Assembly (NCBI GenBank): GCA_913057235.1
Contig: CAJXNI010000006.1
Span: 1 to 64,000, forward strand
From: an uncultured Bacteroidota bacterium
Lineage (GTDB): Bacteria > Bacteroidota > Bacteroidia > Flavobacteriales > Schleiferiaceae
Length of the DNA: 64,000 nt
Reading direction: 5' to 3'
The notes under the pieces are model-generated. The model was not told where the DNA came from. It saw nothing but the letters and a program-made list of their open reading frames with translations, and did no database searches. The translations under genes and the position numbers were made by a program. Shown here one piece after another: positions 1-64,000 of this stretch. The stretch's first letter is position 1; each line of letters opens with the position of its first letter.

Positions 1-72
1 GAGATCGACCAGATGGTTTATGAGTTGTATGGGCTTACCCAAGAAGAAATAGAAATAGTAGAGAACGCTTAG
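1..72 (+). CDS. C-terminal end of a restriction-modification / DNA methyltransferase-like protein (partial)
   Basis: Only the last 23 codons are inside the window, open from base 1 to the TAG at 70-72. The visible tail reads YELYGLTQEEIEIVE followed by three residues. Tails of the form (V)Y-x-LYGLT-x-EEI-x-IVE are typical of Eco57I-type and other large class I SAM-dependent DNA methyltransferases of type II restriction-modification and BREX systems, where they close the target-recognition part. This is family knowledge applied to a very short stretch, so the assignment is tentative. A strong hairpin follows the stop within 10 bases. Confidence 0.5.
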   Translation, partial: EIDQMVYELYGLTQEEIEIVENA

Positions 73-80
73 CTAGGCTA

Positions 81-111
81 GACCTGTCAGGTTTCAAAAA
101 CCTGATTGGTC
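81..111 (+). terminator. Palindromic hairpin after the methyltransferase-like gene
   Basis: GACC-TG-TCAGGTTT pairs with AAACCTGA-TT-GGTC around a 3-base loop, giving a stem of about 13 pairs with one or two mismatches. There is no long T-run. Hairpins built on the word CTGTCAGGTTT are common between genes in Bacteroidota, so it is both a likely transcription end and a dispersed repeat. Confidence 0.6.
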
Positions 112-135
112 TACACAGCACCAGGAACAAACGAG

Positions 136-684
136 ATGCCAGAAAAAGATAAGCAACCAAGAAAACGCATAGAGTATCGCAAAAAGAACGTACGTGTTTC
201 GCGCACGGGTGGTCTGTCTGCTACCAAAACTATTGCTAAGGATGGTTACGGAGTAACGGTAAATACCAAGCATGGCATAAGGCTTCACAAAAGGCTTTTT
301 AAAGGTGCCAGAATGGGTTTCCAAAATGGAAAGTTCCAATTTATTGGGAGATACAATAGCGGTCCTTTCAATTTCAATGTGTCCAAATCAGGGATAAGTA
401 CATCCATTAAAAACAAAAGAGGGTCGTACAATTTATTCAAACCCAATTACTCCAGTTTCAAAATGGGTGGTGTGCAAATAAGAGGTAAAAATGCGGCTAC
501 CTTACAGCTCATCTTTATGTTCTCTCAACTGTTAATTGTTCTCATTAAATTGGTTTGGCATCTTACGGTAAATCTCTTGTGGCTGGTATTTTTATTGGTA
601 AAATGGTTCATAGATTTTATGGTTGGGTTTTACAAGGGCTTTCAAAATCAGGACATAAATGCTTCAGTTGACGGTAGGGATTGA
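136..684 (+). CDS. Small membrane protein, DUF4236-like N-terminal part
   Basis: Predicted 182 aa from the ATG at 136; an upstream TTG at 106 lies inside the preceding hairpin and is unlikely. Residues 1-25 are very basic (Lys/Arg-rich). Residues around 60-105 contain FNVSKSGISTSI, the kind of F-x-N-x-SKSG-x-S-x-S-x-G/K motif seen in DUF4236 proteins. Residues about 125-170 are hydrophobic and would form one or two membrane segments near the C terminus. Function unknown. It stands alone between a hairpin and a structured intergenic stretch, next to a probable restriction-modification gene, which suggests accessory rather than core DNA. Confidence 0.55.
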   Translation: MPEKDKQPRKRIEYRKKNVRVSRTGGLSATKTIAKDGYGVTVNTKHGIRLHKRLFKGARMGFQNGKFQFIGRYNSGPFNFNVSKSGISTSIKNKRGSYNLFKPNYSSFKMGGVQIRGKNAATLQLIFMFSQLLIVLIKLVWHLTVNLLWLVFLLVKWFIDFMVGFYKGFQNQDINASVDGRD

Positions 685-720
685 ATAATTGAAAATGCTA
701 TTCACTCAAAAATCATATCG

Positions 721-763
721 GCAGAACGTAACTGCATCACGGTGGTGAACAGTTAATTGCTGC
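721..763. repeat. Imperfect palindrome in the gap before the PH-domain gene
   Basis: Nested complementary arms: GCAG (721-724) with CTGC (760-763), TAACTG (729-734) with CAGTTA (750-755), and TCAC (737-740) with GTGA (745-748), separated by small internal loops. No T-run follows, so it is a poor terminator. Role unknown: a transcript-stabilising structure, a repeat or a recombination site are all possible. Confidence 0.45.
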
Positions 764-792
764 TATAACAAAACAAAACACAATTAATTAAT

Positions 793-1170
793 ATGGGATT
801 ATTTTCAGGATTACGAGGAAGCGCTGGCACGGTCAGTAAAGAAAAACTAGACAGTGAATTCGGAACCTTGCTTTGCGAAGGAGAGCAGTTTGAGCTTGGT
901 TTTAAACTGGTGCGTGATATGTTTCTGTTCACCAATAAGCGATTGATTCTTGTAGATAAGCAAGGTGTAACAGGTCGTAAGGTTGAGTATAAATCAGTTG
1001 GTTACCGAAGTATCGCGCGCTTCAGCATTGAAACAGCCGGAACGTTTGATCTTGATGCAGAATTGAAAATATGGGTTTCCAGTGAAACCACACCAAGTAT
1101 CAGCAAGCAGTTCAACAAATCTGTAAATGTGTATGACGTGCAGAAACTTTTAGCACAGCACGTGCTCTAA
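793..1170 (+). CDS. Bacterial PH-domain (bPH_1-like) protein
   Basis: 125 aa, no signal peptide and no membrane segment, so probably cytoplasmic. Nearly the whole chain fits the bacterial pleckstrin-homology fold of the YvbH/bPH_1 type: an N-terminal acidic segment (EGEQFELGFKLVRD), the signature strand MFLFTNKRLILVDKQG at about 37-52, then K-x-EYKSV-x-YRSI-x-RFS and a C-terminal helix. These proteins are found as stand-alone domains in many bacteria and no reaction is established. The ATG at 793 follows an AT-rich leader. No obvious operon partner. Confidence 0.7.
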   Translation: MGLFSGLRGSAGTVSKEKLDSEFGTLLCEGEQFELGFKLVRDMFLFTNKRLILVDKQGVTGRKVEYKSVGYRSIARFSIETAGTFDLDAELKIWVSSETTPSISKQFNKSVNVYDVQKLLAQHVL

Positions 1171-1211
1171 AAACAAGAGGACCGGTAGTCCGGGCAAAAT
1201 CGCTCCTCGAG

Positions 1212-1377
1212 CGCGCTTGTAGCGCGTTTGGATTGTGCCTACACCGAGCTTGCGAGCTTAGTTCAGCTAATCGGTGCCAGTGGTGGTAAAGTTAAGCTTG
1301 ATATGCTTTTTAACAGGTAGCGATTTAGTACGATGCGCACGCGGTGCAACCGCGCGCGGGGTATGAGGTATAATACC
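1212..1377. repeat. Cluster of four short hairpins (REP-like palindromic region)
   Basis: Within 166 bases there are CGCGC/GCGCG (1212-1226, loop TTGTA), CACCGA...TCGGTG (1242-1276) enclosing TTAG/CTAA, CGC-a-CGCGGT/ACCGCG-c-GCG (1336-1358, loop GCA) and GGTAT/ATACC (1360-1377). The stretch is much richer in GC than the surrounding DNA. Such clustered palindromes are typical of REP/BIME-like elements mobilised by RAYT transposases, but no transposase is visible here. Confidence 0.5.
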
Positions 1378-1413
1378 TTTCGGTTTTTCTATCTTGCCCT
1401 AAACTTTTCACAC

Positions 1414-2298
1414 ATGCGCAATCTCTGCTTTTGGGCCCTTTGGCTTTGGCCCGTTCTAAACCTATCTGCTCAATTTTTACCAACCGCGCAAGAAGGCCGC
1501 ATTTGGTACAGTCATTACCAAGGCTTTTGGCAAGGCACGGAAATCTACTCGGTAGGTCCTAAAATTAATTTTCAGGGCAGCCCGGCCCCGCTTTTACTCT
1601 TAAAAAATCAGGCGGGGCAAACCATAGACACGCTAGGGGTCCTGGTAGAAGACACCACCGTGGGCGAAGTGACCTTGCATTATGGGCCAGGGGCTCCTCA
1701 AATCAATCCGGCCAACGCCACCTTTAGCTATAGCTTTAGTAATTCGGTAGGCGATACCTTTAGCTATCAAACCATCGGCCAGGGAGCCATTACGCTCACC
1801 ATTGACAGTATCTACAGTTATACCGATTTCAGGGGGATTACGCGCAGGGTGCAGCGCATACAGGTGCCGGCTCTGACTTTTAGTACTAGCACCTATTTCA
1901 ACATTATTGAAGGCTTAGGACCACAAAGCTCTTGGGTAAACCCAATTTATGATGGTTCAGTTTCGGATAATGTCGGATATACCTTGCGCTGTGTATTTGA
2001 TGGTGGCACCAAAATTTACGGAGACACCGTGCAGCAGTGTTTTATTTTGAACCAGCCAGAAGTGAAGCAGGAACTAGCCGGTTTTTACCCCAATCCCTGT
2101 AAAGGCCGCCTCTACTTTACCCAGGCCGAAAATTTTGAGCGCTACGCCATACTAAATCAGCTGGGGCAGGTGGTGCAAAAAGGGCAAATCCCGCAAGGTG
2201 CATTAGACGTTTCTGCTTTAGCAGCAGGAACTTATCTCATGCAACTTACGGGATTCCATTCCTTATCAGCCCGGCAAATGTTGGTGAAGGTGCCTTAA
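1414..2298 (+). CDS. Secreted protein with T9SS type A sorting domain
   Basis: 294 aa from the ATG at 1414, where a signal peptide begins (MRNLCFWALWLWPVLNLSAQ, cleavage after AQ). The longer open frame to 1333 runs through the palindrome cluster and is not believed. Residues about 215-294 form a type IX secretion C-terminal domain: GFYPNPCKGRLYF, then ILNQLGQVVQKG, then LAAGTYLMQL and a final MLVKV strand. The middle is a beta-rich domain I do not recognise. It should be exported by Sec, cross the outer membrane through the T9SS and be attached or released. The unrelated upstream region and the convergent cold-shock gene indicate a single-gene unit. Confidence 0.8.
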   Translation: MRNLCFWALWLWPVLNLSAQFLPTAQEGRIWYSHYQGFWQGTEIYSVGPKINFQGSPAPLLLLKNQAGQTIDTLGVLVEDTTVGEVTLHYGPGAPQINPANATFSYSFSNSVGDTFSYQTIGQGAITLTIDSIYSYTDFRGITRRVQRIQVPALTFSTSTYFNIIEGLGPQSSWVNPIYDGSVSDNVGYTLRCVFDGGTKIYGDTVQQCFILNQPEVKQELAGFYPNPCKGRLYFTQAENFERYAILNQLGQVVQKGQIPQGALDVSALAAGTYLMQLTGFHSLSARQMLVKVP

Positions 2299-2319
2299 AA
2301 AGAGCGGCACCGGTGATGC

Positions 2320-2760
2320 TTAACGAATCACCTTCACATCTACGGCCGTGGGGCCTTTTTGACCCTGTTCCACCCGGAAAGATACCGCATTGTCTTGCCC
2401 AATTTGCTCGGTGGTGTTGTTCACGTGCACAAAAATGCTCTCTTGCGTTTTCTTATCGCGGATGAAACCGTAGCCTTTTTCATCGTTAAAAAAGGTAACT
2501 ACGCCTTTGCGGTCTTCGTTTAAATCTTCCGTTTCATCGCGCTGTGCGGCACCCAGGTTAATGTTTTTAGCCTTTACCTTTTCAGGCGGAGGAGGCGGGG
2601 TGTCATGGAAATTACCATAGGCATCCATGTAGGTGATGTTATCACCTTTATCTCCGGCATTGGCCTTGCGCTCTTCTCTGCGTTTGGCTTTTTCCTCTTT
2701 TTTCTTCTGCTTCTTTTTTTCGCGTTCTTTTTTACCAAAAGTCTCTTGACTTCTACCCAT
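2320..2760 (-). CDS. Cold-shock-domain protein with basic N-terminal extension
   Basis: 146 aa. Residues 85-146 are a cold-shock (OB-fold) domain with RNP1 KGYGFI (95-100) and RNP2 IFVHV (109-113); it binds single-stranded RNA/DNA and should act as an RNA chaperone. Residues 1-35 are almost pure Lys/Glu/Arg, likely helical and RNA-binding, followed by a proline run at 55-59. The extension is longer than in CspA (about 70 aa) but extended forms are common in Bacteroidota. It lies 22 bases downstream of the DEAD-box helicase gene on the same strand and is probably co-transcribed with it. Confidence 0.9.
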   Translation of the reverse strand: MGRSQETFGKKEREKKKQKKKEEKAKRREERKANAGDKGDNITYMDAYGNFHDTPPPPPEKVKAKNINLGAAQRDETEDLNEDRKGVVTFFNDEKGYGFIRDKKTQESIFVHVNNTTEQIGQDNAVSFRVEQGQKGPTAVDVKVIR

Positions 2761-2782
2761 ACAATTCTTGTGATTAAATTAT

Positions 2783-3982
2783 TTAGTTAACAAATGTGTA
2801 GGCCTTTCCTGCTTTGCCAGCTCTTCCGGTTCGGCCTATTCTATGAATATAACTATCCATAGTTGCCGGAAGCTGATAATTTATAACGTGGCTTATGTCT
2901 GAAACGTCAATACCACGGGCGGCTACGTCTGTAGCCACAAGTACTTTTATTTTTCCGTCTTTAAATTTCTTTAAGGCTTTTTGCCGATAATTCTGGCTCT
3001 TGTTACCATGAATTTCATCGCAGCTTACGCCACTTTTGTGGAGTTTCTTGCTTACGCGGCTCACCCAGCGTTTGGTTTCGGCAAAGACCAAAACCTTGCT
3101 AAACTCATTTTGCTCCAGCATGCCCAGTAAAACGCCAAATTTATCTTGGCCTTCTTTTAGTTTAATTACCTCTTGGTCAATATGTTCAGCGGTAACTTCA
3201 CCGTTACTCACCTTAATTTCCACGGCCTTGGGGCCTACTAGTTGCTCAATATGTCCTTGCTGGCTTTTATTTAAGGTAGCTGAAAACAGGTAAGTGTTTT
3301 GGCGCTGGCGCATAGCCCCGGCAATGCGGTCTACATCGGCTGCAAAGCCCATGTCTAGCATGCGGTCAAATTCATCTAAAACCAAAACCTCAAAGTCTTT
3401 AAAATACAGCGCTTTGCGGTTGGCCAAATCCAGCAAGCGGCCGGGCGTGCCTACCACTAAATGCTTTCGTTTAGAGAGTACTTTTAAATCGGTATTTAAA
3501 TTGGTGCCGCCAATAAAGCAGGCACTGTACAAGCCCATGCCTTTGGTGAGGGATTTAAACTCCTGCTCAATTTGCACCGCCAACTCACGGGTGGGCGCTA
3601 AAATGAGGGTGTTAAAGTTTTTTTGCTGTTGTAAAAGACGGTTGATGATAGGGATTAAAAAGGCTCCCGTTTTACCGGTACCGGTGCGGGCAATGCCTAC
3701 TAGGTTGTGGCCCTCCAATAAGGGGTTTATAGTTTTTTCCTGTACTTCCGTAGGATGGGTGAAGCCCTTTTGCGCCAAGGTTTTTTGCAAGGCCGGCTCC
3801 AGATTCCATTGGCTAAAAGGCCCTTGCGGTTCAAAGGTGGTTTCCTGTACGGGAACGGCCTTTTGTTCTAAACGGTTAATGTTAATGTTAGACTTAGCAG
3901 GCCCTTTTTTGCGACTGCGCTGGGGAGCGCCTTTGCTTTTTTTAGAAAAGGAGTTGCGTGATTTCTTTTGAGTTGTACGCAT
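2783..3982 (-). CDS. DEAD-box ATP-dependent RNA helicase (RhlE-like)
   Basis: 399 aa from the ATG at 3982; the open frame continues upstream to 4126 but that part is non-coding in character and lies in the leader. Basic N terminus (1-40), then the Q motif FTHPTEVQ, motif I ARTGTGKT (98-105), Ia PTRELAVQ, Ib TPGRLLDL, motif II DEFD (203-206, in place of DEAD), motif III SAT (234-236), motif V ATDVAARGIDV and motif VI HRIGRTGRAG. It should unwind RNA duplexes, probably rRNA or mRNA in the cold. A TAnnTTTG promoter about 237 bases upstream and the cold-shock gene directly downstream support cold regulation. Confidence 0.93.
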   Translation of the reverse strand: MRTTQKKSRNSFSKKSKGAPQRSRKKGPAKSNININRLEQKAVPVQETTFEPQGPFSQWNLEPALQKTLAQKGFTHPTEVQEKTINPLLEGHNLVGIARTGTGKTGAFLIPIINRLLQQQKNFNTLILAPTRELAVQIEQEFKSLTKGMGLYSACFIGGTNLNTDLKVLSKRKHLVVGTPGRLLDLANRKALYFKDFEVLVLDEFDRMLDMGFAADVDRIAGAMRQRQNTYLFSATLNKSQQGHIEQLVGPKAVEIKVSNGEVTAEHIDQEVIKLKEGQDKFGVLLGMLEQNEFSKVLVFAETKRWVSRVSKKLHKSGVSCDEIHGNKSQNYRQKALKKFKDGKIKVLVATDVAARGIDVSDISHVINYQLPATMDSYIHRIGRTGRAGKAGKAYTFVN

Positions 3983-4212
3983 AATTTTTGGGTACTCCGC
4001 ATTAAGGGAGTCTTGCACCTGAAGCCCGCAGCTTAAACCGATACCTTTTGCAGGTAACCGTGCCGAGCTTAAGTAGATGATATTAAAAAATGTAGATAAT
4101 CTTTTTGTGTTGTTTGTAAGGCACACTGGGTTTAAGGGGTAGTGTGCGTTTAAGCTAAACCTGAACCTAGCTTAATTTTACAAAAGAGAACTATTTTCTC
4201 TGCTAAGAAAAG
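3983..4212 (-). promoter_or_regulatory. Long structured 5' leader of the helicase/cold-shock operon
   Basis: From the probable transcription start near 4212 to the ATG at 3982 there are about 230 untranslated bases. Two hairpins are visible: GCACACT/AGTGTGC (4121-4147) and AAGCTA/TAGCTT (4152-4173). Long leaders of this sort control cspA and csdA-type genes through temperature-dependent folding; the inference here is from position and gene content. Confidence 0.5.
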
Positions 4213-4218
4213 GAGCGG

Positions 4219-4226
4219 CAAATGTA
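4219..4226 (-). promoter_or_regulatory. -7 promoter element for the helicase operon
   Basis: On the minus strand the bases read TACATTTG, a match to the Bacteroidota -7 box TAnnTTTG. No clear -33 TTG was found. Confidence 0.5.
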
Positions 4227-4252
4227 CAACTAAATAATGAGTAAGCGCGGGC

Positions 4253-4825
4253 CTAAAATAGGTGCGTAATGTTGGCCGAGAAAAGCTTCACGGCTATGGC
4301 TAGTAAGATCACGCCAAAAACCTTACGCAGCACATTGATGCCGCCTTCACCCAGTTTACCTTCCAGCCAGCTGGCACCTTTTAACACCCCGTACACCAGA
4401 ATGATATTCAGTACAATGGCCACCGCAATATTTTCCGTTTCGTATTCCGCTCTAATACTTAAAATGGTGGTCATGCTGCCGGCCCCGGCAATTAGCGGAA
4501 AGGCCAGGGGCACAATAGAAGCTGATTTGGGCTCTTCGTCTTTTATAAGCTGTACGCCTAAAACCATTTCAAGGGCCAAAATAAAGAGCACAAAGGCCCC
4601 GGCCACTGCAAAGGAATTTACATCTACGCCTAAATATTTAAGAATACTTTCGCCCACAAACAGAAAAGTGATCATAATTCCTGCGGCCACTAAACTGGCT
4701 TTTTCACTTTGAATATGTCCCACTTTTTTGCGCAGGGAAATAATTAAGGGGATACTGCCAGTAATATCTATTACCGCAAAAAGAATCATGGTGGCTGAAA
4801 ATATTTCTTTTAAGTTGAAATCCAT
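4253..4825 (-). CDS. MarC family integral membrane protein
   Basis: 190 aa with about six hydrophobic segments, the usual size of UPF0056/MarC proteins. Typical stretches are the N-terminal FAVIDITGSIPLIISL and, in the middle, SIVPLAFPLIAGAGSMTTI, the repeat around the glycine/proline motif that defines the family. It sits in the inner membrane. The old link of MarC to multiple antibiotic resistance was withdrawn, so no transport substrate can be named. It is transcribed alone from a promoter about 40 bases upstream. Confidence 0.88.
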   Translation of the reverse strand: MDFNLKEIFSATMILFAVIDITGSIPLIISLRKKVGHIQSEKASLVAAGIMITFLFVGESILKYLGVDVNSFAVAGAFVLFILALEMVLGVQLIKDEEPKSASIVPLAFPLIAGAGSMTTILSIRAEYETENIAVAIVLNIILVYGVLKGASWLEGKLGEGGINVLRKVFGVILLAIAVKLFSANITHLF

Positions 4826-4861
4826 TTAGTTACGTGTTATTTCAATTTTTAAAAAGGCCGG

Positions 4862-4869
4862 CAAAATTA
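4862..4869 (-). promoter_or_regulatory. -7 promoter element for the MarC-family gene
   Basis: Minus strand TAATTTTG matches TAnnTTTG; the expected transcript start is about 30 bases before the ATG at 4825. Confidence 0.55.
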
Positions 4870-4951
4870 CGGGCTTTCATACAGGTGGCCATGCGGGTAC
4901 GGCTATATTTTTAGGCTTCCGCTGATGCTTAAAATGTTCTGGCAGAGGTGG

Positions 4952-4959
4952 TATCTTTG
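4952..4959 (+). promoter_or_regulatory. -7 promoter element for the DUF3109 gene (near-leaderless)
   Basis: TATCTTTG ends 4 bases before the ATG at 4964, so transcription should begin at or next to the start codon. This also argues against the longer reading frame starting at 4925. Confidence 0.6.
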
Positions 4960-4963
4960 CCGC

Positions 4964-5536
4964 ATGATAGCGATTGATGATACCCTTATTTCGGAGGAGA
5001 TTTTAGAAAAAGCCTTCGTGTGCGACCTGAGCAAATGCAAAGGAGCCTGCTGCGTTGAAGGCGATGCCGGTGCTCCTTTGGAAAAAGAGGAGAAGCTAAT
5101 TTTAGAGCAGGGGTATTCGGCTGTAAAGCCTTACCTGCGCAAGGAAGGAATTGCGGCCATAGAGTCCCAAGGTAAAGCGGTGGTTGATCCCAATGATGGC
5201 GAATTTGTAACCCCGTTGGTGAATGGCGCTGAGTGCGCCTATGTAATTTTTGATGAAAAGGGTGTAACCAAATGCGGCATTGAAAAGGCCTGGGAAGAAG
5301 GCGCCACTTCTTTTCGCAAACCTGTTTCCTGTCATTTGTATCCCATACGCATTAGTAAATACCCCAGCTTTGATGCGGTGAATTATCATAAATGGCAAAT
5401 ATGCGCGCCCGCCTGCAGTTTGGGAGCGCAATTAAAAGTGCCGGTGTACCAGTTTGCCAAAGATGCCTTGGTACGCAAATACGGGGAAGACTGGTTTAAG
5501 CAGTTGGAAATAGTGGCTGAAAATTGGCCGGCTTAG
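4964..5536 (+). CDS. DUF3109 family cysteine-rich protein
   Basis: 190 aa from the ATG at 4964. The N-terminal part carries the cysteine cluster CDLSKCKGACC (residues about 20-30) and further cysteines occur in GAECAYVIF, KCGIEKAWEEG, SCHLYPIRI and CAPACSLG. The spacing suggests a metal or Fe-S site, as also proposed for the related YkgJ-type proteins; no enzymatic role is known. The family is widespread in Bacteroidota. It is a single gene, with its promoter abutting the start and 413 bases of non-coding DNA after it. Confidence 0.85.
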   Translation: MIAIDDTLISEEILEKAFVCDLSKCKGACCVEGDAGAPLEKEEKLILEQGYSAVKPYLRKEGIAAIESQGKAVVDPNDGEFVTPLVNGAECAYVIFDEKGVTKCGIEKAWEEGATSFRKPVSCHLYPIRISKYPSFDAVNYHKWQICAPACSLGAQLKVPVYQFAKDALVRKYGEDWFKQLEIVAENWPA

Positions 5537-5949
5537 TGTCTTTACTAAAAGGCTTAAAGCCAAGCAGTTATTTGTAAGTAAAAGACTATCAGAAACTTAG
5601 CCTTTGCCCGCTTGATGCAAGTAGCCCAATGTTACCTCAAGGTTATCAACATTAGGTGTGAATTATTTTCTCGAATTCCTTGCTCAAATGGGTTGCATTT
5701 TTTCTATATCAGACCCATTCTACCTTTTACCGCTCCTTGCCTTTTCGGGCTGTTAATAAAAGAGGTTTAATGTGAAAAACTAGCCTTTGGGAGGGGTTGA
5801 TTATTTAGTCACATTTGTATAGCAAGGTTTTATTTGGAAACACTCTTTGTAATTACATGAAATAATTAGCTGTTGAAAATCAGCGTATTACGCGGTTTAA
5901 AAAGCCTTCAAAACCTTGTGAGACAAAATATTAACGCACAAAAAAGCTA
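5537..5949. other. 413-base non-coding region upstream of nrdBA
   Basis: No convincing gene: a 51-codon frame at 5615-5770 has no recognisable features. AATGTT and AACATT (about 5632-5654) could pair as a small hairpin. CACATTTG at 5810-5817, preceded by TTTG 20 bases earlier (5786-5789), is a one-mismatch promoter candidate for nrdB and would give a leader of about 130 bases. No clear NrdR box pair was seen. Confidence 0.4.
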
Positions 5950-6927
5950 ATGATGCAGGAAAAGGAGCCCATTCTACAAGAGAACAAAAATCGCTTTGTA
6001 TTATTCCCAATTGAGCACCATGATATTTGGGAGTGGTATAAAAAACAAGAGGCCAGTTTTTGGACGGCCGAGGAAATTGATTTGCACCAAGATATTTCGG
6101 ACTGGGAGTCTAAGTTAAATGATGACGAGCGTTATTTCATTAAACACATTTTGGCCTTTTTTGCCGCTAGTGATGGCATTGTGAACGAGAACCTAGCTGA
6201 GAACTTTGTGAATGAAGTGCAATATACAGAGGCTAAGTTTTTCTACGGTTTCCAAATTATGATGGAGAATATCCACAGTGAAACCTATTCACTATTAATT
6301 GACACTTACATTAAAGACAAAGAAGACCGTGACCGTCTTTTCAAGGCTATTGAAAACTTTGATGCCATTAAGCGCAAGGCAGACTGGGCACTGCGCTGGA
6401 TTGAAAGCGACAGCTTTGCCGAGCGTCTGGTGGCTTTTGCCGCGGTAGAGGGCATTTTCTTTAGTGGTTCTTTCTGCTCTATTTTCTGGTTAAAGAAAAG
6501 AGGTCTAATGCCTGGCTTGACCTTCTCCAATGAGTTAATTTCCAGAGACGAGGGCATGCACTGTGATTTTGCCTGTCACTTGCACAACAATCACCTAATC
6601 AACAAAGTGCCAGAAGAGCGCATCCGCCACATCTTACTTGACGCCTTAGATATTGAGCGCGAATTTATCACCGAGTCTTTACCGGTAAACCTCATTGGCA
6701 TGAATGCCAAGCTAATGACCCAGTATCTGGAGTTTGTAACGGACCGTTTGCTAGTTGAGCTTGGCTGTAGCAAAGAGTTTAACGTTGAGAATCCATTTGA
6801 CTTTATGGATATGATTAGCCTGCAGGGTAAAACCAACTTCTTTGAAAAAAGAGTAGGGGAGTATCAGAAGAGCGGCGTAGTGCAAGGCACCGATTCACAA
6901 AAAATAGCCTTTGACGAGGATTTTTAG
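5950..6927 (+). CDS. nrdB: Class Ia ribonucleotide reductase, beta (R2) subunit
   Basis: 325 aa. It carries the di-iron/tyrosyl radical centre that starts reduction of ribonucleotides to deoxyribonucleotides. By alignment to the mouse R2 pattern the iron ligands are D75, E106, H109, E167, E201 and H204, and the radical tyrosine is Y113 (in [10 protein letters not shown]); all are present. The C-terminal tail KIAFDEDF is the peptide that docks on the alpha subunit. The sequence is of the eukaryote-like class Ia type usual in Bacteroidota. It starts at tandem ATG codons (5950, 5953) and precedes nrdA by 73 bases, so the two are one operon. Confidence 0.97.
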
Positions 6928-7000
6928 TCACAAAAGAGAATACCATCGGCATGACCGTTACACCAAGAAATATTTACAATAACCCGCAACACCATACTAT

Positions 7001-9472
7001 ATGTACGTAATTAAAAGAGATGGCCGCCAGGAAGCGGTAAAATTTGACAAAATCACCGCCCGCATTCAAAAGCTTTGCTACGGTCTTAGTCAGCTTGTAA
7101 ACCCCACTAATGTTGCCATGAAAGTGATTGAAGGCATTTACGAGGGGGTAACCACTACAGAGCTCGATAGCCTGGCCGCTGAAGTAGCCGCTAGTATGAC
7201 CACGCGTCACCCAGACTACGCCCAGCTAGCCGCCCGTATTGCCGTGAGCAATCTTCACAAGAATACCACTAAGTCGTTTAGTGAAACCATGAAGGATTTG
7301 CATGATTTTGTAAATCCTAAAACCGGTAAGGCCTCTCCTTTAATTGCTGATGACGTACATGAGATTATTCAAAAAAATGCGGCACAGTTAGACTCCACAC
7401 TTATTTACGATCGTGATTTTGGCTACGATTATTTCGGGTTTAAAACCCTGGAGCGCTCCTACCTCTTGCGCATAAACGGTAAGATTGCGGAAAGGCCGCA
7501 ACACATGATTATGCGTGTGGCAGTAGGTATTCACAAAGAAGATTTGGAGTCGGCAATTGAGACCTACCATCTCATGAGCAAGAAATATTTTACGCACGCT
7601 ACTCCTACTTTGTTTAATGCGGGTACCCCCAAGCCGCAAATGAGCAGCTGCTTCTTGCTAACCATGAAAGACGACAGTATTGATGGTATTTACGATACCT
7701 TAAAGCAATGCGCTAAAATCTCGCAAAGTGCGGGTGGCATTGGTTTAAGCATTCACAATGTGCGCGCTACCGGTTCGTACATCAGAGGCACCAACGGTAC
7801 GTCTAATGGCATTGTGCCCATGTTGCGGGTGTATAATGACACGGCTCGTTACGTAGACCAAGGCGGTGGAAAACGCAAGGGTTCTTTTGCCATTTATCTG
7901 GAGCCCTGGCATGCCGATGTGTTTGATTTCTTAAACCTGAAGAAAAACCACGGTAAAGAAGAAATGCGGGCCCGCGATCTATTCTTTGCGCTTTGGGTGC
8001 CTGACTTATTCATGAAGCGGGTAAAAGAAGATGGAGAATGGACGCTGATGGATCCTAACGAGTGCCCCGGTTTACACGATGTGCACAGTGAAGAGTTTGA
8101 AAAGTTGTATACCCAATATGAAGCCGCAGGTAAAGGCCGTAAAACCATTAAGGCCCGCGAGCTTTGGGGTAAAATAATGGAGTCTCAAATTGAGACTGGT
8201 ACACCTTACGTGCTGTACAAGGATGCCGCCAACAGCAAGAGTAATCAGCAAAACTTAGGAACCATACGCAGCTCAAACCTTTGTACTGAAATTATTGAGT
8301 ACACTTCAGAAGACGAGGTGGCGGTGTGTAACCTAGCTTCTTTGGCACTGCCCATGTTTGTGGAGGAGGATAAGTTCAATCACCAAAAGTTATATGATGT
8401 AACCTACAAGGTGACCAAGAACTTAAACCGCATCATTGACCGGAACTACTATCCCATACCTGAGGCGCGGAACAGCAACATGCGTCACCGTCCGGTGGGT
8501 TTAGGCGTGCAAGGTTTGGCCGACACCTTCATTAAATTACGTATGCCGTTTACCTCAGATGAGGCCAAGCAGCTAAACCGCGATATTTTTGAAACGATTT
8601 ACTTTGCCTCGCTTAAGGCCAGTAAAGACGAAGCAGCCGTTGACGGTGCCTACGAAAGCTATGAGGGCTCTCCCATTAGTAAGGGCCAGTTTCAGTGGAA
8701 CCTTTGGGGGGTAAAAGAAGATCAGTTAAGCGGCCGCTGGGACTGGAACGCTTTGCGCGATGAGATTAAAGAAAGTGGGGTGCGTAACTCTTTGTTACTG
8801 GCGCCCATGCCTACCGCTTCTACCAGTCAGATTCTAGGAAACAACGAGTGCTTTGAGCCTTACACCTCTAACATTTACACCCGTAGAGTGCTAAGTGGTG
8901 AGTTCATTGTGGTGAATAAGCACTTACTGTTAGACCTGGTGAACTTAGGCCTGTGGAGTGAAGATTTGAAGAATGAAATTATCCGCAGTAATGGCTCTAT
9001 TCAACACATTGAGGGAATTCCTGAAAACATTAAGGAGCTCTACAAAACCGTGTGGGAAATGAGCATGAAAGACATTATTGACATGAGTGCCGACCGTGGT
9101 TGGTTCATTGATCAGTCGCAGTCGCTCAATCTCTTTGTAGAAAATGCCAATGTGGGTAAACTTACCTCTATGCACTTTTACGCCTGGCAAAAAGGCTTAA
9201 AAACCGGTATGTATTACTTGCGCACCAAGGCTGCTGCCGATGCGATTAAGTTTACCGTACAAAAGCAAACCAAAAGTGAAGTAGAGCCGGTGACCAGCAG
9301 CAAGCAAACCGAGAAACTTACCGATGCTAAAAGTGCAGAGTTGCAACAAGCGGCCAAGGCTGCGGAGTCTCGGGTGGAGGCTATGGCCAAGCGCGTACAA
9401 GAATTTAATGATGAAGAAACTATAGCCTGCAGCATTGACAATCCCGATGATTGTGAGGCCTGTGGCTCATAA
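7001..9472 (+). CDS. nrdA: Class Ia ribonucleotide reductase, alpha (R1) subunit
   Basis: 823 aa. Residues 1-90 are an ATP-cone ([16 protein letters not shown]), the allosteric activity site. The catalytic set is complete: redox cysteines C217 (SSCFLL) and C443 (AVCNLAS), thiyl-radical C428 with N426 and E430 (NLCTE), and the radical-transfer tyrosines in TGMYYLRT. The C-terminal CEAC (818-821) passes electrons from thioredoxin or glutaredoxin. Residues about 760-805 are a Lys/Glu/Gln-rich flexible linker. Transcription ends at a strong hairpin 26 bases after the stop. Confidence 0.97.
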
Positions 9473-9498
9473 TTCCTGATCACCTTCTTCACTCCGCT

Positions 9499-9535
9499 AA
9501 AAGCGGCTGCTATGAACTTGGCAGTCGCTTTTTTT
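9499..9535 (+). terminator. Rho-independent terminator of nrdBA
   Basis: AAAAGCGGCTGC (9499-9510) pairs with GCAGTCGCTTTT (9521-9532), one G-T wobble, loop of 10, followed by more T. Confidence 0.85.
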
Positions 9536-9563
9536 AGTTCTTTGTAGTACCAAAAATGCAATT

Positions 9564-10076
9564 ATGAATCTAGCTAAGCGCATTAGCACACTGCTTATGC
9601 TTTTAAGTTTTACGCCCACTTGGGCTCAAGTCGATGGGGACCCGGAAGCAATATCGCCCAAGGAGGCAATCACAAAAGTTTTTGAGGTGCTAAGCAAGCA
9701 AGAGGGGCGGTTACCAGCTAGCGCAGATTCTACCAATGTGCTCTTGCAAAAAGGCGCCTGGGAGGCCTTAGCCTACGTGAATGCAGCCGGTAAAGACAGT
9801 TTGACCAAAGCAGATTTGCAAGAGGCTGTCCCTGATTATTATCGTTTTTACAAAAATCAACTACTGCTCAAGCTAATCAATCAAGATAATTACAATGAAT
9901 ACGGCACAGAGGCTTCCGTACCTTATTTTTGCAATGGCAAGGTCATAAGCATTCTGGATCCTGATACTGGAGCGGCCAAAGACAAATGGACCATTCTTTA
10001 CCTGGATGCCTATTATCTGGCTTTGGATTATGGCGATTTGCGCGTATTCTTCGTGCAGACCAATCCGCAGGAATAA
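9564..10076 (+). CDS. Secreted protein of unknown function
   Basis: 170 aa. A signal peptide is clear (basic MNLAKR, hydrophobic core, WAQ cleavage site at about residue 22). The mature part of about 148 residues is mixed alpha/beta with aromatic patches (DYYRFYKNQ, LYLDAYYLALDYGDLRVFF) and one cysteine. I recognise no family and see no T9SS domain or lipobox, so a periplasmic location is likely. It follows the nrdA terminator by 28 bases and precedes another unknown gene by 27 bases on the same strand, so the two may be co-transcribed. Confidence 0.7.
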   Translation: MNLAKRISTLLMLLSFTPTWAQVDGDPEAISPKEAITKVFEVLSKQEGRLPASADSTNVLLQKGAWEALAYVNAAGKDSLTKADLQEAVPDYYRFYKNQLLLKLINQDNYNEYGTEASVPYFCNGKVISILDPDTGAAKDKWTILYLDAYYLALDYGDLRVFFVQTNPQE

Positions 10077-10103
10077 ATTGAATGAATAAAAAATACCCCA
10101 TAC

Positions 10104-10511
10104 ATGTCTGTAGATCGGCAGAACCTGGAAATAGCAAAGATCCAGCGTGAGATTGAAAATTACCTGAGTTTACGCAGTACCCAGATGATTTTTGATTACC
10201 AAGAGACTGGGAACAACGGGACCCGCTTGGATGTGATTACCGTTAACCCGCGGCACAATCAGTCGTTTCTCTTCCACACTACACGCGGTTATGATAAAAT
10301 TGATGCGCTTAAGCAAATGTTAACCTATGTGCAGGAGCAACGTGAGAAGAAGAACTCCTATACCATTCAATGGTCATTGCAGGGCGATAATGAGCTACAC
10401 ACCTCGTACTTTAGAGCAAAAGATATCACCGAAGCCATAGATAAACTACATTATGGGCGAGACCCTAATAACATGACTGTTTTTAGCGTTGTACTAAATC
10501 CAATTAGTTAG
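10104..10511 (+). CDS. Conserved-looking hypothetical cytoplasmic protein
   Basis: 135 aa, no signal peptide or membrane segment. It starts with a charged helix (QNLEIAKIQREIENYL), followed by beta strands (QMIFDYQETG, TRLDVITVNP) and two further helical parts (IDALKQMLTYVQEQREKK and TEAIDKLHYGRDPN). The regular alpha/beta pattern and good codon use make it a real gene, but I do not recognise it. It may be co-transcribed with the secreted protein gene just upstream. Confidence 0.65.
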   Translation: MSVDRQNLEIAKIQREIENYLSLRSTQMIFDYQETGNNGTRLDVITVNPRHNQSFLFHTTRGYDKIDALKQMLTYVQEQREKKNSYTIQWSLQGDNELHTSYFRAKDITEAIDKLHYGRDPNNMTVFSVVLNPIS

Positions 10512-10578
10512 AACCTCTAATTTTTCTTAATTTGTAGCTTGAACTAAACACGGGCACCAAGTTTTAAAATCACAACTA

Positions 10579-10746
10579 ATGAGCACAGCGCATAAAAAAC
10601 AGCGGGTAAGAGAACGAGCCAGAAGCATTAAAAAAGCCAGTAAGGGCAAGTTAACCACCAAAGATTACTTACAAAGGGCGCTGGTGGTTTTGATTATTGT
10701 GGTTATTCTTATTGGTGCACTTTACCTAACCGATAACATTTCTTAA
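10579..10746 (+). CDS. 55-residue basic single-pass membrane peptide
   Basis: Reads MSTAHKKQRVRERAR, a strongly basic segment ending with GKLTTKDYLQ, then one hydrophobic helix (about residues 33-50: LVVLIIVVILIGALYLT) and a short tail DNIS. The basic side should stay in the cytoplasm. No family recognised. It lies 67 bases after the preceding gene and the coding pattern (clean ATG, charged head, perfect membrane segment, TAA stop) supports a real small gene. Confidence 0.6.
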   Translation: MSTAHKKQRVRERARSIKKASKGKLTTKDYLQRALVVLIIVVILIGALYLTDNIS

Positions 10747-10872
10747 AACATACGTAACCATACTGTTATTAGCTTTTGTGTAGTTTTGAAGTAAAATAGT
10801 TGCAAGGCAAGAATCTGTTATTCAGTTTGTTGAAAATTTTTGTAATTTTATTTTGAACTAAACTAAAAAGCT

Positions 10873-10971
10873 ATGATCGGAACAACTAAGAGACGCCAGG
10901 AAATGGTGCAGAAGGCCGGTATTGTTCTATTAATTATGGCCATTGTTGCCGTTGCCTTAACCATCACCTAA
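10873..10971 (+). CDS. 32-residue single-pass membrane peptide
   Basis: Reads MIGTTKRRQEMVQKAG followed by a hydrophobic helix of 16 residues ending in TIT. It resembles the previous peptide in design (basic head, one membrane segment) but not in sequence. A strongly AT-rich leader precedes it. Its TAA stop overlaps the TAG stop of the convergent regulator gene by four bases. Function unknown. Confidence 0.5.
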   Translation: MIGTTKRRQEMVQKAGIVLLIMAIVAVALTIT

Positions 10972-11990
10972 AAACCTGAATTTTGAGAAATGGCTTCTCT
11001 CAATCTGTTTATTTGGTTTTTAATCCGAATAAAAAATTTATTCCTCTCTTTTTCAGAAACATCACTGATTAGAGAGGATTTTTTTGTTTGCTCGATTACA
11101 TAGGCGCGCATATCTTGGGTTAATTGGGGATCAGAAGTGCTGAGGTAGTTAACCCCAGCATAAGGCAGGAAATAAAAGCGGTGGCTTTCTTCTACCTCGG
11201 CATAAATATGGTTATCCATCAGTAAAATTTCATGGTAGTACATCTTATAAGAAGCTCCCGTGCTTAGGTTTTCATCATTAGGGTGCACCTTCAAACCGCT
11301 CAAAGCTTGTTTATAAATGAGTTTCATCATTTTTTCAAATTCATCGCATATTTCCAATGCCTCTTCTTGGCTTGTAAGCAAGCCCGCCTCGTAGAAATAT
11401 TCCAGCTGTTTGAGCATACTCAAGACTGTAGTATCATTCCATATTTCAATGGTGTTCAATTTGGAGAAGGCGCGCCATTGGTCTTTAGCAAGGTCTAATA
11501 ATTCTGCGGGTATATCTTTTAAGCTGTAATTCTGGCCATTAATTTTTTGAATGTTATAAACTGATTTTAGCCAAACGTAAATTTTAAATGCGGCCAGTTT
11601 TTTAAAGCCAAATTGGTAGTAAACCGGAATGTCTTTGGCCTGGTAATACATCACGTGATTAGGCCTTTGACCAATAGCTTCAAGCTGCTTAAGGCTATTA
11701 ATCATGTATTTGTGATAATCATCAAGGGTTTTTATAAATCCCACTCTATTAAAAACAACCCTTGAATCGGGTACCGGTTGCACGGCATTAAGGCTAAATC
11801 CGAAGTAAGTGGATAAATTTACAGCTTCTGCAAAGCTGAGGTCGGTTCGCCCCTGAATCCTTCGGTAAGCTGCGTCTCGGCTGCAGTCTAGAATATCAGC
11901 AATCACATCTGCCATCAGCTCATTGGGCTTAGTATGCTGTTCTACTATTTTTATTAATAGTTGTTGAAAATTGGGAGTTTGATCCTTCAT
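10968..11990 (-). CDS. HTH (BetR-like) transcriptional regulator with long C-terminal domain
   Basis: 340 aa. Residues about 8-70 look like a helix-turn-helix of the XRE/BetR N-terminal type: MADVIADILDCSRDAAYRRIQG-R-DLSFAEAVNLSTYFG in sense, where two helices with the turn at CSRDAAYRR can be seen. The remaining 270 residues are helical and of unknown function, perhaps ligand sensing; similar two-part proteins occur in many copies in Flavobacteriia. Possible targets include the two small membrane-peptide genes it faces, or genes elsewhere. The transcript start is not clear. Confidence 0.65.
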   Translation of the reverse strand: MKDQTPNFQQLLIKIVEQHTKPNELMADVIADILDCSRDAAYRRIQGRTDLSFAEAVNLSTYFGFSLNAVQPVPDSRVVFNRVGFIKTLDDYHKYMINSLKQLEAIGQRPNHVMYYQAKDIPVYYQFGFKKLAAFKIYVWLKSVYNIQKINGQNYSLKDIPAELLDLAKDQWRAFSKLNTIEIWNDTTVLSMLKQLEYFYEAGLLTSQEEALEICDEFEKMMKLIYKQALSGLKVHPNDENLSTGASYKMYYHEILLMDNHIYAEVEESHRFYFLPYAGVNYLSTSDPQLTQDMRAYVIEQTKKSSLISDVSEKERNKFFIRIKNQINRLREAISQNSGF

Positions 11991-12109
11991 CCCTATTGTT
12001 TAAGCGCCAATAACTCTTAAGAGGATTGGTAAATTTACAATTTTACGGCTCATTTAAATACTGCTCCAAATAAAAGGTATTATTCTTATTTTTATTGAAA
12101 ATATGCTAA

Positions 12110-12427
12110 ATGTCTTCTGACAAGAAATACCAAAGTTTAAAAGAATTTTATCCTTTTTACTTAAGTCAGCACCAAGACCCAATCTGCAGGGTTTTGCATT
12201 TTGTGGGTACAGGGTTAGTAATTGTCTCGTTCATTGTCTTTTGGATAAGTTTTAAGTGGGTCTATTTGGCTATTATTCCCTTTTTAGGGTATGGGTTTGC
12301 CTGGTTAGGGCACTTTTTTTTTGAACAGAATAAACCGGCTACCTTTCAATATCCTGGGTATAGTTTAGCATCTGACTTTATTCTGTTTTGGCAGCTTCTA
12401 ACGGGGCAGCAAAAATTCAAGCCTTGA
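12110..12427 (+). CDS. DUF962 / Mpo1-like membrane protein
   Basis: 105 aa, the normal length of short bacterial DUF962 proteins. Diagnostic stretches are FYLSQHQDPICRVLHFVGT at the N terminus, GHFFFEQNKPATFQYP in the middle and SDFILFWQLLTGQ at the end, with two to three hydrophobic segments. The yeast member Mpo1 is an Fe(2+)-dependent dioxygenase that alpha-oxidises 2-hydroxy fatty acids; the conserved histidines of that site are kept here (H20, H29, H68 region), so a lipid-oxidising role is possible. It stands alone. Confidence 0.85.
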   Translation: MSSDKKYQSLKEFYPFYLSQHQDPICRVLHFVGTGLVIVSFIVFWISFKWVYLAIIPFLGYGFAWLGHFFFEQNKPATFQYPGYSLASDFILFWQLLTGQQKFKP

Positions 12428-12560
12428 TTTCCCTATTTGGGAAAAAGTTCTGCTATCGAGAGGAATTGAGAAAATACTGAAACACTAAAGTGCAGAAAAA
12501 CAGTTAGTTGTTAATTTGTATGCCAGTTGAAAATATGAAGGAAATTAATTTCTATCCAAG

Positions 12561-12717
12561 ATGAAAAATTTATTTTTCATAATACTGAATCATAGGTTTG
12601 GTTATTGGATTGATTTTTTGTCAGGGGCAATCGCAGAGCGAAGGCGCTTCAGCCACTGATTGGTACTTAGACAATAGCGGCTACATTAGTTCGGAATTAC
12701 TTTACCCGCAACCTTAA
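12561..12717 (+). pseudogene. Decayed fragment of a secreted-protein gene
   Basis: An ATG at 12561 opens with MKNLFFIIL, a signal-peptide start, but the frame then goes off. In the +1 frame from 12589 the reading is IIGLVIGLIFCQGQSQSEG followed by about 22 residues to a TAA at 12717. Put together these give a signal peptide ending in a CQGQ-type cleavage region and a short mature piece, so a frameshift has broken the gene and only the N terminus remains. The rest of 12428-12725 holds nothing recognisable. Confidence 0.5.
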
Positions 12718-12725
12718 TTTTTTCA

Positions 12726-13250
12726 TTAAGAATAATGGCAAAGACTTAAAATCTCTTTATGATTCAAATCCAGAGCGCCTTTTAAAAAATCCAGTTCAAT
12801 TAAAAACTGAAAACCGCATACCTGAGCACCCAGCTTTTGAAAAAGCTTTTGAGCTGCGTTGGCCGTGCCGCCGGTGGCTAACAAATCATCATGAATGAGT
12901 ATACGGGCTTTCTTGGGTACATCTTCTTGGTGAACCGCCACGGCCGCTTGGCCATATTCTAATTGATAGCTTTCCTCAACTGATGCTCTAGGGAGCTTTC
13001 CCCTTTTGCGTACGGGAATAAAGCCAATACCCAGTTCTTGCGCTACCGCTAAACCAAACAAAAAACCACGCGCATCTATACCAGCCACATAATCCGCTTT
13101 AAGCTTAATGGCTTGTTGGGTAAAGGCCTGGACTACCTCGTGCGACAGCGTAGGATTTAAAAGTACCGGGGTAATGTCTTTGAAGGAAATTCCTGGTTTG
13201 GGAAAATCAGGCACTTCCGCAATATTTTCTTTTAAACGTTGTTCGAGCAT
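12726..13250 (-). CDS. apt: Adenine phosphoribosyltransferase
   Basis: 174 aa, the usual size. Converts adenine and PRPP to AMP in purine salvage, in the cytoplasm. Shown by the N-terminal VPDFPKPGISFKDITP, the GIDARGFLFG loop (58-66) and the PRPP-binding motif ILIHDDLLATGGTA (117-130). Its ATG overlaps the stop of the upstream acyl-CoA dehydrogenase gene (TAATG), so translation of the two is coupled even though their pathways differ. Confidence 0.96.
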   Translation of the reverse strand: MLEQRLKENIAEVPDFPKPGISFKDITPVLLNPTLSHEVVQAFTQQAIKLKADYVAGIDARGFLFGLAVAQELGIGFIPVRKRGKLPRASVEESYQLEYGQAAVAVHQEDVPKKARILIHDDLLATGGTANAAQKLFQKLGAQVCGFQFLIELDFLKGALDLNHKEILSLCHYS

Positions 13251-14428
13251 TATTTAAATGCTGAGTGTCCGGTAATATCCAGCCCGGTTATGAGTAAATG
13301 AATGTCGTGGGTGCCTTCATAGGTTACTACCGACTCTAAGTTCATCATGTGGCGCATAATGGAGTAATCTCCGGTAATGCCCATTCCGCCCAGAACTTGA
13401 CGGGCTTCGCGGGCAATTTTTAAGGCAATTTCCACACTATTACGTTTGGCCATTGAAATTTGCGCGGTGGTAGCACGCCCTTCGTTTTTAAGCTGTCCTA
13501 AACGCCAAACCAAAAGTTGCCCTTTAGTGATTTCCGTAATCATTTCGGCCAGCTTTTTCTGTTGAAGCTGATAGGCTGCTATGGGTTTGTCAAACTGAAC
13601 GCGCTCTTTGGCGTAACGTAGGGCTGTATCATAGCAGTCCATGGCCGCACCTAGTGCCCCCCAAGCAATGCCGTAGCGCGCGCTGTCTAAGCAGCCTAAG
13701 GGTGCACCCAGGCCCGATTTATTAGGCAGGATATTTTCTTTAGGCACGCGTACGTCTTCAAAAACTAATTCACCGGTGGCGCTGGCCCTTAATGACCATT
13801 TATTGTGGGTTTCAGGAGTGGTGAATCCCTCCATACCGCGCTCTACAATTACCCCGTGAATGCGGCCTTCTTCATTTTTTGCCCAAACCACCGCTATATC
13901 AGCAAAAGGAGCATTTGAAATCCACATTTTGGCGCCATTTAAAATAATGTGATCGCCATCTTCTTTGTAGTTTGTGATCATGCCTCCCGGGTTACTACCG
14001 TAATTGGGTTCGGTTAAACCGAAACAGCCTACGTATTCTCCAGAGGCTAACTTGGGCAAGTACTTTTTACGCTGAGCTTCATTGCCATAAGCATAAATTG
14101 GATACATCACCAAGCTGCTCTGCACGGAGCAAGTTGAGCGTATGCCTGAGTCGCCTCGCTCAATCTCCTGCATCATTAAACCGTAGGAGATTTGATCTAA
14201 ACCCGCTCCGCCATACTCCTCAGGAATGTAAGGCCCAAAGGCGCCTATATCGGCCAGGCCTTTAATCATATGTTTTGGAAACTCTGCTTTTTGGGCATAC
14301 TCCTCAATTACCGGAGACACTTCTTTTTTCACCCAGTCACGTGTGGACTGGCGCACCAATTTGTGCTCTTCTGTCAATAACTCATCCACCAAATAATAAT
14401 CAGGTGCTTCAAACAAATCGCTGGCCAT
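13250..14428 (-). CDS. gcdH: Acyl-CoA dehydrogenase, glutaryl-CoA dehydrogenase type
   Basis: 392 aa, the full family length. A flavoprotein that oxidises (and in the GcdH group decarboxylates) glutaryl-CoA to crotonyl-CoA in lysine/tryptophan breakdown, passing electrons to ETF. Features: GCFGLTEPNYGSNPGG (FAD/substrate loop), KMWISNAPFADIAVVWA, and the catalytic glutamate E371 within TYEGTHDIHLLITG, a run characteristic of GcdH rather than of short-chain dehydrogenases. A TAnnTTTG box lies 17 bases upstream of the ATG. Overlaps apt by one base. The subgroup is inferred from motifs. Confidence 0.88.
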   Translation of the reverse strand: MASDLFEAPDYYLVDELLTEEHKLVRQSTRDWVKKEVSPVIEEYAQKAEFPKHMIKGLADIGAFGPYIPEEYGGAGLDQISYGLMMQEIERGDSGIRSTCSVQSSLVMYPIYAYGNEAQRKKYLPKLASGEYVGCFGLTEPNYGSNPGGMITNYKEDGDHIILNGAKMWISNAPFADIAVVWAKNEEGRIHGVIVERGMEGFTTPETHNKWSLRASATGELVFEDVRVPKENILPNKSGLGAPLGCLDSARYGIAWGALGAAMDCYDTALRYAKERVQFDKPIAAYQLQQKKLAEMITEITKGQLLVWRLGQLKNEGRATTAQISMAKRNSVEIALKIAREARQVLGGMGITGDYSIMRHMMNLESVVTYEGTHDIHLLITGLDITGHSAFK

Positions 14429-14444
14429 ATGCTTTAATTTTTCA

Positions 14445-14452
14445 CAAAAGTA
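14445..14452 (-). promoter_or_regulatory. -7 promoter element for gcdH-apt
   Basis: Minus strand TACTTTTG matches TAnnTTTG; the expected start of the transcript is about 10 bases before the ATG at 14428. Confidence 0.55.
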
Positions 14453-14497
14453 AGTATTGCTTTAAAAGATTATTTTAGAACCCAATTTAAATTGTTG

Positions 14498-15316
14498 ATG
14501 ATGAAGAAAAAATACTGGATTCTGTCCTTAATAGGAGCCTTTGCGCTGCTGTTAAATCCCAGCGCGTTTACCAACAGCGGTGGCGCCCCCGGAGGTAGCT
14601 CTGGCTCGCCAGCCAGTAACGGTAACACCTGCGCACGTTCAGGTTGCCACTCAGGCGGACCGGCACAGAGTAACGAGAATGTTACTATAACTACCGATAT
14701 ACCCACGGCCGGTTTTGAAGAGAATACCAATTACAGCATTACCGTGAATGCCAATGATGGGGGAAGAAATTTAAATACCATTGCTTTTCAGGCAAGCGTA
14801 GAAAGTGCCAGCGGTCATGAAGGTACCGTAGCGGTAAGTAATGCCAGTACCACGCGCAAAATTGGTAATTATATCACGCACACGTTCTCAGGTAAAAACG
14901 CCAGCGGTGGGCAAAATAGCTGGTCTTTTGATTGGAATAGCGGTACAGCCCCTGATCAAACCACAGTTTACACCGCAGTGAATTTTGCCAATGGCAATGG
15001 CGGAACCAGTGGTGATGTAATTGTATCGCAATCATTAGCTCTAACCAAAAGCCAGGGCATTGGCTTAGAGGCAGTGGCTCGCCAAAAAGTAGCGCTCTAT
15101 CCTAATCCGGCCATAGATCAATTGACTGTAGCTACCCAAGGTACAAGTCAGGAGCCTTTGAAGATTTACAATCTAACGGGGCAAAAAGTATTGGAAGCAG
15201 GACCAGGAAATAAAGTAGACCCACACCATTGGCAAATTAATATTGAAGGCCTGGCCGCGGGCACCTACCTGCTTAAAACAGCTGAAGGTCAGACCATCCA
15301 GTTTCAAAAAAAGTGA
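14498..15316 (+). CDS. Secreted choice-of-anchor V / reelin-like domain protein with T9SS type A sorting domain
   Basis: 272 aa from the first ATG of MMKKKYW at 14498; two TTG codons before it are unlikely. Signal peptide to about residue 23. The N-terminal motif SGGAPGGSSGSPASNGNTC...SGCHSGG is typical of proteins called choice-of-anchor V (reelin-like) and includes a C-x4-CH arrangement that could bind haem. The middle is a beta-sandwich (about 50-190). Residues about 198-272 are a T9SS type A domain (ALYPNPAIDQLTVA, KIYNLTGQKVLE, LAAGTYLLKT). It is divergent from gcdH and alone. Confidence 0.82.
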   Translation: MMKKKYWILSLIGAFALLLNPSAFTNSGGAPGGSSGSPASNGNTCARSGCHSGGPAQSNENVTITTDIPTAGFEENTNYSITVNANDGGRNLNTIAFQASVESASGHEGTVAVSNASTTRKIGNYITHTFSGKNASGGQNSWSFDWNSGTAPDQTTVYTAVNFANGNGGTSGDVIVSQSLALTKSQGIGLEAVARQKVALYPNPAIDQLTVATQGTSQEPLKIYNLTGQKVLEAGPGNKVDPHHWQINIEGLAAGTYLLKTAEGQTIQFQKK

Positions 15317-15340
15317 GGTGCGCTTTAAGTCGGTAAGTTC

Positions 15341-15348
15341 TACTTTTG
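15341..15348 (+). promoter_or_regulatory. -7 promoter element of the DUF4271-hemD unit (near-leaderless)
   Basis: TACTTTTG ends 4 bases before the GTG at 15353, which supports that GTG as the true start. Confidence 0.6.
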
Positions 15349-15352
15349 CAAA

Positions 15353-16021
15353 GTGGTAGAAGCGCAAGAAATAGCAACAAGAAGCACCGATTGGGTGCTT
15401 CTTGTTTTATTAATGGTTGGCTTTTTTTTAACGCTGGCCAAATTAGCTGATACCAGCCGTTTTCAGTTTTTTTTGAAACTTCCTTTTGATGTGAGCTCCC
15501 GTGAATGGGCAAGCGTCTATAATCCTTTTTTCAGCAAGCGCATTAGTGACTTTTTAATGAGCCTAAGTGCTCTGCTCTCTATTACCCTGGCCATATTTTT
15601 TATACAAACCTTTTGGGAACAACAACGGCCCGTGTCAAACGCCTGGCTACCATACCTGCGGGTTTTGTTTTTCACTAGCCTCATTTACCTCTTAAAAACC
15701 CTTTTAGGCAGCTTTATAGCAGCTGTTTTTGAGGTTCAAGAAGAAATTACCGCTGCCCAAAATATTAATCTGGCATTTTTAACTTGGCTGGTGGTGCCCA
15801 TTTACCCCTTACTGGTAGTAACGGCTTTTGCCGGATGGCCCCAGGCTTTTTGGCCTAAAATACTGCTTATTCTCCTGGCTTTAGGTGCGCTTTTAGCCTT
15901 TTGGCAAACCGCCCGCACAGTTATTAAAATAGGTCCCGCTTTAAGTTATAATATTTTTTACCTTTGCGCGCTGGAAATAAGCCCTATTATTTTCTTGATT
16001 TTGGTAGTGCAAAAAATTTAA
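15353..16021 (+). CDS. DUF4271 integral membrane protein
   Basis: 222 aa, GTG start set by the adjoining promoter. About seven hydrophobic segments; the motif region YNPFFSKRISDFLMSL near residue 55 and the loop EVQEEITAAQNINLAFLTW are characteristic of DUF4271. In Bacteroidota this family is regularly found directly before hemD, as here (43 bases apart), but no function in haem synthesis has been shown. Inner-membrane location. Confidence 0.85.
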   Translation: MVEAQEIATRSTDWVLLVLLMVGFFLTLAKLADTSRFQFFLKLPFDVSSREWASVYNPFFSKRISDFLMSLSALLSITLAIFFIQTFWEQQRPVSNAWLPYLRVLFFTSLIYLLKTLLGSFIAAVFEVQEEITAAQNINLAFLTWLVVPIYPLLVVTAFAGWPQAFWPKILLILLALGALLAFWQTARTVIKIGPALSYNIFYLCALEISPIIFLILVVQKI

Positions 16022-16064
16022 AATCAAAGACTTAGTATCCCTAATCGCTAAAACTTCAAGCACA

Positions 16065-16811
16065 GTGAAGGTTAAGACCATCTTAGTTTCGCAACCAGAA
16101 CCTCAAACTGAAAACTCGCCCTACTTTGACTTAGCTGAAAAGCAAAAGGTAAAGGTGGACTTTATTCCCTTCATTCATGTGGCTGGAGTAGATGGCGCTG
16201 ACGTTCGCAAGCAAAAGGTAAACGTGCCAGATCACACCGCGGTAATTTTAACCAGCCGCAATGCCGTAGATCATTTCTTTAGAATTGCTGAGGAGTTGAG
16301 ATTTAACGTGCCCAATGACATGAAATACTTTTGCACGAGTGAGGCCATTGCCTACTATCTGCAAAAATATGTGGTTTACCGCAAGCGCAAGATTTACTTT
16401 GGCCAAAGTCGCTTTGAAGATTTAAAGCCCCTCTTTAAGAAGCACAAAACTGAAAAGTTTTTATTACCCACTAGTGATGTGCTAAAGCCTGTAGTGCCCA
16501 AAGTGCTTAAAGAGTGTAAAGTAGACTACACCCGGGCCATCATGTACAATACCGTTTGTAGTGATTTAAGTGACCTGGCGGATGTAAAATACGATATACT
16601 GGTTTTCTTTAGTCCATCGGGTATAAAATCGCTTTTTGAAAACTTCCCCGATTTTGAGCAAGGAAATACCCGTATTGCCGCATTTGGCAATGTAACCCAT
16701 AAAGCGGTTGAAGATGCCGGGTTAAAAGTAGATATTAAAGCGCCTTCCCCTAAGTTTCCTTCTATGACTATGGCCATAGAGGATTACATTAAAAAAGTAA
16801 ATAAGAAATAA
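16065..16811 (+). CDS. hemD: Uroporphyrinogen-III synthase
   Basis: 248 aa, GTG start. Cyclises hydroxymethylbilane to uroporphyrinogen III in haem synthesis. HemD is very variable; here the evidence is the two-lobed pattern with KTILVSQPEP at the start, AVILTSRNAVDHFF in lobe one, KFLLPTSDVLKPVVPKVLKE, the hinge YNTV, ILVFFSPSGIKSLFE and RIAAFGNVTHKAVEDAG in lobe two. The order DUF4271-hemD-rnpA is a conserved Bacteroidota arrangement and supports the call. An AAGCGG/CCGCTT hairpin follows the stop. Confidence 0.88.
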   Translation: MKVKTILVSQPEPQTENSPYFDLAEKQKVKVDFIPFIHVAGVDGADVRKQKVNVPDHTAVILTSRNAVDHFFRIAEELRFNVPNDMKYFCTSEAIAYYLQKYVVYRKRKIYFGQSRFEDLKPLFKKHKTEKFLLPTSDVLKPVVPKVLKECKVDYTRAIMYNTVCSDLSDLADVKYDILVFFSPSGIKSLFENFPDFEQGNTRIAAFGNVTHKAVEDAGLKVDIKAPSPKFPSMTMAIEDYIKKVNKK

Positions 16812-16859
16812 AGCGGTTAATTTCTGTCCGCTTACAAGGGCTACTTATCTTTAAGCCCC

Positions 16860-17237
16860 ATGCAACAAAGCTTTACCAAAGCAGAGCGATTAAAAAGCGC
16901 TAGTCAAATTGCGGCCCTTTTCTCGGAAGGGCAGTCGCAATTGGTGTACCCTGTAGCTGCGCGGTATCGATTGGTGCCGGCTCAAGTACAGGCTAATCCT
17001 TGGCAAGTGGCTTTTGTGGTTTCTAAAAAGAAGCACAAATTAGCAGTACAACGCAATCGCGCCAAGCGCCAATTGAAAGAGGCCTTTCGCCTTCACAAAC
17101 ACCAGTTGCAGGTACCTGAAAATCAACTGCTACAAACTATTTTTATTTATGTAAGCGGCAAGCCTGGTGACTACCCATCTATTGAAGTGGCCGTTTTAAA
17201 AATTATTGAGAATATTAATAAGCATTTTAGCCCTTAG
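16860..17237 (+). CDS. rnpA: Ribonuclease P protein component
   Basis: 125 aa. The basic protein cofactor of RNase P, which trims the 5' ends of tRNA precursors. The signature is KLAVQRNRAKRQLKEAFR at about 61-78, containing the RNR motif that contacts the RNA subunit; the N-terminal FTKAERLKS and VAFVVSKKK also fit. A TATCTTTA box lies just before the start. The gene is not next to rpmH, as expected for this phylum. Confidence 0.95.
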   Translation: MQQSFTKAERLKSASQIAALFSEGQSQLVYPVAARYRLVPAQVQANPWQVAFVVSKKKHKLAVQRNRAKRQLKEAFRLHKHQLQVPENQLLQTIFIYVSGKPGDYPSIEVAVLKIIENINKHFSP

Positions 17238-17268
17238 GCGTTTGCTATTTTAGCACAAACAATTTTCT

Positions 17269-18924
17269 ATGAAAGTAAAAAGCATACCCCGGTTTCTGGG
17301 TATTTTTTCCTTGGTTGCAGCCATCAGCGTAAGCGTGGCCTACACCCCAGATTACTTTGAAATTAGTAAGCAACTAGATATTTTCACCAGTGTATTTAAA
17401 GAGGTGAATCTGTATTACGTAGACGAAACCGAGCCGGGTGAACTTATGGAAGAGGCCATTGGCTCTATGTTGGCATCTTTAGACCCTTATACCAATTACA
17501 TACCAGAAGAGCGTGTAGAAGACTTTAAGGTTACCCAAACCGGAAACTACGGGGGTATAGGCGCCAGCATACGTTCCCATGAAGGAGTCGTAATTATTGC
17601 TGCTCCATATCAAGGCTTTGCAGCCGATAAGGCCGGACTGAAAGCAGGAGACGTAATTCTGGAAGTGGATGAAAAATCTGTACAGGGCCGCTCTACCGAT
17701 GATATAAGCGAAATACTCAAAGGGGCTGCCGGCTCTGAGTTAAAACTAAAAATTAAACGCGCTGATGAGGTTTTTACCAAAACGCTGATAAGAGACGATG
17801 TGCATTTGAATAGTGTACCCTATTCCGGTTTTATAAAACCATCCATTGGTTATGTTTCTTTAAGCAGCTTTACGCAAAAAGCTTCGGTTGAAATAAGTGA
17901 GGCTCTTGAAAAACTAGAGGAGCAAGGGAGCCTGCAGGGTTTGGTACTGGATTTACGAAACAACCCAGGTGGATTGCTGAATGAGGCCATAAATGTGACC
18001 AATCTTTTTATAGACAAGGGCCTAACAGTAGTAGAAACGCGTGGGAAATTGGAAGAATGGCAAAAAGTGTACAAGACCCCTAAAAAGGCAGAATATCCAG
18101 ATATTCCGCTGGTGGTGTTAATTAACTCTGGTAGCGCTTCGGCCTCTGAGATTGTGGCCGGCACCTTACAAGATTATGACCGCGCGGTGGTTGTTGGCCA
18201 ACGTTCTTTTGGTAAGGGGCTGGTGCAGGAAACCCGCCAATTACCCTTTGGCTCCCAAATGAAGGTAACTATAGCCAAATATTACACGCCCAGTGGTAGA
18301 CTAATTCAGGCCATTGATTACGCTGAGCGCGATGAAGATGGTAGTGTCACCAAAATTCCAGATTCTTTGCGTACGGAGTTTAAAACCCAGGCCGGGCGCA
18401 AGGTTTTTGATGGAGGCGGTATAGACCCAGATCTTAAAACCACTCGCCCTAAGGCTGGTGACGTTACATTGGCCCTTTACAGAGGCTACCACGTTTTTGA
18501 CTACGCAACGCACTTTTTCCGCAATAACCCAAGCATAGCCCCAGCCGATAGTTTTTACCTGAGTGATGCAATCTACGCGGACTTTAAAAAGTGGCTGAGT
18601 CAGCGAGATTTTACCTTTACCACCCAAACCGGAAAAGAATTGGAGCAGTTGAAAAAGGCTAGTGAGAATGAAGGCTACAACAAACAGCTTGCAGATCTAA
18701 TTGCAGATCTAGAAAAGGAATATGAGGTCCTAAAACAAAAGGATTTAGACACTTACCAAGAGCAAATAAAGCAGCTTTTGGCAGAAGAAATTGCCAGCCG
18801 TTATTATTATCAGTCTGGCCGTTTGGCCAATTCTTTACTGCATGATGCTGAAATTGACACTTCACTGGCCCTACTCAGCAATCTTACCCGTTATCAAGAT
18901 ATCCTAAAGGGTGAGCAGGATTAA
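17269..18924 (+). CDS. S41 family C-terminal processing peptidase (CtpA-like)
   Basis: 551 aa. N-terminal signal/membrane anchor (residues 7-25), helical cap to about 85, PDZ domain about 90-170, and the protease core. The catalytic dyad is S291 in NSGSASASEIVAG and K316 in SFGKGLVQ, 25 residues apart as in Prc/CtpA. It should cut proteins from their C termini in the periplasm. The C-terminal part (about 430-551) is a helical extension usual in Bacteroidota members. The last 14 bases overlap the GTG start of the next gene, so the protease and the first polysaccharide gene are linked in translation. Confidence 0.93.
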   Translation: MKVKSIPRFLGIFSLVAAISVSVAYTPDYFEISKQLDIFTSVFKEVNLYYVDETEPGELMEEAIGSMLASLDPYTNYIPEERVEDFKVTQTGNYGGIGASIRSHEGVVIIAAPYQGFAADKAGLKAGDVILEVDEKSVQGRSTDDISEILKGAAGSELKLKIKRADEVFTKTLIRDDVHLNSVPYSGFIKPSIGYVSLSSFTQKASVEISEALEKLEEQGSLQGLVLDLRNNPGGLLNEAINVTNLFIDKGLTVVETRGKLEEWQKVYKTPKKAEYPDIPLVVLINSGSASASEIVAGTLQDYDRAVVVGQRSFGKGLVQETRQLPFGSQMKVTIAKYYTPSGRLIQAIDYAERDEDGSVTKIPDSLRTEFKTQAGRKVFDGGGIDPDLKTTRPKAGDVTLALYRGYHVFDYATHFFRNNPSIAPADSFYLSDAIYADFKKWLSQRDFTFTTQTGKELEQLKKASENEGYNKQLADLIADLEKEYEVLKQKDLDTYQEQIKQLLAEEIASRYYYQSGRLANSLLHDAEIDTSLALLSNLTRYQDILKGEQD

Positions 18925-20191
18925 AAACCTTTTGCAGCAGGTGGGCTGGCCCCAGGCGTTTTTTGGCGCCTTGAGCTTTTACACGCTGCTTTTGCCCATG
19001 CAGCCTAAATGGTTGCCCATTACTTTGGGTATAATGTGTATGGGGCTTTTTTGGCTGCTGCATGGTAAATTTAAAGAGAAGCTAAGCGCCTTGGGAAAGA
19101 ATTGGGCCGCTGGTTTATTGTTTGCGTATTACTTTGTGGTATTACTGGGTTTGTTCTACACGCAAAACCCCTCTAAAGCCGAGCAAGAGTTGCTTTCTAA
19201 AATACCTCTGCTTGCCTGGCCTATTATGCTAAGTAGCTCTTTAGGATTGAGAATAGAGCACCTTAAAAAGTTAATCTTACTATTTATTTACGCTACCACT
19301 CTGGCGGTTGTTTTAGCCTTTTTACAGTCGGCAGTAAGTTACTTAGCCTTTCCTCATTCTACGGTTTTTTATTTCAGTAACTTTTCATTCTATAAGTTTA
19401 TTCCACCGCACTACCTGGGGCTTTACGTAAATTTTGCCTACGGAATGTTATTGATAGGCTGGCTTCAGTTTCCCGCTTGGGCACCCAAAAAGCGTTACAC
19501 AATCAGTATGCTTACCATACTCACCATGGCACTGCTCTTCATATCGGTGCGCATGCAGTTTTTAGTATTCATAGGCATTAATATTTGGGCCGCCTTCCAG
19601 TACTTGAAATCCAAAGGTTTTAAACTTCAGGCCTTTTTGGGGATTTCAACTTTGCTGGTGGTATTTGGCGCTTTGGCTCTTAGTTTTAAAGGGAGCAGGG
19701 CGCGTTTAGTAGATGCTTACCACGAGCTAAAGTCAATTAATCAGCCCGTAGATAACAAACAAACCAATCCGCGTTTTTATCTCTGGCCTGCGGCCGCAGA
19801 GGTTATTCGAGACCATTTTTGGCTGGGCACTGGGGCAGGCTCTGAAAAGAAGTATTTGAATCAAAAACTTGAAGATAGTAAAGCCCTTTTTTGGGATGGC
19901 ACTAAAACCTATCTTCTTTACGAGAAAGGCTATAACTACCACAACAGTTTTTTACAGCATTTTGCAGCGCAGGGAGTGGTGGGCTTTGGCGTATTTACTG
20001 CGCTGTTTCTAGTTCCTTTTTATAAGGCTAGAAACCACCCGTTACGCAGTTGGGCTTTTCTTTTTTTAGTAATATCGGCTTTAAGCTTTTTAACGGAAAG
20101 CATGTTGCAGCGGCAGGCCGGAGTCTTATTCTTTAGCTTTTTCTGGTGTTTGTTTTTTGTGGCGCCATTCTCAGTTAGCAGAAGCAATTAA
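18911..20191 (+). CDS. O-antigen ligase/polymerase family membrane protein (first copy)
   Basis: 426 aa, GTG start overlapping the protease gene. About ten to twelve membrane segments and one large periplasmic loop (about 265-335) ending in YNYHNSFLQHFAAQGVVG, the H-N-x-FL...GxxG motif of the Wzy/WaaL superfamily; LGTGAGSEKKYL precedes it. These proteins join or polymerise undecaprenyl-linked glycans on the outer face of the inner membrane. Whether it is a ligase or polymerase cannot be read from sequence. A second family member lies at 29713, which suggests one of each. Confidence 0.82.
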   Translation: MSRIKNLLQQVGWPQAFFGALSFYTLLLPMQPKWLPITLGIMCMGLFWLLHGKFKEKLSALGKNWAAGLLFAYYFVVLLGLFYTQNPSKAEQELLSKIPLLAWPIMLSSSLGLRIEHLKKLILLFIYATTLAVVLAFLQSAVSYLAFPHSTVFYFSNFSFYKFIPPHYLGLYVNFAYGMLLIGWLQFPAWAPKKRYTISMLTILTMALLFISVRMQFLVFIGINIWAAFQYLKSKGFKLQAFLGISTLLVVFGALALSFKGSRARLVDAYHELKSINQPVDNKQTNPRFYLWPAAAEVIRDHFWLGTGAGSEKKYLNQKLEDSKALFWDGTKTYLLYEKGYNYHNSFLQHFAAQGVVGFGVFTALFLVPFYKARNHPLRSWAFLFLVISALSFLTESMLQRQAGVLFFSFFWCLFFVAPFSVSRSN

Positions 20192-20231
20192 AGCGAAGTA
20201 AATTGCCGGCTGAATTTAAAACGAATGATTC

Positions 20232-21068
20232 TTGAAAAGCACCTCGCTCAATTTTAGTGTGATATTGCCCGTTTACAAAGGTGATAATGCTAATTTTTTA
20301 GATGAGGCATTAGAAAGCCTGGCTCAACAAACCCGGCCCGCTAATGAAATTGTAGTGCTGCAAGATGGCCCAATTACCAAAGCTTTAGAAAAGGTTTTAG
20401 AGGCCTGGCAAAAAAAACTACCAAACCTTAATTGGCAAGAATTGGAAAAAAATCAGGGCCTATCAGCTGCCTTAAATGCGGGGATAAAAGCGGCTAAATA
20501 CCCTTGGCTGGCCCGCATGGATGCCGATGATATTTGTGAGCCTACCCGTTTTGAAAAACAATTGGCGTACTTACAGCAACACTCTGAAATAGACATTTTA
20601 GGAGCGTGGATCACAGAGTTTGAAACCGATATAAGGCAGCCTAGTGCGATTAGAAAACTGCCTGAGACTCACGCAGAAATTATGCGTTACGCCCGCTGGC
20701 GCTGCCCTTTTAACCACATGACGGTGATGTATAAAAAGGTTGCCTTAGAAAACCTGGGCTACTATAAAAACTATGGCGCAGTAGGAGATGACTACGAGTT
20801 GTGGGCCCGGTTTTTAATGAACGGCTACCAAGCGGCAAATATTCAAGAGTCCTTAGTATGGGCGCGCACAGGCAAAGATTTTTTCAGCCACCGAAGAAGA
20901 GGCATCCAATACTTTAAAAATGAGGTGAGGGAAATTAATGATTTGTACCGCCTGGGTTTATTAAATCCTGTGCATTATCTATTTCACTTTACGGTTAAAG
21001 CGCTCGTCCGGTTATCGCCCCCTGCAATGGTTAGGCTTATTTACAAAGGCATACGTAAAACCAGCTAG
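20232..21068 (+). CDS. Glycosyltransferase family 2
   Basis: 278 aa, starting at TTG 20232 (no in-frame ATG fits the domain start). GT-A fold: VILPVYKGD at 10-18, the nucleotide-binding region LQDGP, and the DxD-like metal site ARMDADD at about residue 97. The acceptor-side motif DDYELWARFL is typical of GT2 enzymes that build surface glycans. Cytoplasmic or membrane-associated; the donor sugar is unknown. It lies 3 bases before the flippase gene. Confidence 0.88.
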   Translation: MKSTSLNFSVILPVYKGDNANFLDEALESLAQQTRPANEIVVLQDGPITKALEKVLEAWQKKLPNLNWQELEKNQGLSAALNAGIKAAKYPWLARMDADDICEPTRFEKQLAYLQQHSEIDILGAWITEFETDIRQPSAIRKLPETHAEIMRYARWRCPFNHMTVMYKKVALENLGYYKNYGAVGDDYELWARFLMNGYQAANIQESLVWARTGKDFFSHRRRGIQYFKNEVREINDLYRLGLLNPVHYLFHFTVKALVRLSPPAMVRLIYKGIRKTS

Positions 21069-21071
21069 AGT

Positions 21072-22322
21072 ATGGCGCAGCGAGTAGTGAAAAATATTGG
21101 CTTTTTAGGCCTTTCGCAAGCGGCTAATTACCTGTTGCCGCTTATAACCATTCCATATATTACAAGGGTGGTGGGGCCGCAAAATTATGGGCTTATAGAA
21201 TTTGCTTCTACCGCTATGCTTTACTTTTCGTCAGTGGTGATCTATGGATTTGGTACCACGGGAACACGTCTAATTGCCCAAAAACCCCAAGAAATAGACC
21301 ATGTATCTACGGTTTTTTCATCCGTATTATTAACGCGACTCAGTCTTTTTCTTTTCAGTACTCTGGTTTTTATAGCTTGTATTTATACCATTCCCAAATT
21401 TGGTGAAGAGCGTCTTTTAATGATTACGGCTTTTCCTTTGGTTTTAGGCTGGGCGCTTTACCCAGCCTTTATATTTCAGGGAACGCAAAAGTTGCAATAT
21501 GTGGCCATTGCCAATTTTGCCGTAAAAGCCATAGCCGCCCTGGCAATTTTCATTTTCTTGCAAGAACCAGAAGATTTTTTCTTGGTGTTGGGCATTAACG
21601 CAGGGGCTCAAATTTTAGTAGCAATTCTATTACTGATTCTTTCCTTTAGGCTGTTGCCAGGGCTGCATTTAAAACCGGTAAGTTTGAGGGGAGTAAAATC
21701 ATACCTTACGGAAGGGAGCTATGTGTTTTTGTCGAACTTTTTCATGCGCATCAGCAAGTTTAGCCCAGTCCTGTTTATAGGCCTTTATCTGGCAGAAAGC
21801 CAAATAGGATTATTTGCAGCCAGTTTAAAGCTGGTAGTGGTAGCACATAGCTTCTTGTTTTTGCCCTTAGCTGGTGCTATGTTTCCCCATCTAGCCAATG
21901 TGTTTGCCCGAGATAGAAACCTCTATCTTAAAAACCTAAAACGCTCTTTTTACACCATGCTGGCTATTGGGGCTGTGAGTTCTGCAGTAATTATACTATT
22001 CCCTAATTTCTTTATCAGTCTGGTTTTTGGACCAGATTATTTGCCAGCTGTACCTTATTTACAGATTATGGCTCCTCTTTTAACCTTTGCCGTAGTGAGT
22101 CATTTTAGTTTACAGCAGGGACTTAGCGTACTTAGTAAAGATAAAACCTACCTGGGTATAGTGGTGTTGGTAGGTATTGTTACGGTTGTATTGAACGTAA
22201 CTTTAATAGAACCTTACGGAATAAGGGGTGCTGCCTTTATTAAACTTTCGGTAGATGTATTCCTAGCTTTACTAGGCGCTTATTTTTTCACTAGAGCTTG
22301 GCGCAATTTGCCAAATCCTTAG
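21072..22322 (+). CDS. Wzx-like oligosaccharide flippase (PST family)
   Basis: 416 aa with about twelve membrane segments. The N terminus NIGFLGLSQAANYLLPLITIPYITRVVGPQNYG is the classic pattern of polysaccharide exporters of the MOP/PST group, here broken by no gap. It should flip undecaprenyl-pyrophosphate-linked oligosaccharide across the inner membrane for the ligase/polymerase proteins of the locus. Its end overlaps the convergent sulfotransferase gene by four bases. Confidence 0.88.
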   Translation: MAQRVVKNIGFLGLSQAANYLLPLITIPYITRVVGPQNYGLIEFASTAMLYFSSVVIYGFGTTGTRLIAQKPQEIDHVSTVFSSVLLTRLSLFLFSTLVFIACIYTIPKFGEERLLMITAFPLVLGWALYPAFIFQGTQKLQYVAIANFAVKAIAALAIFIFLQEPEDFFLVLGINAGAQILVAILLLILSFRLLPGLHLKPVSLRGVKSYLTEGSYVFLSNFFMRISKFSPVLFIGLYLAESQIGLFAASLKLVVVAHSFLFLPLAGAMFPHLANVFARDRNLYLKNLKRSFYTMLAIGAVSSAVIILFPNFFISLVFGPDYLPAVPYLQIMAPLLTFAVVSHFSLQQGLSVLSKDKTYLGIVVLVGIVTVVLNVTLIEPYGIRGAAFIKLSVDVFLALLGAYFFTRAWRNLPNP

Positions 22323-23179
22323 AAATAACCGTAAGTTTTTAGATCGCTGGCTGTGTAGTTATCTAATAATCTATTGTTTTCCTTATTTAACTCCACTGCT
22401 TTCTGCCTGGTGGAAGAAGAGAAAATGTGTTTTTTAGAGAGGTGCCGCCACAAGTAAGGGTCTAAAACCTTTTGGTAGAGCTGGCGAAAATTTTGGCTAC
22501 TAATACCTTTCCAAAGCAAATGTGAAGGGCGGTAATTATTAAAGGTGAAATGATTGATAATGCGTAATTGCCCGATTGAAAGGCTGGATAACGAGCGATT
22601 TAAATTTGTTGGGTTTTCTAAAGCTTCATAGCCCTCCGCCTTGCAAAATTCTTGTATTCGGCTTTCGGTTACACTACTGTTTTCAAGCAGTTCTTCCTGG
22701 GCCAGCACCAGTACATTTTCTTGTCCAAAAAGCCCGCAATAGCGCTTCACCAAAGGGTAGTAATCTAAATAGGACCAGCTAAAAAAGTTGTAATTCTTAA
22801 GAAAAGCCTTGGACTTCAATACTCCACCTTGTTGCACGTACTGCCTGTAAATGGCTTCTAGCATTAGGTCTTGCCTCCTTATGGTTATTATAATTTTTGC
22901 GAAGCCTAAGTTTTTTAAGCGATGAGCAATTTCTAAATTATAAGTCCCAAGTCCCATGGTGCCGGTAAGGGCTTCTAGCGAATACAATGCCTTTTTACTT
23001 TTATCCAGTTTTACTGAAATATGCTCAGGCTCGTACTCCAGGCTGGTAGACTGATGTATGGAAGTCAAAAGTTTTCTGCAAGTGTCGTAATCATAAAATT
23101 GTATCCCTTTCAAGCGCGGAAACAAATTTCGTTGCAAGTAGGTGGTGCCCGTTTTATGATAGCCTATGTGTACAATCAT
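22319..23179 (-). CDS. Sulfotransferase family protein
   Basis: 286 aa. The 5'-phosphosulfate-binding loop of PAPS-dependent enzymes is at the very start (IGYHKTGTTYLQ, residues 5-16) and the 3'-phosphate motif at about 97-105 (IIITIRRQD). The rest fits the Sulfotransfer fold with a variable C-terminal part. It probably adds sulfate to the glycan made by the locus. It runs opposite to the surrounding genes, one base after the unknown 342-aa gene, forming a two-gene unit with it. Confidence 0.8.
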   Translation of the reverse strand: MIVHIGYHKTGTTYLQRNLFPRLKGIQFYDYDTCRKLLTSIHQSTSLEYEPEHISVKLDKSKKALYSLEALTGTMGLGTYNLEIAHRLKNLGFAKIIITIRRQDLMLEAIYRQYVQQGGVLKSKAFLKNYNFFSWSYLDYYPLVKRYCGLFGQENVLVLAQEELLENSSVTESRIQEFCKAEGYEALENPTNLNRSLSSLSIGQLRIINHFTFNNYRPSHLLWKGISSQNFRQLYQKVLDPYLWRHLSKKHIFSSSTRQKAVELNKENNRLLDNYTASDLKTYGYF

Positions 23180-23180
23180 G

Positions 23181-24209
23181 TTATGTGCATAACAATTTCA
23201 ATTCAGCTGGGGTCTTAATTTGGTCAAAACCCCAATACTCCGCTACAGCCGCGTACTGCTCAGGACTTATATCCTCACGGTAGTCTTTAAATAGCTCCGC
23301 AAAATAGCCTCGTTCGGCCTTCACATTTTCTATAATTTCAGAATCGCTTCGGCTGCTATGGCGTTGCGCTTCTTTTGGGTCACGGCTTTTTTGTTCTACG
23401 GTTTGCCTAAAAATATAATGAGGCTTGTTCAAATAAATACAGTACCCCGTTTGGGTACCCATGCCATTGCTCATGGTTACATCAGCTAATTCTATGTGGC
23501 TGCGCTGGCGGTTCACAAAATGGCGATCAAATTTATGGCCTGCTGTAATTACTTTAAAGCCGGCTTTTAAATAAGGCTTAACGCGATGCTCTTTTTGGGC
23601 GTCTAAATAATAGAGGCTTATTAAAACCGTGTCAAAACCTGAGGCTACCTTCTTAATTTCACCTATTAATTGCTGCTCTTCAAAGCCTGCTTCTACTCCC
23701 TTCATGCTGTGAAATGGAAAAACCAAAAGTACCCGACCTAATTCTCTTTTAAGGGTTGCCAACTCAGAAGCATCTAACAAACCTTTGGCATAATGAATAT
23801 AAGGACCCACTGCGATGGCCTTTTTTTGCGGTAGCTTTTCATTCAAGATCGAAACGCGTTTTTCACTCATGGTGAGCACTTTTTTAAAGTGCCAGCAAAA
23901 TTGATCGGGATGCACAATGCCGCCTAAAAACAAACCATGCTCCATGTAGGCTTTAAGGTCTGAGCTAATACCCGCGTAGTTTTTTAGAGCCTGCGCATAG
24001 CCATACAGGTTATTATCAATTACGTGTTCATCAGGTCCATAAGGTAAATCGGCCGAGAGGCTCTGGTAATCAAAAAAAGAAAGCCGGGCCCGCCTGGCTA
24101 TTTCTTGATGCACCGCCTTACCATTGCGCATCCTGTAAAAGTGAAACAAGCTACTTTCTAAAATGGCAAAACGGGCACTAAGGCGCTTGACTCTATCTTT
24201 TAAATGCAT
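23181..24209 (-). CDS. Unrecognised protein of the polysaccharide locus
   Basis: 342 aa, no signal peptide or membrane segment. I do not recognise the family. The second half has a Rossmann-like look ([37 protein letters not shown]) and ends with the loop [21 protein letters not shown], which resembles the donor-binding end of GT-B glycosyltransferases where a glycine-rich turn is followed by an acidic or polar helix. A glycan-linked role is inferred from this and from its pairing with the sulfotransferase gene. It has its own promoter, divergent from the acyltransferase gene. Confidence 0.5.
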
Positions 24210-24213
24210 TCAA

Positions 24214-24221
24214 CAAAAGTA
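24214..24221 (-). promoter_or_regulatory. -7 promoter element of the unknown/sulfotransferase unit
   Basis: Minus strand TACTTTTG, ending 4 bases before the ATG at 24209, so again near-leaderless. Confidence 0.6.
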
Positions 24222-24268
24222 ATTATAACGTAAATTGCTATTTTAGAATAACTCAGGTAAAGAGCGTA

Positions 24269-24276
24269 AATATTTG
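24269..24276 (+). promoter_or_regulatory. Possible -7 promoter element of the acyltransferase-SpsF-NeuB-like unit
   Basis: AATATTTG, one mismatch from TAnnTTTG, about 29 bases before the TTG at 24305. Confidence 0.35.
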
Positions 24277-24304
24277 CAAGTTTGCCACTTCAATTCAAAC
24301 ATCT

Positions 24305-24850
24305 TTGAGCCAACTTCGTAAACATCTAAAATTCACTTGGAAGCATAGGTTTCGGGCGCACTGGCAAAAAAACAGGTTGGGCCGTTTAGGTTCAAGCGTG
24401 TGGCTAGATAAAAACGTGGAGTTTATGCGGTTTCCCCGAAATGTGGAAGTAGGGGAGGCTGTGGTGGTAAAAGAAGGGGCCCGTATTTGCGCTTGCAACG
24501 CCCAGGCCAAAATTAGCATAGGCGCCCGCACTACGGTGGGCTACCATACCTTTATTTTTGCTTCTGAGTCAATACGGCTGGGTAGTGATTGTCTCATAGC
24601 GCCCTTTGTCTATTTGGTAGATAGCAATCATAAAATTGACAAGGGGCAAAATATAAATACCCAGCCCAATGAAACCGCCCCAATAACCATTGGAAACGAT
24701 GTGTGGATTGCCAGTAACTGTACCATTTTAAAGGGGGTAACCATTGGTGATGGTGCGGTAATAGCGGCAAATTCAGTGGTGAATAAAGATGTAGGTGAAA
24801 ATGAAATCTGGGGCGGCAGCCCTGCAAAACACATTGGCCATAGAAAATAA
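24305..24850 (+). CDS. Hexapeptide-repeat acyltransferase (left-handed beta-helix)
   Basis: 181 aa from a TTG start. The isoleucine/valine-rich hexapeptide repeats run from about 45 to 170 (for example [43 protein letters not shown]) and end with the usual GGSPAKHIG. The catalytic histidine region of O-acetyltransferases is seen as DSNHKID. It probably acetylates a sugar of the glycan. The next gene starts inside or just after its stop. Confidence 0.85.
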
Positions 24851-24851
24851 A

Positions 24852-25562
24852 GTGGGCATAGTACTATTGGCACGCTACAATTCTAGAAGGCTGCCGGGCA
24901 AGGCTTTGAAAAAAATAGCGGGGAAACCAGTTTTATCGTACATCATTGAGCGCCTTAAAACCGTAGTGCCAACCCAACAAATAATTTTGGCCACCAGCAG
25001 TAATAAATCAGACGATGTGCTGGCCAACTATGCTAAAGATATAGGTATAGCCTGCTTCCGCGGCTCCTTAGAAAAGGTAGCCTTACGATTTTATGAAGCT
25101 GCCCAGCAGCTAAATTGCACCTATGCTTGCCGCATTAATGGAGACAACATTTTTTTAGATCCTGCTGTGTTAGCCACTATGGTGCAGGAGGCCCAGCAAG
25201 GGCAATACCATTTTTTGAGTAATGTTAAAGCGCGTACTTTCCCCAAGGGTATGAGTGTAGAAATTGTGGCCATGGCCTATTACCAAAAACACCTTACTAC
25301 CATTTTAAACAGCGCTTATTACACTGAACACGTAATGGTATACCTTTATGAGTTGGCTGCAGCCGATGCCCATTTTTACCTTGAAAACAAAGAACTACCC
25401 GAAGCGGCTGGCTTGCAGCTGGCTTTAGATACCCCAGAGGATTTTGAGCGCAGCCAATGGATTTTGCAAAACTTAAAGGTCCCACACACTCAGGCCGACT
25501 TGCGTAAAATTGCCGCCTTAAATGAAAAGTATCAAAAGTACATAAAATCGCATAATAGCTGA
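24852..25562 (+). CDS. SpsF-like cytidylyltransferase
   Basis: About 236 aa if read from the GTG at 24852, one base after the previous stop; a TTG at 24834 would add six residues and overlap that gene. Nucleotidyltransferase fold with the signature VLLARYNSRRLPGKALKKIAGKPVL, interrupted here only by normal substitutions, a second nucleotide-binding part ILATSSNKSDD and the metal region RINGDNIFLDP. Members of this SpsF/CMP-KDO-synthetase-like family activate sugar acids with CTP. It lies between acyltransferase and NeuB-like genes, so its likely substrate is the sugar acid made by the latter. Confidence 0.8.
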   Translation: MGIVLLARYNSRRLPGKALKKIAGKPVLSYIIERLKTVVPTQQIILATSSNKSDDVLANYAKDIGIACFRGSLEKVALRFYEAAQQLNCTYACRINGDNIFLDPAVLATMVQEAQQGQYHFLSNVKARTFPKGMSVEIVAMAYYQKHLTTILNSAYYTEHVMVYLYELAAADAHFYLENKELPEAAGLQLALDTPEDFERSQWILQNLKVPHTQADLRKIAALNEKYQKYIKSHNS

Positions 25563-25565
25563 TAA

Positions 25566-26591
25566 ATGAATCCAAAAAGCCCTTTTAAAGGAAAACACGG
25601 CCCCTTACTGTTAGCCGAAATTGGTGGTAACCACGAGGGCGATTTTGAATACGCCAAAAAGCTTACCCAATTGGCCATTGACACTGACGTGGACATGGTT
25701 AAATTTCAAATTTATACGGGCGACTCTCTGGTTTCAAAACTAGAAAGTCCTACCCGAAATAAGCATTTTAAAAAATTTGAATTGAGCCAGGCACAGCACC
25801 TTGAGCTGGCTGAAATGGTTACCAAGGCGGGCATTATGTATACCTCCTCGGTTTGGGACCTATCGGCCATAGCCTGGCTTGATGCTTACATTCCTATTTA
25901 CAAAATCGGCAGCGGTGACCTTACCGCCTATCCTGTTTTAAGAGATACCGCAAAATTGGGCAAGCCGTTAATTATTTCTACCGGTTTAGCTACTGAAGCT
26001 GAGGTTTTGGAATCTATAGCTTTTATTCAAAGTGTAGATCCCATTTATAGAAAACCTGAAAATTTAGCGATTTTGCAATGCACCAGCATGTACCCCATAA
26101 ATCCAGGCGATGCACACCTTAGCGTAATGGGCCGCTTGCGCGAAAAAACAGGACTTACCATTGGCTACAGCGATCATACCGAAGGAAGCAAGGCGTTGCA
26201 ATATGCCACCGCTATGGGGGCTGAGGTTTTAGAATTTCATTTTACCGATGAACGGGCTGGGAAGTCTTTTAGAGACCACAAAGTAAGCCTCATGCCCCAT
26301 GAAGTAAAAGCCTTAATAGAAGAAATAAAGCTTATTCAACAGTTGCAGGGTCATCCGCTTAAAGCGCCTACCCAAATTGAATTAGATAACGGCCACGAGC
26401 TATCTTTTAGAAGAGCCGTTTACCCTAAAACTGATTTACCGGCTGGCACTATTTTAAGTGAAGATAATTTAACGGTATTGCGGCCTAACCACGGCATAGA
26501 TGCCCGGGAGTTTGATAAACTTTTAGGAAAAAAGCTGAACCAAAGTGTGCAGGCTCATCAAAAACTAAGCTGGGATTTTATAGAAGATTAG
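25566..26591 (+). CDS. NeuB/SpsE-like sugar-acid (nonulosonate) synthase
   Basis: 341 aa. TIM-barrel part with LLAEIGGNHEGDFEYAKKL, DMVKFQIY, KIGSGDLTAYP, LQCTSMYP and TIGYSDHTEGS, all matching the N-acetylneuraminate/pseudaminate synthase family; the metal histidine lies in EFHFT (usually EKHFT). Residues about 280-341 form the C-terminal SAF (antifreeze-like) domain with RRAVYPKTDLPAGTIL. It should join phosphoenolpyruvate to a hexose to give a nine-carbon (or related) sugar acid. No NeuC-type epimerase or PseB/C genes are nearby, so the precursor must come from elsewhere or the product is unusual. Confidence 0.87.
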   Translation: MNPKSPFKGKHGPLLLAEIGGNHEGDFEYAKKLTQLAIDTDVDMVKFQIYTGDSLVSKLESPTRNKHFKKFELSQAQHLELAEMVTKAGIMYTSSVWDLSAIAWLDAYIPIYKIGSGDLTAYPVLRDTAKLGKPLIISTGLATEAEVLESIAFIQSVDPIYRKPENLAILQCTSMYPINPGDAHLSVMGRLREKTGLTIGYSDHTEGSKALQYATAMGAEVLEFHFTDERAGKSFRDHKVSLMPHEVKALIEEIKLIQQLQGHPLKAPTQIELDNGHELSFRRAVYPKTDLPAGTILSEDNLTVLRPNHGIDAREFDKLLGKKLNQSVQAHQKLSWDFIED

Positions 26592-26593
26592 GA

Positions 26594-27211
26594 ATGGTGC
26601 AGTACTATTTAAGAACTTTTAGACCTAAGTTTTTGGGCTGGCTAACCCGGCTTGTTTACCGTGGCAAGAATGTGCATTTTGGTAAAAACTTCCGCTGTGA
26701 CGCCATTCCTAAAATTCTTATTGATAAAAATGCCCAACTTCACGTTGCAGATCATGTAGAGTTACGCAGAAGTATTGAAATAAGAGTACACCAACGGTCT
26801 AAAATTGTGATTGGGTCTAAAGTACGGATAGACCGAGGGGTAAGGATTTTAGCCACCAACACTGCCCAAATTACACTGCATGAAGGGGTGCGAGTGGGTT
26901 TATATACTGTGTTTAACGGAGGCGATGACATTACGGTAGGAGCCCGTAGCCTAATCTCAGGATTTGTTTATTTACAAACCAGTATGCATGGTTTTAAAGA
27001 TAAATCCGTAGCTGTGCAAAAACAGGGTTATACGCACGCTCCGGTGCAGCTAGAAGAAGATACCTGGTTGGGGGCACATGTAGTAGTTTTGCCAGGCGTT
27101 ACCCTGGCTAAAGGAGTAGTTGTAGGCAGTAATGCGGTAGTTACTAAACCGGCTGCAGCCTACACTATTTTGGGGGGCGTACCGGCCAAGATGCTCAATG
27201 AAAGAAACTAA
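26594..27211 (+). CDS. Second hexapeptide-repeat acyltransferase
   Basis: 205 aa, 2 bases after the NeuB-like gene. Hexapeptide repeats from about 40 to 195 (KILIDKNAQLHVADHVELR, KIVIGSKVRIDRGVRI, ITVGARSLISGFVY) with the expected histidine in TSMHGF and the C-terminal GGVPAKML. The region around VFNGGDDITVG replaces the usual N-acetyl donor loop. It probably puts an acetyl or other acyl group on the glycan. Followed by the GT2-fusion gene after one base. Confidence 0.85.
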   Translation: MVQYYLRTFRPKFLGWLTRLVYRGKNVHFGKNFRCDAIPKILIDKNAQLHVADHVELRRSIEIRVHQRSKIVIGSKVRIDRGVRILATNTAQITLHEGVRVGLYTVFNGGDDITVGARSLISGFVYLQTSMHGFKDKSVAVQKQGYTHAPVQLEEDTWLGAHVVVLPGVTLAKGVVVGSNAVVTKPAAAYTILGGVPAKMLNERN

Positions 27212-27212
27212 C

Positions 27213-28580
27213 ATGCAAAAGCCCTTAATTACCGTTTACATCACCAACTATAATTACGAGAAATACATAGAGCAATCTATTGAAAGTGTGCTGGCCCAAA
27301 GTCTGCAAAATTTTGAGCTGCTTATTATTGATGATGGTTCTACTGATAACAGCAAGAATATTATAGAGCGTTACCGCGATGATGAACGCGTGACCATAAT
27401 TTATCAGCAGAATAAAGGCTTAAACATTACCAATAATGTGGCCATGCGTGTAAGCCGCGGTGAATACATTATGCGGCTAGATGCCGATGATTTTCTAGAC
27501 CCATCGGCTTTGGCCGAAATGAGCAATTTATTAGAGCAAAATTCTGAGTTGGGTTTGGTTTTTCCTGATTACTATTATGTAAATGCAGCAGGGCAGATTA
27601 CCGGAGAAGAGCGCAGGCATAATTTTGAAAAGGAAGTTTCACTTTACGATCAGCCTGCCCACGGTGCTTGCACCATGATTCGGTTAAGTTACCTTAAAAA
27701 ATTAGGGGGCTACAATGAGAGTTTCACCTGCCAGGATGGTTATGACCTGTGGCTAAAGTTTATTACCCACTACACGGTAAGCAACATAAATAAGCCGCTT
27801 TTTTACTACCGCAGGCATGGCGAAAATTTGACCACCAATGAAAAGCGCATATTAGACACACGCAGAGCTATTAAGGAAGCTTTTTTAGCCGAGGAAAAAA
27901 ACCGGTACCAGAGTACCTTAATGGTAATTCCCGTGAGGAATACCCTCATTAATGGGCAAAGCTGGCCCCTTTATAAAGTACAGGGCAAAAGTATTTTAGA
28001 GCAAAAAGTGGCTACTTGCTTAGAGGCCCAATGCTGCGGTGAAGTTGCGGTAGTATCTTCTGATCAAGAGATTTTAGCATTTGCGGAAACCACTTTTAGT
28101 CACAATGACAAGGTGCAAATAATAGAGCGGCCAGCAAGCTTGGCCGGCCCAAACCAAACCTTAGGTGCCACGGTAAATCTTGCCGTGCAAAAGGCTCAAA
28201 AGAAAGACTTAGGCTACGTGCTTACTGCGGCTTTGGAATATCCGTTTTTAAGCGCCTCTATGCTAGACGATGCCTTAAATACTTTACTGCTTTTTAAGTC
28301 AGATGCGGTGCTAAGTGTGCGGCCCGATAATAAAAGTTATTACCGCCATACGGGTCATGGGCTTAGCCCCATTTTGGACCAGGAAAAGTTCACGCGCCTT
28401 GAGCGTGAAGCTTTGTACAAGGCGGCAGGAGGGCTTATGCTCAGTACCTTAAGTAGCTTTCGAAAAAATTTAAAGATAAATTCAGGGCAAATTAGCCACG
28501 TGGTGGTAGATGAAAAAGCCGCCTTTGGGGTACATAGCGAATTTGATTTTGAGGTTTTTCAAAGTTTGGCTAAATCCTAA
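27213..28580 (+). CDS. GT2 glycosyltransferase fused to a degenerate CMP-sialate-synthetase (NeuA)-like domain
   Basis: 455 aa from the ATG at 27213, one base after the previous stop (a further ATG at 27198 overlaps that gene). Residues 1-225 are a complete GT2 domain: VYITNYNYEKYIEQSI, IIDDGSTDNS (38-47), RLDADDF (88-94), QDGYDLWLKF. Residues 235-455 follow the outline of NeuA: MVIPVR (start of the P-loop), ERPASLAG, the LTAALEYPFLSASMLDDAL strand-helix and FGVHSEFDFEVF. Key NeuA residues are changed: the K/R-rich P-loop reads NTLINGQSWPLYKVQG, and the metal motif DIDTxxD reads GVHSEFD. The C-terminal part may bind rather than make CMP-sugar. The fusion suggests transfer of the locus's own sugar acid. 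Confidence 0.75.
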   Translation: MQKPLITVYITNYNYEKYIEQSIESVLAQSLQNFELLIIDDGSTDNSKNIIERYRDDERVTIIYQQNKGLNITNNVAMRVSRGEYIMRLDADDFLDPSALAEMSNLLEQNSELGLVFPDYYYVNAAGQITGEERRHNFEKEVSLYDQPAHGACTMIRLSYLKKLGGYNESFTCQDGYDLWLKFITHYTVSNINKPLFYYRRHGENLTTNEKRILDTRRAIKEAFLAEEKNRYQSTLMVIPVRNTLINGQSWPLYKVQGKSILEQKVATCLEAQCCGEVAVVSSDQEILAFAETTFSHNDKVQIIERPASLAGPNQTLGATVNLAVQKAQKKDLGYVLTAALEYPFLSASMLDDALNTLLLFKSDAVLSVRPDNKSYYRHTGHGLSPILDQEKFTRLEREALYKAAGGLMLSTLSSFRKNLKINSGQISHVVVDEKAAFGVHSEFDFEVFQSLAKS

Positions 28581-28615
28581 ACGCATCGTGGGTATGCGGT
28601 AGGCTATAAATTAAG

Positions 28616-28623
28616 TTCCTTTG
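28616..28623 (+). promoter_or_regulatory. Possible -7 promoter element before the WecA-like gene
   Basis: TTCCTTTG, one mismatch from TAnnTTTG, 20 bases before the TTG at 28644. Confidence 0.35.
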
Positions 28624-28643
28624 CACAAATTAAACCGGTAAAA

Positions 28644-29735
28644 TTGACAATAGCTCAAACATACGCGTATGCCCCACTGGTGGCCTTGCTGCTGGCTTTT
28701 GCCATAACCTATTTTTCCATACCGGCTATCATACGGCTTAGCCTAGTTAAAAAGCTGTATGATTTACCCGATGCTCGCAAGAAACATGCGGCCCGCATTT
28801 CGCCTTTAGGAGGCATGGCCATTTTTGGAGGCATGATTATTTCCTTTGTCTTTTGTACGGCCCACCTGGCCAACCCAGCTTTAAATTCTGTTTTAGTAGC
28901 CCTTTTCATTCTCTTCATTACCGGAGTAAAAGATGATTTATACCCCTTAGTGCCTTATAAGAAATTAATTGGGCAGGTACTGGCGTCTGCCATAGTGGTT
29001 ATTCAAGGGAATGTAAGGCTTGAGAGTTTTTACGGCATAGCCGGTGTGAATGAACTGCCCTATGCCGTAAGCTTAATTTTAAGCATTGTTTTTTTTCTAG
29101 GCATTATTAACTCCTTTAATTTTATTGACGGCATAAATGGTTTAAGCTCTAGCTTGGGTATTTTGGCCAGTGGCGTGTATGCACTTTGGTTTTTGTATTT
29201 ACAAGAGCCTTTATTTTTGATTTTGAGCCTCTCTATTTTGGGGTCGCAATTGGCATTTTTGCGTTACAACTTGTGGAAAGCAAAAATCTTTATGGGTGAT
29301 AGCGGCAGCATGATATTGGGGTTTTTAGCGGCTTTGCTTACCATTTATTTTTTGCAGGCCAATGAGCAAGCAGAAGTGGTGGTGCTGCGCAAAATAGACG
29401 CCATGGTTTTTGCCTTTTCGGTGATTATTATCCCTGTTTTTGATACCGCCCGGGTAATTTTCATTCGCTTATTTATTCTAAAACGTTCTCCCTTTACCGC
29501 TGATAGGAACCATATTCATCACGCATTATTAGACATAGGTTTAAGTCATGCCCAGGCCAGCCTGAGCCTATTGGGTGTAAACGTATTACTGGTATTATTT
29601 ACTTTTCTTTTAAACCCGGTTATTAGAGCTTCACTTTTGTTTACCCTGCTTATTATCTTGGCGCTGGGTCTTTCTCAAATACCGTTTTTTATTAAAAAAG
29701 CACAAAAAAAGCGTGGACAGTATCCCTCAGGCTAA
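28644..29735 (+). CDS. WecA/TagO-like undecaprenyl-phosphate sugar-1-phosphate transferase
   Basis: 363 aa, TTG start, about eleven membrane segments. Diagnostic motifs of the MraY/WecA superfamily: D97-D98 in GVKDDLYP, NFIDGINGL (159-167), FMGDSGSMILG (217-226) and RNHIHHAL late in the chain. It should start glycan assembly by moving GlcNAc-1-phosphate or a similar sugar onto undecaprenyl phosphate at the inner membrane. It overlaps the following ligase-like gene by 23 bases, so both are made together. Confidence 0.9.
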   Translation: MTIAQTYAYAPLVALLLAFAITYFSIPAIIRLSLVKKLYDLPDARKKHAARISPLGGMAIFGGMIISFVFCTAHLANPALNSVLVALFILFITGVKDDLYPLVPYKKLIGQVLASAIVVIQGNVRLESFYGIAGVNELPYAVSLILSIVFFLGIINSFNFIDGINGLSSSLGILASGVYALWFLYLQEPLFLILSLSILGSQLAFLRYNLWKAKIFMGDSGSMILGFLAALLTIYFLQANEQAEVVVLRKIDAMVFAFSVIIIPVFDTARVIFIRLFILKRSPFTADRNHIHHALLDIGLSHAQASLSLLGVNVLLVLFTFLLNPVIRASLLFTLLIILALGLSQIPFFIKKAQKKRGQYPSG

Positions 29736-30987
29736 AGGCAAAATTGGGGCGGCTAATCACTTTGAAGCGGCCTTTATGCTGGTGTTATTTTGCTTACCCC
29801 TGGGTAACAAACTAGTCAGTAATCTCGCCATGTTCTTACTGGTATTAAACTGCCTCTTTTTTCTAAAGAGAGATCATTGGAAAATGGCTTTTCGCTCACC
29901 CCTATTTTGGGCTCCGGCTGCTTTTTTTGCCTTGCATGTTTTATCCTTAATTTATACTCAAAATATAGAACAAGGCTTACGCGGATTAGAAACCAAGTTG
30001 AGTTTTTTACTAGCGCCCTTGCTTATTGTGGCCTCTCGCCCATGGTTTACCTCCTCAGCGCGATTTAGATTATTGATTGCTTTTTCTGCCGGAGTACTGG
30101 CCGCCTGCTTATGGGCCCTAGGCAACGCAGCGTGGCTGGCCTGGCAAGAAGGGGCCTGGTTTTATGATTTAGAGGATGGTTTAGGCAGGCGCTACTATTT
30201 TGTGTATACCCACTTAGCCAAACCCATTATGCACCCTGGTTATTTTAGCACCTATTTGGGCTTTGCGCTTTTTTGTGTTTTGGCTCTCTGGCAGTATTTT
30301 AAAGTTAAATGGCCGCTTCTAGCCGCCATGGTTTTCTTTTTTTGCATGATGTTACTGCTTCAGGGCCGTATAAATCTCATGGCCTTTTTTCTAACCCTGG
30401 GCATGGCCGCCTTGGGTCTAGCTATTAAGAGGCGAGCCTTCATTTGGCTTATTATTCCCTTGGTACCCATTGCCCTTTTGGCCGGAGTGCTAACATTTAC
30501 CTCCAGTGATTTCAGCAGCCGCTATTTTCAGTGGCCCAATCTGGATTATGATATTTCAGGCAACGAGTTTAATTCGGCTACCTACCGCTTAGCTGAGTGG
30601 CGCTGCGCGGCACAGGTAATTGCCGAGCAACCGTTGCTGGGCACGGGCTTTGGCGATCAAAAAGATGCCTTGCTAAAGGCCTACCAAGACCATCAATTCT
30701 GGGCGGGCCTTAAGCATAGGTACAATGCCCACAACCAGTATTTAGAAACTACCATGGCCCTGGGCTTTACCGGCCTTCTTTTCCTGCTGATTCTCTTGGG
30801 GCTTTATCTCAAAATTGCCTGGCAGCAAAAAAACTACCTGGTGGTATTATGCCTGGTGTTTTTTAGTTTATGCATGCTTACTGAAAGCATGTGGGTGAGA
30901 GCCTGGGCGGTTTTACTTTTCAATGCTTTTATCCCCCTGTTTTTAACGGTGGGCTCGGTAAATGGTAAAGTTTCGGGTCGTTTTTAA
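29713..30987 (+). CDS. O-antigen ligase/polymerase family membrane protein (second copy)
   Basis: 424 aa from GTG 29713, overlapping the WecA-like gene. About eleven membrane segments; the periplasmic loop carries GTGFGDQKDALLKAY and YNAHNQYLETTMALGFTG, matching the H-N-x-YL...GxxG motif of Wzy/WaaL proteins. Sequence differs clearly from the copy at 18911, though both share LTESM near the end. One may polymerise and the other ligate. Last gene of the locus; no terminator hairpin was found before the convergent dnaG. Confidence 0.82.
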   Translation: MDSIPQAKGKIGAANHFEAAFMLVLFCLPLGNKLVSNLAMFLLVLNCLFFLKRDHWKMAFRSPLFWAPAAFFALHVLSLIYTQNIEQGLRGLETKLSFLLAPLLIVASRPWFTSSARFRLLIAFSAGVLAACLWALGNAAWLAWQEGAWFYDLEDGLGRRYYFVYTHLAKPIMHPGYFSTYLGFALFCVLALWQYFKVKWPLLAAMVFFFCMMLLLQGRINLMAFFLTLGMAALGLAIKRRAFIWLIIPLVPIALLAGVLTFTSSDFSSRYFQWPNLDYDISGNEFNSATYRLAEWRCAAQVIAEQPLLGTGFGDQKDALLKAYQDHQFWAGLKHRYNAHNQYLETTMALGFTGLLFLLILLGLYLKIAWQQKNYLVVLCLVFFSLCMLTESMWVRAWAVLLFNAFIPLFLTVGSVNGKVSGRF

Positions 30988-31090
30988 AAATTGCAAAACA
31001 CCCTGTTCACCAAGCCAAAAAGTCGCGCTTTGCTAGCTGGGTTCAATTTTAGAAATGTATAGGTAAAAATAGACGCATCCTTGCGCTCTT

Positions 31091-33055
31091 TTATACCACT
31101 CTATTTAGCGTGTGGTTGATTTCAACCCGCAGCTTATTTAAATCCATTAAGGTTTTAAGCGTATCCTCATCAGGTTCCTGGCCTTGTTTAAGGGCTCCCT
31201 CCATTGAATGGATGATTTGCGTGATTTTTTTTTCTTTGAGCCTTAGAATACTTTCTTGCGTGTAGCGCGGCACAAAGGAGTCTTTGGCCGGGGGGTAAAT
31301 GCTTTTTTTCTCCCATTTGTGAAGATCGGGGGCATCGGCAATAAGGTCTACCACGGCATGCATTAAGGTTTTGTCGCCTTCCCGTAAAAAAGCCTCTGGC
31401 TGTAAAATCACCGATTGCTCATTGTAGTAGTAGGCAAATTTTTCCAGGATTTTTTTAAAAATGGGGTGTTCAAATTCCAGCTCGTCATTGGCCAGCTCAG
31501 TTAAAATATACACCGCTACGGGTTCCTCAATGGGTTCTTCTTCGCTTTCATGCAAGGCCTTAAACTCAAACTCCTTGGCTCCGTGATTCAGCAACAACCA
31601 GCACAGCGAGCGCTCTTGCTGGTGCAATGGGCTGAGGTGAATGTGATCCTCTTCGTCAGGGCTCTTTTCTTCTTGTTCTACCACAGAGAGGGCGGGGCGG
31701 TTGCGCTCTTCGCGCTGCCTTTGCCGTTGAATCTTGCGTTGCTCTTCTTCCTGCTTTTTGGTCACCATTTGCCCCAACTCGCTAAAAAGCACGCGCTCCT
31801 CTAAACCTAAAATGGCCGCTGTTTCCTGAATGTAGGCATCGCGCTCCAGCGCATCCGGTATGAGCGTAATGCTTTTTACCATTTCCCGTGCGGCCCTTGA
31901 TTTTTCAATGGGGCTGTCACCCGCATCTTCTAAAAGCAGGCGGGCTTTAAAGCGCAGAAAATTGGTTTTTTCCTCTTGCAGGTAATCTTTTAACTCGGGG
32001 GTGGAAACGCTTCGGGCGTAGGAGTCGGGGTCTTCGCCTTCTGGAAAAAGTACCACTGACACCTCCATGCCTTGCTCCAAGATGAGATCAATGCCGCGCA
32101 AACTGGCTTTGATTCCGGCTGGGTCGCCATCGTACAAAAGGGTAATGTTACGGGTGTAGCGCTTTATAAGGTTTATTTGATCTACCGTTAAAGCCGTACC
32201 GCTGCTGGCTACCACATTTTGCACCCCGGCTTGGTGCAGGCTAATTACATCGGTGTAGCCTTCTACCAAAAAGCATTCATCGGCTTTGCCAATTTCGGCT
32301 TTAGCCTGATAAATACCGTAGAGGATTTTACTCTTGTGGTAAATTTCACTTTCGGGGCTGTTGAGGTACTTGGCAATTTTGGCCTCTTTTTGCAGGGTAC
32401 GGCCGCCAAAGCCCAGCACACGGCCGGTGTGGCTGAGAATGGGAAACATCACTCTTCCGCGAAAGCGATCGTATTTTTTGCTGCCTTTCACCTGGGTTAA
32501 ACCCGATTTTTCCAGGAACTCCAGCTGGTAATTTTCCTGCAGGGCTTTGGTGGTAAAGGCTTCAAAATCATCTGGGCTGTAGCCCAATTGAAAATCTTTG
32601 ATTATTTGGGGGGTAAAGCCCCGCTCTTTAAAATAGCTGAGGCCAATTTGCTTGCCGTTTTGGGTGTGCCACAATTGCTTTTGAAAAAAATCATTGGCAA
32701 ACTCGTTCACTAGAAAAAGACTTTCCCTTAGGTTGCGTGATTCTTTCTGCTCATCGGTTTGCTGATCCTCTTCAACTTCAATATTGTATTTTTTAGCCAG
32801 GTAACGGAGCGCCTCGGGGTAGGTGTAATGCTCGTGCTCCATTAAAAAGGTAACCACGGTGCCGCCTTTGCCACTGCTGAAATCTTTAAAAATTTGCTTG
32901 GCGGGAGAAACCATAAAAGAAGGCGTGCGCTCATTGGTGAAAGGGCTCAAACCTTTGAGAGAACTCCCCGACTTTTTCAGCTGCACAAAATCGCCAATGA
33001 CCTCCTCAATACGGGCGGTGTCAAAAATTTTGTCTACCGTTTCCTGACTAATCAT
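31091..33055 (-). CDS. dnaG: DNA primase
   Basis: 654 aa. Makes RNA primers for replication. N-terminal domain in the place of the CHC2 zinc finger, but the ligands are gone: where E. coli has C40, H43, C61 and C64 this protein has Ser, Thr, Asp and Ser (GLSPFTNERTPSF, then IFKDFSSGKGG). The primase core with TOPRIM is intact: FLVEGYTDVISLHQAG and LLYDGDPAGIKAS. The C-terminal third (about 430-654) is charged and binds the helicase. Loss of the zinc site is seen in other Bacteroidota primases. A promoter lies right before the start; the gene stands alone. Confidence 0.95.
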   Translation of the reverse strand: MISQETVDKIFDTARIEEVIGDFVQLKKSGSSLKGLSPFTNERTPSFMVSPAKQIFKDFSSGKGGTVVTFLMEHEHYTYPEALRYLAKKYNIEVEEDQQTDEQKESRNLRESLFLVNEFANDFFQKQLWHTQNGKQIGLSYFKERGFTPQIIKDFQLGYSPDDFEAFTTKALQENYQLEFLEKSGLTQVKGSKKYDRFRGRVMFPILSHTGRVLGFGGRTLQKEAKIAKYLNSPESEIYHKSKILYGIYQAKAEIGKADECFLVEGYTDVISLHQAGVQNVVASSGTALTVDQINLIKRYTRNITLLYDGDPAGIKASLRGIDLILEQGMEVSVVLFPEGEDPDSYARSVSTPELKDYLQEEKTNFLRFKARLLLEDAGDSPIEKSRAAREMVKSITLIPDALERDAYIQETAAILGLEERVLFSELGQMVTKKQEEEQRKIQRQRQREERNRPALSVVEQEEKSPDEEDHIHLSPLHQQERSLCWLLLNHGAKEFEFKALHESEEEPIEEPVAVYILTELANDELEFEHPIFKKILEKFAYYYNEQSVILQPEAFLREGDKTLMHAVVDLIADAPDLHKWEKKSIYPPAKDSFVPRYTQESILRLKEKKITQIIHSMEGALKQGQEPDEDTLKTLMDLNKLRVEINHTLNRVV

Positions 33056-33060
33056 GAGCG

Positions 33061-33068
33061 CAAAATTA
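33061..33068 (-). promoter_or_regulatory. -7 promoter element of dnaG (near-leaderless)
   Basis: Minus strand TAATTTTG ends 5 bases before the ATG at 33055. Confidence 0.6.
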
Positions 33069-33235
33069 GGGTTTATGGTTCATTGGTTATACACTCGAAA
33101 ACGCTTGTTTGCTAGGGCTTGTGCGCGTGCACTTTGATCAATGGGTAAAGTTTTTTATTTTTCGAGAAATTTCTTACCCAAACTAAACAACCTAAAAGCC
33201 ACCTTGCCGTCCAAAAACTAGAACCCTGCAAAGCA

Positions 33236-35022
33236 ATGTTTATCTGCCTCTTTAATCAAAATAGAACTGAAAAAACTAGGCTGGTCAAAAGGTTTAGGTC
33301 TGTGGCAGTCTTAGTAAGCCTTTTTTGGGCCTTGGGTGGCTGTCCTCCTGCCCAGGCTCAAAACCTAGTTAAAAATCCCTCTTTTGAGGAGTTTAATGAT
33401 TCCTTGAATTTCTATTTATATGCTTATCAGGATTCCTTTCCAGGCATTAACAATTGGTTTACACCGCTAACTCACCGATTAGGAGGTGTGCTAGTTACAG
33501 AATTGAAAGAGTGATTCATCGTAACTTAAATCTTGTTTTCCCACGAACCGATTCCGCTCATGCGATAGTCGCCCTTGGTTCTTCTTGGCGTGTACCCTTT
33601 TTGAAAGTGGGGAAATCTTTTGTGCAAACCCATCTAAAAGAACCTTTAGAGAGTAGTTGCCCTTATTATACCGGTTTCTATTACATTTTTAGATGGACCG
33701 CCTTTACAGGAGATCCTTTTGTAGATGATTCCATTTATTACGCGGCCAACCGTTTAGGGTTGCATCTTTCAACATCTCGCATACGGGAGCTAGGTGACAC
33801 TACCGCCAACGGTAATGCGCAAATATTCGCTTTCAATAACCAAGGCATTGTGCCTCAAGTGGCCATACCGGTTACCGGTGGTTTTTACATGGATACCACG
33901 CAATATGCTTTAGCGGCTGATACTTTAATAGCCCAAGGAGGCGAGGAGTTTTTAACTATCGGGAACTTTTACGCGATGAATCAAACTTTTGCCCGTTCTT
34001 TCGCCACGGGAGCTATAAAAACAGGCACAAGCCCAGGGCTAGCAAATCACTGGAGTTCCTGGGCTTATGTGGATGATGTTTTTGTAATACCCTTGCCCCC
34101 GCCTGACAGCATGCTGCAAGGCACTAAAGATACCAGCTTGTGCTTGGGAGAATCACTAACCTTAAGCGCAAGCAGCCCTAACCCTAGTTACAGTTTTGTA
34201 TGGGATAATGGCGATACCAGCGCTACTCGCACCGTAAACCAACCCGGTACCTACTGGGTAAAATTGCTATGCGGCTGCACTAAAACTTTGGTAGATACTA
34301 TTGTGGTAGAAGGCATTGCTCCCCTTACTACCCAGCATAACTTGAGCGACACTACATTATGTACCGGTGAAACCTTAATTGAGGTTTTAGACCCAAGCCT
34401 GGCGTATTGGCTCAACGGTGTACCTCTTAACACGGCTTCCTTGTCTATCGGTCAAGCCGGAAATTACACCCTGCAGTGGACCAACGGTTGCGACACCTTG
34501 GAAAGTAATTTTACGCTTGATTACTTCCCACCCAGCGTGTTTCCGGCTTTAAGCCTGGATAGTATCCAGTGCGAGCTAAGCAGCTACACTTTACCTATAC
34601 CGCCTGTAGACAGCCTTACAGTTTTGCTCAATAACCAATTGCGAGCCTTGCCGCTAACCCTTAGCGAGTACGGAGAATACACGCTTTCATTAGCTAGTGT
34701 TTGTGACACCATGCGCTATGCCTTTAGCTACAATCAAGACAATTGCCTGCCCGAAATTTTCATACCCAATGCTTTTACCCCTAATGGCGATGGTTTGAAT
34801 GACTTCTTTGCTTTTGAAATACCCGGCAATGTAGAGTCCTATGAGCTGGTGATTTTTAGCCGCTGGGGGCAGCAGGTTTTTAGAAGTCAGCATGAGACCG
34901 TTTTCTGGAATGGAGAAGTGAATGGCCAACCCGTGAGCGGTATTTTCACTTACTTTTTTCGTGTAAGCGTAAATGGCCATGAGCAGGAATACCGGGGTAC
35001 GGTGAAGGTGGTGCGGTACTAA
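33236..35022 (+). pseudogene. Frame-shifted secreted protein with T9SS type B (CHU_C) sorting domain
   Basis: Two frames make up one gene. Frame one (33236-33514) gives a signal peptide ending in AQAQ and the domain start NLVKNPSFEEFNDSL, common at the front of gliding-motility-associated surface proteins, and stops with TELKE. Frame two (open from 33454 to the TAA at 35022) continues with the matching carbohydrate-binding-like part (YFYIFRWTAF region, TSRIRELGDTT), Ig-like repeats with paired cysteines and the type B end FIPNAFTPNGDGLNDFF...FSRWGQQVF. The break lies between 33454 and 33514. It is a pseudogene, a sequencing error or, less likely, a recoding site. A terminator follows. Confidence 0.75.
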
Positions 35023-35050
35023 AAAGCCACCCCATAAAGAGGTGGCTTTT
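35022..35050. terminator. Bidirectional terminator between the T9SS type B gene and the MscS-like gene
   Basis: AAAAGCCACC (35022-35031) pairs perfectly with GGTGGCTTTT (35041-35050), loop of 9. With A- and T-runs on both sides it can end transcription from both converging genes. Confidence 0.9.
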
Positions 35051-35070
35051 AAAATGATTGTTAAAAAGGA

Positions 35071-35898
35071 CTACTTTTTGGTTTTATCCTCTACTAAGTG
35101 CAGATCCATTTGTGGGAAAGGAATGCCCACACCTGCGGCATCAAAGGCCTTTTTAATCTTTTCGTTGAATCCGTTTAGTACATCCCAATAGTCGGCATTG
35201 GTGGTCCAGGCGCGCAGGCGAATGTTCACGCTGCTATCGGCTAAAGCCTCTACAAAAATGGTGATGCCCTGCTCGTCTAGGAAACGTTTTTCGGCATTGG
35301 CCAAATCACTGATAATTTGTTTGGCTTTATCAATATCATCGCCATAGCCAATACCAAAGGTCATGTCTAGCCTGCGGGTATCGTTAAAGCTGTAGTTGGT
35401 TACCGAGTTGTTGGAGAGCTGTGCGTTAGGAATAATTATTTCCTGCCCGCTGGGGGTGGTCAGGTAGGTATAAAAAACCTGGATTTCCCGTACGGTGCCA
35501 CTATGACCGGCTCCTTCAATAAAGTCGCCCACTTTAAAGGGTTTCAGTATTAAGATTAAAACCCCACCGGCAAAATTGGCCAAGCTACCTTGCAGAGCCA
35601 AGCCTACGGCTAAACCGGCCGCACCTAAAATGGCCACAAAGCTGGTCATTTCTACCCCTACCATGCTGGCAATGGAAATCACCAACATAATTTTGAGTAG
35701 TGCCCCAATAATGGAGGTTAGAAAAGGGGTGAGGCTGGGGTCTACCTTTCTTTTTTCCAGCATCTTGCGCACGGTTTTCAAAACGCGCTTAATTACCACC
35801 AGACCAATAATGAGTACAACAATGGCCAATAGAATTTTGGCACCATAGGCCACAACCATATCTATGATTTGGTCAAAATACTTCTGAAAATTCTCCAT
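35071..35898 (-). CDS. Small-conductance mechanosensitive channel (MscS family)
   Basis: 275 aa, the length of the minimal MscS. Three N-terminal membrane segments; TM3 with the glycine/alanine packing motif (LGAAGLAVGLALQGSLANFAGG, shown here only in part: AVGLALQGSLANFAGG) is the pore helix, followed by the FKVGDFIE linker and the cytoplasmic vestibule. It should release solutes when membrane tension rises after osmotic downshock. Last gene of the run rlmN, polyprenyl synthase, mscS on this strand (32 bases after the synthase). Confidence 0.93.
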   Translation of the reverse strand: MENFQKYFDQIIDMVVAYGAKILLAIVVLIIGLVVIKRVLKTVRKMLEKRKVDPSLTPFLTSIIGALLKIMLVISIASMVGVEMTSFVAILGAAGLAVGLALQGSLANFAGGVLILILKPFKVGDFIEGAGHSGTVREIQVFYTYLTTPSGQEIIIPNAQLSNNSVTNYSFNDTRRLDMTFGIGYGDDIDKAKQIISDLANAEKRFLDEQGITIFVEALADSSVNIRLRAWTTNADYWDVLNGFNEKIKKAFDAAGVGIPFPQMDLHLVEDKTKK

Positions 35899-35930
35899 GT
35901 TAAATTGGTTGTTTTTTAAGGAAAAGTAGA

Positions 35931-36905
35931 TTATTTACTTCTGTTAATCACATAATCAGCTAGTTGCGATAGTGATTTTTTAGCCTCACTTTGCGAATAA
36001 CCCGCCAAATGTTGTAAGGCCTTTTGGTGGTAATGATTCATTTTTTCAGTGGCGTATTCAATACCGCCACTTTCCCGCACCATGGCCATTACCTTTTCTA
36101 CTTTTTTTCGGTTACGGTGATGCCGCTTAACTACATTAATCATAAAGCGTCTGTCAGTAGAGCTCGCTTTTTTAAGGGCATGAATTAATGGCAGGGTCAT
36201 CTTTTGCTCCTTAATGTCTATGCCAGTAGGTTTCCCTGTTTTAGAGCTGCTTTCGTAGTCAAATAGATCATCTTTTATTTGAAAGGCAATACCCAAGGCG
36301 GTGCCAAAAGCGCGCATGTTTTTAACTGTTTCTGCTGAAGCGCCTACTGAGGAGGCCCCCACGCCACAGCAAGAGGCAATAAGGCTCGCTGTCTTTTTCT
36401 CGATGATGTCAAAATACACCGCTTCATCAATGTCTAGCCTGCGGGCTTTTTCAATTTGCAGGAGTTCACCTTCACTCATTTCCCGCACTGAGGTGCTGAT
36501 AATTTTCAGCAAGTCAAATTCTTCGTAATCTACAGAAAGGAGTAGCACTTTAGAGAGCAGGTAATCCCCCACCAAAACGGCAATTTTATTTTTCCAAAGC
36601 GCATTAAGGCTAAAAAAGCCACGCCTGCGGTCAGAGTCATCTACCACATCGTCATGCACCAGGGTGGCCGTGTGCATCAATTCTACTAAAGCGGCTGCAC
36701 GGTAGGTGCTTTCGTCTATTTTACCATTAAGCTGGGCGCTTAAAAATACCAACATGGGTCTAAGCTGTTTCCCTTTGCGCTTGTAAATGTAGTAGGTAAC
36801 CCTATCGAGCAATGGAACCTTGCTGGCCATAAACTCCCTGAACTTAGGCTCAAAGGCGGCCATTTGTTCCTTAATGGGGGCTTGTATTTTTTGCAACTCG
36901 CTCAC
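35931..36905 (-). CDS. Long-chain polyprenyl diphosphate synthase
   Basis: 324 aa. Both aspartate-rich motifs are present: DDVVDD at 85-90 (first, in LVHDDVVDDSDRRRG) and DDLFD in the second, with LRPMLVF at the N terminus. It adds isopentenyl units to make the long isoprenoid chain, most likely for the menaquinone side chain in this phylum; chain length cannot be read with certainty. A promoter abuts its start, so it can be transcribed apart from rlmN. Confidence 0.92.
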   Translation of the reverse strand: MSELQKIQAPIKEQMAAFEPKFREFMASKVPLLDRVTYYIYKRKGKQLRPMLVFLSAQLNGKIDESTYRAAALVELMHTATLVHDDVVDDSDRRRGFFSLNALWKNKIAVLVGDYLLSKVLLLSVDYEEFDLLKIISTSVREMSEGELLQIEKARRLDIDEAVYFDIIEKKTASLIASCCGVGASSVGASAETVKNMRAFGTALGIAFQIKDDLFDYESSSKTGKPTGIDIKEQKMTLPLIHALKKASSTDRRFMINVVKRHHRNRKKVEKVMAMVRESGGIEYATEKMNHYHQKALQHLAGYSQSEAKKSLSQLADYVINRSK

Positions 36906-36912
36906 GGGAGGG

Positions 36913-36920
36913 CAAAGGTA
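36913..36920 (-). promoter_or_regulatory. -7 promoter element of the polyprenyl synthase gene (near-leaderless)
   Basis: Minus strand TACCTTTG ends 7 bases before the ATG at 36905. Confidence 0.6.
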
Positions 36921-36958
36921 GCTTTTGCCAAATAATTTAAGGGCTCGTAGTAAAAATC

Positions 36959-38011
36959 TTAAACCTGCTGCAACTCATTTTTATTGGCCAGTTGCCCGCA
37001 GGCCGCATCAATGTCTTTACCGCGGCTTCTGCGTACGGTGGCGGTGATGCCAGCTTGGTTTAACTGGCGCACGTATTCTTCCACCACCGCGGGGTCTGCT
37101 TGTTGGTAACCTTCTTCACTTATGGGGTTGTATTCAATTAGGTTTACCTTGCAGGGTGCCTTTCGGCAAAAAGCCACTAAAGCAGCAATATCTTGGGGTT
37201 TGTCGTTTACATCTTTCCAAACCACGTATTCGTAGGTAAGCTTGCGGCCGGTTTTGGCGTACCAGTACTGCACGGCCTCGGCCAGGTCAGCCACCGGGTT
37301 GGCTTTATTAATATTCATGATTTGGCTCCTCACTTCGTCTCGGGCCGAATGAAGCGAGAGTGCCAGATTGAATTTCACTTCATCATCGGCCAGCTTTTTC
37401 ATAAGCTTGGCCAAACCTACTGTTGAGAGGGTAATGCGCTTGGGCGACATACCCAAACCCTCTTCACTGGTGATGCGCTCTATGGCCGCTAAAACATTGT
37501 TGTAATTCATTAAGGGTTCCCCCATGCCCATAAAAACGATGTTGGTGAGCGGTCGCCCAAAAAAGTTTTCAGCTTCGTTTTTTATGGCTACCACCTGGTC
37601 GTAAATTTCATCAGGCTTTAGGTTGCGCATGCGTTTTAACTGCGCTGTGGCGCAAAAACTACAGTCTAAGCTGCAACCCACCTGGCTGCTTACGCAGGCA
37701 GTAATGCGTTTATCGGTAGGAATCAACACTGATTCTACAATTTTACCATCGTACAGCTTCACCGCATTTTTTATGGTGCCATCACTGCTGCGCTGCATTT
37801 GGTCTACCCGTATGTGGTTGATTACAAACTCGGCTTGCAGCTTGGCGCGAAGTTCTTTAGAGAGATTGGTCATGCCCGCAAAGCTCTGTGCGCTTTTTTG
37901 CCAAAGCCATTCGTAAACCTGTTGGGCTCTAAAGCGGGGCTCGCCAATGGTTTTAAAGTAGTCTTCCAGCTGACTTTTAGTGAGTGCGCGTATGTCCCTC
38001 TTCTCTTGCAT
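36959..38011 (-). CDS. rlmN: 23S rRNA A2503 / tRNA A37 C2-methyltransferase (radical SAM)
   Basis: 350 aa. Radical SAM motif C113-x3-C117-x2-C120 (CSLDCSFC) and the methyl-carrying cysteine C338 in DIDAACGQL at the end, with FMGMGEPLMNY in between. It methylates carbon 2 of adenine 2503 in 23S rRNA (and A37 in some tRNAs), affecting decoding accuracy and drug binding at the peptidyl-transferase centre. The end GQL distinguishes it from Cfr only weakly, but full length and context fit RlmN. Confidence 0.95.
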   Translation of the reverse strand: MQEKRDIRALTKSQLEDYFKTIGEPRFRAQQVYEWLWQKSAQSFAGMTNLSKELRAKLQAEFVINHIRVDQMQRSSDGTIKNAVKLYDGKIVESVLIPTDKRITACVSSQVGCSLDCSFCATAQLKRMRNLKPDEIYDQVVAIKNEAENFFGRPLTNIVFMGMGEPLMNYNNVLAAIERITSEEGLGMSPKRITLSTVGLAKLMKKLADDEVKFNLALSLHSARDEVRSQIMNINKANPVADLAEAVQYWYAKTGRKLTYEYVVWKDVNDKPQDIAALVAFCRKAPCKVNLIEYNPISEEGYQQADPAVVEEYVRQLNQAGITATVRRSRGKDIDAACGQLANKNELQQV

Positions 38012-38015
38012 TTGG

Positions 38016-38023
38016 CAAAGGTA
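38016..38023 (-). promoter_or_regulatory. -7 promoter element of rlmN (near-leaderless)
   Basis: Minus strand TACCTTTG ends 4 bases before the ATG at 38011. Confidence 0.6.
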
Positions 38024-38081
38024 GGGCTTGTGGCTTAGTTGATTAGTATGTGAAGTGAGAGGCGCAAGGCGGTTTTAAACC

Positions 38082-38981
38082 TCAACGCTTCACGGGGTAT
38101 TTTTCCAATGCATTTTGCTCTTTGGGCTCTAAAAGATCTATGACATAAAGTTTACCCTTGAAAGGATAGCCGGTATTATCATCAGTAAGGAAATACAGTC
38201 GTTCATTCTCGCGGTTCAGGAAAATTTTAGGGATGGAAATGAGGGTGTCTTTTTGTTTAATTACCGCCTCCCGCACCGGAGCCGCCTGGTGCATAGGGAA
38301 ACCATTGCCAAAACCCAGTACTTGGTCTATGGCAATGCGGTTGGCGCTGGCCTGGCCTCGGCTGAGCTCGTCTGTACTGGGGTTGGTCATGTGGGTAATT
38401 TGCAGGAGTGGGTCGCCTTGAGTCTTGAGTTGGGCTTCTAAAATAAACCGTCTTTTGCCATCGGGAAATCGCAGCACTAGTTGTTTGGTGCCGTCAAAGT
38501 CTACACTGCTTACTTTCCAGCTGCCCAAACGAATTTTTTTAATGCGATTTAAATACAACTTAGTAGGATCTCCATAGTAATAGGTTTTACTGCTTTGGCT
38601 CTTGAATTTTTCACCAATTAAAAAGGTGGCCATCCCTTGTTCCAGTTGATTGTTTATGCCGTGCAGGTAGAGGTAAAGCTCTTCATTGGCCCGGGGTTCC
38701 AGGCTGGCTTGGCCACTGCTATCAAATAAGTGCGCATCCTGGTGGGTGGCGCAATCCAGGTAGGTGATCAGGGGCAGGTTACTTTCCACCGTATCCTGAA
38801 TGGATGGTTCGTATTCCTGCACCATGGTGTCTTGCGAGCAAATCCTGATAAAGTATAAATTGGCGGGGTCCAGGGCATAGGCGCTTACGGCACTGGTGTT
38901 GCTAAACTTTTGCAAGCGGCTGCTGCAGCCATCCGCTAAAAGCGCAACCATTACAAGTAGTACTATTGAAAACTGTTTCAT
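38082..38981 (-). CDS. Lipoprotein coupled to the toxin-23-like gene
   Basis: 299 aa. A type II signal peptide ends in LADGCSS with lipidation at C19, so it should be anchored to a membrane, probably the outer one. The mature part is mostly beta strand (for example GSWKVSSVDFDGTKQLVLRF) and I recognise no family. Its ATG overlaps the stop of the upstream gene (ATGA), so the two are made together, a strong hint of a shared function. A role as partner or immunity-like protein for that gene is possible, not shown. Confidence 0.7.
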   Translation of the reverse strand: MKQFSIVLLVMVALLADGCSSRLQKFSNTSAVSAYALDPANLYFIRICSQDTMVQEYEPSIQDTVESNLPLITYLDCATHQDAHLFDSSGQASLEPRANEELYLYLHGINNQLEQGMATFLIGEKFKSQSSKTYYYGDPTKLYLNRIKKIRLGSWKVSSVDFDGTKQLVLRFPDGKRRFILEAQLKTQGDPLLQITHMTNPSTDELSRGQASANRIAIDQVLGFGNGFPMHQAAPVREAVIKQKDTLISIPKIFLNRENERLYFLTDDNTGYPFKGKLYVIDLLEPKEQNALEKYPVKR

Positions 38982-39967
38982 GGCAGGGTAGTTTGGTTCA
39001 ACGCATCATAGCTGGCTCCAATGGACCATCGCTCTTTTAAGGTGGGCGGATGGCGGGTCATATCCAGATTAAGGTGAATAAAATGCTGTAAATCCCAGGC
39101 GTCTTTATCAAAGCGGGTTACGTTAAAACCCACTCCGCTATTGCTGGTAAGATTAAGCTGCCAGCGGCCTTGGTTGAAAAAATTTTGGCTAAAGTGCCGG
39201 TAGGGAATATAGTCTAACTGAAAAAATTTGCTCACCTCATAGGCTTTGGGCTCCCAACCGGTGAATTTTTCAAACTTGAGTTCAATGGCCGGCAGGGGGT
39301 TGGCGTTGCGGTAATCGTACCAACCAATTAAAAGGCCTCCGGTCCACCAGCGGTCGTAACGGTCACCCAGTTTAAGTTTGTCAAAAGGGGGGCCGTCATT
39401 GTAGTAGGTAATATTCAAACCTTCAAAGGCCATCCCTAAAATGCCTACTCTTTGGTGGCGGTGGTGGTTAAGGCCGTTTATGAAAACGGTGCCTAAGCTC
39501 AGTGAGGTTTTGTAAGGATCGGCCAGTGGATGCCCGGCTGAGGAAATAAATTGCACCACCGGTCTACGCACGGCCTGAGCCGGACCATTGTCTAGCGCGG
39601 CCGTGAGCATGAGCGTTTGTCGTAATTCAAAGTTATAACGACTCCTTTCTGAGGGCGCAAGCGAAGAGCCCAGCCCACCGCGGTATACGTCTAATTCTAT
39701 ATGGTAATTGGGGAAAAGAGCGTGGCTGTTGCCTGAGGGTACAACGCCCATGCCGGCAGCACCTACCAAGCTTAAGCGCAATTGCGCCAACGATTCAACG
39801 GCTACGAAATCTACGGTAAGGCGGGCGCCAAAACCAAAAACGGGCAAACTTTGCGAACGGCTTTGCTGCCTGAGCGCGCGGTTGTAATCTTCTTGATAGG
39901 CATTGGGCAGAAAGGCCTGCCCCCAAAGCCAGGCGGGGCACAGTAAAAAAAGTAGCAGTTTTTTCAT
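38978..39967 (-). CDS. Secreted beta-rich protein resembling the 'bacterial toxin 23' domain
   Basis: 329 aa. Signal peptide of about 16-18 residues (MKKLLLFLLCPAWLWGQ). The central part contains GMAFEGLNITYYNDGPPFDKL and, slightly later, GDRYDRWWTGGLLIGW, close to the (Y)xNDGxPF...GDxxDRxxT pattern of proteins listed as polymorphic toxin type 23 in Bacteroidota. The whole chain is a series of amphipathic beta strands and looks more like an outer-membrane barrel or periplasmic beta protein than a secreted toxin: no T9SS domain, Rhs repeats or other toxin-delivery module. Translationally coupled to a lipoprotein gene. Confidence 0.55.
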   Translation of the reverse strand: MKKLLLFLLCPAWLWGQAFLPNAYQEDYNRALRQQSRSQSLPVFGFGARLTVDFVAVESLAQLRLSLVGAAGMGVVPSGNSHALFPNYHIELDVYRGGLGSSLAPSERSRYNFELRQTLMLTAALDNGPAQAVRRPVVQFISSAGHPLADPYKTSLSLGTVFINGLNHHRHQRVGILGMAFEGLNITYYNDGPPFDKLKLGDRYDRWWTGGLLIGWYDYRNANPLPAIELKFEKFTGWEPKAYEVSKFFQLDYIPYRHFSQNFFNQGRWQLNLTSNSGVGFNVTRFDKDAWDLQHFIHLNLDMTRHPPTLKERWSIGASYDALNQTTLP

Positions 39968-40047
39968 GACCGTTGGTTGAGCCTTAAAGTTAGCTAAAAA
40001 TCAGCGATTAGGATGAGCGATAGACCACGCCTTAAGAACAATGGGGC

Positions 40048-40078
40048 AAAAAAAACCGCCCCCAAAAAGGAGGCGGCT
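40048..40078 (-). terminator. Terminator of queA
   Basis: On the minus strand CCGCCTCC pairs with GGGGGCGG (one mismatch, loop of five) and is followed by a run of T. It lies 26 bases after the queA stop. Confidence 0.8.
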
Positions 40079-40103
40079 GAAATGAAGATTGTAAAAAGAT
40101 ATT

Positions 40104-41159
40104 TTACAGAATCAGCATGGCGTCACCATAACTCATAAACCGGTACTTTTCTTTTACCGCTTCTTTGTAGGCTTTCAATAATAAATCATAACCGGCAAAG
40201 GCGGCTGTCATCATCATTAAGGTGCTTTGGGGAGCATGAAAATTGGTAATCATGCAATTGGCAATGTTAAATTCAAAAGGCGGGAATATGAATTTATTGG
40301 TCCAGCCATCATAGGTTTTCAAATGGCCATCGGTGCTAACCGAACTTTCTAAAGCACGCATAGAGGTAGTGCCAACGGCACAAACCTTCTTACGGGCATC
40401 AATGGCCTTATTCACCACACTGGTAGTTTGATCCGTGATTTTAAATTGCTCGCTGTCCATTTTATGTTTGCTCAGGTCTTCTACCTCTACGGGTCTGAAA
40501 GTTCCCAGGCCTACGTGTAGGGTAAGTTCGGCAAAACCTACGCCTTTAATTTCCAGGCGTTTTAAAAGCTGCTTGCTAAAGTGCAAACTGGCAACCGGGG
40601 CGGCTACAGCTCCTTCTTCTTTGGCAAAAATACTTTGGTAGCGTTCTTCATCTTCTTCATCGGGGTCGCGGCCAATGTATTTGGGTATGGGCGTTTCGCC
40701 TAATTCTTTCAGCTTGGCGCGAAAGGCCTCATAGCTGCCATCAAACAAGAAACGCAGGGTACGACCTCGTGAGGTGGTGTTGTCAATTACCTCGGCCACC
40801 AGACTGTCGTCTTCACCAAAATACAGTTTGTTACCAATTCTAATTTTACGGGCCGGGTCTACCAACACATCCCACAATCGGCTTTCGGCATTAAGCTCAC
40901 GCAGCAAGAAAACCTCAATGCGGGCATTGGTTTTTTCTTTGGTGCCATACATGCGGGCCGGAAAAACCTTGGTATTGTTTAATACCAATGCATCACCATC
41001 TTCAAAATAGTCAATCAGATCGGTGAATTGCTTGTGTTCAATAGAGCCGTCTTTACGGTTTACCACCATCAGGCGGCTGTCATCGCGGTGCGGTAAAGGA
41101 CGGTCGGCAATTAATTCTTTGGGCAGCTTATACCCAAAGTGAGAAAGCTTCATTTTCAT
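40104..41159 (-). CDS. queA: S-adenosylmethionine:tRNA ribosyltransferase-isomerase
   Basis: 351 aa. Transfers and rearranges the ribose of SAM onto preQ1 in tRNA to give epoxyqueuosine. Family signs: [23 protein letters not shown] at the start (given in part: [15 protein letters not shown]), [32 protein letters not shown] and [14 protein letters not shown]. Full length. Own promoter 38 bases upstream, terminator behind. Other queuosine genes are not in the window. Confidence 0.96.
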
Positions 41160-41197
41160 AGCTTACGGGCTTTGAAATTTTGATTATTAAAAGTTTG

Positions 41198-41205
41198 CAA
41201 AAGTA
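41198..41205 (-). promoter_or_regulatory. -7 promoter element of queA
   Basis: Minus strand TACTTTTG; leader of about 33 bases to the ATG at 41159. Confidence 0.55.
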
Positions 41206-41238
41206 TAGAATATACTAATGCAAAAACGGACGAAAAGA

Positions 41239-41988
41239 TCAGGCGGGGTCTCCCAATTTTACACGTACTAGCTCTACCAGCCGCTCCACGTATTCTTCTT
41301 TGTCTTCCCAGTTGTAATCGGGTTTTACCAATTGTTCCAGAAAAACCTCGGCTTCTTGCACGCTGGTGAAGGTGTTAAGTTGTGAAAGCACGCGTATAAA
41401 ATCTTGTTGATTGCCTTCAAAAAGTTGGTTCACAAAAGCAATGCGGTCGTTTAAGCCAATTTCAATATTGCCCTGAGCCAGGCGGTCGTTTAAACTGGCT
41501 TTATTTTTTGTGGGCTCCTCGGCCGATGGGGTATAGGGCTTCAGTTTCTCAGGTTGCTCTTGCTTTGCAGCAGGCTTTTCCAACCCCTTTGCATGCTCTT
41601 GGGGCTCAGGTGCCGTCTCATTCTTCACCGGGTCAGGGCGATTCTGGACAGGTTCTTCCACCGGCTCCTGGGCAGTTTTAGGAGCAGGGGGTACTTCGGG
41701 CTGGGCTTCGGGTGCCGGTGTTTGTGAAACGGAGTCCTGTTCTTTAGTCTCCGGGGCGGCAGCGGTTTCTTGTCCTGCTTGCGGCTGGCTTTGTACTTCG
41801 GGCGAAGACCCGTAAGAGGCCTCAGTTTCAGCGGTATTACTTTCCTGTTCTTCCAAATAGTTTAAAAGCAACAGCCGCTCGTACAACATTTGCACGCGGG
41901 TTAACTGTTCAGGTAAGGCTTCCGGCTCCTTATTTTCAATAATGTGGTAGCATAGTTGCTTAAGGTCATTCCTAATACGGTCTTTCAT
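41239..41988 (-). CDS. Hypothetical protein with Pro/Glu/Gln-rich centre
   Basis: 249 aa, no signal peptide. Residues 1-50 are helical (KDRIRNDLKQLCYHIIENK, then a Leu-rich stretch), residues about 50-160 are low-complexity and rich in Pro, Glu, Gln and Ala, and residues about 165-249 form a compact end with SLNDRLAQGNIEIGLNDR, FVNQLFEGNQQDF and VLSQLNTF. The conserved-looking end suggests a real protein of flavobacteria whose job I cannot name. It is divergent from tdk with 49 bases between the starts. Confidence 0.7.
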   Translation of the reverse strand: MKDRIRNDLKQLCYHIIENKEPEALPEQLTRVQMLYERLLLLNYLEEQESNTAETEASYGSSPEVQSQPQAGQETAAAPETKEQDSVSQTPAPEAQPEVPPAPKTAQEPVEEPVQNRPDPVKNETAPEPQEHAKGLEKPAAKQEQPEKLKPYTPSAEEPTKNKASLNDRLAQGNIEIGLNDRIAFVNQLFEGNQQDFIRVLSQLNTFTSVQEAEVFLEQLVKPDYNWEDKEEYVERLVELVRVKLGDPA

Positions 41989-42008
41989 AGCCGGGCAGCG
42001 TTTTTATG

Positions 42009-42016
42009 TAGATTTG
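42009..42016 (+). promoter_or_regulatory. -7 promoter element of the tdk-murF/alr unit
   Basis: TAGATTTG matches TAnnTTTG; leader of about 16 bases to the ATG at 42038. Confidence 0.55.
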
Positions 42017-42037
42017 TAAATTCAATAGGTGTCTTAA

Positions 42038-42634
42038 ATGTTCCTCGAAAATACAGTAAATCATCAAAAACATACCGGCTGGATTGAAGTGATTTGTGGC
42101 AGCATGTTTTCCGGTAAAACCGAAGAGCTCATCCGCAGAATGAAACGGGCTCAATTTGCGCAACAAACGGTGGAGATTTTTAAGCCTATTGTAGATACCC
42201 GCTACAGTGAAGAAGACGTGGTGAGTCATGATATGAACTCCATCCGCTGCACCGCGGTAGAAAGCAGCAGTAACCTTTTGCTTTACAGCGATGGCATTGA
42301 CGTAGTGGGCATTGATGAAGGTCAGTTTTTTGACGAGGGCATTGTGGAAGTATGCACGCAATTAGCTAATAAAGGCATACGCGTGATTGTGGCTGGTTTA
42401 GACATGGATTTTACCGGCAAGCCTTTTGGTCCCATGCCTAATTTAATGGCCGTAGCCGAATACGTAACTAAAGTACACGCGGTATGTGTGAAAACCGGCA
42501 ATTTGGCGCATTTCTCCCATCGCAAGGTGGCAGGTACCAAACAGGTTTTTTTAGGCGAGCGTGAAGAATATGAACCGCTCAGCCGGGCGGCTTTTAATGA
42601 GGTAACGCAAAAAGAAGCACAAGACCGTGGCTAA
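42038..42634 (+). CDS. tdk: Thymidine kinase (type II)
   Basis: 198 aa. Phosphorylates thymidine to dTMP in pyrimidine salvage. Walker A GSMFSGKT (21-28), the DEGQFF motif with the catalytic Glu, and the lasso region [15 protein letters not shown]. The zinc-binding lobe is reduced: CVKT keeps one of the first two cysteines and the end YEPLSRAAF lacks the last two ligands, so zinc is probably not bound. The stop overlaps the start of the next gene by eight bases. Confidence 0.95.
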
Positions 42635-45089
42635 GCTGGCCCTTTCTGAAATTGCCCAGATTCTTAAGGCTCCTTTTATCCCTTCGGGCGAAGACCCCCT
42701 GATTACCCGTTTATTGTTTGACAGCAGACAGGCTGCCCAGACCGATGGCAGTTTGTTTTTTGCCCTAAACGGTACAAACCGCAATGGCCATGTTTTTGTG
42801 GACGACTTGTACCAGCGGGGCGTACGCGCTTTTGTGGTAGAGCAAGTGCCGGATCATGCAGCCAATGATGCCCACTTTTTGAAAGTGGACAATAGCCTGG
42901 AGGCCCTGCAAAGCTTAGCAGCTGCGGTGCGCCAAAAGCATGGTGTAAAAGTTTTAGCCATTACTGGCAGCAATGGTAAAACGGTGGTAAAAGAGTGGTT
43001 GGCGCAACTCTTGGGGCAGCAAGTCAAATTCATCCGCAGCCCTAAAAGCTACAACTCGCAAATAGGGGTGCCGCTTTCCCTTTGGGGCATAGAGGCGCAT
43101 CATCAATGGGCCTTAATAGAAGCCGGTATTAGCAAGCCTGATGAGATGGCCCGTCTGCAAAAAATAATTGAACCAACCCTGGGTCTATTTACCAATATTG
43201 GCTCAGCACACGCCGAGTTTTTTGCCAGTACCTCTGAAAAGATTAAGGAAAAGCTGCAGCTTTTTAAAACAGCTAAAGCCCTGGTGGTGCAACAAAACGC
43301 AAGTGCCCTCTTTGCTCAAATTCAAGCCTTTGCTCAGAAGAACGGAACCGAGCTTTTAACGTGGTCTTTTACTGAAAAACAGGCCCAGCTGTATGCCGAG
43401 CCCAAAAGTGAGCATGATTTTTGGTTGCATTGGCAAGGGCAAAGATACCCTTTAAGTTTGCCCTTTGCCGATGAGGCTTCTCAGCAAAATGCGCTGCATT
43501 CACTGCGGGCGGCACTGGCCATAGGGCTTTCTATAGAATCCTTGCTAAAAAAAATAAGGGCCCTTCAACCGGTAGAAATGCGCTTGGAAATGCGAAAAGG
43601 CCATTCGCAAAACCTTATTATTAATGATGCCTACAACTCAGACTTGGAGTCTTTGCGCATTGCCTTGCACTTTTTAAAATACCACGGCCGGCAGCAGCCC
43701 AAAGTGCTTATTATTTCAGACCTGTTGCAAACGGGCCTAAAGGGTAAAGCCCTTTTCCAGAAGATGCAAGGCTACCTAAACGCCCATGAACTGGAACAAA
43801 TTATTGCCATTGGACCGCAGCTTTTTAAACACCGGCCCAATTTTAAGGCGCCCACCATTTATTTTAATTCTACTGATTCTTTTTTAAAAGAAATGAGTAG
43901 CCTTGATTTTAGCCACAAAGCCATTTTGCTTAAGGGCGCCAGGCGTTTTCAATTTGAAAAAATCAGCCAGCGTTTAGAGCAAAAAAGCCACGAAACCGTA
44001 CTCAATATTTACCTACCGCGCTTGGTAAGCAACCTCAACCACTATCGCGCTAAGCTTAGCCAAGATACCGGCATAATGGCCATGGTTAAGGCTTTTTCAT
44101 ACGGTAGCGGTAGCTATGAAATTGCCAATTTATTACAGTTTCACGGGGTCAATTATTTAGGGGTGGCTTATGCCGATGAAGGCGTGGAATTGCGCAAAAA
44201 AGGAATTTCGCTGCCCATTTTGGTGCTGAACCCCGAGCGCAATGCGCTGCCTGAAATGATTGATTATTGCCTGGAACCCGAGATTTACAGCTTTACAAGA
44301 CTGGAGGAACTGCTGGAAGTGCTGAAAGAAAAGCCCATGTTGAAGCCCTGGCCTATCCACTTGAAATTAGAAACCGGCATGAACCGCCTGGGCTTCACAA
44401 AAGATGAATTACCCAGGCTGGTGCAAATTCTCGAAAATTCAAATTTGGTAAAAGTAGAATCGGTATTCAGTCATCTAGCGGCTGCCGACCAGGTAAGCGA
44501 GCGGGCTTTTACCGAGACCCAAATTCAGCGTTTTGAAGCCATGACTACTTACCTGCGAGAAGAGCTGGCCCAGCCTTTTTGGCGTCACCTTTGTAATTCT
44601 GCCGGTATTTCGCATTATCCGCAGGCCCACTATGATATGGTACGCTTAGGTATTAGTTTGTACGGAGTAGCCACTAGCGCAGCCGATGAACCCTACCTAA
44701 AGGTAGTGAGTGAATTGCGCTCAGTGGTATCTCAGCTTAAAACCTTGCAAGCGGGTGATAGCGTGAGTTATGGCCGTACGTTTACGGCTTCTCAAAACAT
44801 GACCATTGCCATTGTAGGGCTGGGTTATGCCGATGGTTTTCGCAGAAGCCTCAGCAATGGAAAGGGGCAGGTGGTCATTCGCGGTAAGCGTTACCCCACC
44901 GTGGGCCGGGTGTGTATGGACATGATTATGGTAGACGTTACGAATAGCGAAGTGCAAGAAGGGGATGCCGTGGAAATATTTGGCGAGCAGATGCCGGTGC
45001 AGGAAGTAGCGCAGCGCATGGATACCATCCCGTACGAGGTGTTTACGGGTGTAGGGCAGCGGGTAAAGCGCATTTATTTTATGGAGTAG
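42627..45089 (+). CDS. murF-alr: Bifunctional MurF (UDP-MurNAc-tripeptide:D-Ala-D-Ala ligase) / alanine racemase
   Basis: 820 aa from GTG 42627. Residues 1 to about 450 are a Mur ligase: LLFDSRQA, the ATP loop [34 protein letters not shown] and INDAYNSD. Residues about 455-820 are alanine racemase: the PLP lysine in [33 protein letters not shown], the second catalytic tyrosine in VSYGRTF and [11 protein letters not shown]. The two halves make D-Ala and add D-Ala-D-Ala to the peptidoglycan precursor. This fusion is usual in Bacteroidota. Ends at a strong terminator. Confidence 0.95.
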
Positions 45090-45119
45090 TTTTTTGGGTT
45101 AAAAAAGTTTAGAAATATG

Positions 45120-45157
45120 AAAAGGGCTGAATTTGAATTCCAAATTCAGCCCTTTTT
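45120..45157. terminator. Strong terminator after murF-alr
   Basis: A perfect 16-pair stem (45120-45135 with 45141-45156) around a 5-base loop, A-run before and T-run after, so it serves both this gene and the convergent M1 peptidase gene. Confidence 0.92.
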
Positions 45158-45177
45158 AATTTGCCAATCGGGAGTAA

Positions 45178-47067
45178 TTATCCTTCGTAGTTTAAAAGCC
45201 TGTCCATGGTTTCACGGCTCACCGCGTGGTAATTGGGGCGGGCCTTTTGGTAAATATTTAAGGCCATTTCTTCTTGGCCTGCCTCTAGGAGCGCTTCATA
45301 GGTGGGGGTAAGGAATTTTCTGCGGCCTACGTTTACCAAAAATTCTTCTACCCGCGGGTAAACCGCTTCATAACCTGCTTCAATAGTGGGTTGAAACCAA
45401 GCGGCAGCAATTTCACTGTTACCGGTTTGGCTGAATTTGTAGAGCTTGTCAAGTTTGGCCAACTGCTCTTGGGTGACGCCTTCAGGCATAGAGTTGATAA
45501 AGTGTAGCCATTCATGGGTGGTCCAGGCTTCCGTCACTTTCGCATCAGGCGTCAGGCCTTTTTCCAGAAATAGAGCAAGGGCTGCTTCCACCTGAGCAAA
45601 ACGGTCTGAGTTTACCTTGGGCAAGTTATCAGGAATACCAGTTTCGTAAATCCACTGGTCTACCTTAATGGTCTTCATTTGCTCATCACTTAGCAAATTG
45701 GCCTTGAGGTAGTCTACAAATTCTTCGGTAGTCATTACCTTGAATTTATTAGCATCAAAATAGTTGCGTAAAAAGGTGTCAAAGCGCTCACGGCCTACCG
45801 TTTCTTCAATTAGGCGTAAAAAGAAATACCCTTTGTCATAAGGTATACTGGTTACCCCATCATCTGGATTGCGGTCGGCCAGGTCTAATTTTAGCTTGGT
45901 GTCATTGGGCACTTCTTCCAGCATTTCAGCGGCTGTTTCTTTAAGCCCACTGCGGGTAAGGCTGGCTAGCATTTCAGAATACTCCCGGCCGTATACGGCT
46001 TCCATAATGCGGTGTTCAAAGTATACTGTAAAGCCTTCATTCAGCCAGAAGTCATTCCAGGTGGCATTGGTCACCAGGTTGCCGCTCCAGCTGTGGGCCA
46101 GCTCATGCGCCACCAGGCTCACCAGGCTGCGGTCTCCGGCCAAAATGGTGGGCGTTGCAAAAGTGAGGCGTGGATTTTCCATCCCGCCAAAGGGAAAAGA
46201 AGGCGGCAGTACAATCAAATCGTAGCGCCCCCAGGCGTAGGGGCCGTAAAGCTCCTCAGCGGCCACCACCATTTTTTCAAGATCGGCAAACTCATAGGCG
46301 GCTGTGTCCAATAGAGAGGCTTCGGCATACACTCCAGTACGTTCACTAATAGGCTCAAAGTATACGTCTCCAACAGCCAAGGCTAGCAGGTAAGCCGGTA
46401 TGGGCTGAGGCATTTTAAATTGGTATTCACCTTTTTGGTTGCGCTCCTGCGGATTGCTGGCGCTCATTAAGGCCAACATGTTTTCGGGTACTTGTACTGT
46501 TGCATCATAGGTGAAGCGTATGCCTGGGCTGTCTTGAGTAGGAATCCAACTGCGGGCTAAAATGGCCTGTGATTGGGTAAACAAGAAAGGCATTTCTTTA
46601 CCGGCAGTTTGTTCTGCGCTCAGCCATTGTAAGGCCCTGGCGCCCGGGCTGGTGTAGTATTTTATGTGCACCACCTTTGAGCTGGGCTTAATAGGGATAC
46701 TAAGCGCTTGCCCCATGTGTTGGTCTTGTTCTCCTAATGAAAACTCTACTTCTTCACCGTCAACCTTCACGGTTTGTATGTTCAGGTCATACGTGTCAAA
46801 AATAATCTGCTCCGCATTTTCAGCTGGCTCAATATCCCAAGCTGCGGTGGCTTCAATAATTTTTTCGTCAAAATCAACTCTTGCTTGCCAGCTGAGGTGC
46901 TTTACAAATGCTTCTTCGGGTTTGGCGTACGAATGTTGGTCGTAGGGTATTTCGGGTGTTTCGGCTGTAGCCATTTCAGTTTCATTTTGAGGCGCAGTAC
47001 CGGTTTGACAGGCGCTTAACCCCAATAAACCGGCCGTTAGGGCCATGATTGTATGTTTTAATTTCAT
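45178..47067 (-). CDS. M1 family metallopeptidase lipoprotein
   Basis: 629 aa from the ATG at 47067; a further in-frame ATG at 47109 adds 14 residues with no role. Signal peptide II with the lipobox LSAC (C20), so membrane-anchored, likely facing the periplasm. Aminopeptidase N-type domains: beta-rich front, exopeptidase motif GGMENP (294-299 in this numbering), zinc site HELAH (321-325) with E344 in WLNEGFTVYFE. C-terminal helical domain of the leukotriene-A4-hydrolase type. It should trim N-terminal residues from peptides for nutrition or turnover. Confidence 0.93.
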   Translation of the reverse strand: MKLKHTIMALTAGLLGLSACQTGTAPQNETEMATAETPEIPYDQHSYAKPEEAFVKHLSWQARVDFDEKIIEATAAWDIEPAENAEQIIFDTYDLNIQTVKVDGEEVEFSLGEQDQHMGQALSIPIKPSSKVVHIKYYTSPGARALQWLSAEQTAGKEMPFLFTQSQAILARSWIPTQDSPGIRFTYDATVQVPENMLALMSASNPQERNQKGEYQFKMPQPIPAYLLALAVGDVYFEPISERTGVYAEASLLDTAAYEFADLEKMVVAAEELYGPYAWGRYDLIVLPPSFPFGGMENPRLTFATPTILAGDRSLVSLVAHELAHSWSGNLVTNATWNDFWLNEGFTVYFEHRIMEAVYGREYSEMLASLTRSGLKETAAEMLEEVPNDTKLKLDLADRNPDDGVTSIPYDKGYFFLRLIEETVGRERFDTFLRNYFDANKFKVMTTEEFVDYLKANLLSDEQMKTIKVDQWIYETGIPDNLPKVNSDRFAQVEAALALFLEKGLTPDAKVTEAWTTHEWLHFINSMPEGVTQEQLAKLDKLYKFSQTGNSEIAAAWFQPTIEAGYEAVYPRVEEFLVNVGRRKFLTPTYEALLEAGQEEMALNIYQKARPNYHAVSRETMDRLLNYEG

Positions 47068-47212
47068 CTTAAAATTTTTGTTGCTGCAAGATGCTAAGGA
47101 TAAATGCATTTTACAAAAGCAGAATAGGTGAAAAACTTCATAGCTTTTTTTCCAAAGGTCTGCGGGCTGCCCGTATTTTGTACTTTAGAAATTCTCAAAA
47201 ACAGCACACCGC

Positions 47213-47575
47213 ATGAATTCATTGCTTATCCGTTTGATTGTAAATACCCTTAGCGTTTTTTTAGCGGCTTGGATTTTAGAACCCTATGTACAGCTATCGG
47301 GTTTTGGCACCGCCATTTTGGTAGCCATTGTCTTGGGTTTGCTCAATTTGACCATAAAACCACTTTTAATTCTCTTAACCATACCGGCCACCTTGGTTAC
47401 GTTTGGCTTGTTTTTATTTGTGATTAACGCCTTGGTAATTATGGCCGCTGACAGCCTGGTGGGTGGTTTTACAGTGCAAAATTTTTGGTGGGCCTTAATT
47501 TTTAGCCTCCTGCTCAGTTTCATCAACTCGCTGCTGTTTCGCTTAGGCGATGGCGGAAACAGAGCCCAGCGCTAG
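47213..47575 (+). CDS. Phage-holin-4-2-like (YvlD-type) membrane protein
   Basis: 120 aa with four hydrophobic segments covering almost the whole chain; typical family stretches are LNLTIKPLLILLTIPATLVTFG and LFLFVINALVIMAAD. Despite the family name these are normal chromosomal inner-membrane proteins; the function is unknown. There are no phage genes nearby. It is convergent with the PNGase F-like gene, 14 bases apart, and divergent from the M1 peptidase gene. Confidence 0.85.
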   Translation: MNSLLIRLIVNTLSVFLAAWILEPYVQLSGFGTAILVAIVLGLLNLTIKPLLILLTIPATLVTFGLFLFVINALVIMAADSLVGGFTVQNFWWALIFSLLLSFINSLLFRLGDGGNRAQR

Positions 47576-47589
47576 TTTAAAAGCAAAAT

Positions 47590-49581
47590 TTAGTGCAGTT
47601 CAATTTTTTGCTCAAACTGTTGTTCTCCCATTTGCACAATTAATAGGTAAAGACCCGCTGGTAAGTGGCTCAGGTCAAATTGCTCTTGAACGCTCTGCGC
47701 CTTGCCTAAGCTTTTTTCTTTTAGGGTTTGCCCCGATAGATTGACTATCCGGTAGCTAAGATTCTTTGCTTGGGGATTTTCCCATTCCAGGTTGAAAATG
47801 CCCGTGCTCGGGTTGGGGAAAACCTGCGGCAAGGGACCTTGCGAAGCCTCATCGGGGAGACCCAAACCGTAACCCACAGTGAAGTTTAAAGTGAAGCGGG
47901 TTCCGAAATTTGGGTTGATGGAATAGTTGAAAAAGCTACCACCAATATTGCGCAGGCTGGCGGTACCACCCCCATCATTGTTACCAAAAAAACTGAGTCC
48001 GTCTTTATCACGGTCAAAAATGGTAAGCTCGTAGCAACCGGGGCTTAAGTCAAAAGTATCGCGATATGAAGTGTTGTTGCTAAAGTTATCGCCTTGCTGA
48101 ATAACACTATCAGTCACTAAGTCTTTTAATTGCCAATGTGTTTCTTGTGCGGCTCCGTTGGTTCTAAGGTCAAAACGCAGCGTAGCCGGAAATTCAGGGG
48201 TAGGCGCAAAGGCCGTGGTGTAAGTATTGTTGTAGGCCACATCATCCTGGCCTTGCTGGTTAATTTCCAAAAGCTGTGCTTTAAATAGGAGGGTATCACG
48301 CCAGCTGGTCCAGTGCCTCAGTTCTTGCATGGGCAGGCTAATGATGGTTTTTTCGAGGGGAGCCAACTGGCCCTGCCAAATGTGTTCTTGCCAATTACCA
48401 TTGCCGGCTACACCGTATTGTAGTTTTAGTTCTGTTAGGCCGGTGGCGCCTTTATTGGTGATTTCAATCTGGGCTTCGGTGCAAACCGGATTTATGCGCC
48501 CGAAGGCGTCATCAAGTGTGGGTGCTACAATAGCACTTATTTCTGCATCTAAATTGTGGTTAAAATCACTCAATTGAAAAAATTGAACCGACATGTTGTA
48601 ATTGGCGGGAGTTTCGCCTTGGGGTACCGTGTAACTGTAGGGTTCAATGTCTACGTCAATAGTTGCAGAGCTGCCGCTGAGGTGAGGCGTAAGGTCATGG
48701 TTGTAAATGGTCACTTCATCACCGGGACACCAATTGGCCCTATCGTATAGCCAGGTTCCGGCTTGAGGGTACAAAGCGTTTAATCCACAATCATTTCGCC
48801 ACATGGCTTGGGTAGCTACCCGGTTGCCGTTAACATTTACGTAGTAATCTTTTTCGCAGAATTCGGCACAGTTTAAACTGTTTACAAAACCGTGCCCACT
48901 GGGGGCCATGCGCAGATTAAACTGTTGAGCCTGTGGGTGTAAGTCCACCTGACGGGCAGGCATGTGATTAGTTTCAAACTGCTGGCTACTCAGGTAATTG
49001 AATTTGCCGCGGTAGAGGTTTTGCACCTCATATACGTTGCGGGGTGGGATACCTTCAATCATTATAAATTCCAAATTGGCACTAAAACCACTAGACCAGC
49101 CTTGGTAAAAAGCTTCTAGCTCTACAGAATCCCTTAAAAGCGGGTAGTATTCCGTAACGTCAAACACAAAGCTACGCTCCCATGCATTGGGGAGTGCTCC
49201 TCCATAAGGGGTAATTACTTTGGCCAATTCATAGGGCTCCACTTCGTCAAATACGCGCCAGATGGTATCCACCACCAGAGGATTGCTCTGCAAGGTGTCA
49301 ATGCGGTCAACGGCACTGTCTAGGCGGCCCGTTCTGTGGCGAATGTTTAGTAGGGTTGTGTAGTCCCAATCGCTGCAGCCTGTGCTGGCACAACCCAAGG
49401 TAAACTTTAGAAGAATTTTATGATACTGATGCGTGCTGTCTGGGAACTGGGCCCAAGCGCGGTAGCTTTGATACCAGGTCATGTCTACTTTTTGGTGCGC
49501 TGTTACGCGGATGGTATCGCCCTGAGAGGCAAACGTAAAAAGTGAGAAGGTGAAAAGGATAAGCGTAAAAAATAATCGCAT
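47590..49581 (-). CDS. Secreted peptide-N-glycosidase F-like protein with T9SS type A sorting domain
   Basis: 663 aa. Signal peptide about 1-19. The N-terminal half matches PNGase F: CASTGCSDWDYTT, ITPYGGALP, WERSFVFDVTEYYPLL, LEAFYQGWSSGFSA, and MIEGIPPRNV; the middle holds GHGFVNSLNCAEFCEKDYY and CGLNALYPQAGTWLYDRANW. Residues about 590-663 are a T9SS domain (VFPNPSTGIFNLEW, RIVNLSGQTLKE, LPAGLYLLIVQM). It should remove N-glycans from glycoproteins outside the cell, for example of algae or animals, and is the third gene of an operon. Confidence 0.88.
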   Translation of the reverse strand: MRLFFTLILFTFSLFTFASQGDTIRVTAHQKVDMTWYQSYRAWAQFPDSTHQYHKILLKFTLGCASTGCSDWDYTTLLNIRHRTGRLDSAVDRIDTLQSNPLVVDTIWRVFDEVEPYELAKVITPYGGALPNAWERSFVFDVTEYYPLLRDSVELEAFYQGWSSGFSANLEFIMIEGIPPRNVYEVQNLYRGKFNYLSSQQFETNHMPARQVDLHPQAQQFNLRMAPSGHGFVNSLNCAEFCEKDYYVNVNGNRVATQAMWRNDCGLNALYPQAGTWLYDRANWCPGDEVTIYNHDLTPHLSGSSATIDVDIEPYSYTVPQGETPANYNMSVQFFQLSDFNHNLDAEISAIVAPTLDDAFGRINPVCTEAQIEITNKGATGLTELKLQYGVAGNGNWQEHIWQGQLAPLEKTIISLPMQELRHWTSWRDTLLFKAQLLEINQQGQDDVAYNNTYTTAFAPTPEFPATLRFDLRTNGAAQETHWQLKDLVTDSVIQQGDNFSNNTSYRDTFDLSPGCYELTIFDRDKDGLSFFGNNDGGGTASLRNIGGSFFNYSINPNFGTRFTLNFTVGYGLGLPDEASQGPLPQVFPNPSTGIFNLEWENPQAKNLSYRIVNLSGQTLKEKSLGKAQSVQEQFDLSHLPAGLYLLIVQMGEQQFEQKIELH

Positions 49582-49583
49582 AG

Positions 49584-50144
49584 CTAATTGTTTTTTTCAA
49601 TTTGAGTAACCCCGCCTGATACCGTGTATTTCATCACGTCTGAGGCCTTTAAGTCAACCGGTTGCACATAATGGGCGGGCACCAAAAATACGTTACCTGA
49701 AATATTGTAGCTGTGCGGACAGTAGACGGTAATATATTGCTCCTTCAGTTCGGGCATTTTGGTGAAGTTGTCATTGGTAATAAAACCCAGCCTGCGGATT
49801 TCTGAGTTCTCGTAAAGTTTTACCAGCACGGGCTTTTTGAAGCTTTGGCGGTCGCCAACAAAAGATTTGAGTAAATCTTGCACGGCTGTGTAAATAATGC
49901 TTACCAAGGGAGCCTTTTTTATTTGCAGCTCTATCCATTCAATAATACGATCTGAAATATAGTTACGCACAATGAAACCGACCAAAGCAATGGCTATGCA
50001 GGTAAGAACTACCCCGGCACCGGGTATGTTAAACGGGTTGAGGCTGTCCATGAAAATGAAAACCTCAATGAGCACATAAAGGGTAATGGTAACCGGTGCC
50101 AGCACTACGATGCCTTGAAAAAAATATTTTGCAAACTTTTTCAT
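49584..50144 (-). CDS. DUF502 family membrane protein
   Basis: 186 aa. Two membrane segments near the start (about 8-30 and 45-65) and a soluble part with the family-typical PLVSIIYTAVQDLLKSFVG, VLVKLYENSEIRRLGFIT and VFLVPAHYVQPVDLKASDVM. Function unknown. Overlaps the preceding MmcQ/YjbR-like gene by four bases and is followed after two bases by the PNGase F-like gene. Confidence 0.85.
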   Translation of the reverse strand: MKKFAKYFFQGIVVLAPVTITLYVLIEVFIFMDSLNPFNIPGAGVVLTCIAIALVGFIVRNYISDRIIEWIELQIKKAPLVSIIYTAVQDLLKSFVGDRQSFKKPVLVKLYENSEIRRLGFITNDNFTKMPELKEQYITVYCPHSYNISGNVFLVPAHYVQPVDLKASDVMKYTVSGGVTQIEKNN

Positions 50145-50500
50145 TGAAAACTAGCGAGTTCTTGTTTTTCTTTTTTGGTCATTTTGGTTATCACCAAATC
50201 GTATGAATTTTGGATCCATTCCTGCACTTCTTCCCTGGGAATAGAGCCATCTAGGTTGGCGGTGCTCCAGTGTTTTTTATTGCTGTGGTAGCCGGGTATC
50301 ACAGCTGCGTATTTTTCGCGGTAAGCAATATTATCAGCTGGCAAAGCTTTAAAATTTATGCGTAAGGGTTGGGAATCTAATGCTGCTAACAAAAACATTT
50401 TATTTAAGACCTTAAATACCAGCGTATTGTTGTCAAAGGGTAAACTCTCATGGGTGCCAGGCAAGGAAAGGGCAAAATTTCGCAGCTCTTCAATGTTCAC
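50141..50500 (-). CDS. MmcQ/YjbR family protein
   Basis: 119 aa, the normal size. Fits the double-wing DNA-binding-like fold of YjbR: NIEELRNFALSLPGTHESLPF, LVFKVLNKMFLLAALD, VIPGYHSNKKHWSTANL and EVQEWIQNSYDLVI. DNA binding was suggested from structure only; no target is known. First gene of a three-gene unit with DUF502 and the secreted PNGase F-like protein. Confidence 0.88.
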   Translation of the reverse strand: MNIEELRNFALSLPGTHESLPFDNNTLVFKVLNKMFLLAALDSQPLRINFKALPADNIAYREKYAAVIPGYHSNKKHWSTANLDGSIPREEVQEWIQNSYDLVITKMTKKEKQELASFQ

Positions 50501-50586
50501 TTTAAACTATCAGTCGATTTATGCTGTTTCAAAGTTCGTATTATATTTTTTACTTTTAAGCTATTCTTTTAAAAGGACGTAGGACT

Positions 50587-51318
50587 ATGATAATGAATGG
50601 AGTAGATTTAGAGAAAGCCTTACATAAAACGAAAGCAAAAGATCAAGCTAAGAATCCAGATGAAGTTTTAAGGGCTTTTCAAGAAATCTTAAAGGAAGAT
50701 GATCAGCTGGATGATCACATTTTGCAAAATATTTTTTCTTCAGACGGCCAAATTTCTCATTTGGAGGCCCGTAATCTAGAAGCCGATAAAATCTTCACAC
50801 TTAAGCAGATTAAAGAGCTTTGCACAAACTATCGCTTACGCTTTTTGAGTACCAAATATTTTAAAGGCGAAATTCCACATGAGGCGGTAGCTAAAGTGAA
50901 GCAGTTGCAAAAAAAAGAAGGGCAGGAAATCAAAGATTTTAAAATTGTGGCTCCGGCCTCCTTATTCAACTTAGAATATAAAGACAAAGATCCCTTACTT
51001 TTTATTCCCTTGGGCAATCAACGCTACTATTTAGTACACAAGTGGGGTAATGATTTACATCCATTGCGTAAGGCGGTAGTGTTCCCTTTCCGCTCATTTA
51101 AAAGTCTTTTGGCTAGCGTGGCCCTCTTAGCCGCTTTAGTGGTTTGTTGCGTGCCTAGCTCTGTAATGATGGGGCCTTATGACCAATCTTCATTGGCTAT
51201 TCGGGTAATCTTTTTCTTTTACCTCTTTATTGCTTTTTCAGGTTTAACCGCTTTGTACGGCTTTAGCCGGATGAAAAACTTTAATTCAGAACTGTGGAAT
51301 AGTAAGTATACCGATTAA
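50587..51318 (+). CDS. Hypothetical membrane-associated protein
   Basis: 243 aa. Start at ATG 50587 or the second ATG at 50593. Residues 1-120 are charged and helical; residues about 130-155 form a beta part (PLLFIPLGNQRYYLVHKWG), and two membrane segments follow (about 168-190 and 203-225). I do not recognise the family. The N-terminal part lies in the cytoplasm if the basic FRSFK before the first segment stays inside. Alone, convergent with truB. Confidence 0.65.
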   Translation: MIMNGVDLEKALHKTKAKDQAKNPDEVLRAFQEILKEDDQLDDHILQNIFSSDGQISHLEARNLEADKIFTLKQIKELCTNYRLRFLSTKYFKGEIPHEAVAKVKQLQKKEGQEIKDFKIVAPASLFNLEYKDKDPLLFIPLGNQRYYLVHKWGNDLHPLRKAVVFPFRSFKSLLASVALLAALVVCCVPSSVMMGPYDQSSLAIRVIFFFYLFIAFSGLTALYGFSRMKNFNSELWNSKYTD

Positions 51319-51330
51319 CAGATTGGTATT

Positions 51331-52032
51331 TTAAGATTCCATGTGAAATTTCTGGATCATTTGGTCTACCGTTAACGCCTGTTCCACCTTATAATCGCCA
51401 ATAGCGGTTCTTCGCAGCGCTGATAGATGCGCGCCACTATTCAGAGCCTGGCCAAAATCATGGGCCAAGCTTCGGATATAGGTGCCTTTGCTGCAACGCA
51501 CTTCAAAATCTACCCTAGGTAAATCTATCCGTGTAAGCTTAAAATAATGGATAGTGATAGGACGCGGTGTCAACTTAAGATCTTCTCCCTTGCGGGCCGC
51601 TTCATAGGCTTTTACACCCCCTTTTTTAATGGCTGAAAAGTTGGGCGGCACTTGCATCAAGTTGCCCGTAAACTGAGCCGTCACTTCATGCAAGAGAGTG
51701 GGGTTAAGGTGATCAATCGGATAGTGCTGGTCTACCTCTGTTTCCAAGTCATAGCTAGGAGTGGTAGCCCCCAGGGTAATGGTACCCGTGTAGGTTTTGG
51801 GAAGTCCCATAAACTCATTAATGGCTTTGGTTTTAGCGCCTGCACAAATAATGAGTAAACCGGTGGCCAAAGGATCAAGCGTGCCTGCGTGACCCACCTT
51901 TACTTTTTTAAGTCCAAATTTTTTTTTGAGTTGGTAGCGGAGCTTGTTTACCACGTCAAAAGACGTCCAGTTTAGATTTTTATCCACCAAAAAAACCTGA
52001 CCGGCCAGTAATTCTTCTTTAGTAAAACTCAA
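51331..52032 (-). CDS. truB: tRNA pseudouridine(55) synthase
   Basis: 233 aa. Converts U55 of the tRNA T-loop to pseudouridine. Catalytic D53 in GHAGTLDPLATGLL, with FLVDKNLNWTSFDVV at the start, KTYTGTITLG and CSKGTYIRSLAHDFG. No PUA domain, as in other short bacterial members. Overlaps uppP by four bases; last gene of the ftsX operon. Confidence 0.95.
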   Translation of the reverse strand: MSFTKEELLAGQVFLVDKNLNWTSFDVVNKLRYQLKKKFGLKKVKVGHAGTLDPLATGLLIICAGAKTKAINEFMGLPKTYTGTITLGATTPSYDLETEVDQHYPIDHLNPTLLHEVTAQFTGNLMQVPPNFSAIKKGGVKAYEAARKGEDLKLTPRPITIHYFKLTRIDLPRVDFEVRCSKGTYIRSLAHDFGQALNSGAHLSALRRTAIGDYKVEQALTVDQMIQKFHMES

Positions 52033-52823
52033 GCTAAAAAGGTAGAGATTATAGCGATGAGGCCTACTACAAAACAGTAATAGGCAAAGTAGTTGAGGTT
52101 AGAGCGTTTTACCACCGCAATCATCCATTGGCAGGCCGCTAAGCCTGTGAAAAAGGCCCCGGCAAAGGCCAAAACTATGGACAGCGGAATGCCACTTTCT
52201 GTGATTAAAGCCCCATCTAAAATATCTTTAGCCATTTTGCCTAAAATTAAAGGAACTACCATTAAAAAGGAGAAGCGGGCTGCTTGCTCACGGCTAACCC
52301 CTAAAAGAATGGAAGCCGAAATGGTAGCACCGCTGCGACTGATACCCGGTAAAATGGCGATGGCTTGAGCGACACCAATAATAATGGCACTAAAGGCATT
52401 CACTTTTTTTTGCCCTCGGCTGGCCCGATTAGCGAAGAGTAAAAGCAAACCAGTCACAAAAAGCATGAAACCTACCAGAAGAACTTGACCATCAAAAAGG
52501 GTTTCCAATATTTCATCAAAGGCTAAACCCACGGCTGCGGCCGGAATCATGGAGAGCACAATGAAAATGCTGAAGCGTAACTCTTCATTTTGTTTGAACT
52601 GAAAAAGCCCTTTGAAAATCTGGGCTACTTCTTTTCTGAAAATAATCAGGGTAGAGAGGGCGGTAGCAAAATGCACCACCACGGTGAAAAGCATGCTTTC
52701 TTCAGGTACTGACTGGTCTCCAAATAATGCTTTGGCCAGCTCTAGGTGGCCGCTACTACTTACGGGTAAAAATTCCGTAAGCCCCTGAATGATGCCTAAA
52801 ATCAGGGCCTCAAGATTGCTCAT
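52029..52823 (-). CDS. uppP: Undecaprenyl-diphosphatase
   Basis: 264 aa, about eight membrane segments. Recycles undecaprenyl diphosphate to the monophosphate, the lipid carrier of peptidoglycan and surface glycans. Both active-site motifs are there: GLTEFLPVSSSGHLEL near the start and LPGISRSGATI near residue 160. It overlaps the DUF3098 gene by 14 bases and truB by four. Confidence 0.95.
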   Translation of the reverse strand: MSNLEALILGIIQGLTEFLPVSSSGHLELAKALFGDQSVPEESMLFTVVVHFATALSTLIIFRKEVAQIFKGLFQFKQNEELRFSIFIVLSMIPAAAVGLAFDEILETLFDGQVLLVGFMLFVTGLLLLFANRASRGQKKVNAFSAIIIGVAQAIAILPGISRSGATISASILLGVSREQAARFSFLMVVPLILGKMAKDILDGALITESGIPLSIVLAFAGAFFTGLAACQWMIAVVKRSNLNYFAYYCFVVGLIAIISTFLA

Positions 52824-53043
52824 TATGGGGCGCCATTATAGCGTAGATTTCAGTGATTACGCCTAAAATAATAATGAGCGGTGCCCAGGTGATTCTGCGG
52901 GCCGAAAAAATTTCGGGGTTAAAAACTTCAGGATTATCACTTCCTCCTCCCTGCATAAGAAGGTAGCCAATTACCATCAGAACAATACCAGCTGCCATAA
53001 GCAAATAGTTTTTCTTTCCGAACACAAATGTTTGTTGTTTCAT
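52810..53043 (-). CDS. DUF3098 small membrane protein
   Basis: 77 aa with two membrane segments (about 12-30 and 55-72) and the loop GGGSDNPEVFNPEIFSARRI, characteristic of DUF3098. Function unknown; always met between ftsX and uppP in this phylum, so a role in envelope growth or division is plausible. Two bases after ftsX and overlapping uppP. Confidence 0.88.
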   Translation of the reverse strand: MKQQTFVFGKKNYLLMAAGIVLMVIGYLLMQGGGSDNPEVFNPEIFSARRITWAPLIIILGVITEIYAIMAPHNEQS

Positions 53044-53045
53044 AT

Positions 53046-53924
53046 CTAAAAATACAGTTGATCTGTTTTTAATTTCAGGTATTTCTTAAGCGCAAAAAAA
53101 GTACAACTCATGGAAATGAGTATACCAGCGGCAAAAATAGAAAGCCCTAAGATTACAAAGTTTAAAATGCTTTGCAGTGAGGCAAAGCCGGGAAGGCTTT
53201 TTTCTAAGTAGTAAAAAAGTAAGGCTAAAAGTGAGCAGGCAATAATAGCACCGTAGACACCATGGCGGAAGCTTCGGTAAATAAAGGGCTTTCGAATAAA
53301 GCCCTTGGTGGCGCCTACCAGTTGCATGGTTTTAATGAGAAACCTGCGTGAATAAATGGCCAAGCGTATGGAGCTATTTATTAAGGCAATAGCTACTAAT
53401 GCGAGTAGTATGCTGCCGGCAATCAAAAAAATACTGATGTTTTTAATATTCTCATTCATCTTTTGAATGAGCGGTTTATCGTACACTACCTCCTTCACAA
53501 AGGGCTTGGCTGCGTATTCTTGCTCTAGTTTTTGAATTTGTGCTTCGGTTACAAAATCGGCTTTAAGCCTAACTTCTATGGTATTGTTGAGCGGATTGTA
53601 GCCTAAAAAGTCTACAAACTCTTCATTCAATTCTTTTTTGAGCTCTTCAGCAGCTTCTTCTTTTGAGATAAACTCGGTGCTTTTGACGTATTGAGCTAGC
53701 TGTAAACTTTTTTGAAATTGCCTCACTGCCACAGGAGAGGCTTCATTTTCAAGCAGCACGGTAATGGCAAAGTTCTCCTTTACAAAACGCGCAATTTGAG
53801 AAGCATTTAAGACTAAAGCACCAAAAGTGCCCAATAAAAAAAGCACCAGTGAAATACTGATGATTACGGATAAATAGGAAGAGCGCAGGCGTTTTTGTGT
53901 AAACCTTTGTTCCGCTACTGACAT
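53046..53924 (-). CDS. ftsX: Cell-division permease FtsX
   Basis: 292 aa, four membrane segments: one near residue 25, then a periplasmic part to about 170, then three. Typical stretches are SLVLFLLGTFGALVLNA and, late, the FtsX-core helix after VGATKGFIRKPFIYRS. With FtsE it controls peptidoglycan hydrolases at the division site. FtsE is not in the window. First gene of ftsX-DUF3098-uppP-truB. A CTAAATTA word about 25 bases upstream (TAATTTAG on this strand) is a one-mismatch promoter candidate. Confidence 0.9.
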   Translation of the reverse strand: MSVAEQRFTQKRLRSSYLSVIISISLVLFLLGTFGALVLNASQIARFVKENFAITVLLENEASPVAVRQFQKSLQLAQYVKSTEFISKEEAAEELKKELNEEFVDFLGYNPLNNTIEVRLKADFVTEAQIQKLEQEYAAKPFVKEVVYDKPLIQKMNENIKNISIFLIAGSILLALVAIALINSSIRLAIYSRRFLIKTMQLVGATKGFIRKPFIYRSFRHGVYGAIIACSLLALLFYYLEKSLPGFASLQSILNFVILGLSIFAAGILISMSCTFFALKKYLKLKTDQLYF

Positions 53925-54288
53925 AGGGTTGAATCACTTAAGGGGGCTAAATTAGAAAATATAAGCCCCCCATGCACTTAAGGGTGCGTTAAATAGCCTA
54001 ATAAGGCCACTCAGGTTTTTTGCCAATCATCTATCAAATCTCTGCAACTAACGAAAAAGTGTAACCCTCTCTTTTCTCAGGCTAGGTTTAAATTTACTTC
54101 CTTAGAAGATTAATGCTTCGCAATAATTGAAGGCTTCCGGGTAATCCTATGAAAAAATATCAATTTTACGTGATGCAAAGCTCAACAGCCATTGATTTTG
54201 CCATTTAAAAGATACTGCTAGTGAAGGATTCAGGCAATTAAAAATTACACTCACCTAATTCTATCTCAAGCACTTTGCAAATTAATCT

Positions 54289-54296
54289 TATATTTG
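54289..54296 (+). promoter_or_regulatory. -7 promoter element of the rimP-nusA-infB operon
   Basis: TATATTTG matches TAnnTTTG; the transcript should start about 54302, giving a leader of about 40 bases. Confidence 0.6.
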
Positions 54297-54310
54297 CAGC
54301 CTCAATAATA

Positions 54311-54325
54311 GGGGCCTTGTGCCCC
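54311..54325 (+). promoter_or_regulatory. Leader hairpin in front of rimP
   Basis: GGGGC pairs with GCCCC around a CTTGT loop and is followed by TCTTTT. It lies between the promoter and the ATG at 54343 and looks like a short attenuator or a 5' stabilising hairpin. Confidence 0.45.
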
Positions 54326-54342
54326 TCTTTTATTGGATATGC

Positions 54343-54810
54343 ATGATTAAAGAGCAGGAGCTAATCGCTCTTATTAAGGAAGAAATAGCCCAGAGGCAGT
54401 GTTTTATGGTCCACTTCTCGGTGGGTGTTGATCACAACATACGTTTGGTCATAGATAAAATAGAAGGGATAAAACTCAAAGAATTAACCGAGATAAGTAG
54501 AGCCCTGGAAGGAAAGCTTATTGAAGATGATGTAGATTTTGACCTTACCGTAACCTCACCGGGCGTGGGAGAACCATTGCAAGTAAAAGACCAATATGTA
54601 CAGAATGTAGGTCGTAAACTAAAAGTGGTTACCCAGAATGAAGAAGAATTTGAAGGGCGACTCGTAAATTTTGAAAATGACGTACTTACCCTCGAGTGGA
54701 AAACCAGGGAGCCAAAGCCGGTAGGTAAAGGCAAGCGAACTGTAACCAAACAACAAACCATAGATTTAGCAAACATTACCCAGGCACGGGTTCAAGTAGA
54801 ATTCAAGTAA
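54343..54810 (+). CDS. rimP: Ribosome maturation factor RimP
   Basis: 155 aa from ATG 54343; a TTG at 54319 lies in the leader hairpin. Needed for maturation of the 30S subunit. Two-domain pattern: LTEISRALEGKLIEDDVDFDLTVTSPG shown in part as DLTVTSPGVGEPL, VGRKLKVVT and FEGRLVNFENDVLTLEW. Head of the conserved rimP-nusA-infB operon, 14 bases before nusA. Confidence 0.93.
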   Translation: MIKEQELIALIKEEIAQRQCFMVHFSVGVDHNIRLVIDKIEGIKLKELTEISRALEGKLIEDDVDFDLTVTSPGVGEPLQVKDQYVQNVGRKLKVVTQNEEEFEGRLVNFENDVLTLEWKTREPKPVGKGKRTVTKQQTIDLANITQARVQVEFK

Positions 54811-54824
54811 CATCAGCTTTACAA

Positions 54825-56060
54825 ATGGAAAATCAGGCTATAATTGAAAGCTTCTCTGATTTTAAGGAAGAAAAAAATATTGATAGAGTTACCCTCATGG
54901 CCATCATTGAAGAGGCCTTGCGGAGCCAGCTGGTAAAAAAGTTTGGCAGTGATGATAATTACGACATCATTGTAAATCCCGATAAAGGCGATCTTGAGAT
55001 TTGGCGCAACCGAATTATTGTAGCAGACGGAGAGGCCGAAGACGATAATTTAGAAATAGAGCTTTCAGAAGCATTAAAAATTGAGCCTGATTTTGAAGTG
55101 GGGGAAGAGGTTTCTGAAGAGTTAAAACTTATAGACCAAGGCCGGAGATTTGTGCTGGCTTTTAAGCAAAACCTCATGCAAAAGGTTCAGGAGCATGATA
55201 ATGGCGTTATCTATAAAAAATATAAAGATCTTGAAGGGGAGATTTTGACCGGAGAGGTGCATCACGTGCGTCCGCGGGCCGTTATTATTTATGACGATGA
55301 GCAGAACGAATTAATTCTGCCCAAAGACCAGCAAATTCCCAGAGATTATTTTAGAAAAGGAGACACCATTAGAGCAGTGGTACGCAGCGTAGATTTGCGC
55401 GGGACTAAACCGGTAATTACGCTTTCGCGAACAGATCCACGCTTTTTAGAAAAGCTATTTGAGCAAGAAATTCCAGAAGTTTTTGACGGATTAATCATTG
55501 TTAAAAATGTAGTGCGTGAACCCGGTGAAAAAGCCAAGGTGGCAGTAGAGTCTTATGACGATCGGATTGATCCGGTAGGAGCCTGTGTGGGAATGAAAGG
55601 AAGTCGCATACACGGCATTGTACGAGAGTTGGGTAATGAAAACATTGATGTGATCAATTACACTACTAATGAAAACCTCTACATCACCAGAGCACTAAGC
55701 CCTGCTAAAATTACCAGCATAAACATAGACCACGATAATGGCCGGGCCGAGGTTTTTCTTAAACCCGAGGAGGTTTCTAAGGCCATTGGTAAAAGAGGTT
55801 TAAACATTAAATTAGCAGGGCGCCTAACCGGCTATGAGATTGATGTATACCGAGATATAGACGAAGAAGAAGACGTAGAGCTTACCGAGTTTACCGATGA
55901 AATTGAAGACTGGGTAATTAAGGCGTTAAAAGATATTGGGTGTGACACGGCCCGCAGTGTACTGGAATTAAGTGTTGATGATTTAGTTTCGCGCACAGAC
56001 TTGGAAGAAGAAACCATTTTGAATGTGCGTGAAATTCTTAGAGCAGAATTTGAAGAATAA
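54825..56060 (+). CDS. nusA: Transcription termination/antitermination factor NusA
   Basis: 411 aa. N-terminal RNA polymerase-binding domain (1 to about 125), S1 domain (about 132-200: EILTGEVHHVRPRAVII), KH1 and KH2 (about 230-370, with VGACVGMKGSRIHGIVRELG and AIGKRGLNIKLAGRL) and a short C-terminal helical part. It modulates pausing, termination and antitermination. Acidic stretches near 60-85 and 345-360. Followed after 10 bases by infB. Confidence 0.96.
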   Translation: MENQAIIESFSDFKEEKNIDRVTLMAIIEEALRSQLVKKFGSDDNYDIIVNPDKGDLEIWRNRIIVADGEAEDDNLEIELSEALKIEPDFEVGEEVSEELKLIDQGRRFVLAFKQNLMQKVQEHDNGVIYKKYKDLEGEILTGEVHHVRPRAVIIYDDEQNELILPKDQQIPRDYFRKGDTIRAVVRSVDLRGTKPVITLSRTDPRFLEKLFEQEIPEVFDGLIIVKNVVREPGEKAKVAVESYDDRIDPVGACVGMKGSRIHGIVRELGNENIDVINYTTNENLYITRALSPAKITSINIDHDNGRAEVFLKPEEVSKAIGKRGLNIKLAGRLTGYEIDVYRDIDEEEDVELTEFTDEIEDWVIKALKDIGCDTARSVLELSVDDLVSRTDLEEETILNVREILRAEFEE

Positions 56061-56070
56061 AAAATAGTTT

Positions 56071-58977
56071 ATGGCCGAAAAGTCGTTAAGACTAAGTCAA
56101 TTAGCTAAAGAATGTAATACCGGTGTAAGCACCGTAATGGAATACCTCGGTGAACTTGGGTTAGAGGAAAAACTACGTCCTACTACCAAAATATCTGGTG
56201 AGTACATTCAAAAAGTGCTTGAAAAATTTGCACCTGATAAAGCTAAGAAAGAGGCCTCAGAAGAGGTGAGCCGACAAAAGAGGGAGGAAAAAGAAAAACT
56301 CCGTCAAGAGCAGCAATCTGCTGAAGAGGCCACTGAAGCCAAGTCTAAGCCCGAAGACGAGGAGGTAATAAAAGCCTCTAAATCTTTAAGCGGACCTAAA
56401 ATGGTGGGCAAGATAGACTTAGATAAGCCTAGAAGCAGTAAGAAAGAAGATGCAGAGCCTGAAGTTTCTGAACCTGCAGAAGAGGCAAAACCTGCCGCTG
56501 AAAAAGCACAGGCTAAAGCTGAAAAAGAAGAAGAAGCAAAAAAAGAGTCCGTAAAAGAACCGGAAGCCACTCCTGCGAAGGAAGCCGCTGAAGAGGTTCA
56601 AAAAGAAGAGCAATCATCGGCCCAAGAGCCTAAGAAAGAAGAGACTGTAAAAGCTGAAGGTGAGAAAAAAGACCCTTCTTTGAAAGCTCCTGAGGAGACC
56701 GTAGCTGAAAAAGAAGAACCAGCGACTGAAAAGGCCGCTGCTGAAAAACCGGAACCTAGTAAGTCTGAGTCAAAGGAAGCGGAACCTAAAGATGCCGATG
56801 GAGACACCAAAGAATTGGAGGCAGAAGGCGATAGCGAATCAGGTACTATTGATACCAAGTATCAGAAACTTTCTGGTCCTAAATTCACGGGCCAAAAGGT
56901 AGATCTCTCTAAATTCAACCGCCCCAAGAAAAAGAAAAAAGTTGCTAGCAGTAGCGATAACAAAGACGATTTAAAAAGTAAGCGCAAGCGTAAACGCATT
57001 TCTTCCAATAAGGGAGATGAAAACCAAAATAAACGCAAAGGCCGTGGCCGTAAAAATGAACCTAAAAGAGAGCTTACTGAAGAAGAAGTACAGAAGCAAA
57101 TCAAGGAGACGCTTGAAAAACTCACTGGCGGTGGTGGTAAAAAGCGCTCAGCCAAAATAAGGAGAGAAAAGCGCCAAGAGCGCAAAGAGCAGGAGCTAAA
57201 AGACGAGCAATTACAGGAGCAGGAAAGCAAAATCATTAAGGTTACAGAGTTTGTAACGGTAAGTGAGCTGGCCAACATGATGGGCGTTCAGGTGAATGAT
57301 GTTATTTCATCCTGCATGTCGTTGGGAATGATGGTAACTATGAATCAGCGCTTAGACGGTGAAACCTTGCAAATAGTAGCCGAAGAATTTGGCTACGAGG
57401 TAGAGTTTGTCAGTGCCGATGTGACCGAGGCTATTGAAATTGAAGAAGACGCAGAAGATGATCTAAAAGGTCGTGCGCCTATTGTTACCGTAATGGGTCA
57501 CGTAGACCATGGTAAAACCTCACTACTGGACTACATCCGCAAAGCCAATGTAATTGCCGGTGAGTCAGGTGGAATTACTCAGCACATTGGCGCCTATTCC
57601 GTGCAAGTGGAAAACGGTGAAACCATTACCTTTTTAGATACACCGGGTCACGAAGCCTTTACCGCCATGAGGGCCCGCGGTGCCCAGGTTACGGATGTAG
57701 CCATTATTGTGGTGGCGGCAGATGACGGTATTATGCCCCAGACTAAGGAGGCCATCAGTCATGCCCAGGCAGCCGGTGTACCCATTGTTTTTGCCATTAA
57801 TAAAGTTGACAAACCCACTGCCAATCCAGAAAAGATTAAGGAGGCTCTAGCGGCCGAAAACCTTTTGGTGGAAGAATGGGGCGGTAAAATTCAAAGTCAT
57901 GATATTTCTGCTAAAACAGGACTTGGCGTTGACGATCTTCTTGAAAAAGTATTGCTTGAAGCAGAAATTCTGGAGTTAAAAGCCAACCCCGAGCGCCTGG
58001 CAAGTGGTACTGTGGTGGAAGCCGCCTTAGATAAAGGGCGGGGCTACGTAAGCACTATTTTGGTGCAAAATGGAACCTTAAGAGTGGGTGATTACGTGCT
58101 GGCCGGCCAATACAGTGGTAAGGTGCGTGCCATGCTAGATGAGCGGGGTCATACCATCCATGAGGCAGGGCCATCAAGGCCGGTAACCATTCTTGGTCTA
58201 GACGGAGCCCCTCAGGCAGGTGATCGTTTTGTAATCATGGAAGATGAGCGGGAGGCTAAAAACATTGCAGCCAAACGTACCCAATTGCAGCGTGAACAAA
58301 GTGCTCGTAGCCAGAAGAACCTTACCCTTGAAGAGATAGGCAGACGTCTTGCTGTGGGTGACTTCCAAGAGTTAAATATCATTGTTAAAGGTGACGTAGA
58401 CGGGTCAATAGAGGCCTTAGCCGATTCACTACAGAAATTAAGCACCGATGAGATTCAGGTGAATATTATCCACAAGGCAGTGGGCCAAATCAGTGAAAGC
58501 GACATTTTACTAGCGGCAGCTTCAGACGCCATTATAGTAGGCTTCCAGGTGAGACCTTCCGCTAACTCCCGTAAATTGGCTGAAAAAGAGCAAGTAGACA
58601 TAAGGCTCTATTCTATTATTTACGATGCCATTAATGAGATCCGTGATGCTATGGAAGGCATGCTTTCACCAGATGTGAAGGAAGAGATTGTGTGCAACGT
58701 GGAAATCAGGGAAACCTTTAAAATTTCTAAGGTAGGCACCATTGCTGGTTGCTACGTATTGGATGGTAAAATTACCAGAAACACCAAGGTGCGCATCATT
58801 AGAGATGGTGTGGTGGTCTACACGGGAGAACTGGCTTCACTTAAGCGTTTTAAAGATGATGTTAAAGAGGTTAGCAAAGGCTATGAATGTGGTCTTAATA
58901 TCAAAAACTTTAATGACATTAAAGTAGGTGACATTATTGAAGGCTATGAAGAGGTAGAAGTGAAAAAAACCCTCTAG
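56071..58977 (+). CDS. infB: Translation initiation factor IF-2
   Basis: 968 aa. Places initiator tRNA on the ribosome. N-terminal IF2_N helix bundle (1-50), a long low-complexity linker rich in Glu, Lys and Ala (about 60-270), a basic part (about 275-390), second IF2_N-like segment ([19 protein letters not shown] region), then the GTPase domain from about residue 470: GHVDHGKT (G1), DTPGH (G3), NKVDKP (G4), and domains II, III (DVDGSIEAL) and IV. Complete; ends at a terminator. Confidence 0.97.
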
Positions 58978-59011
58978 CCGCTTCTGTTTAAGCGGTGGTA
59001 CTATAAAATGC

Positions 59012-59047
59012 AAAACCCTGGCTTCCGCAAAGAAGTCAGGGTTTTTT
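59012..59047 (+). terminator. Terminator of rimP-nusA-infB
   Basis: AAAACCCTGGCTTC pairs with GAAGTCAGGGTTTT (one wobble), loop of six, then T-run. It can also serve the convergent SPOR gene. Confidence 0.9.
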
Positions 59048-59088
59048 GATTAAGGGTGTAAAGTTTGCGTAAATCTGCCAATCACGTT

Positions 59089-59505
59089 TTATTCCACCTC
59101 GTGTACTTCAATATCAAGGTCTAAGTCAGGCCATTTTATAGTGGTCTTTAAAACAAAACTTCCACTGAAGTGCTCCAAAATATTTTTTCTGAATTTCTCG
59201 GCCTCAAGGCGAGTTCTAAAGTCACCCACTTGTATGCGGTATTCAGGGCTTTCATACACGGTGTAGGTGGCCACTCTGGGGTATAGTTTCAGGAAATTTG
59301 AGCGCTCCCTCATGCACTCATTCTTTCTACCATTATAGATCTGCACCCGGTAGCCTTCTAAATGGTTTTGAGTTGTTTGCTGCTTTTGATAATCCTGTTG
59401 CAACTGTTCTATTGCGCTTGGAATTTCAAGATTGAGATTCCCTTTGTTTTGACCCACCATTAAAAAGGAGCAGTAGCCAAAAAAAACCGCGAATAATAGT
59501 CTCAT
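59089..59505 (-). CDS. SPOR-domain protein
   Basis: 138 aa. Signal peptide about 1-18 (ends MVGQ). Residues about 48-120 form a SPOR domain: GYRVQIYNGRKNE, then YRIQVGDFRTRLEAEKF, the two repeats that bind glycan strands without stem peptides. It should sit in the periplasm and bind peptidoglycan, perhaps at the septum. Single gene with its promoter just upstream, between infB and the Act operon. Confidence 0.85.
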   Translation of the reverse strand: MRLLFAVFFGYCSFLMVGQNKGNLNLEIPSAIEQLQQDYQKQQTTQNHLEGYRVQIYNGRKNECMRERSNFLKLYPRVATYTVYESPEYRIQVGDFRTRLEAEKFRKNILEHFSGSFVLKTTIKWPDLDLDIEVHEVE

Positions 59506-59524
59506 AATTTTATTTTTGCTGGGG

Positions 59525-59532
59525 CAAAAGTA
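59525..59532 (-). promoter_or_regulatory. -7 promoter element of the SPOR gene
   Basis: Minus strand TACTTTTG, about 20 bases before the ATG at 59505. Confidence 0.55.
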
Positions 59533-59618
59533 CGCTTTTGTAAAAGAGCCTATTTATTTAGAAGCAGTATAAATTGATTTGGAGCAGGAGGGTGGCTGGT
59601 AAGAATATGTTTTAACCT

Positions 59619-59626
59619 TAAATTTG
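59619..59626 (+). promoter_or_regulatory. -7 promoter element of the alternative complex III operon
   Basis: TAAATTTG matches TAnnTTTG; leader of about 33 bases to the ATG at 59665. Confidence 0.55.
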
Positions 59627-59664
59627 CCGCCCAAAGACAGAATACCCACATATTCGGTTCATCA

Positions 59665-60915
59665 ATGAAGAAAAATGTAATTCAGAGAGGGTTAGTAAAG
59701 AGCATTATGCTAATCATGGCTATAGCCTTTTCTATTTCCGCAATGGCGCAAGAAATAGAAGGTGATGCGGCCAATGGAAAGACACTGTACAATACCAATT
59801 GCGCTTCTTGTCATAAGCTTGATAAGAAGATGATTGGTCCAGCGCTAGGCAATGTAACAGAACGCAGAAGCGCTGAGTGGCTGGTGAAATGGATTATCAA
59901 CAATCAAGAATTGCGGGAGTCTGGTGACGAAGACGCTCTAGCTATATTTGAGGAGTACAATGGCTCGGTGATGCCGGCTTTTCCGGGCTTGTCTGAGCAA
60001 GATGTGATGGATATTTTGGCCTACACCATTGAAGGTAGTAAGCCAAAAGAAGCAGAGGGCGACAAAACAGCAGGTGCTCCTGTAGCGGTGGCGGAAGACG
60101 AGGGTGACAACACGATGCTTCTGATAATTCTGGCGGGTATTTTGCTCTTCTTGGTGATTCTATTGGCCCGGGTTAAAAACACGCTCAAGCAAATTAAGGG
60201 GGAGCCCACCTCTACCCTTACAGAGGATGCTAATATCCTTACCCGCACGGCACTTAAAAACCCAAAAATTTTAACTGTTCTTACTATTGTTATTGCTGTG
60301 GTTTTCTTGCAGCAATTGTACGCTGGATTAATGTCGGTGAACGTAGACCAGGGATATCAGCCTGAACAACCCATCAAATTCTCACATAAGCTTCACGCTG
60401 GTGAAAATCAAATAAATTGCAGCTATTGTCACTACGGAGCGCGTAAGAGTAAGCACTCTAATATTCCTTCGGCAGGAGTTTGTATGAATTGCCACATGCA
60501 AATTCAAGAAGGCCCTAAATACGGTACCGAAGAAATAGCTAAAATTTACGAAGCTGTAGGTTGGGATCCTGAGGCTTACGCTTACATTGAAGATTATGAA
60601 GAAAAACCAGTGAAATGGGTGCGTATTCATAAGTTGCCTGATTTGGCCTATTTTAATCACGCACAGCACGTTACAGCGGGAGGCTTACAGTGCCAAACTT
60701 GCCACGGGCCTATTCAGGAAATGGAAGAAGTTTATCAATATTCTTCTCTAACTATGGGTTGGTGTATTAATTGCCACCGCGAAACAGAGGTGCAGGTAGA
60801 GTCTAATGCCTACTACAAAGAAATGCACGAGAAGCTTAAAGAAAAGTATGGTGAAGACGCAGAAATTACCGTGGAAATGATAGGTGGTTTAGAGTGCGGA
60901 AAATGTCACTATTAA
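59665..60915 (+). CDS. actA: Alternative complex III subunit ActA fused to a mono-haem cytochrome c (ActE-like)
   Basis: 416 aa with six CxxCH haem sites: C46-H50 in an N-terminal mono-haem cytochrome c domain (about 32-125), then C252-H256, C273-H277, C343-H347, C367-H371 and C411-H415 in the ActA penta-haem part. A signal peptide ends at MAQ (about 29) and two membrane segments lie at about 151-169 and 203-222, so both haem parts face the periplasm. It passes electrons from the quinol-oxidising complex to cytochrome oxidase. Methionine in VMPAFPGLS is the likely sixth ligand of the first haem. 25 bases before actB. Confidence 0.93.
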   Translation: MKKNVIQRGLVKSIMLIMAIAFSISAMAQEIEGDAANGKTLYNTNCASCHKLDKKMIGPALGNVTERRSAEWLVKWIINNQELRESGDEDALAIFEEYNGSVMPAFPGLSEQDVMDILAYTIEGSKPKEAEGDKTAGAPVAVAEDEGDNTMLLIILAGILLFLVILLARVKNTLKQIKGEPTSTLTEDANILTRTALKNPKILTVLTIVIAVVFLQQLYAGLMSVNVDQGYQPEQPIKFSHKLHAGENQINCSYCHYGARKSKHSNIPSAGVCMNCHMQIQEGPKYGTEEIAKIYEAVGWDPEAYAYIEDYEEKPVKWVRIHKLPDLAYFNHAQHVTAGGLQCQTCHGPIQEMEEVYQYSSLTMGWCINCHRETEVQVESNAYYKEMHEKLKEKYGEDAEITVEMIGGLECGKCHY

Positions 60916-60940
60916 TAGTTTAAATCTCTATAGGAATATA

Positions 60941-63900
60941 ATGGCTGAAAATAAAAAATATTGGAGAGGCATTGCAGAACTTGAGAATCCTGAACTTACC
61001 GAAAAGTTAGGAGCTAATGAGTTCGCAGATGATTTGCCCACCAGTGAATTCCTCGGTGATAAAGAAAAATTAGAAAGTTCCAGTACTACACGTAGAGACT
61101 TCCTTAAGTATATGGGGTTCTCTACGGCTGCCGCCACTATAGCGGCCTGCGAGTCTCCGGTATACGAGTCCTTACCCTACGTGGTGGCTCCTGAAGAGGT
61201 GATTCCAGGTATTGCCAACTATTACGCTACTACTTATTTTGATGGGTATGATTTTTCGTCTGTGCTTATTAAAACCCGCGAAGGACGACCCATTAAAGTG
61301 GAAAACAATAAGTTGGCTAAATACAATGGAGGGGCCAATACTCGAGTACATGCATCGGTGCTAAACCTATATGATGCTACTCGTTTGCAAAAGCCTTTAG
61401 CAGCAGGGAAAGAAACCACTTGGGCTGAACTAGATGATGCGGTTATTAAAGGTATGGCTGCGGCCGATGCTGCAGGAAAACAGGTGGTGCTGCTTACTTC
61501 TACAGTAATGAGCCCTACCACCTTAAAACTAGTAAATCAGCTAGCGGAAAAATACGCCAACTTTAAGCATGTGGCGGCTGATGCCCTATCCTATTCAGAA
61601 AAATTAGACGCTATAGAGGCAGCTACAGGTAAAAGAGCTCTGCCTACTTATGATTTTACCAAAGCATCAGTAATTGTAAGTTTTGGAGCTGACTTTCTGG
61701 GGGACTGGACTGGTCAGCGCGTAAGTGGTGATTATGCTAAAAGACGCGTGCCTGGTAAAGACATGTCTCGCCACATCCAGTTTGAGTCTAACCTCTCATT
61801 AACCGGCTCCAATGCTGATAAGCGTTACAAAGTTACTCAGGCTCAAATGGGCAATGAATTAGTGGCGCTTCACAATGCCATTGCTTCAGCCAAAGGCAAA
61901 AGAACCCTACCAGCTGCTTCTTCAAAGTATGCAAAGGAAATGGACTCCATTGCTCAAGAGCTGATCAAAGCTGGTAAAAACGCTTTGGTGGTTAACGGTG
62001 CCAACAATGCTGACTACGAGCACGTGGCAATTGCGATAAACCAAATGCTGGGTAATGATGGAACCACGCTTTCATACAGTGAGCGGGCTTACTTCCGCTC
62101 CGGAAACGACCGCAAGGCAGAAGCACTGGTGGCCGATATGAAGGCTGGGAAAGTGGGAGCCTTGATGGTGCACAACCTAAATCCTGTGTATAGTTTACCT
62201 AAGAGCTGGGCTTTTGCCGATGCCCTTAAAAAAGTAGAAACCACGGTGGCCATTTCACAAAAGAATGATGAAACGGCCTCCCTGTGTAAATATGTTGCTG
62301 CTGAAAACAATCCTCTGGAAAGCTGGGGTGACTACCAGCCGGTAGATGGATATTATACATTGCAGCAGCCGGTAATTCAAAAATTATTTAATACCAGGCA
62401 GTTAGAAGAGTGCTTGATGTCCTGGACTAAGGAGTCAGGATCGTATCAATCATTTCTTAAAAATAATTGGGGAAGTTCAATTCTTGGCTCTAAATTATGG
62501 AGTGAAGCTTTGCACGATGGTGTTTTCACTTCCAATGCCCAACCTGCCGATGGTGCTGTATTGGGTGCCGCCACGAATGAGTCAGACACAACTGCCACTG
62601 CTAATTCTGGCACTACAGGATCAGTTAATTTAGATGCTTCTGCCAATCGTATTAAAAATGCCAAGGCCCCTAAATTTGAACTAAATTTCTACGCCAAAGT
62701 AGGGATGGGTGCTGGTATCCTAGCAAACAATCCTTGGTTACAAGAATTCCCAGATCCACTTACCCGAATCTCTTGGGATAACTATTTGACCATCTCCAAG
62801 GCTGATGCAGTAGAGTTGGGCTTAAACAATACCACAGAGTCTAACGGAGCCATAAATGGCATGTATGTAACCCTTACCGCTAATGGCCAAAAGCTGGAAA
62901 AAGTCCCGGCTTTAATTCAGCCTGGTCAGGCTAAAGGCACGGTAGGCTTAGCCGTAGGTTATGGACGCCAAGGTGCTGGTAAAGTGGCTGATGGCGTTGG
63001 AGTGAATGCCTTTACCATAATGAATGGAGCGCACTCGGCCCCAGTAGAGATTGAGGTAATGACAGATGCCGAAGAGCATGGCTTTGCAAGTGTGCAGTTA
63101 GCGCATACTATGATGGGTCGTAACATCGTAAAGGAAACAGACCTTCAAACCTTCCTTACCAAGCCAGCTCAATCAGAGTCTGGTGACGGATGGAATCAGA
63201 AGCCTGTTTTTGAGACCTATTCTGGCCCTATGGATGCTGATAATGCCAACCTTTGGGATGATTTTGATCATGAGACGGGCCACATGTGGAATATGTCTAT
63301 TGATTTGAATCTTTGCGATGGATGTGGAGCCTGTGTGATAGCCTGTCATTCTGAGAATAATGTACCGGTAGTAGGTAAGGAAGAAGTGCGTAAGCATCGT
63401 GATATGCACTGGTTGCGTATTGATCGCTACTACAGTTCAGAAACAACTGAAGAAACAGCTTCTGAAGAAGGTCAATCGGCTATTGATATGTATGCCGACA
63501 TGGAAGAACCTTCTGAGAACCCTGAAGTATTCTTCCAACCGGTAATGTGTCAGCATTGTAATCACGCACCCTGTGAAACAGTTTGCCCTGTTGCAGCTAC
63601 TACACACAGCCAAGAGGGGCTAAACCACATGACTTACAACCGTTGTATTGGAACGCGTTATTGCGCCAACAACTGCCCTTATAAAGTAAGAAGGTTCAAC
63701 TGGTTCCTGTACCATGACAACCCTGGTCGTTTTGGAGATAATTACAGCATGAATGATGATCTTGGTCGCATGGTGCTCAACCCTGATGTAACAGTACGTT
63801 CCAGAGGAGTTATGGAAAAATGCTCTATGTGTATTCAGCGTATCCAGTTGGGTAAATTAGAAGCTAAGAAAAATGGAGTAGCCTTAAAAGATGGTCAGGT

Positions 63901-64000
63901 TAAAACCGCATGCCAGTCGGCTTGTGATTCTAACGCCATTGTTTTTGGTGATGTGAATAATAAAGAAAGCCAGGTATTTAAATTGAAGGAAGATAAGCGT
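60941..64000 (+). CDS. actB: Alternative complex III subunit ActB (partial, runs off the window)
   Basis: 1020 codons visible, no stop before the window ends. A twin-arginine motif TTRRDFLKYMGF lies at R51-R52, after an unusual 48-residue N-terminal part with WRGIAELENPE typical of ActB. The large first part is a molybdopterin-oxidoreductase-like domain that has lost the cofactor in this family. From about residue 785 follows a ferredoxin-like part: C792/795/798/802 (CDGCGACVIAC), C870/873/878/882 (CQHCNHAPCETVC), CIGTRYCANNCP, CSMCIQ and ACQSAC, enough for four Fe-S clusters. It takes electrons from menaquinol through the ActC neighbour. Confidence 0.93.
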   Translation, partial: MAENKKYWRGIAELENPELTEKLGANEFADDLPTSEFLGDKEKLESSSTTRRDFLKYMGFSTAAATIAACESPVYESLPYVVAPEEVIPGIANYYATTYFDGYDFSSVLIKTREGRPIKVENNKLAKYNGGANTRVHASVLNLYDATRLQKPLAAGKETTWAELDDAVIKGMAAADAAGKQVVLLTSTVMSPTTLKLVNQLAEKYANFKHVAADALSYSEKLDAIEAATGKRALPTYDFTKASVIVSFGADFLGDWTGQRVSGDYAKRRVPGKDMSRHIQFESNLSLTGSNADKRYKVTQAQMGNELVALHNAIASAKGKRTLPAASSKYAKEMDSIAQELIKAGKNALVVNGANNADYEHVAIAINQMLGNDGTTLSYSERAYFRSGNDRKAEALVADMKAGKVGALMVHNLNPVYSLPKSWAFADALKKVETTVAISQKNDETASLCKYVAAENNPLESWGDYQPVDGYYTLQQPVIQKLFNTRQLEECLMSWTKESGSYQSFLKNNWGSSILGSKLWSEALHDGVFTSNAQPADGAVLGAATNESDTTATANSGTTGSVNLDASANRIKNAKAPKFELNFYAKVGMGAGILANNPWLQEFPDPLTRISWDNYLTISKADAVELGLNNTTESNGAINGMYVTLTANGQKLEKVPALIQPGQAKGTVGLAVGYGRQGAGKVADGVGVNAFTIMNGAHSAPVEIEVMTDAEEHGFASVQLAHTMMGRNIVKETDLQTFLTKPAQSESGDGWNQKPVFETYSGPMDADNANLWDDFDHETGHMWNMSIDLNLCDGCGACVIACHSENNVPVVGKEEVRKHRDMHWLRIDRYYSSETTEETASEEGQSAIDMYADMEEPSENPEVFFQPVMCQHCNHAPCETVCPVAATTHSQEGLNHMTYNRCIGTRYCANNCPYKVRRFNWFLYHDNPGRFGDNYSMNDDLGRMVLNPDVTVRSRGVMEKCSMCIQRIQLGKLEAKKNGVALKDGQVKTACQSACDSNAIVFGDVNNKESQVFKLKEDKR

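Follow-up and report, generated by a model that had tools for sequence, protein, structure and literature searches.

Why would a glycosyltransferase carry a sialic acid-activating domain that looks unable to activate anything? This question is raised by a gene at 27198..28580 (+) of a 64,000-nucleotide stretch of DNA (hereafter the window) from an uncultured Bacteroidota bacterium. An initial annotation made from the sequence alone had described the product as a normal GT2 enzyme over its first 225 residues, followed by about 220 residues that follow the course of CMP-sialate synthetase (NeuA) with altered catalytic motifs. It had proposed that the second domain could bind a CMP-sugar and hand it over directly to the first.

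A GT2 glycosyltransferase joined to a NeuA-derived domain

The open reading frame at 27213-28580 (+) encodes 455 residues. An in-frame ATG at 27198 adds five more, giving a protein of 460 residues; a start at this position would overlap the 3' end of the upstream gene (26594-27211). The gene is defined by its reading frame, Pfam matches and 12 full-length homologues. Its N-terminal part (residues 1-225; 27213..27887, +) is an intact-looking GT2 glycosyltransferase, as first described. PF00535 matched residues 12-161 of the 460-residue form (E 2e-29, 103.1 bits against a cut-off of 23.3), and the corresponding part of the structural model has a GT-A fold, matching 6p61_C (Z 27.9, 187 aligned residues, 1.5 Å). 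DAD at 90-92 and D175 (in CQDGY), which we take to be the DxD motif and the downstream catalytic aspartate, are kept in 13/13 fusions.

The C-terminal part (residues 235-455, 221 amino acids; 27915..28577, +) was matched by no Pfam family above cut-off. The window copy falls below the cut-off of PF02348 (CTP_transf_3), which was passed by 4 of the 9 fusions scanned (4 of 8 relatives). When the domain was searched by itself, NCBIfam gave TIGR03584 (PseF) as the top match, at 27.3 bits against a cut-off of 205.7, and a sequence search of solved structures returned nothing significant (best E values 1.3 and 0.053). NTP_transf_3, IspD, MocA/MobA, GlmU and KdsB gave sub-cut-off matches only and were rejected as the family of this domain.

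Profile comparison and structure prediction gave a clear assignment. Aligned by hhalign, 12 fusion C-terminal domains matched NeuA-type proteins at 99.7% (E 6.7e-27, 217 columns), the NeuA-type profile being made of 17 of 20 comparators with L054, L060 and L061 left out. The same domains matched 11 SpsF-type enzymes from the same loci at 33.9% only, so that an SpsF-type origin was also rejected. In a full-length model whose alignment held just the 12 fusion sequences (pLDDT 80.5, below 50 in the arm at 372-404), residues 230-455 had the CMP-Kdn synthetase 9t4z_A as top match among solved structures (Z 23.4, 199 aligned, 2.8 Å), followed by the CMP-sialate synthetases 6ifd (Z 22.8, 203 aligned, 3.0 Å) and 1eyr (Z 22.8, 213 aligned, 4.4 Å). 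A model of the C-terminal domain only, with 17 NeuA-type rows added to its alignment (pLDDT 92.4), matched 9t4z_A (Z 23.9, 213 aligned, 3.0 Å), 6ifd_C (Z 23.6, 213 aligned, 2.3 Å) and 1eyr_A (Z 23.5, 215 aligned, 2.7 Å). On profile comparison and predicted structure, the C-terminal domain is NeuA by descent; this agrees with the initial annotation, and the profile searches yielded no family that fits better.

The fusion is rare but spread across several families

Full-length fusions were found in 7/99 genomes of relatives and in 7/395 genomes of the order, and strong matches to the C-terminal domain in 7/296 relatives, 2/395 genomes of the class and 1/395 of the phylum; the window's own genome is counted each time and the samples overlap. 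A pattern scan of genome contigs detected 10 fusion loci, five apparently from genomes already counted and five additional, in Marivirga sericea, M. aurantiaca, Parachryseolinea silvisoli, a Lewinella MAG and a Flavobacteriia MAG. The fusion is rare and patchy, yet spread across several Bacteroidota families. The survey of the domain pair that had been called for added 12 full-length copies to that of the window, and the occurrence of 13 copies in several genomes rules out an assembly artefact.

No stand-alone close relative of the C-terminal domain was seen, since matches with E < 1e-50 were all in frames of at least 459 amino acids. Weaker matches (E 1.4e-14 to 5.5e-4) corresponded to 20 NeuA-type proteins, mostly stand-alone by length and three with extra domains. 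In the frame L040 1441-3114 (558 amino acids), a canonical NeuA-type domain is followed by a C-terminal part matching Glyco_tran_28_C (PF04101, 1.3e-6), presumably PseG-like.

Residues required for cytidylyl transfer are replaced in all fusions

The 13 fusions were compared with these 20 NeuA-type proteins as comparators, assumed to be active, using the residue numbering of NmCSS. The former P-loop (residues 243-252, NTLINGQSWP; 27939..27968, +) belongs to an altered loop, NTLINGQSWPLYKVQG, at residues 243-258 of the 455-residue form. In 13/13 fusions, K21 is replaced by W, I or L, N22 by P (A in one) and K16 by I or L (a gap in one); the alignment of this loop is uncertain by a few residues between MAFFT and hhalign, which places gaps there, and neither alignment retains K21-N22. 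Replacements were also found in 13/13 fusions at Q104 (A, S, T or P), T106 (E or D), S107 (Y or F) and Q166 (L or I). At the former metal motif (GVHSEFD, residues 439-445; 28527..28547, +), D209 became G (F in one) and D211 became F, H, Q, N or K. The comparators kept K21, N22, Q166 and D211 in 20/20, and K16 and Q104 in 18/20 (Q104 being H in two). Position 209 varies among them (E in 9, D in 6 and N in 5), which makes D211 the stronger mark of loss.

The cost of such changes is known from NmCSS. According to PMC2901514, the activity of D209A was too low to measure, D211A had a 15,000-fold lower kcat, Q104A raised the Km for Neu5Ac about 40-fold, and mutants of Q104 and K142 lost activity heavily. 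K142 is uninformative here, because this position is W in 18/20 comparators. In NeuA, N22 contacts the ribose and R12, G14, S15, K16 and K21 contact phosphate (PMC6580227, in extract). Some positions persist: R12 (R242 in the window copy, immediately before the former P-loop) and R71 are kept in 13/13 fusions, and the position of R165 holds R in 9/13 and K, a conservative change, in 4/13. R12 is a phosphate contact and R165 contacts the carboxylate of the nonulosonic acid (NulO, a sialic acid-like sugar), as described in extracts of PMC2901514 and PMC6580227. The pocket residues S82 and Y179 are changed in all fusions as well, so the old pocket may bind something else, or nothing.

A displaced active site was also considered. 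No further D-x-D was seen in the aligned C-terminal tails, where D445 corresponds to NmCSS D215. D433 and H429 are invariant in fusions at positions occupied by S203 and L199 in NmCSS, and are possible candidates for such a site. The altered loop and metal motif of the initial annotation were found throughout the family (K16, K21, N22, D209 and D211 in 0/13 fusions), and the alignment showed no shifted copy of the NeuA residues. Judged by these residues, the domain should not activate sugars the NeuA way.

The fusion lies in a conserved, putative nonulosonate locus

In the window, the conserved block begins with a WbbJ-like hexapeptide acyltransferase gene (24305..24850, +; profile matches and locus comparison), followed by an SpsF-type cytidylyltransferase (24795..25562, +; PF02348, 1.1e-26), a NeuB-type nonulosonate synthase with a SAF domain (25566..26591, +; the only PF03102 match of the genome) and a second hexapeptide acyltransferase, identified by profile match (26594..27211, +). 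A WecA-like polyprenyl-phosphate sugar-phosphate transferase (28644..29735, +) lies directly downstream of the fusion in the 7 loci of the window's family. NeuB adjoins the fusion or is one gene away in 13/13 loci (it is cut by the contig start in L049), and the SpsF-type and WbbJ-like genes are found upstream in all 12 loci whose contigs extend that far. What separates NeuB from the fusion varies: an acyltransferase is encoded there in 6 loci and a methyltransferase in 6, and 1 locus has no gene at this place. In genomes G028 and G050, NeuB is fused to a class I methyltransferase (622 amino acids; L023 7288-9156 and L025 10076-11944), which suggests tailoring of the fresh nonulosonate.

The SpsF-type enzyme is likely to be the CMP-nonulosonate synthetase of the locus. 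The residues which, from their motifs, we take to be its P-loop and metal motif are invariant in the 11 enzymes aligned, out of 12. Besides this enzyme, the genome encodes one other CTP_transf_3 protein, which from its score and length is probably KdsB. No NeuC above cut-off was found in this genome, one match being below. The other genes of the locus are plausibly sufficient to produce and activate a nonulosonate, and the C-terminal domain of the fusion therefore need not do so. Searching from the SpsF side, 19/395 genomes of the class had a match at E 1e-40 or better. Only two matches reached 1e-100 or better (the window and G937), both with a fusion alongside, and 4 of the other 17 genomes inspected (G682, G944, G826 and G973) had no fusion within 13-16 kb; the search profile was built from members of the module, making this test of coupling partly circular. 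A promoter scan was at chance level (12 versus 13.4) and terminators numbered 16 versus 9.8; neither was used as evidence.

On the opposite strand, window 22319-23179 (-), inside the block, is sulfotransferase-like (PF00685 below cut-off) and had no match in the stretches of 12 relatives. Its neighbour at 23181-24209 (-) is conserved at 57-62% identity in the 7 loci of this family and had no Pfam or solved-structure match and a single NCBIfam row at E 0.056; as a guess, it is possibly a NulO transferase. Near the Lewinella fusion, L049 6228-7403 encodes another NeuA-like domain, which narrowly misses the PF02348 cut-off, lacks the usual P-loop and is fused to a HAD-type phosphatase. Candidate NulO transferases of other loci were below cut-off, MptE-like in L069 and L046 and polysialyltransferase-like in L049, and a solved-structure search with candidates from L069, L049 and L047 gave no match. 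A GT42-like assignment of L046 and L069, suggested by a motif, was supported by no match and was dropped. Beside the Marivirga sericea block, L045 2483-3913 encodes a BFO_1060-family glycosyltransferase (NF046086, 6.9e-135). It may be kin to T. forsythia GtfS, a transferase of a Pse derivative (PMC6120980, in extract).

These data bear on the idea that CMP-NulO remains a ligand of the C-terminal domain and is delivered to the GT2 domain, which would then be the NulO transferase of the locus. Of the glycosyltransferase genes in the window, the fusion alone has a counterpart near NeuB in every one of the 13 loci, and R12 and a basic residue at R165, which in NeuA contact phosphate and the NulO carboxylate, are retained. 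Against it, the ribose contact N22, the phosphate contacts K16 (gapped in one fusion) and K21 and the Mg ligand D211 are all changed in 13/13, and L045 has its BFO_1060-family enzyme while other loci have unassigned candidates. GT2 enzymes, moreover, normally use UDP-, GDP- or dTDP-sugars. The direct hand-over proposed in the initial annotation is weakened by these losses and only partly sustained by the two retained basic positions, and we regard it as unlikely. Since the NulO transferase candidates of the loci are weak or unassigned, the GT2 domain itself could still be a NulO transferase.

The disarmed domain remains under constraint

The 13 fusions form a single clade (support 100/100), separated from the comparators by branches of 2.45 + 0.85 changes per column under midpoint rooting. 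Among seven pairs, the only one unsaturated for dN/dS gave 0.02/0.47 (about 0.04) for the C-terminal domain and 0.004/0.427 for GT2. Identity to the window in 12 relatives was 64-86% for GT2, an apparently unusual constancy, and 30-68% for the faster-evolving C-terminal domain. The trees of the two domains had few well-supported forks and were set aside as evidence of co-inheritance.

The best-conserved stretch of the C-terminal domain is the former dimerisation arm (residues 369-407, VRPDNKSYYRH...EREALYKAAGG; 28317..28433, +). With the near-copy L006 dropped, mean entropy in 12 fusions was 0.71 in the arm versus 1.56 in the core, compared with 2.15 versus 1.81 in the 20 comparators. The arm/core ratio was 0.45 in fusions (12 rows) and 0.79 (6 rows), 1.10 (5 rows) and 0.62 (3 rows) in small NeuA clades, a contrast that is suggestive only. 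The old pocket was defined by positions backed by extracts of PMC2901514 and PMC6580227 (12, 14-16, 21, 22, 77, 80, 82, 104, 165, 166, 175, 179, 192, 193, 209 and 211), to which neighbours were added (17, 71, 76, 102, 103, 106, 107, 176 and 177). Outside the arm, the entropy of this pocket was 1.15 versus 1.56 for the core, a value as low being reached in 0.9% of random draws; including arm positions made the result less striking (2.4%). The pocket of the comparators was much more conserved than that of fusions (0.89 versus 1.81 for the core). Fusions also share invariant polar residues that are unusual in comparators, namely R370, H379, Q390, H429 and D433, together with E or D at T106. The single clade, the dN/dS of about 0.04 and the conserved arm indicate that the C-terminal domain is not decaying, and the pattern of conservation is more in keeping with a rebuilt part than with a relic.

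Conservation centred on the arm, which dimerises NeuA, could mean that the domain merely joins two GT2 units and that its old pocket is irrelevant. The pocket is, in agreement with this, far less distinct from the core than in the comparators. However, it still beats the rest of the core outside the arm, and the invariant polar residues and the acidic T106 position also speak against a pure scaffold. We consider this explanation improbable, to the same degree as direct hand-over.

Discussion

Starting from the fold, the loss of residues in a single clade, the continued constraint and the constant neighbours, we tentatively favour, as a possibility somewhat short of an even chance, a GT2 enzyme dedicated to a NulO glycan, whose dead domain has been kept for dimerisation and substrate recognition. 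The C-terminal domain would derive from a CMP-NulO synthetase, would already have lost cytidylyl transfer when the known copies diverged, and would have been rebuilt. NeuB would synthesise the NulO, the SpsF-type enzyme encoded nearby would activate it, and the adjacent acyl- or methyltransferase would tailor it. The constancy of GT2 and its match in all 13 loci imply that the fusion probably performs a step specific to this sugar; the GT2 domain may extend an acceptor that carries NulO, or NulO itself, by a sugar. The conserved arm of the disarmed domain would make the enzyme a dimer, and the old synthetase pocket would help to recognise the NulO-bearing acceptor. Dimerisation through the arm is predicted from sequence conservation, and this prediction is tempered by one small NeuA clade that is also well conserved there (ratio 0.62, 3 rows). 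A bolder version, in which a CMP-NulO synthetase domain has become a new module for catalysis or acceptor binding and a single chain thereby links NulO recognition with the addition of the next sugar, is rather doubtful at present.

Two other roles can be considered. By analogy, the domain could act as a sensor, adjusting flux by binding either the nucleotide sugar or the catalytically competent SpsF-type enzyme, as GMPPA, a dead nucleotidyltransferase paralogue, binds GDP-mannose and inhibits GMPPB (PMC11228364, in extract). Like the fusion domain, GMPPA retains a non-catalytic nucleotidyltransferase fold, but it is a free-standing protein controlling a GDP-mannose enzyme, whereas the dead domain described here lies within a glycosyltransferase chain. 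An SpsF-type partner is near in every locus whose contig reaches it (12/12). This enzyme belongs to a different branch (33.9% by hhalign, versus 99.7% for NeuA), however, so that a heterodimer is not expected by descent, and the nucleotide contacts are lost; a sensor role thus seems slightly less probable still than either hand-over or a scaffold. Least probable is a rebuilt active site that would catalyse a different reaction, with NulO or a nucleotide sugar as substrate. In its favour are the long branch and the new set of residues conserved after it, the acidic T106 position (13/13) and the invariant H429 and D433, a few positions N-terminal to the former metal motif, but no known catalytic motif was recognised.

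The fusion can be set beside several known proteins. With CMP-sialate, CMP-Kdn and CMP-Pse synthetases (NeuA and PseF; 1eyr, 6ifd, 9t4z and 9ftc) it shares a fold that spans the entire domain, as well as R12, a basic residue at R165 and the arm stretch. Unlike in those synthetases, K16, K21, N22, Q104, Q166 and D211 are replaced, the domain lies behind a GT2 enzyme and the arm is its best-conserved part. In Campylobacter jejuni, the CgtA-NeuA fusion also joins a glycosyltransferase to a NeuA domain in a sialic acid locus, but that NeuA is active, whereas the domain described here is disarmed and accompanied by a separate SpsF-type enzyme. K4CP and heparosan synthase 2, which headed the Foldseek results for the full-length model (TM about 0.4), likewise combine a GT2-type domain with another domain in a single chain; this other domain is itself a glycosyltransferase, and that of the fusion is NeuA-derived. 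Given the CgtA-NeuA fusion, the statement of the initial annotation that no enzyme of this build was known may be too strong for the general build. The combination of GT2 with a disarmed NeuA domain was described in no title or abstract opening among the matches listed in a literature search on such fusions and dead domains.

The fusion looks like an activating enzyme that was disarmed, yet kept by selection inside a glycosyltransferase. Similarity-based annotation could mislabel it as a bifunctional synthetase. Should the domain prove to recognise nonulosonic acids but not to activate them, it would mark a class of enzymes that build on sialic acid-like sugars in environmental Bacteroidota.
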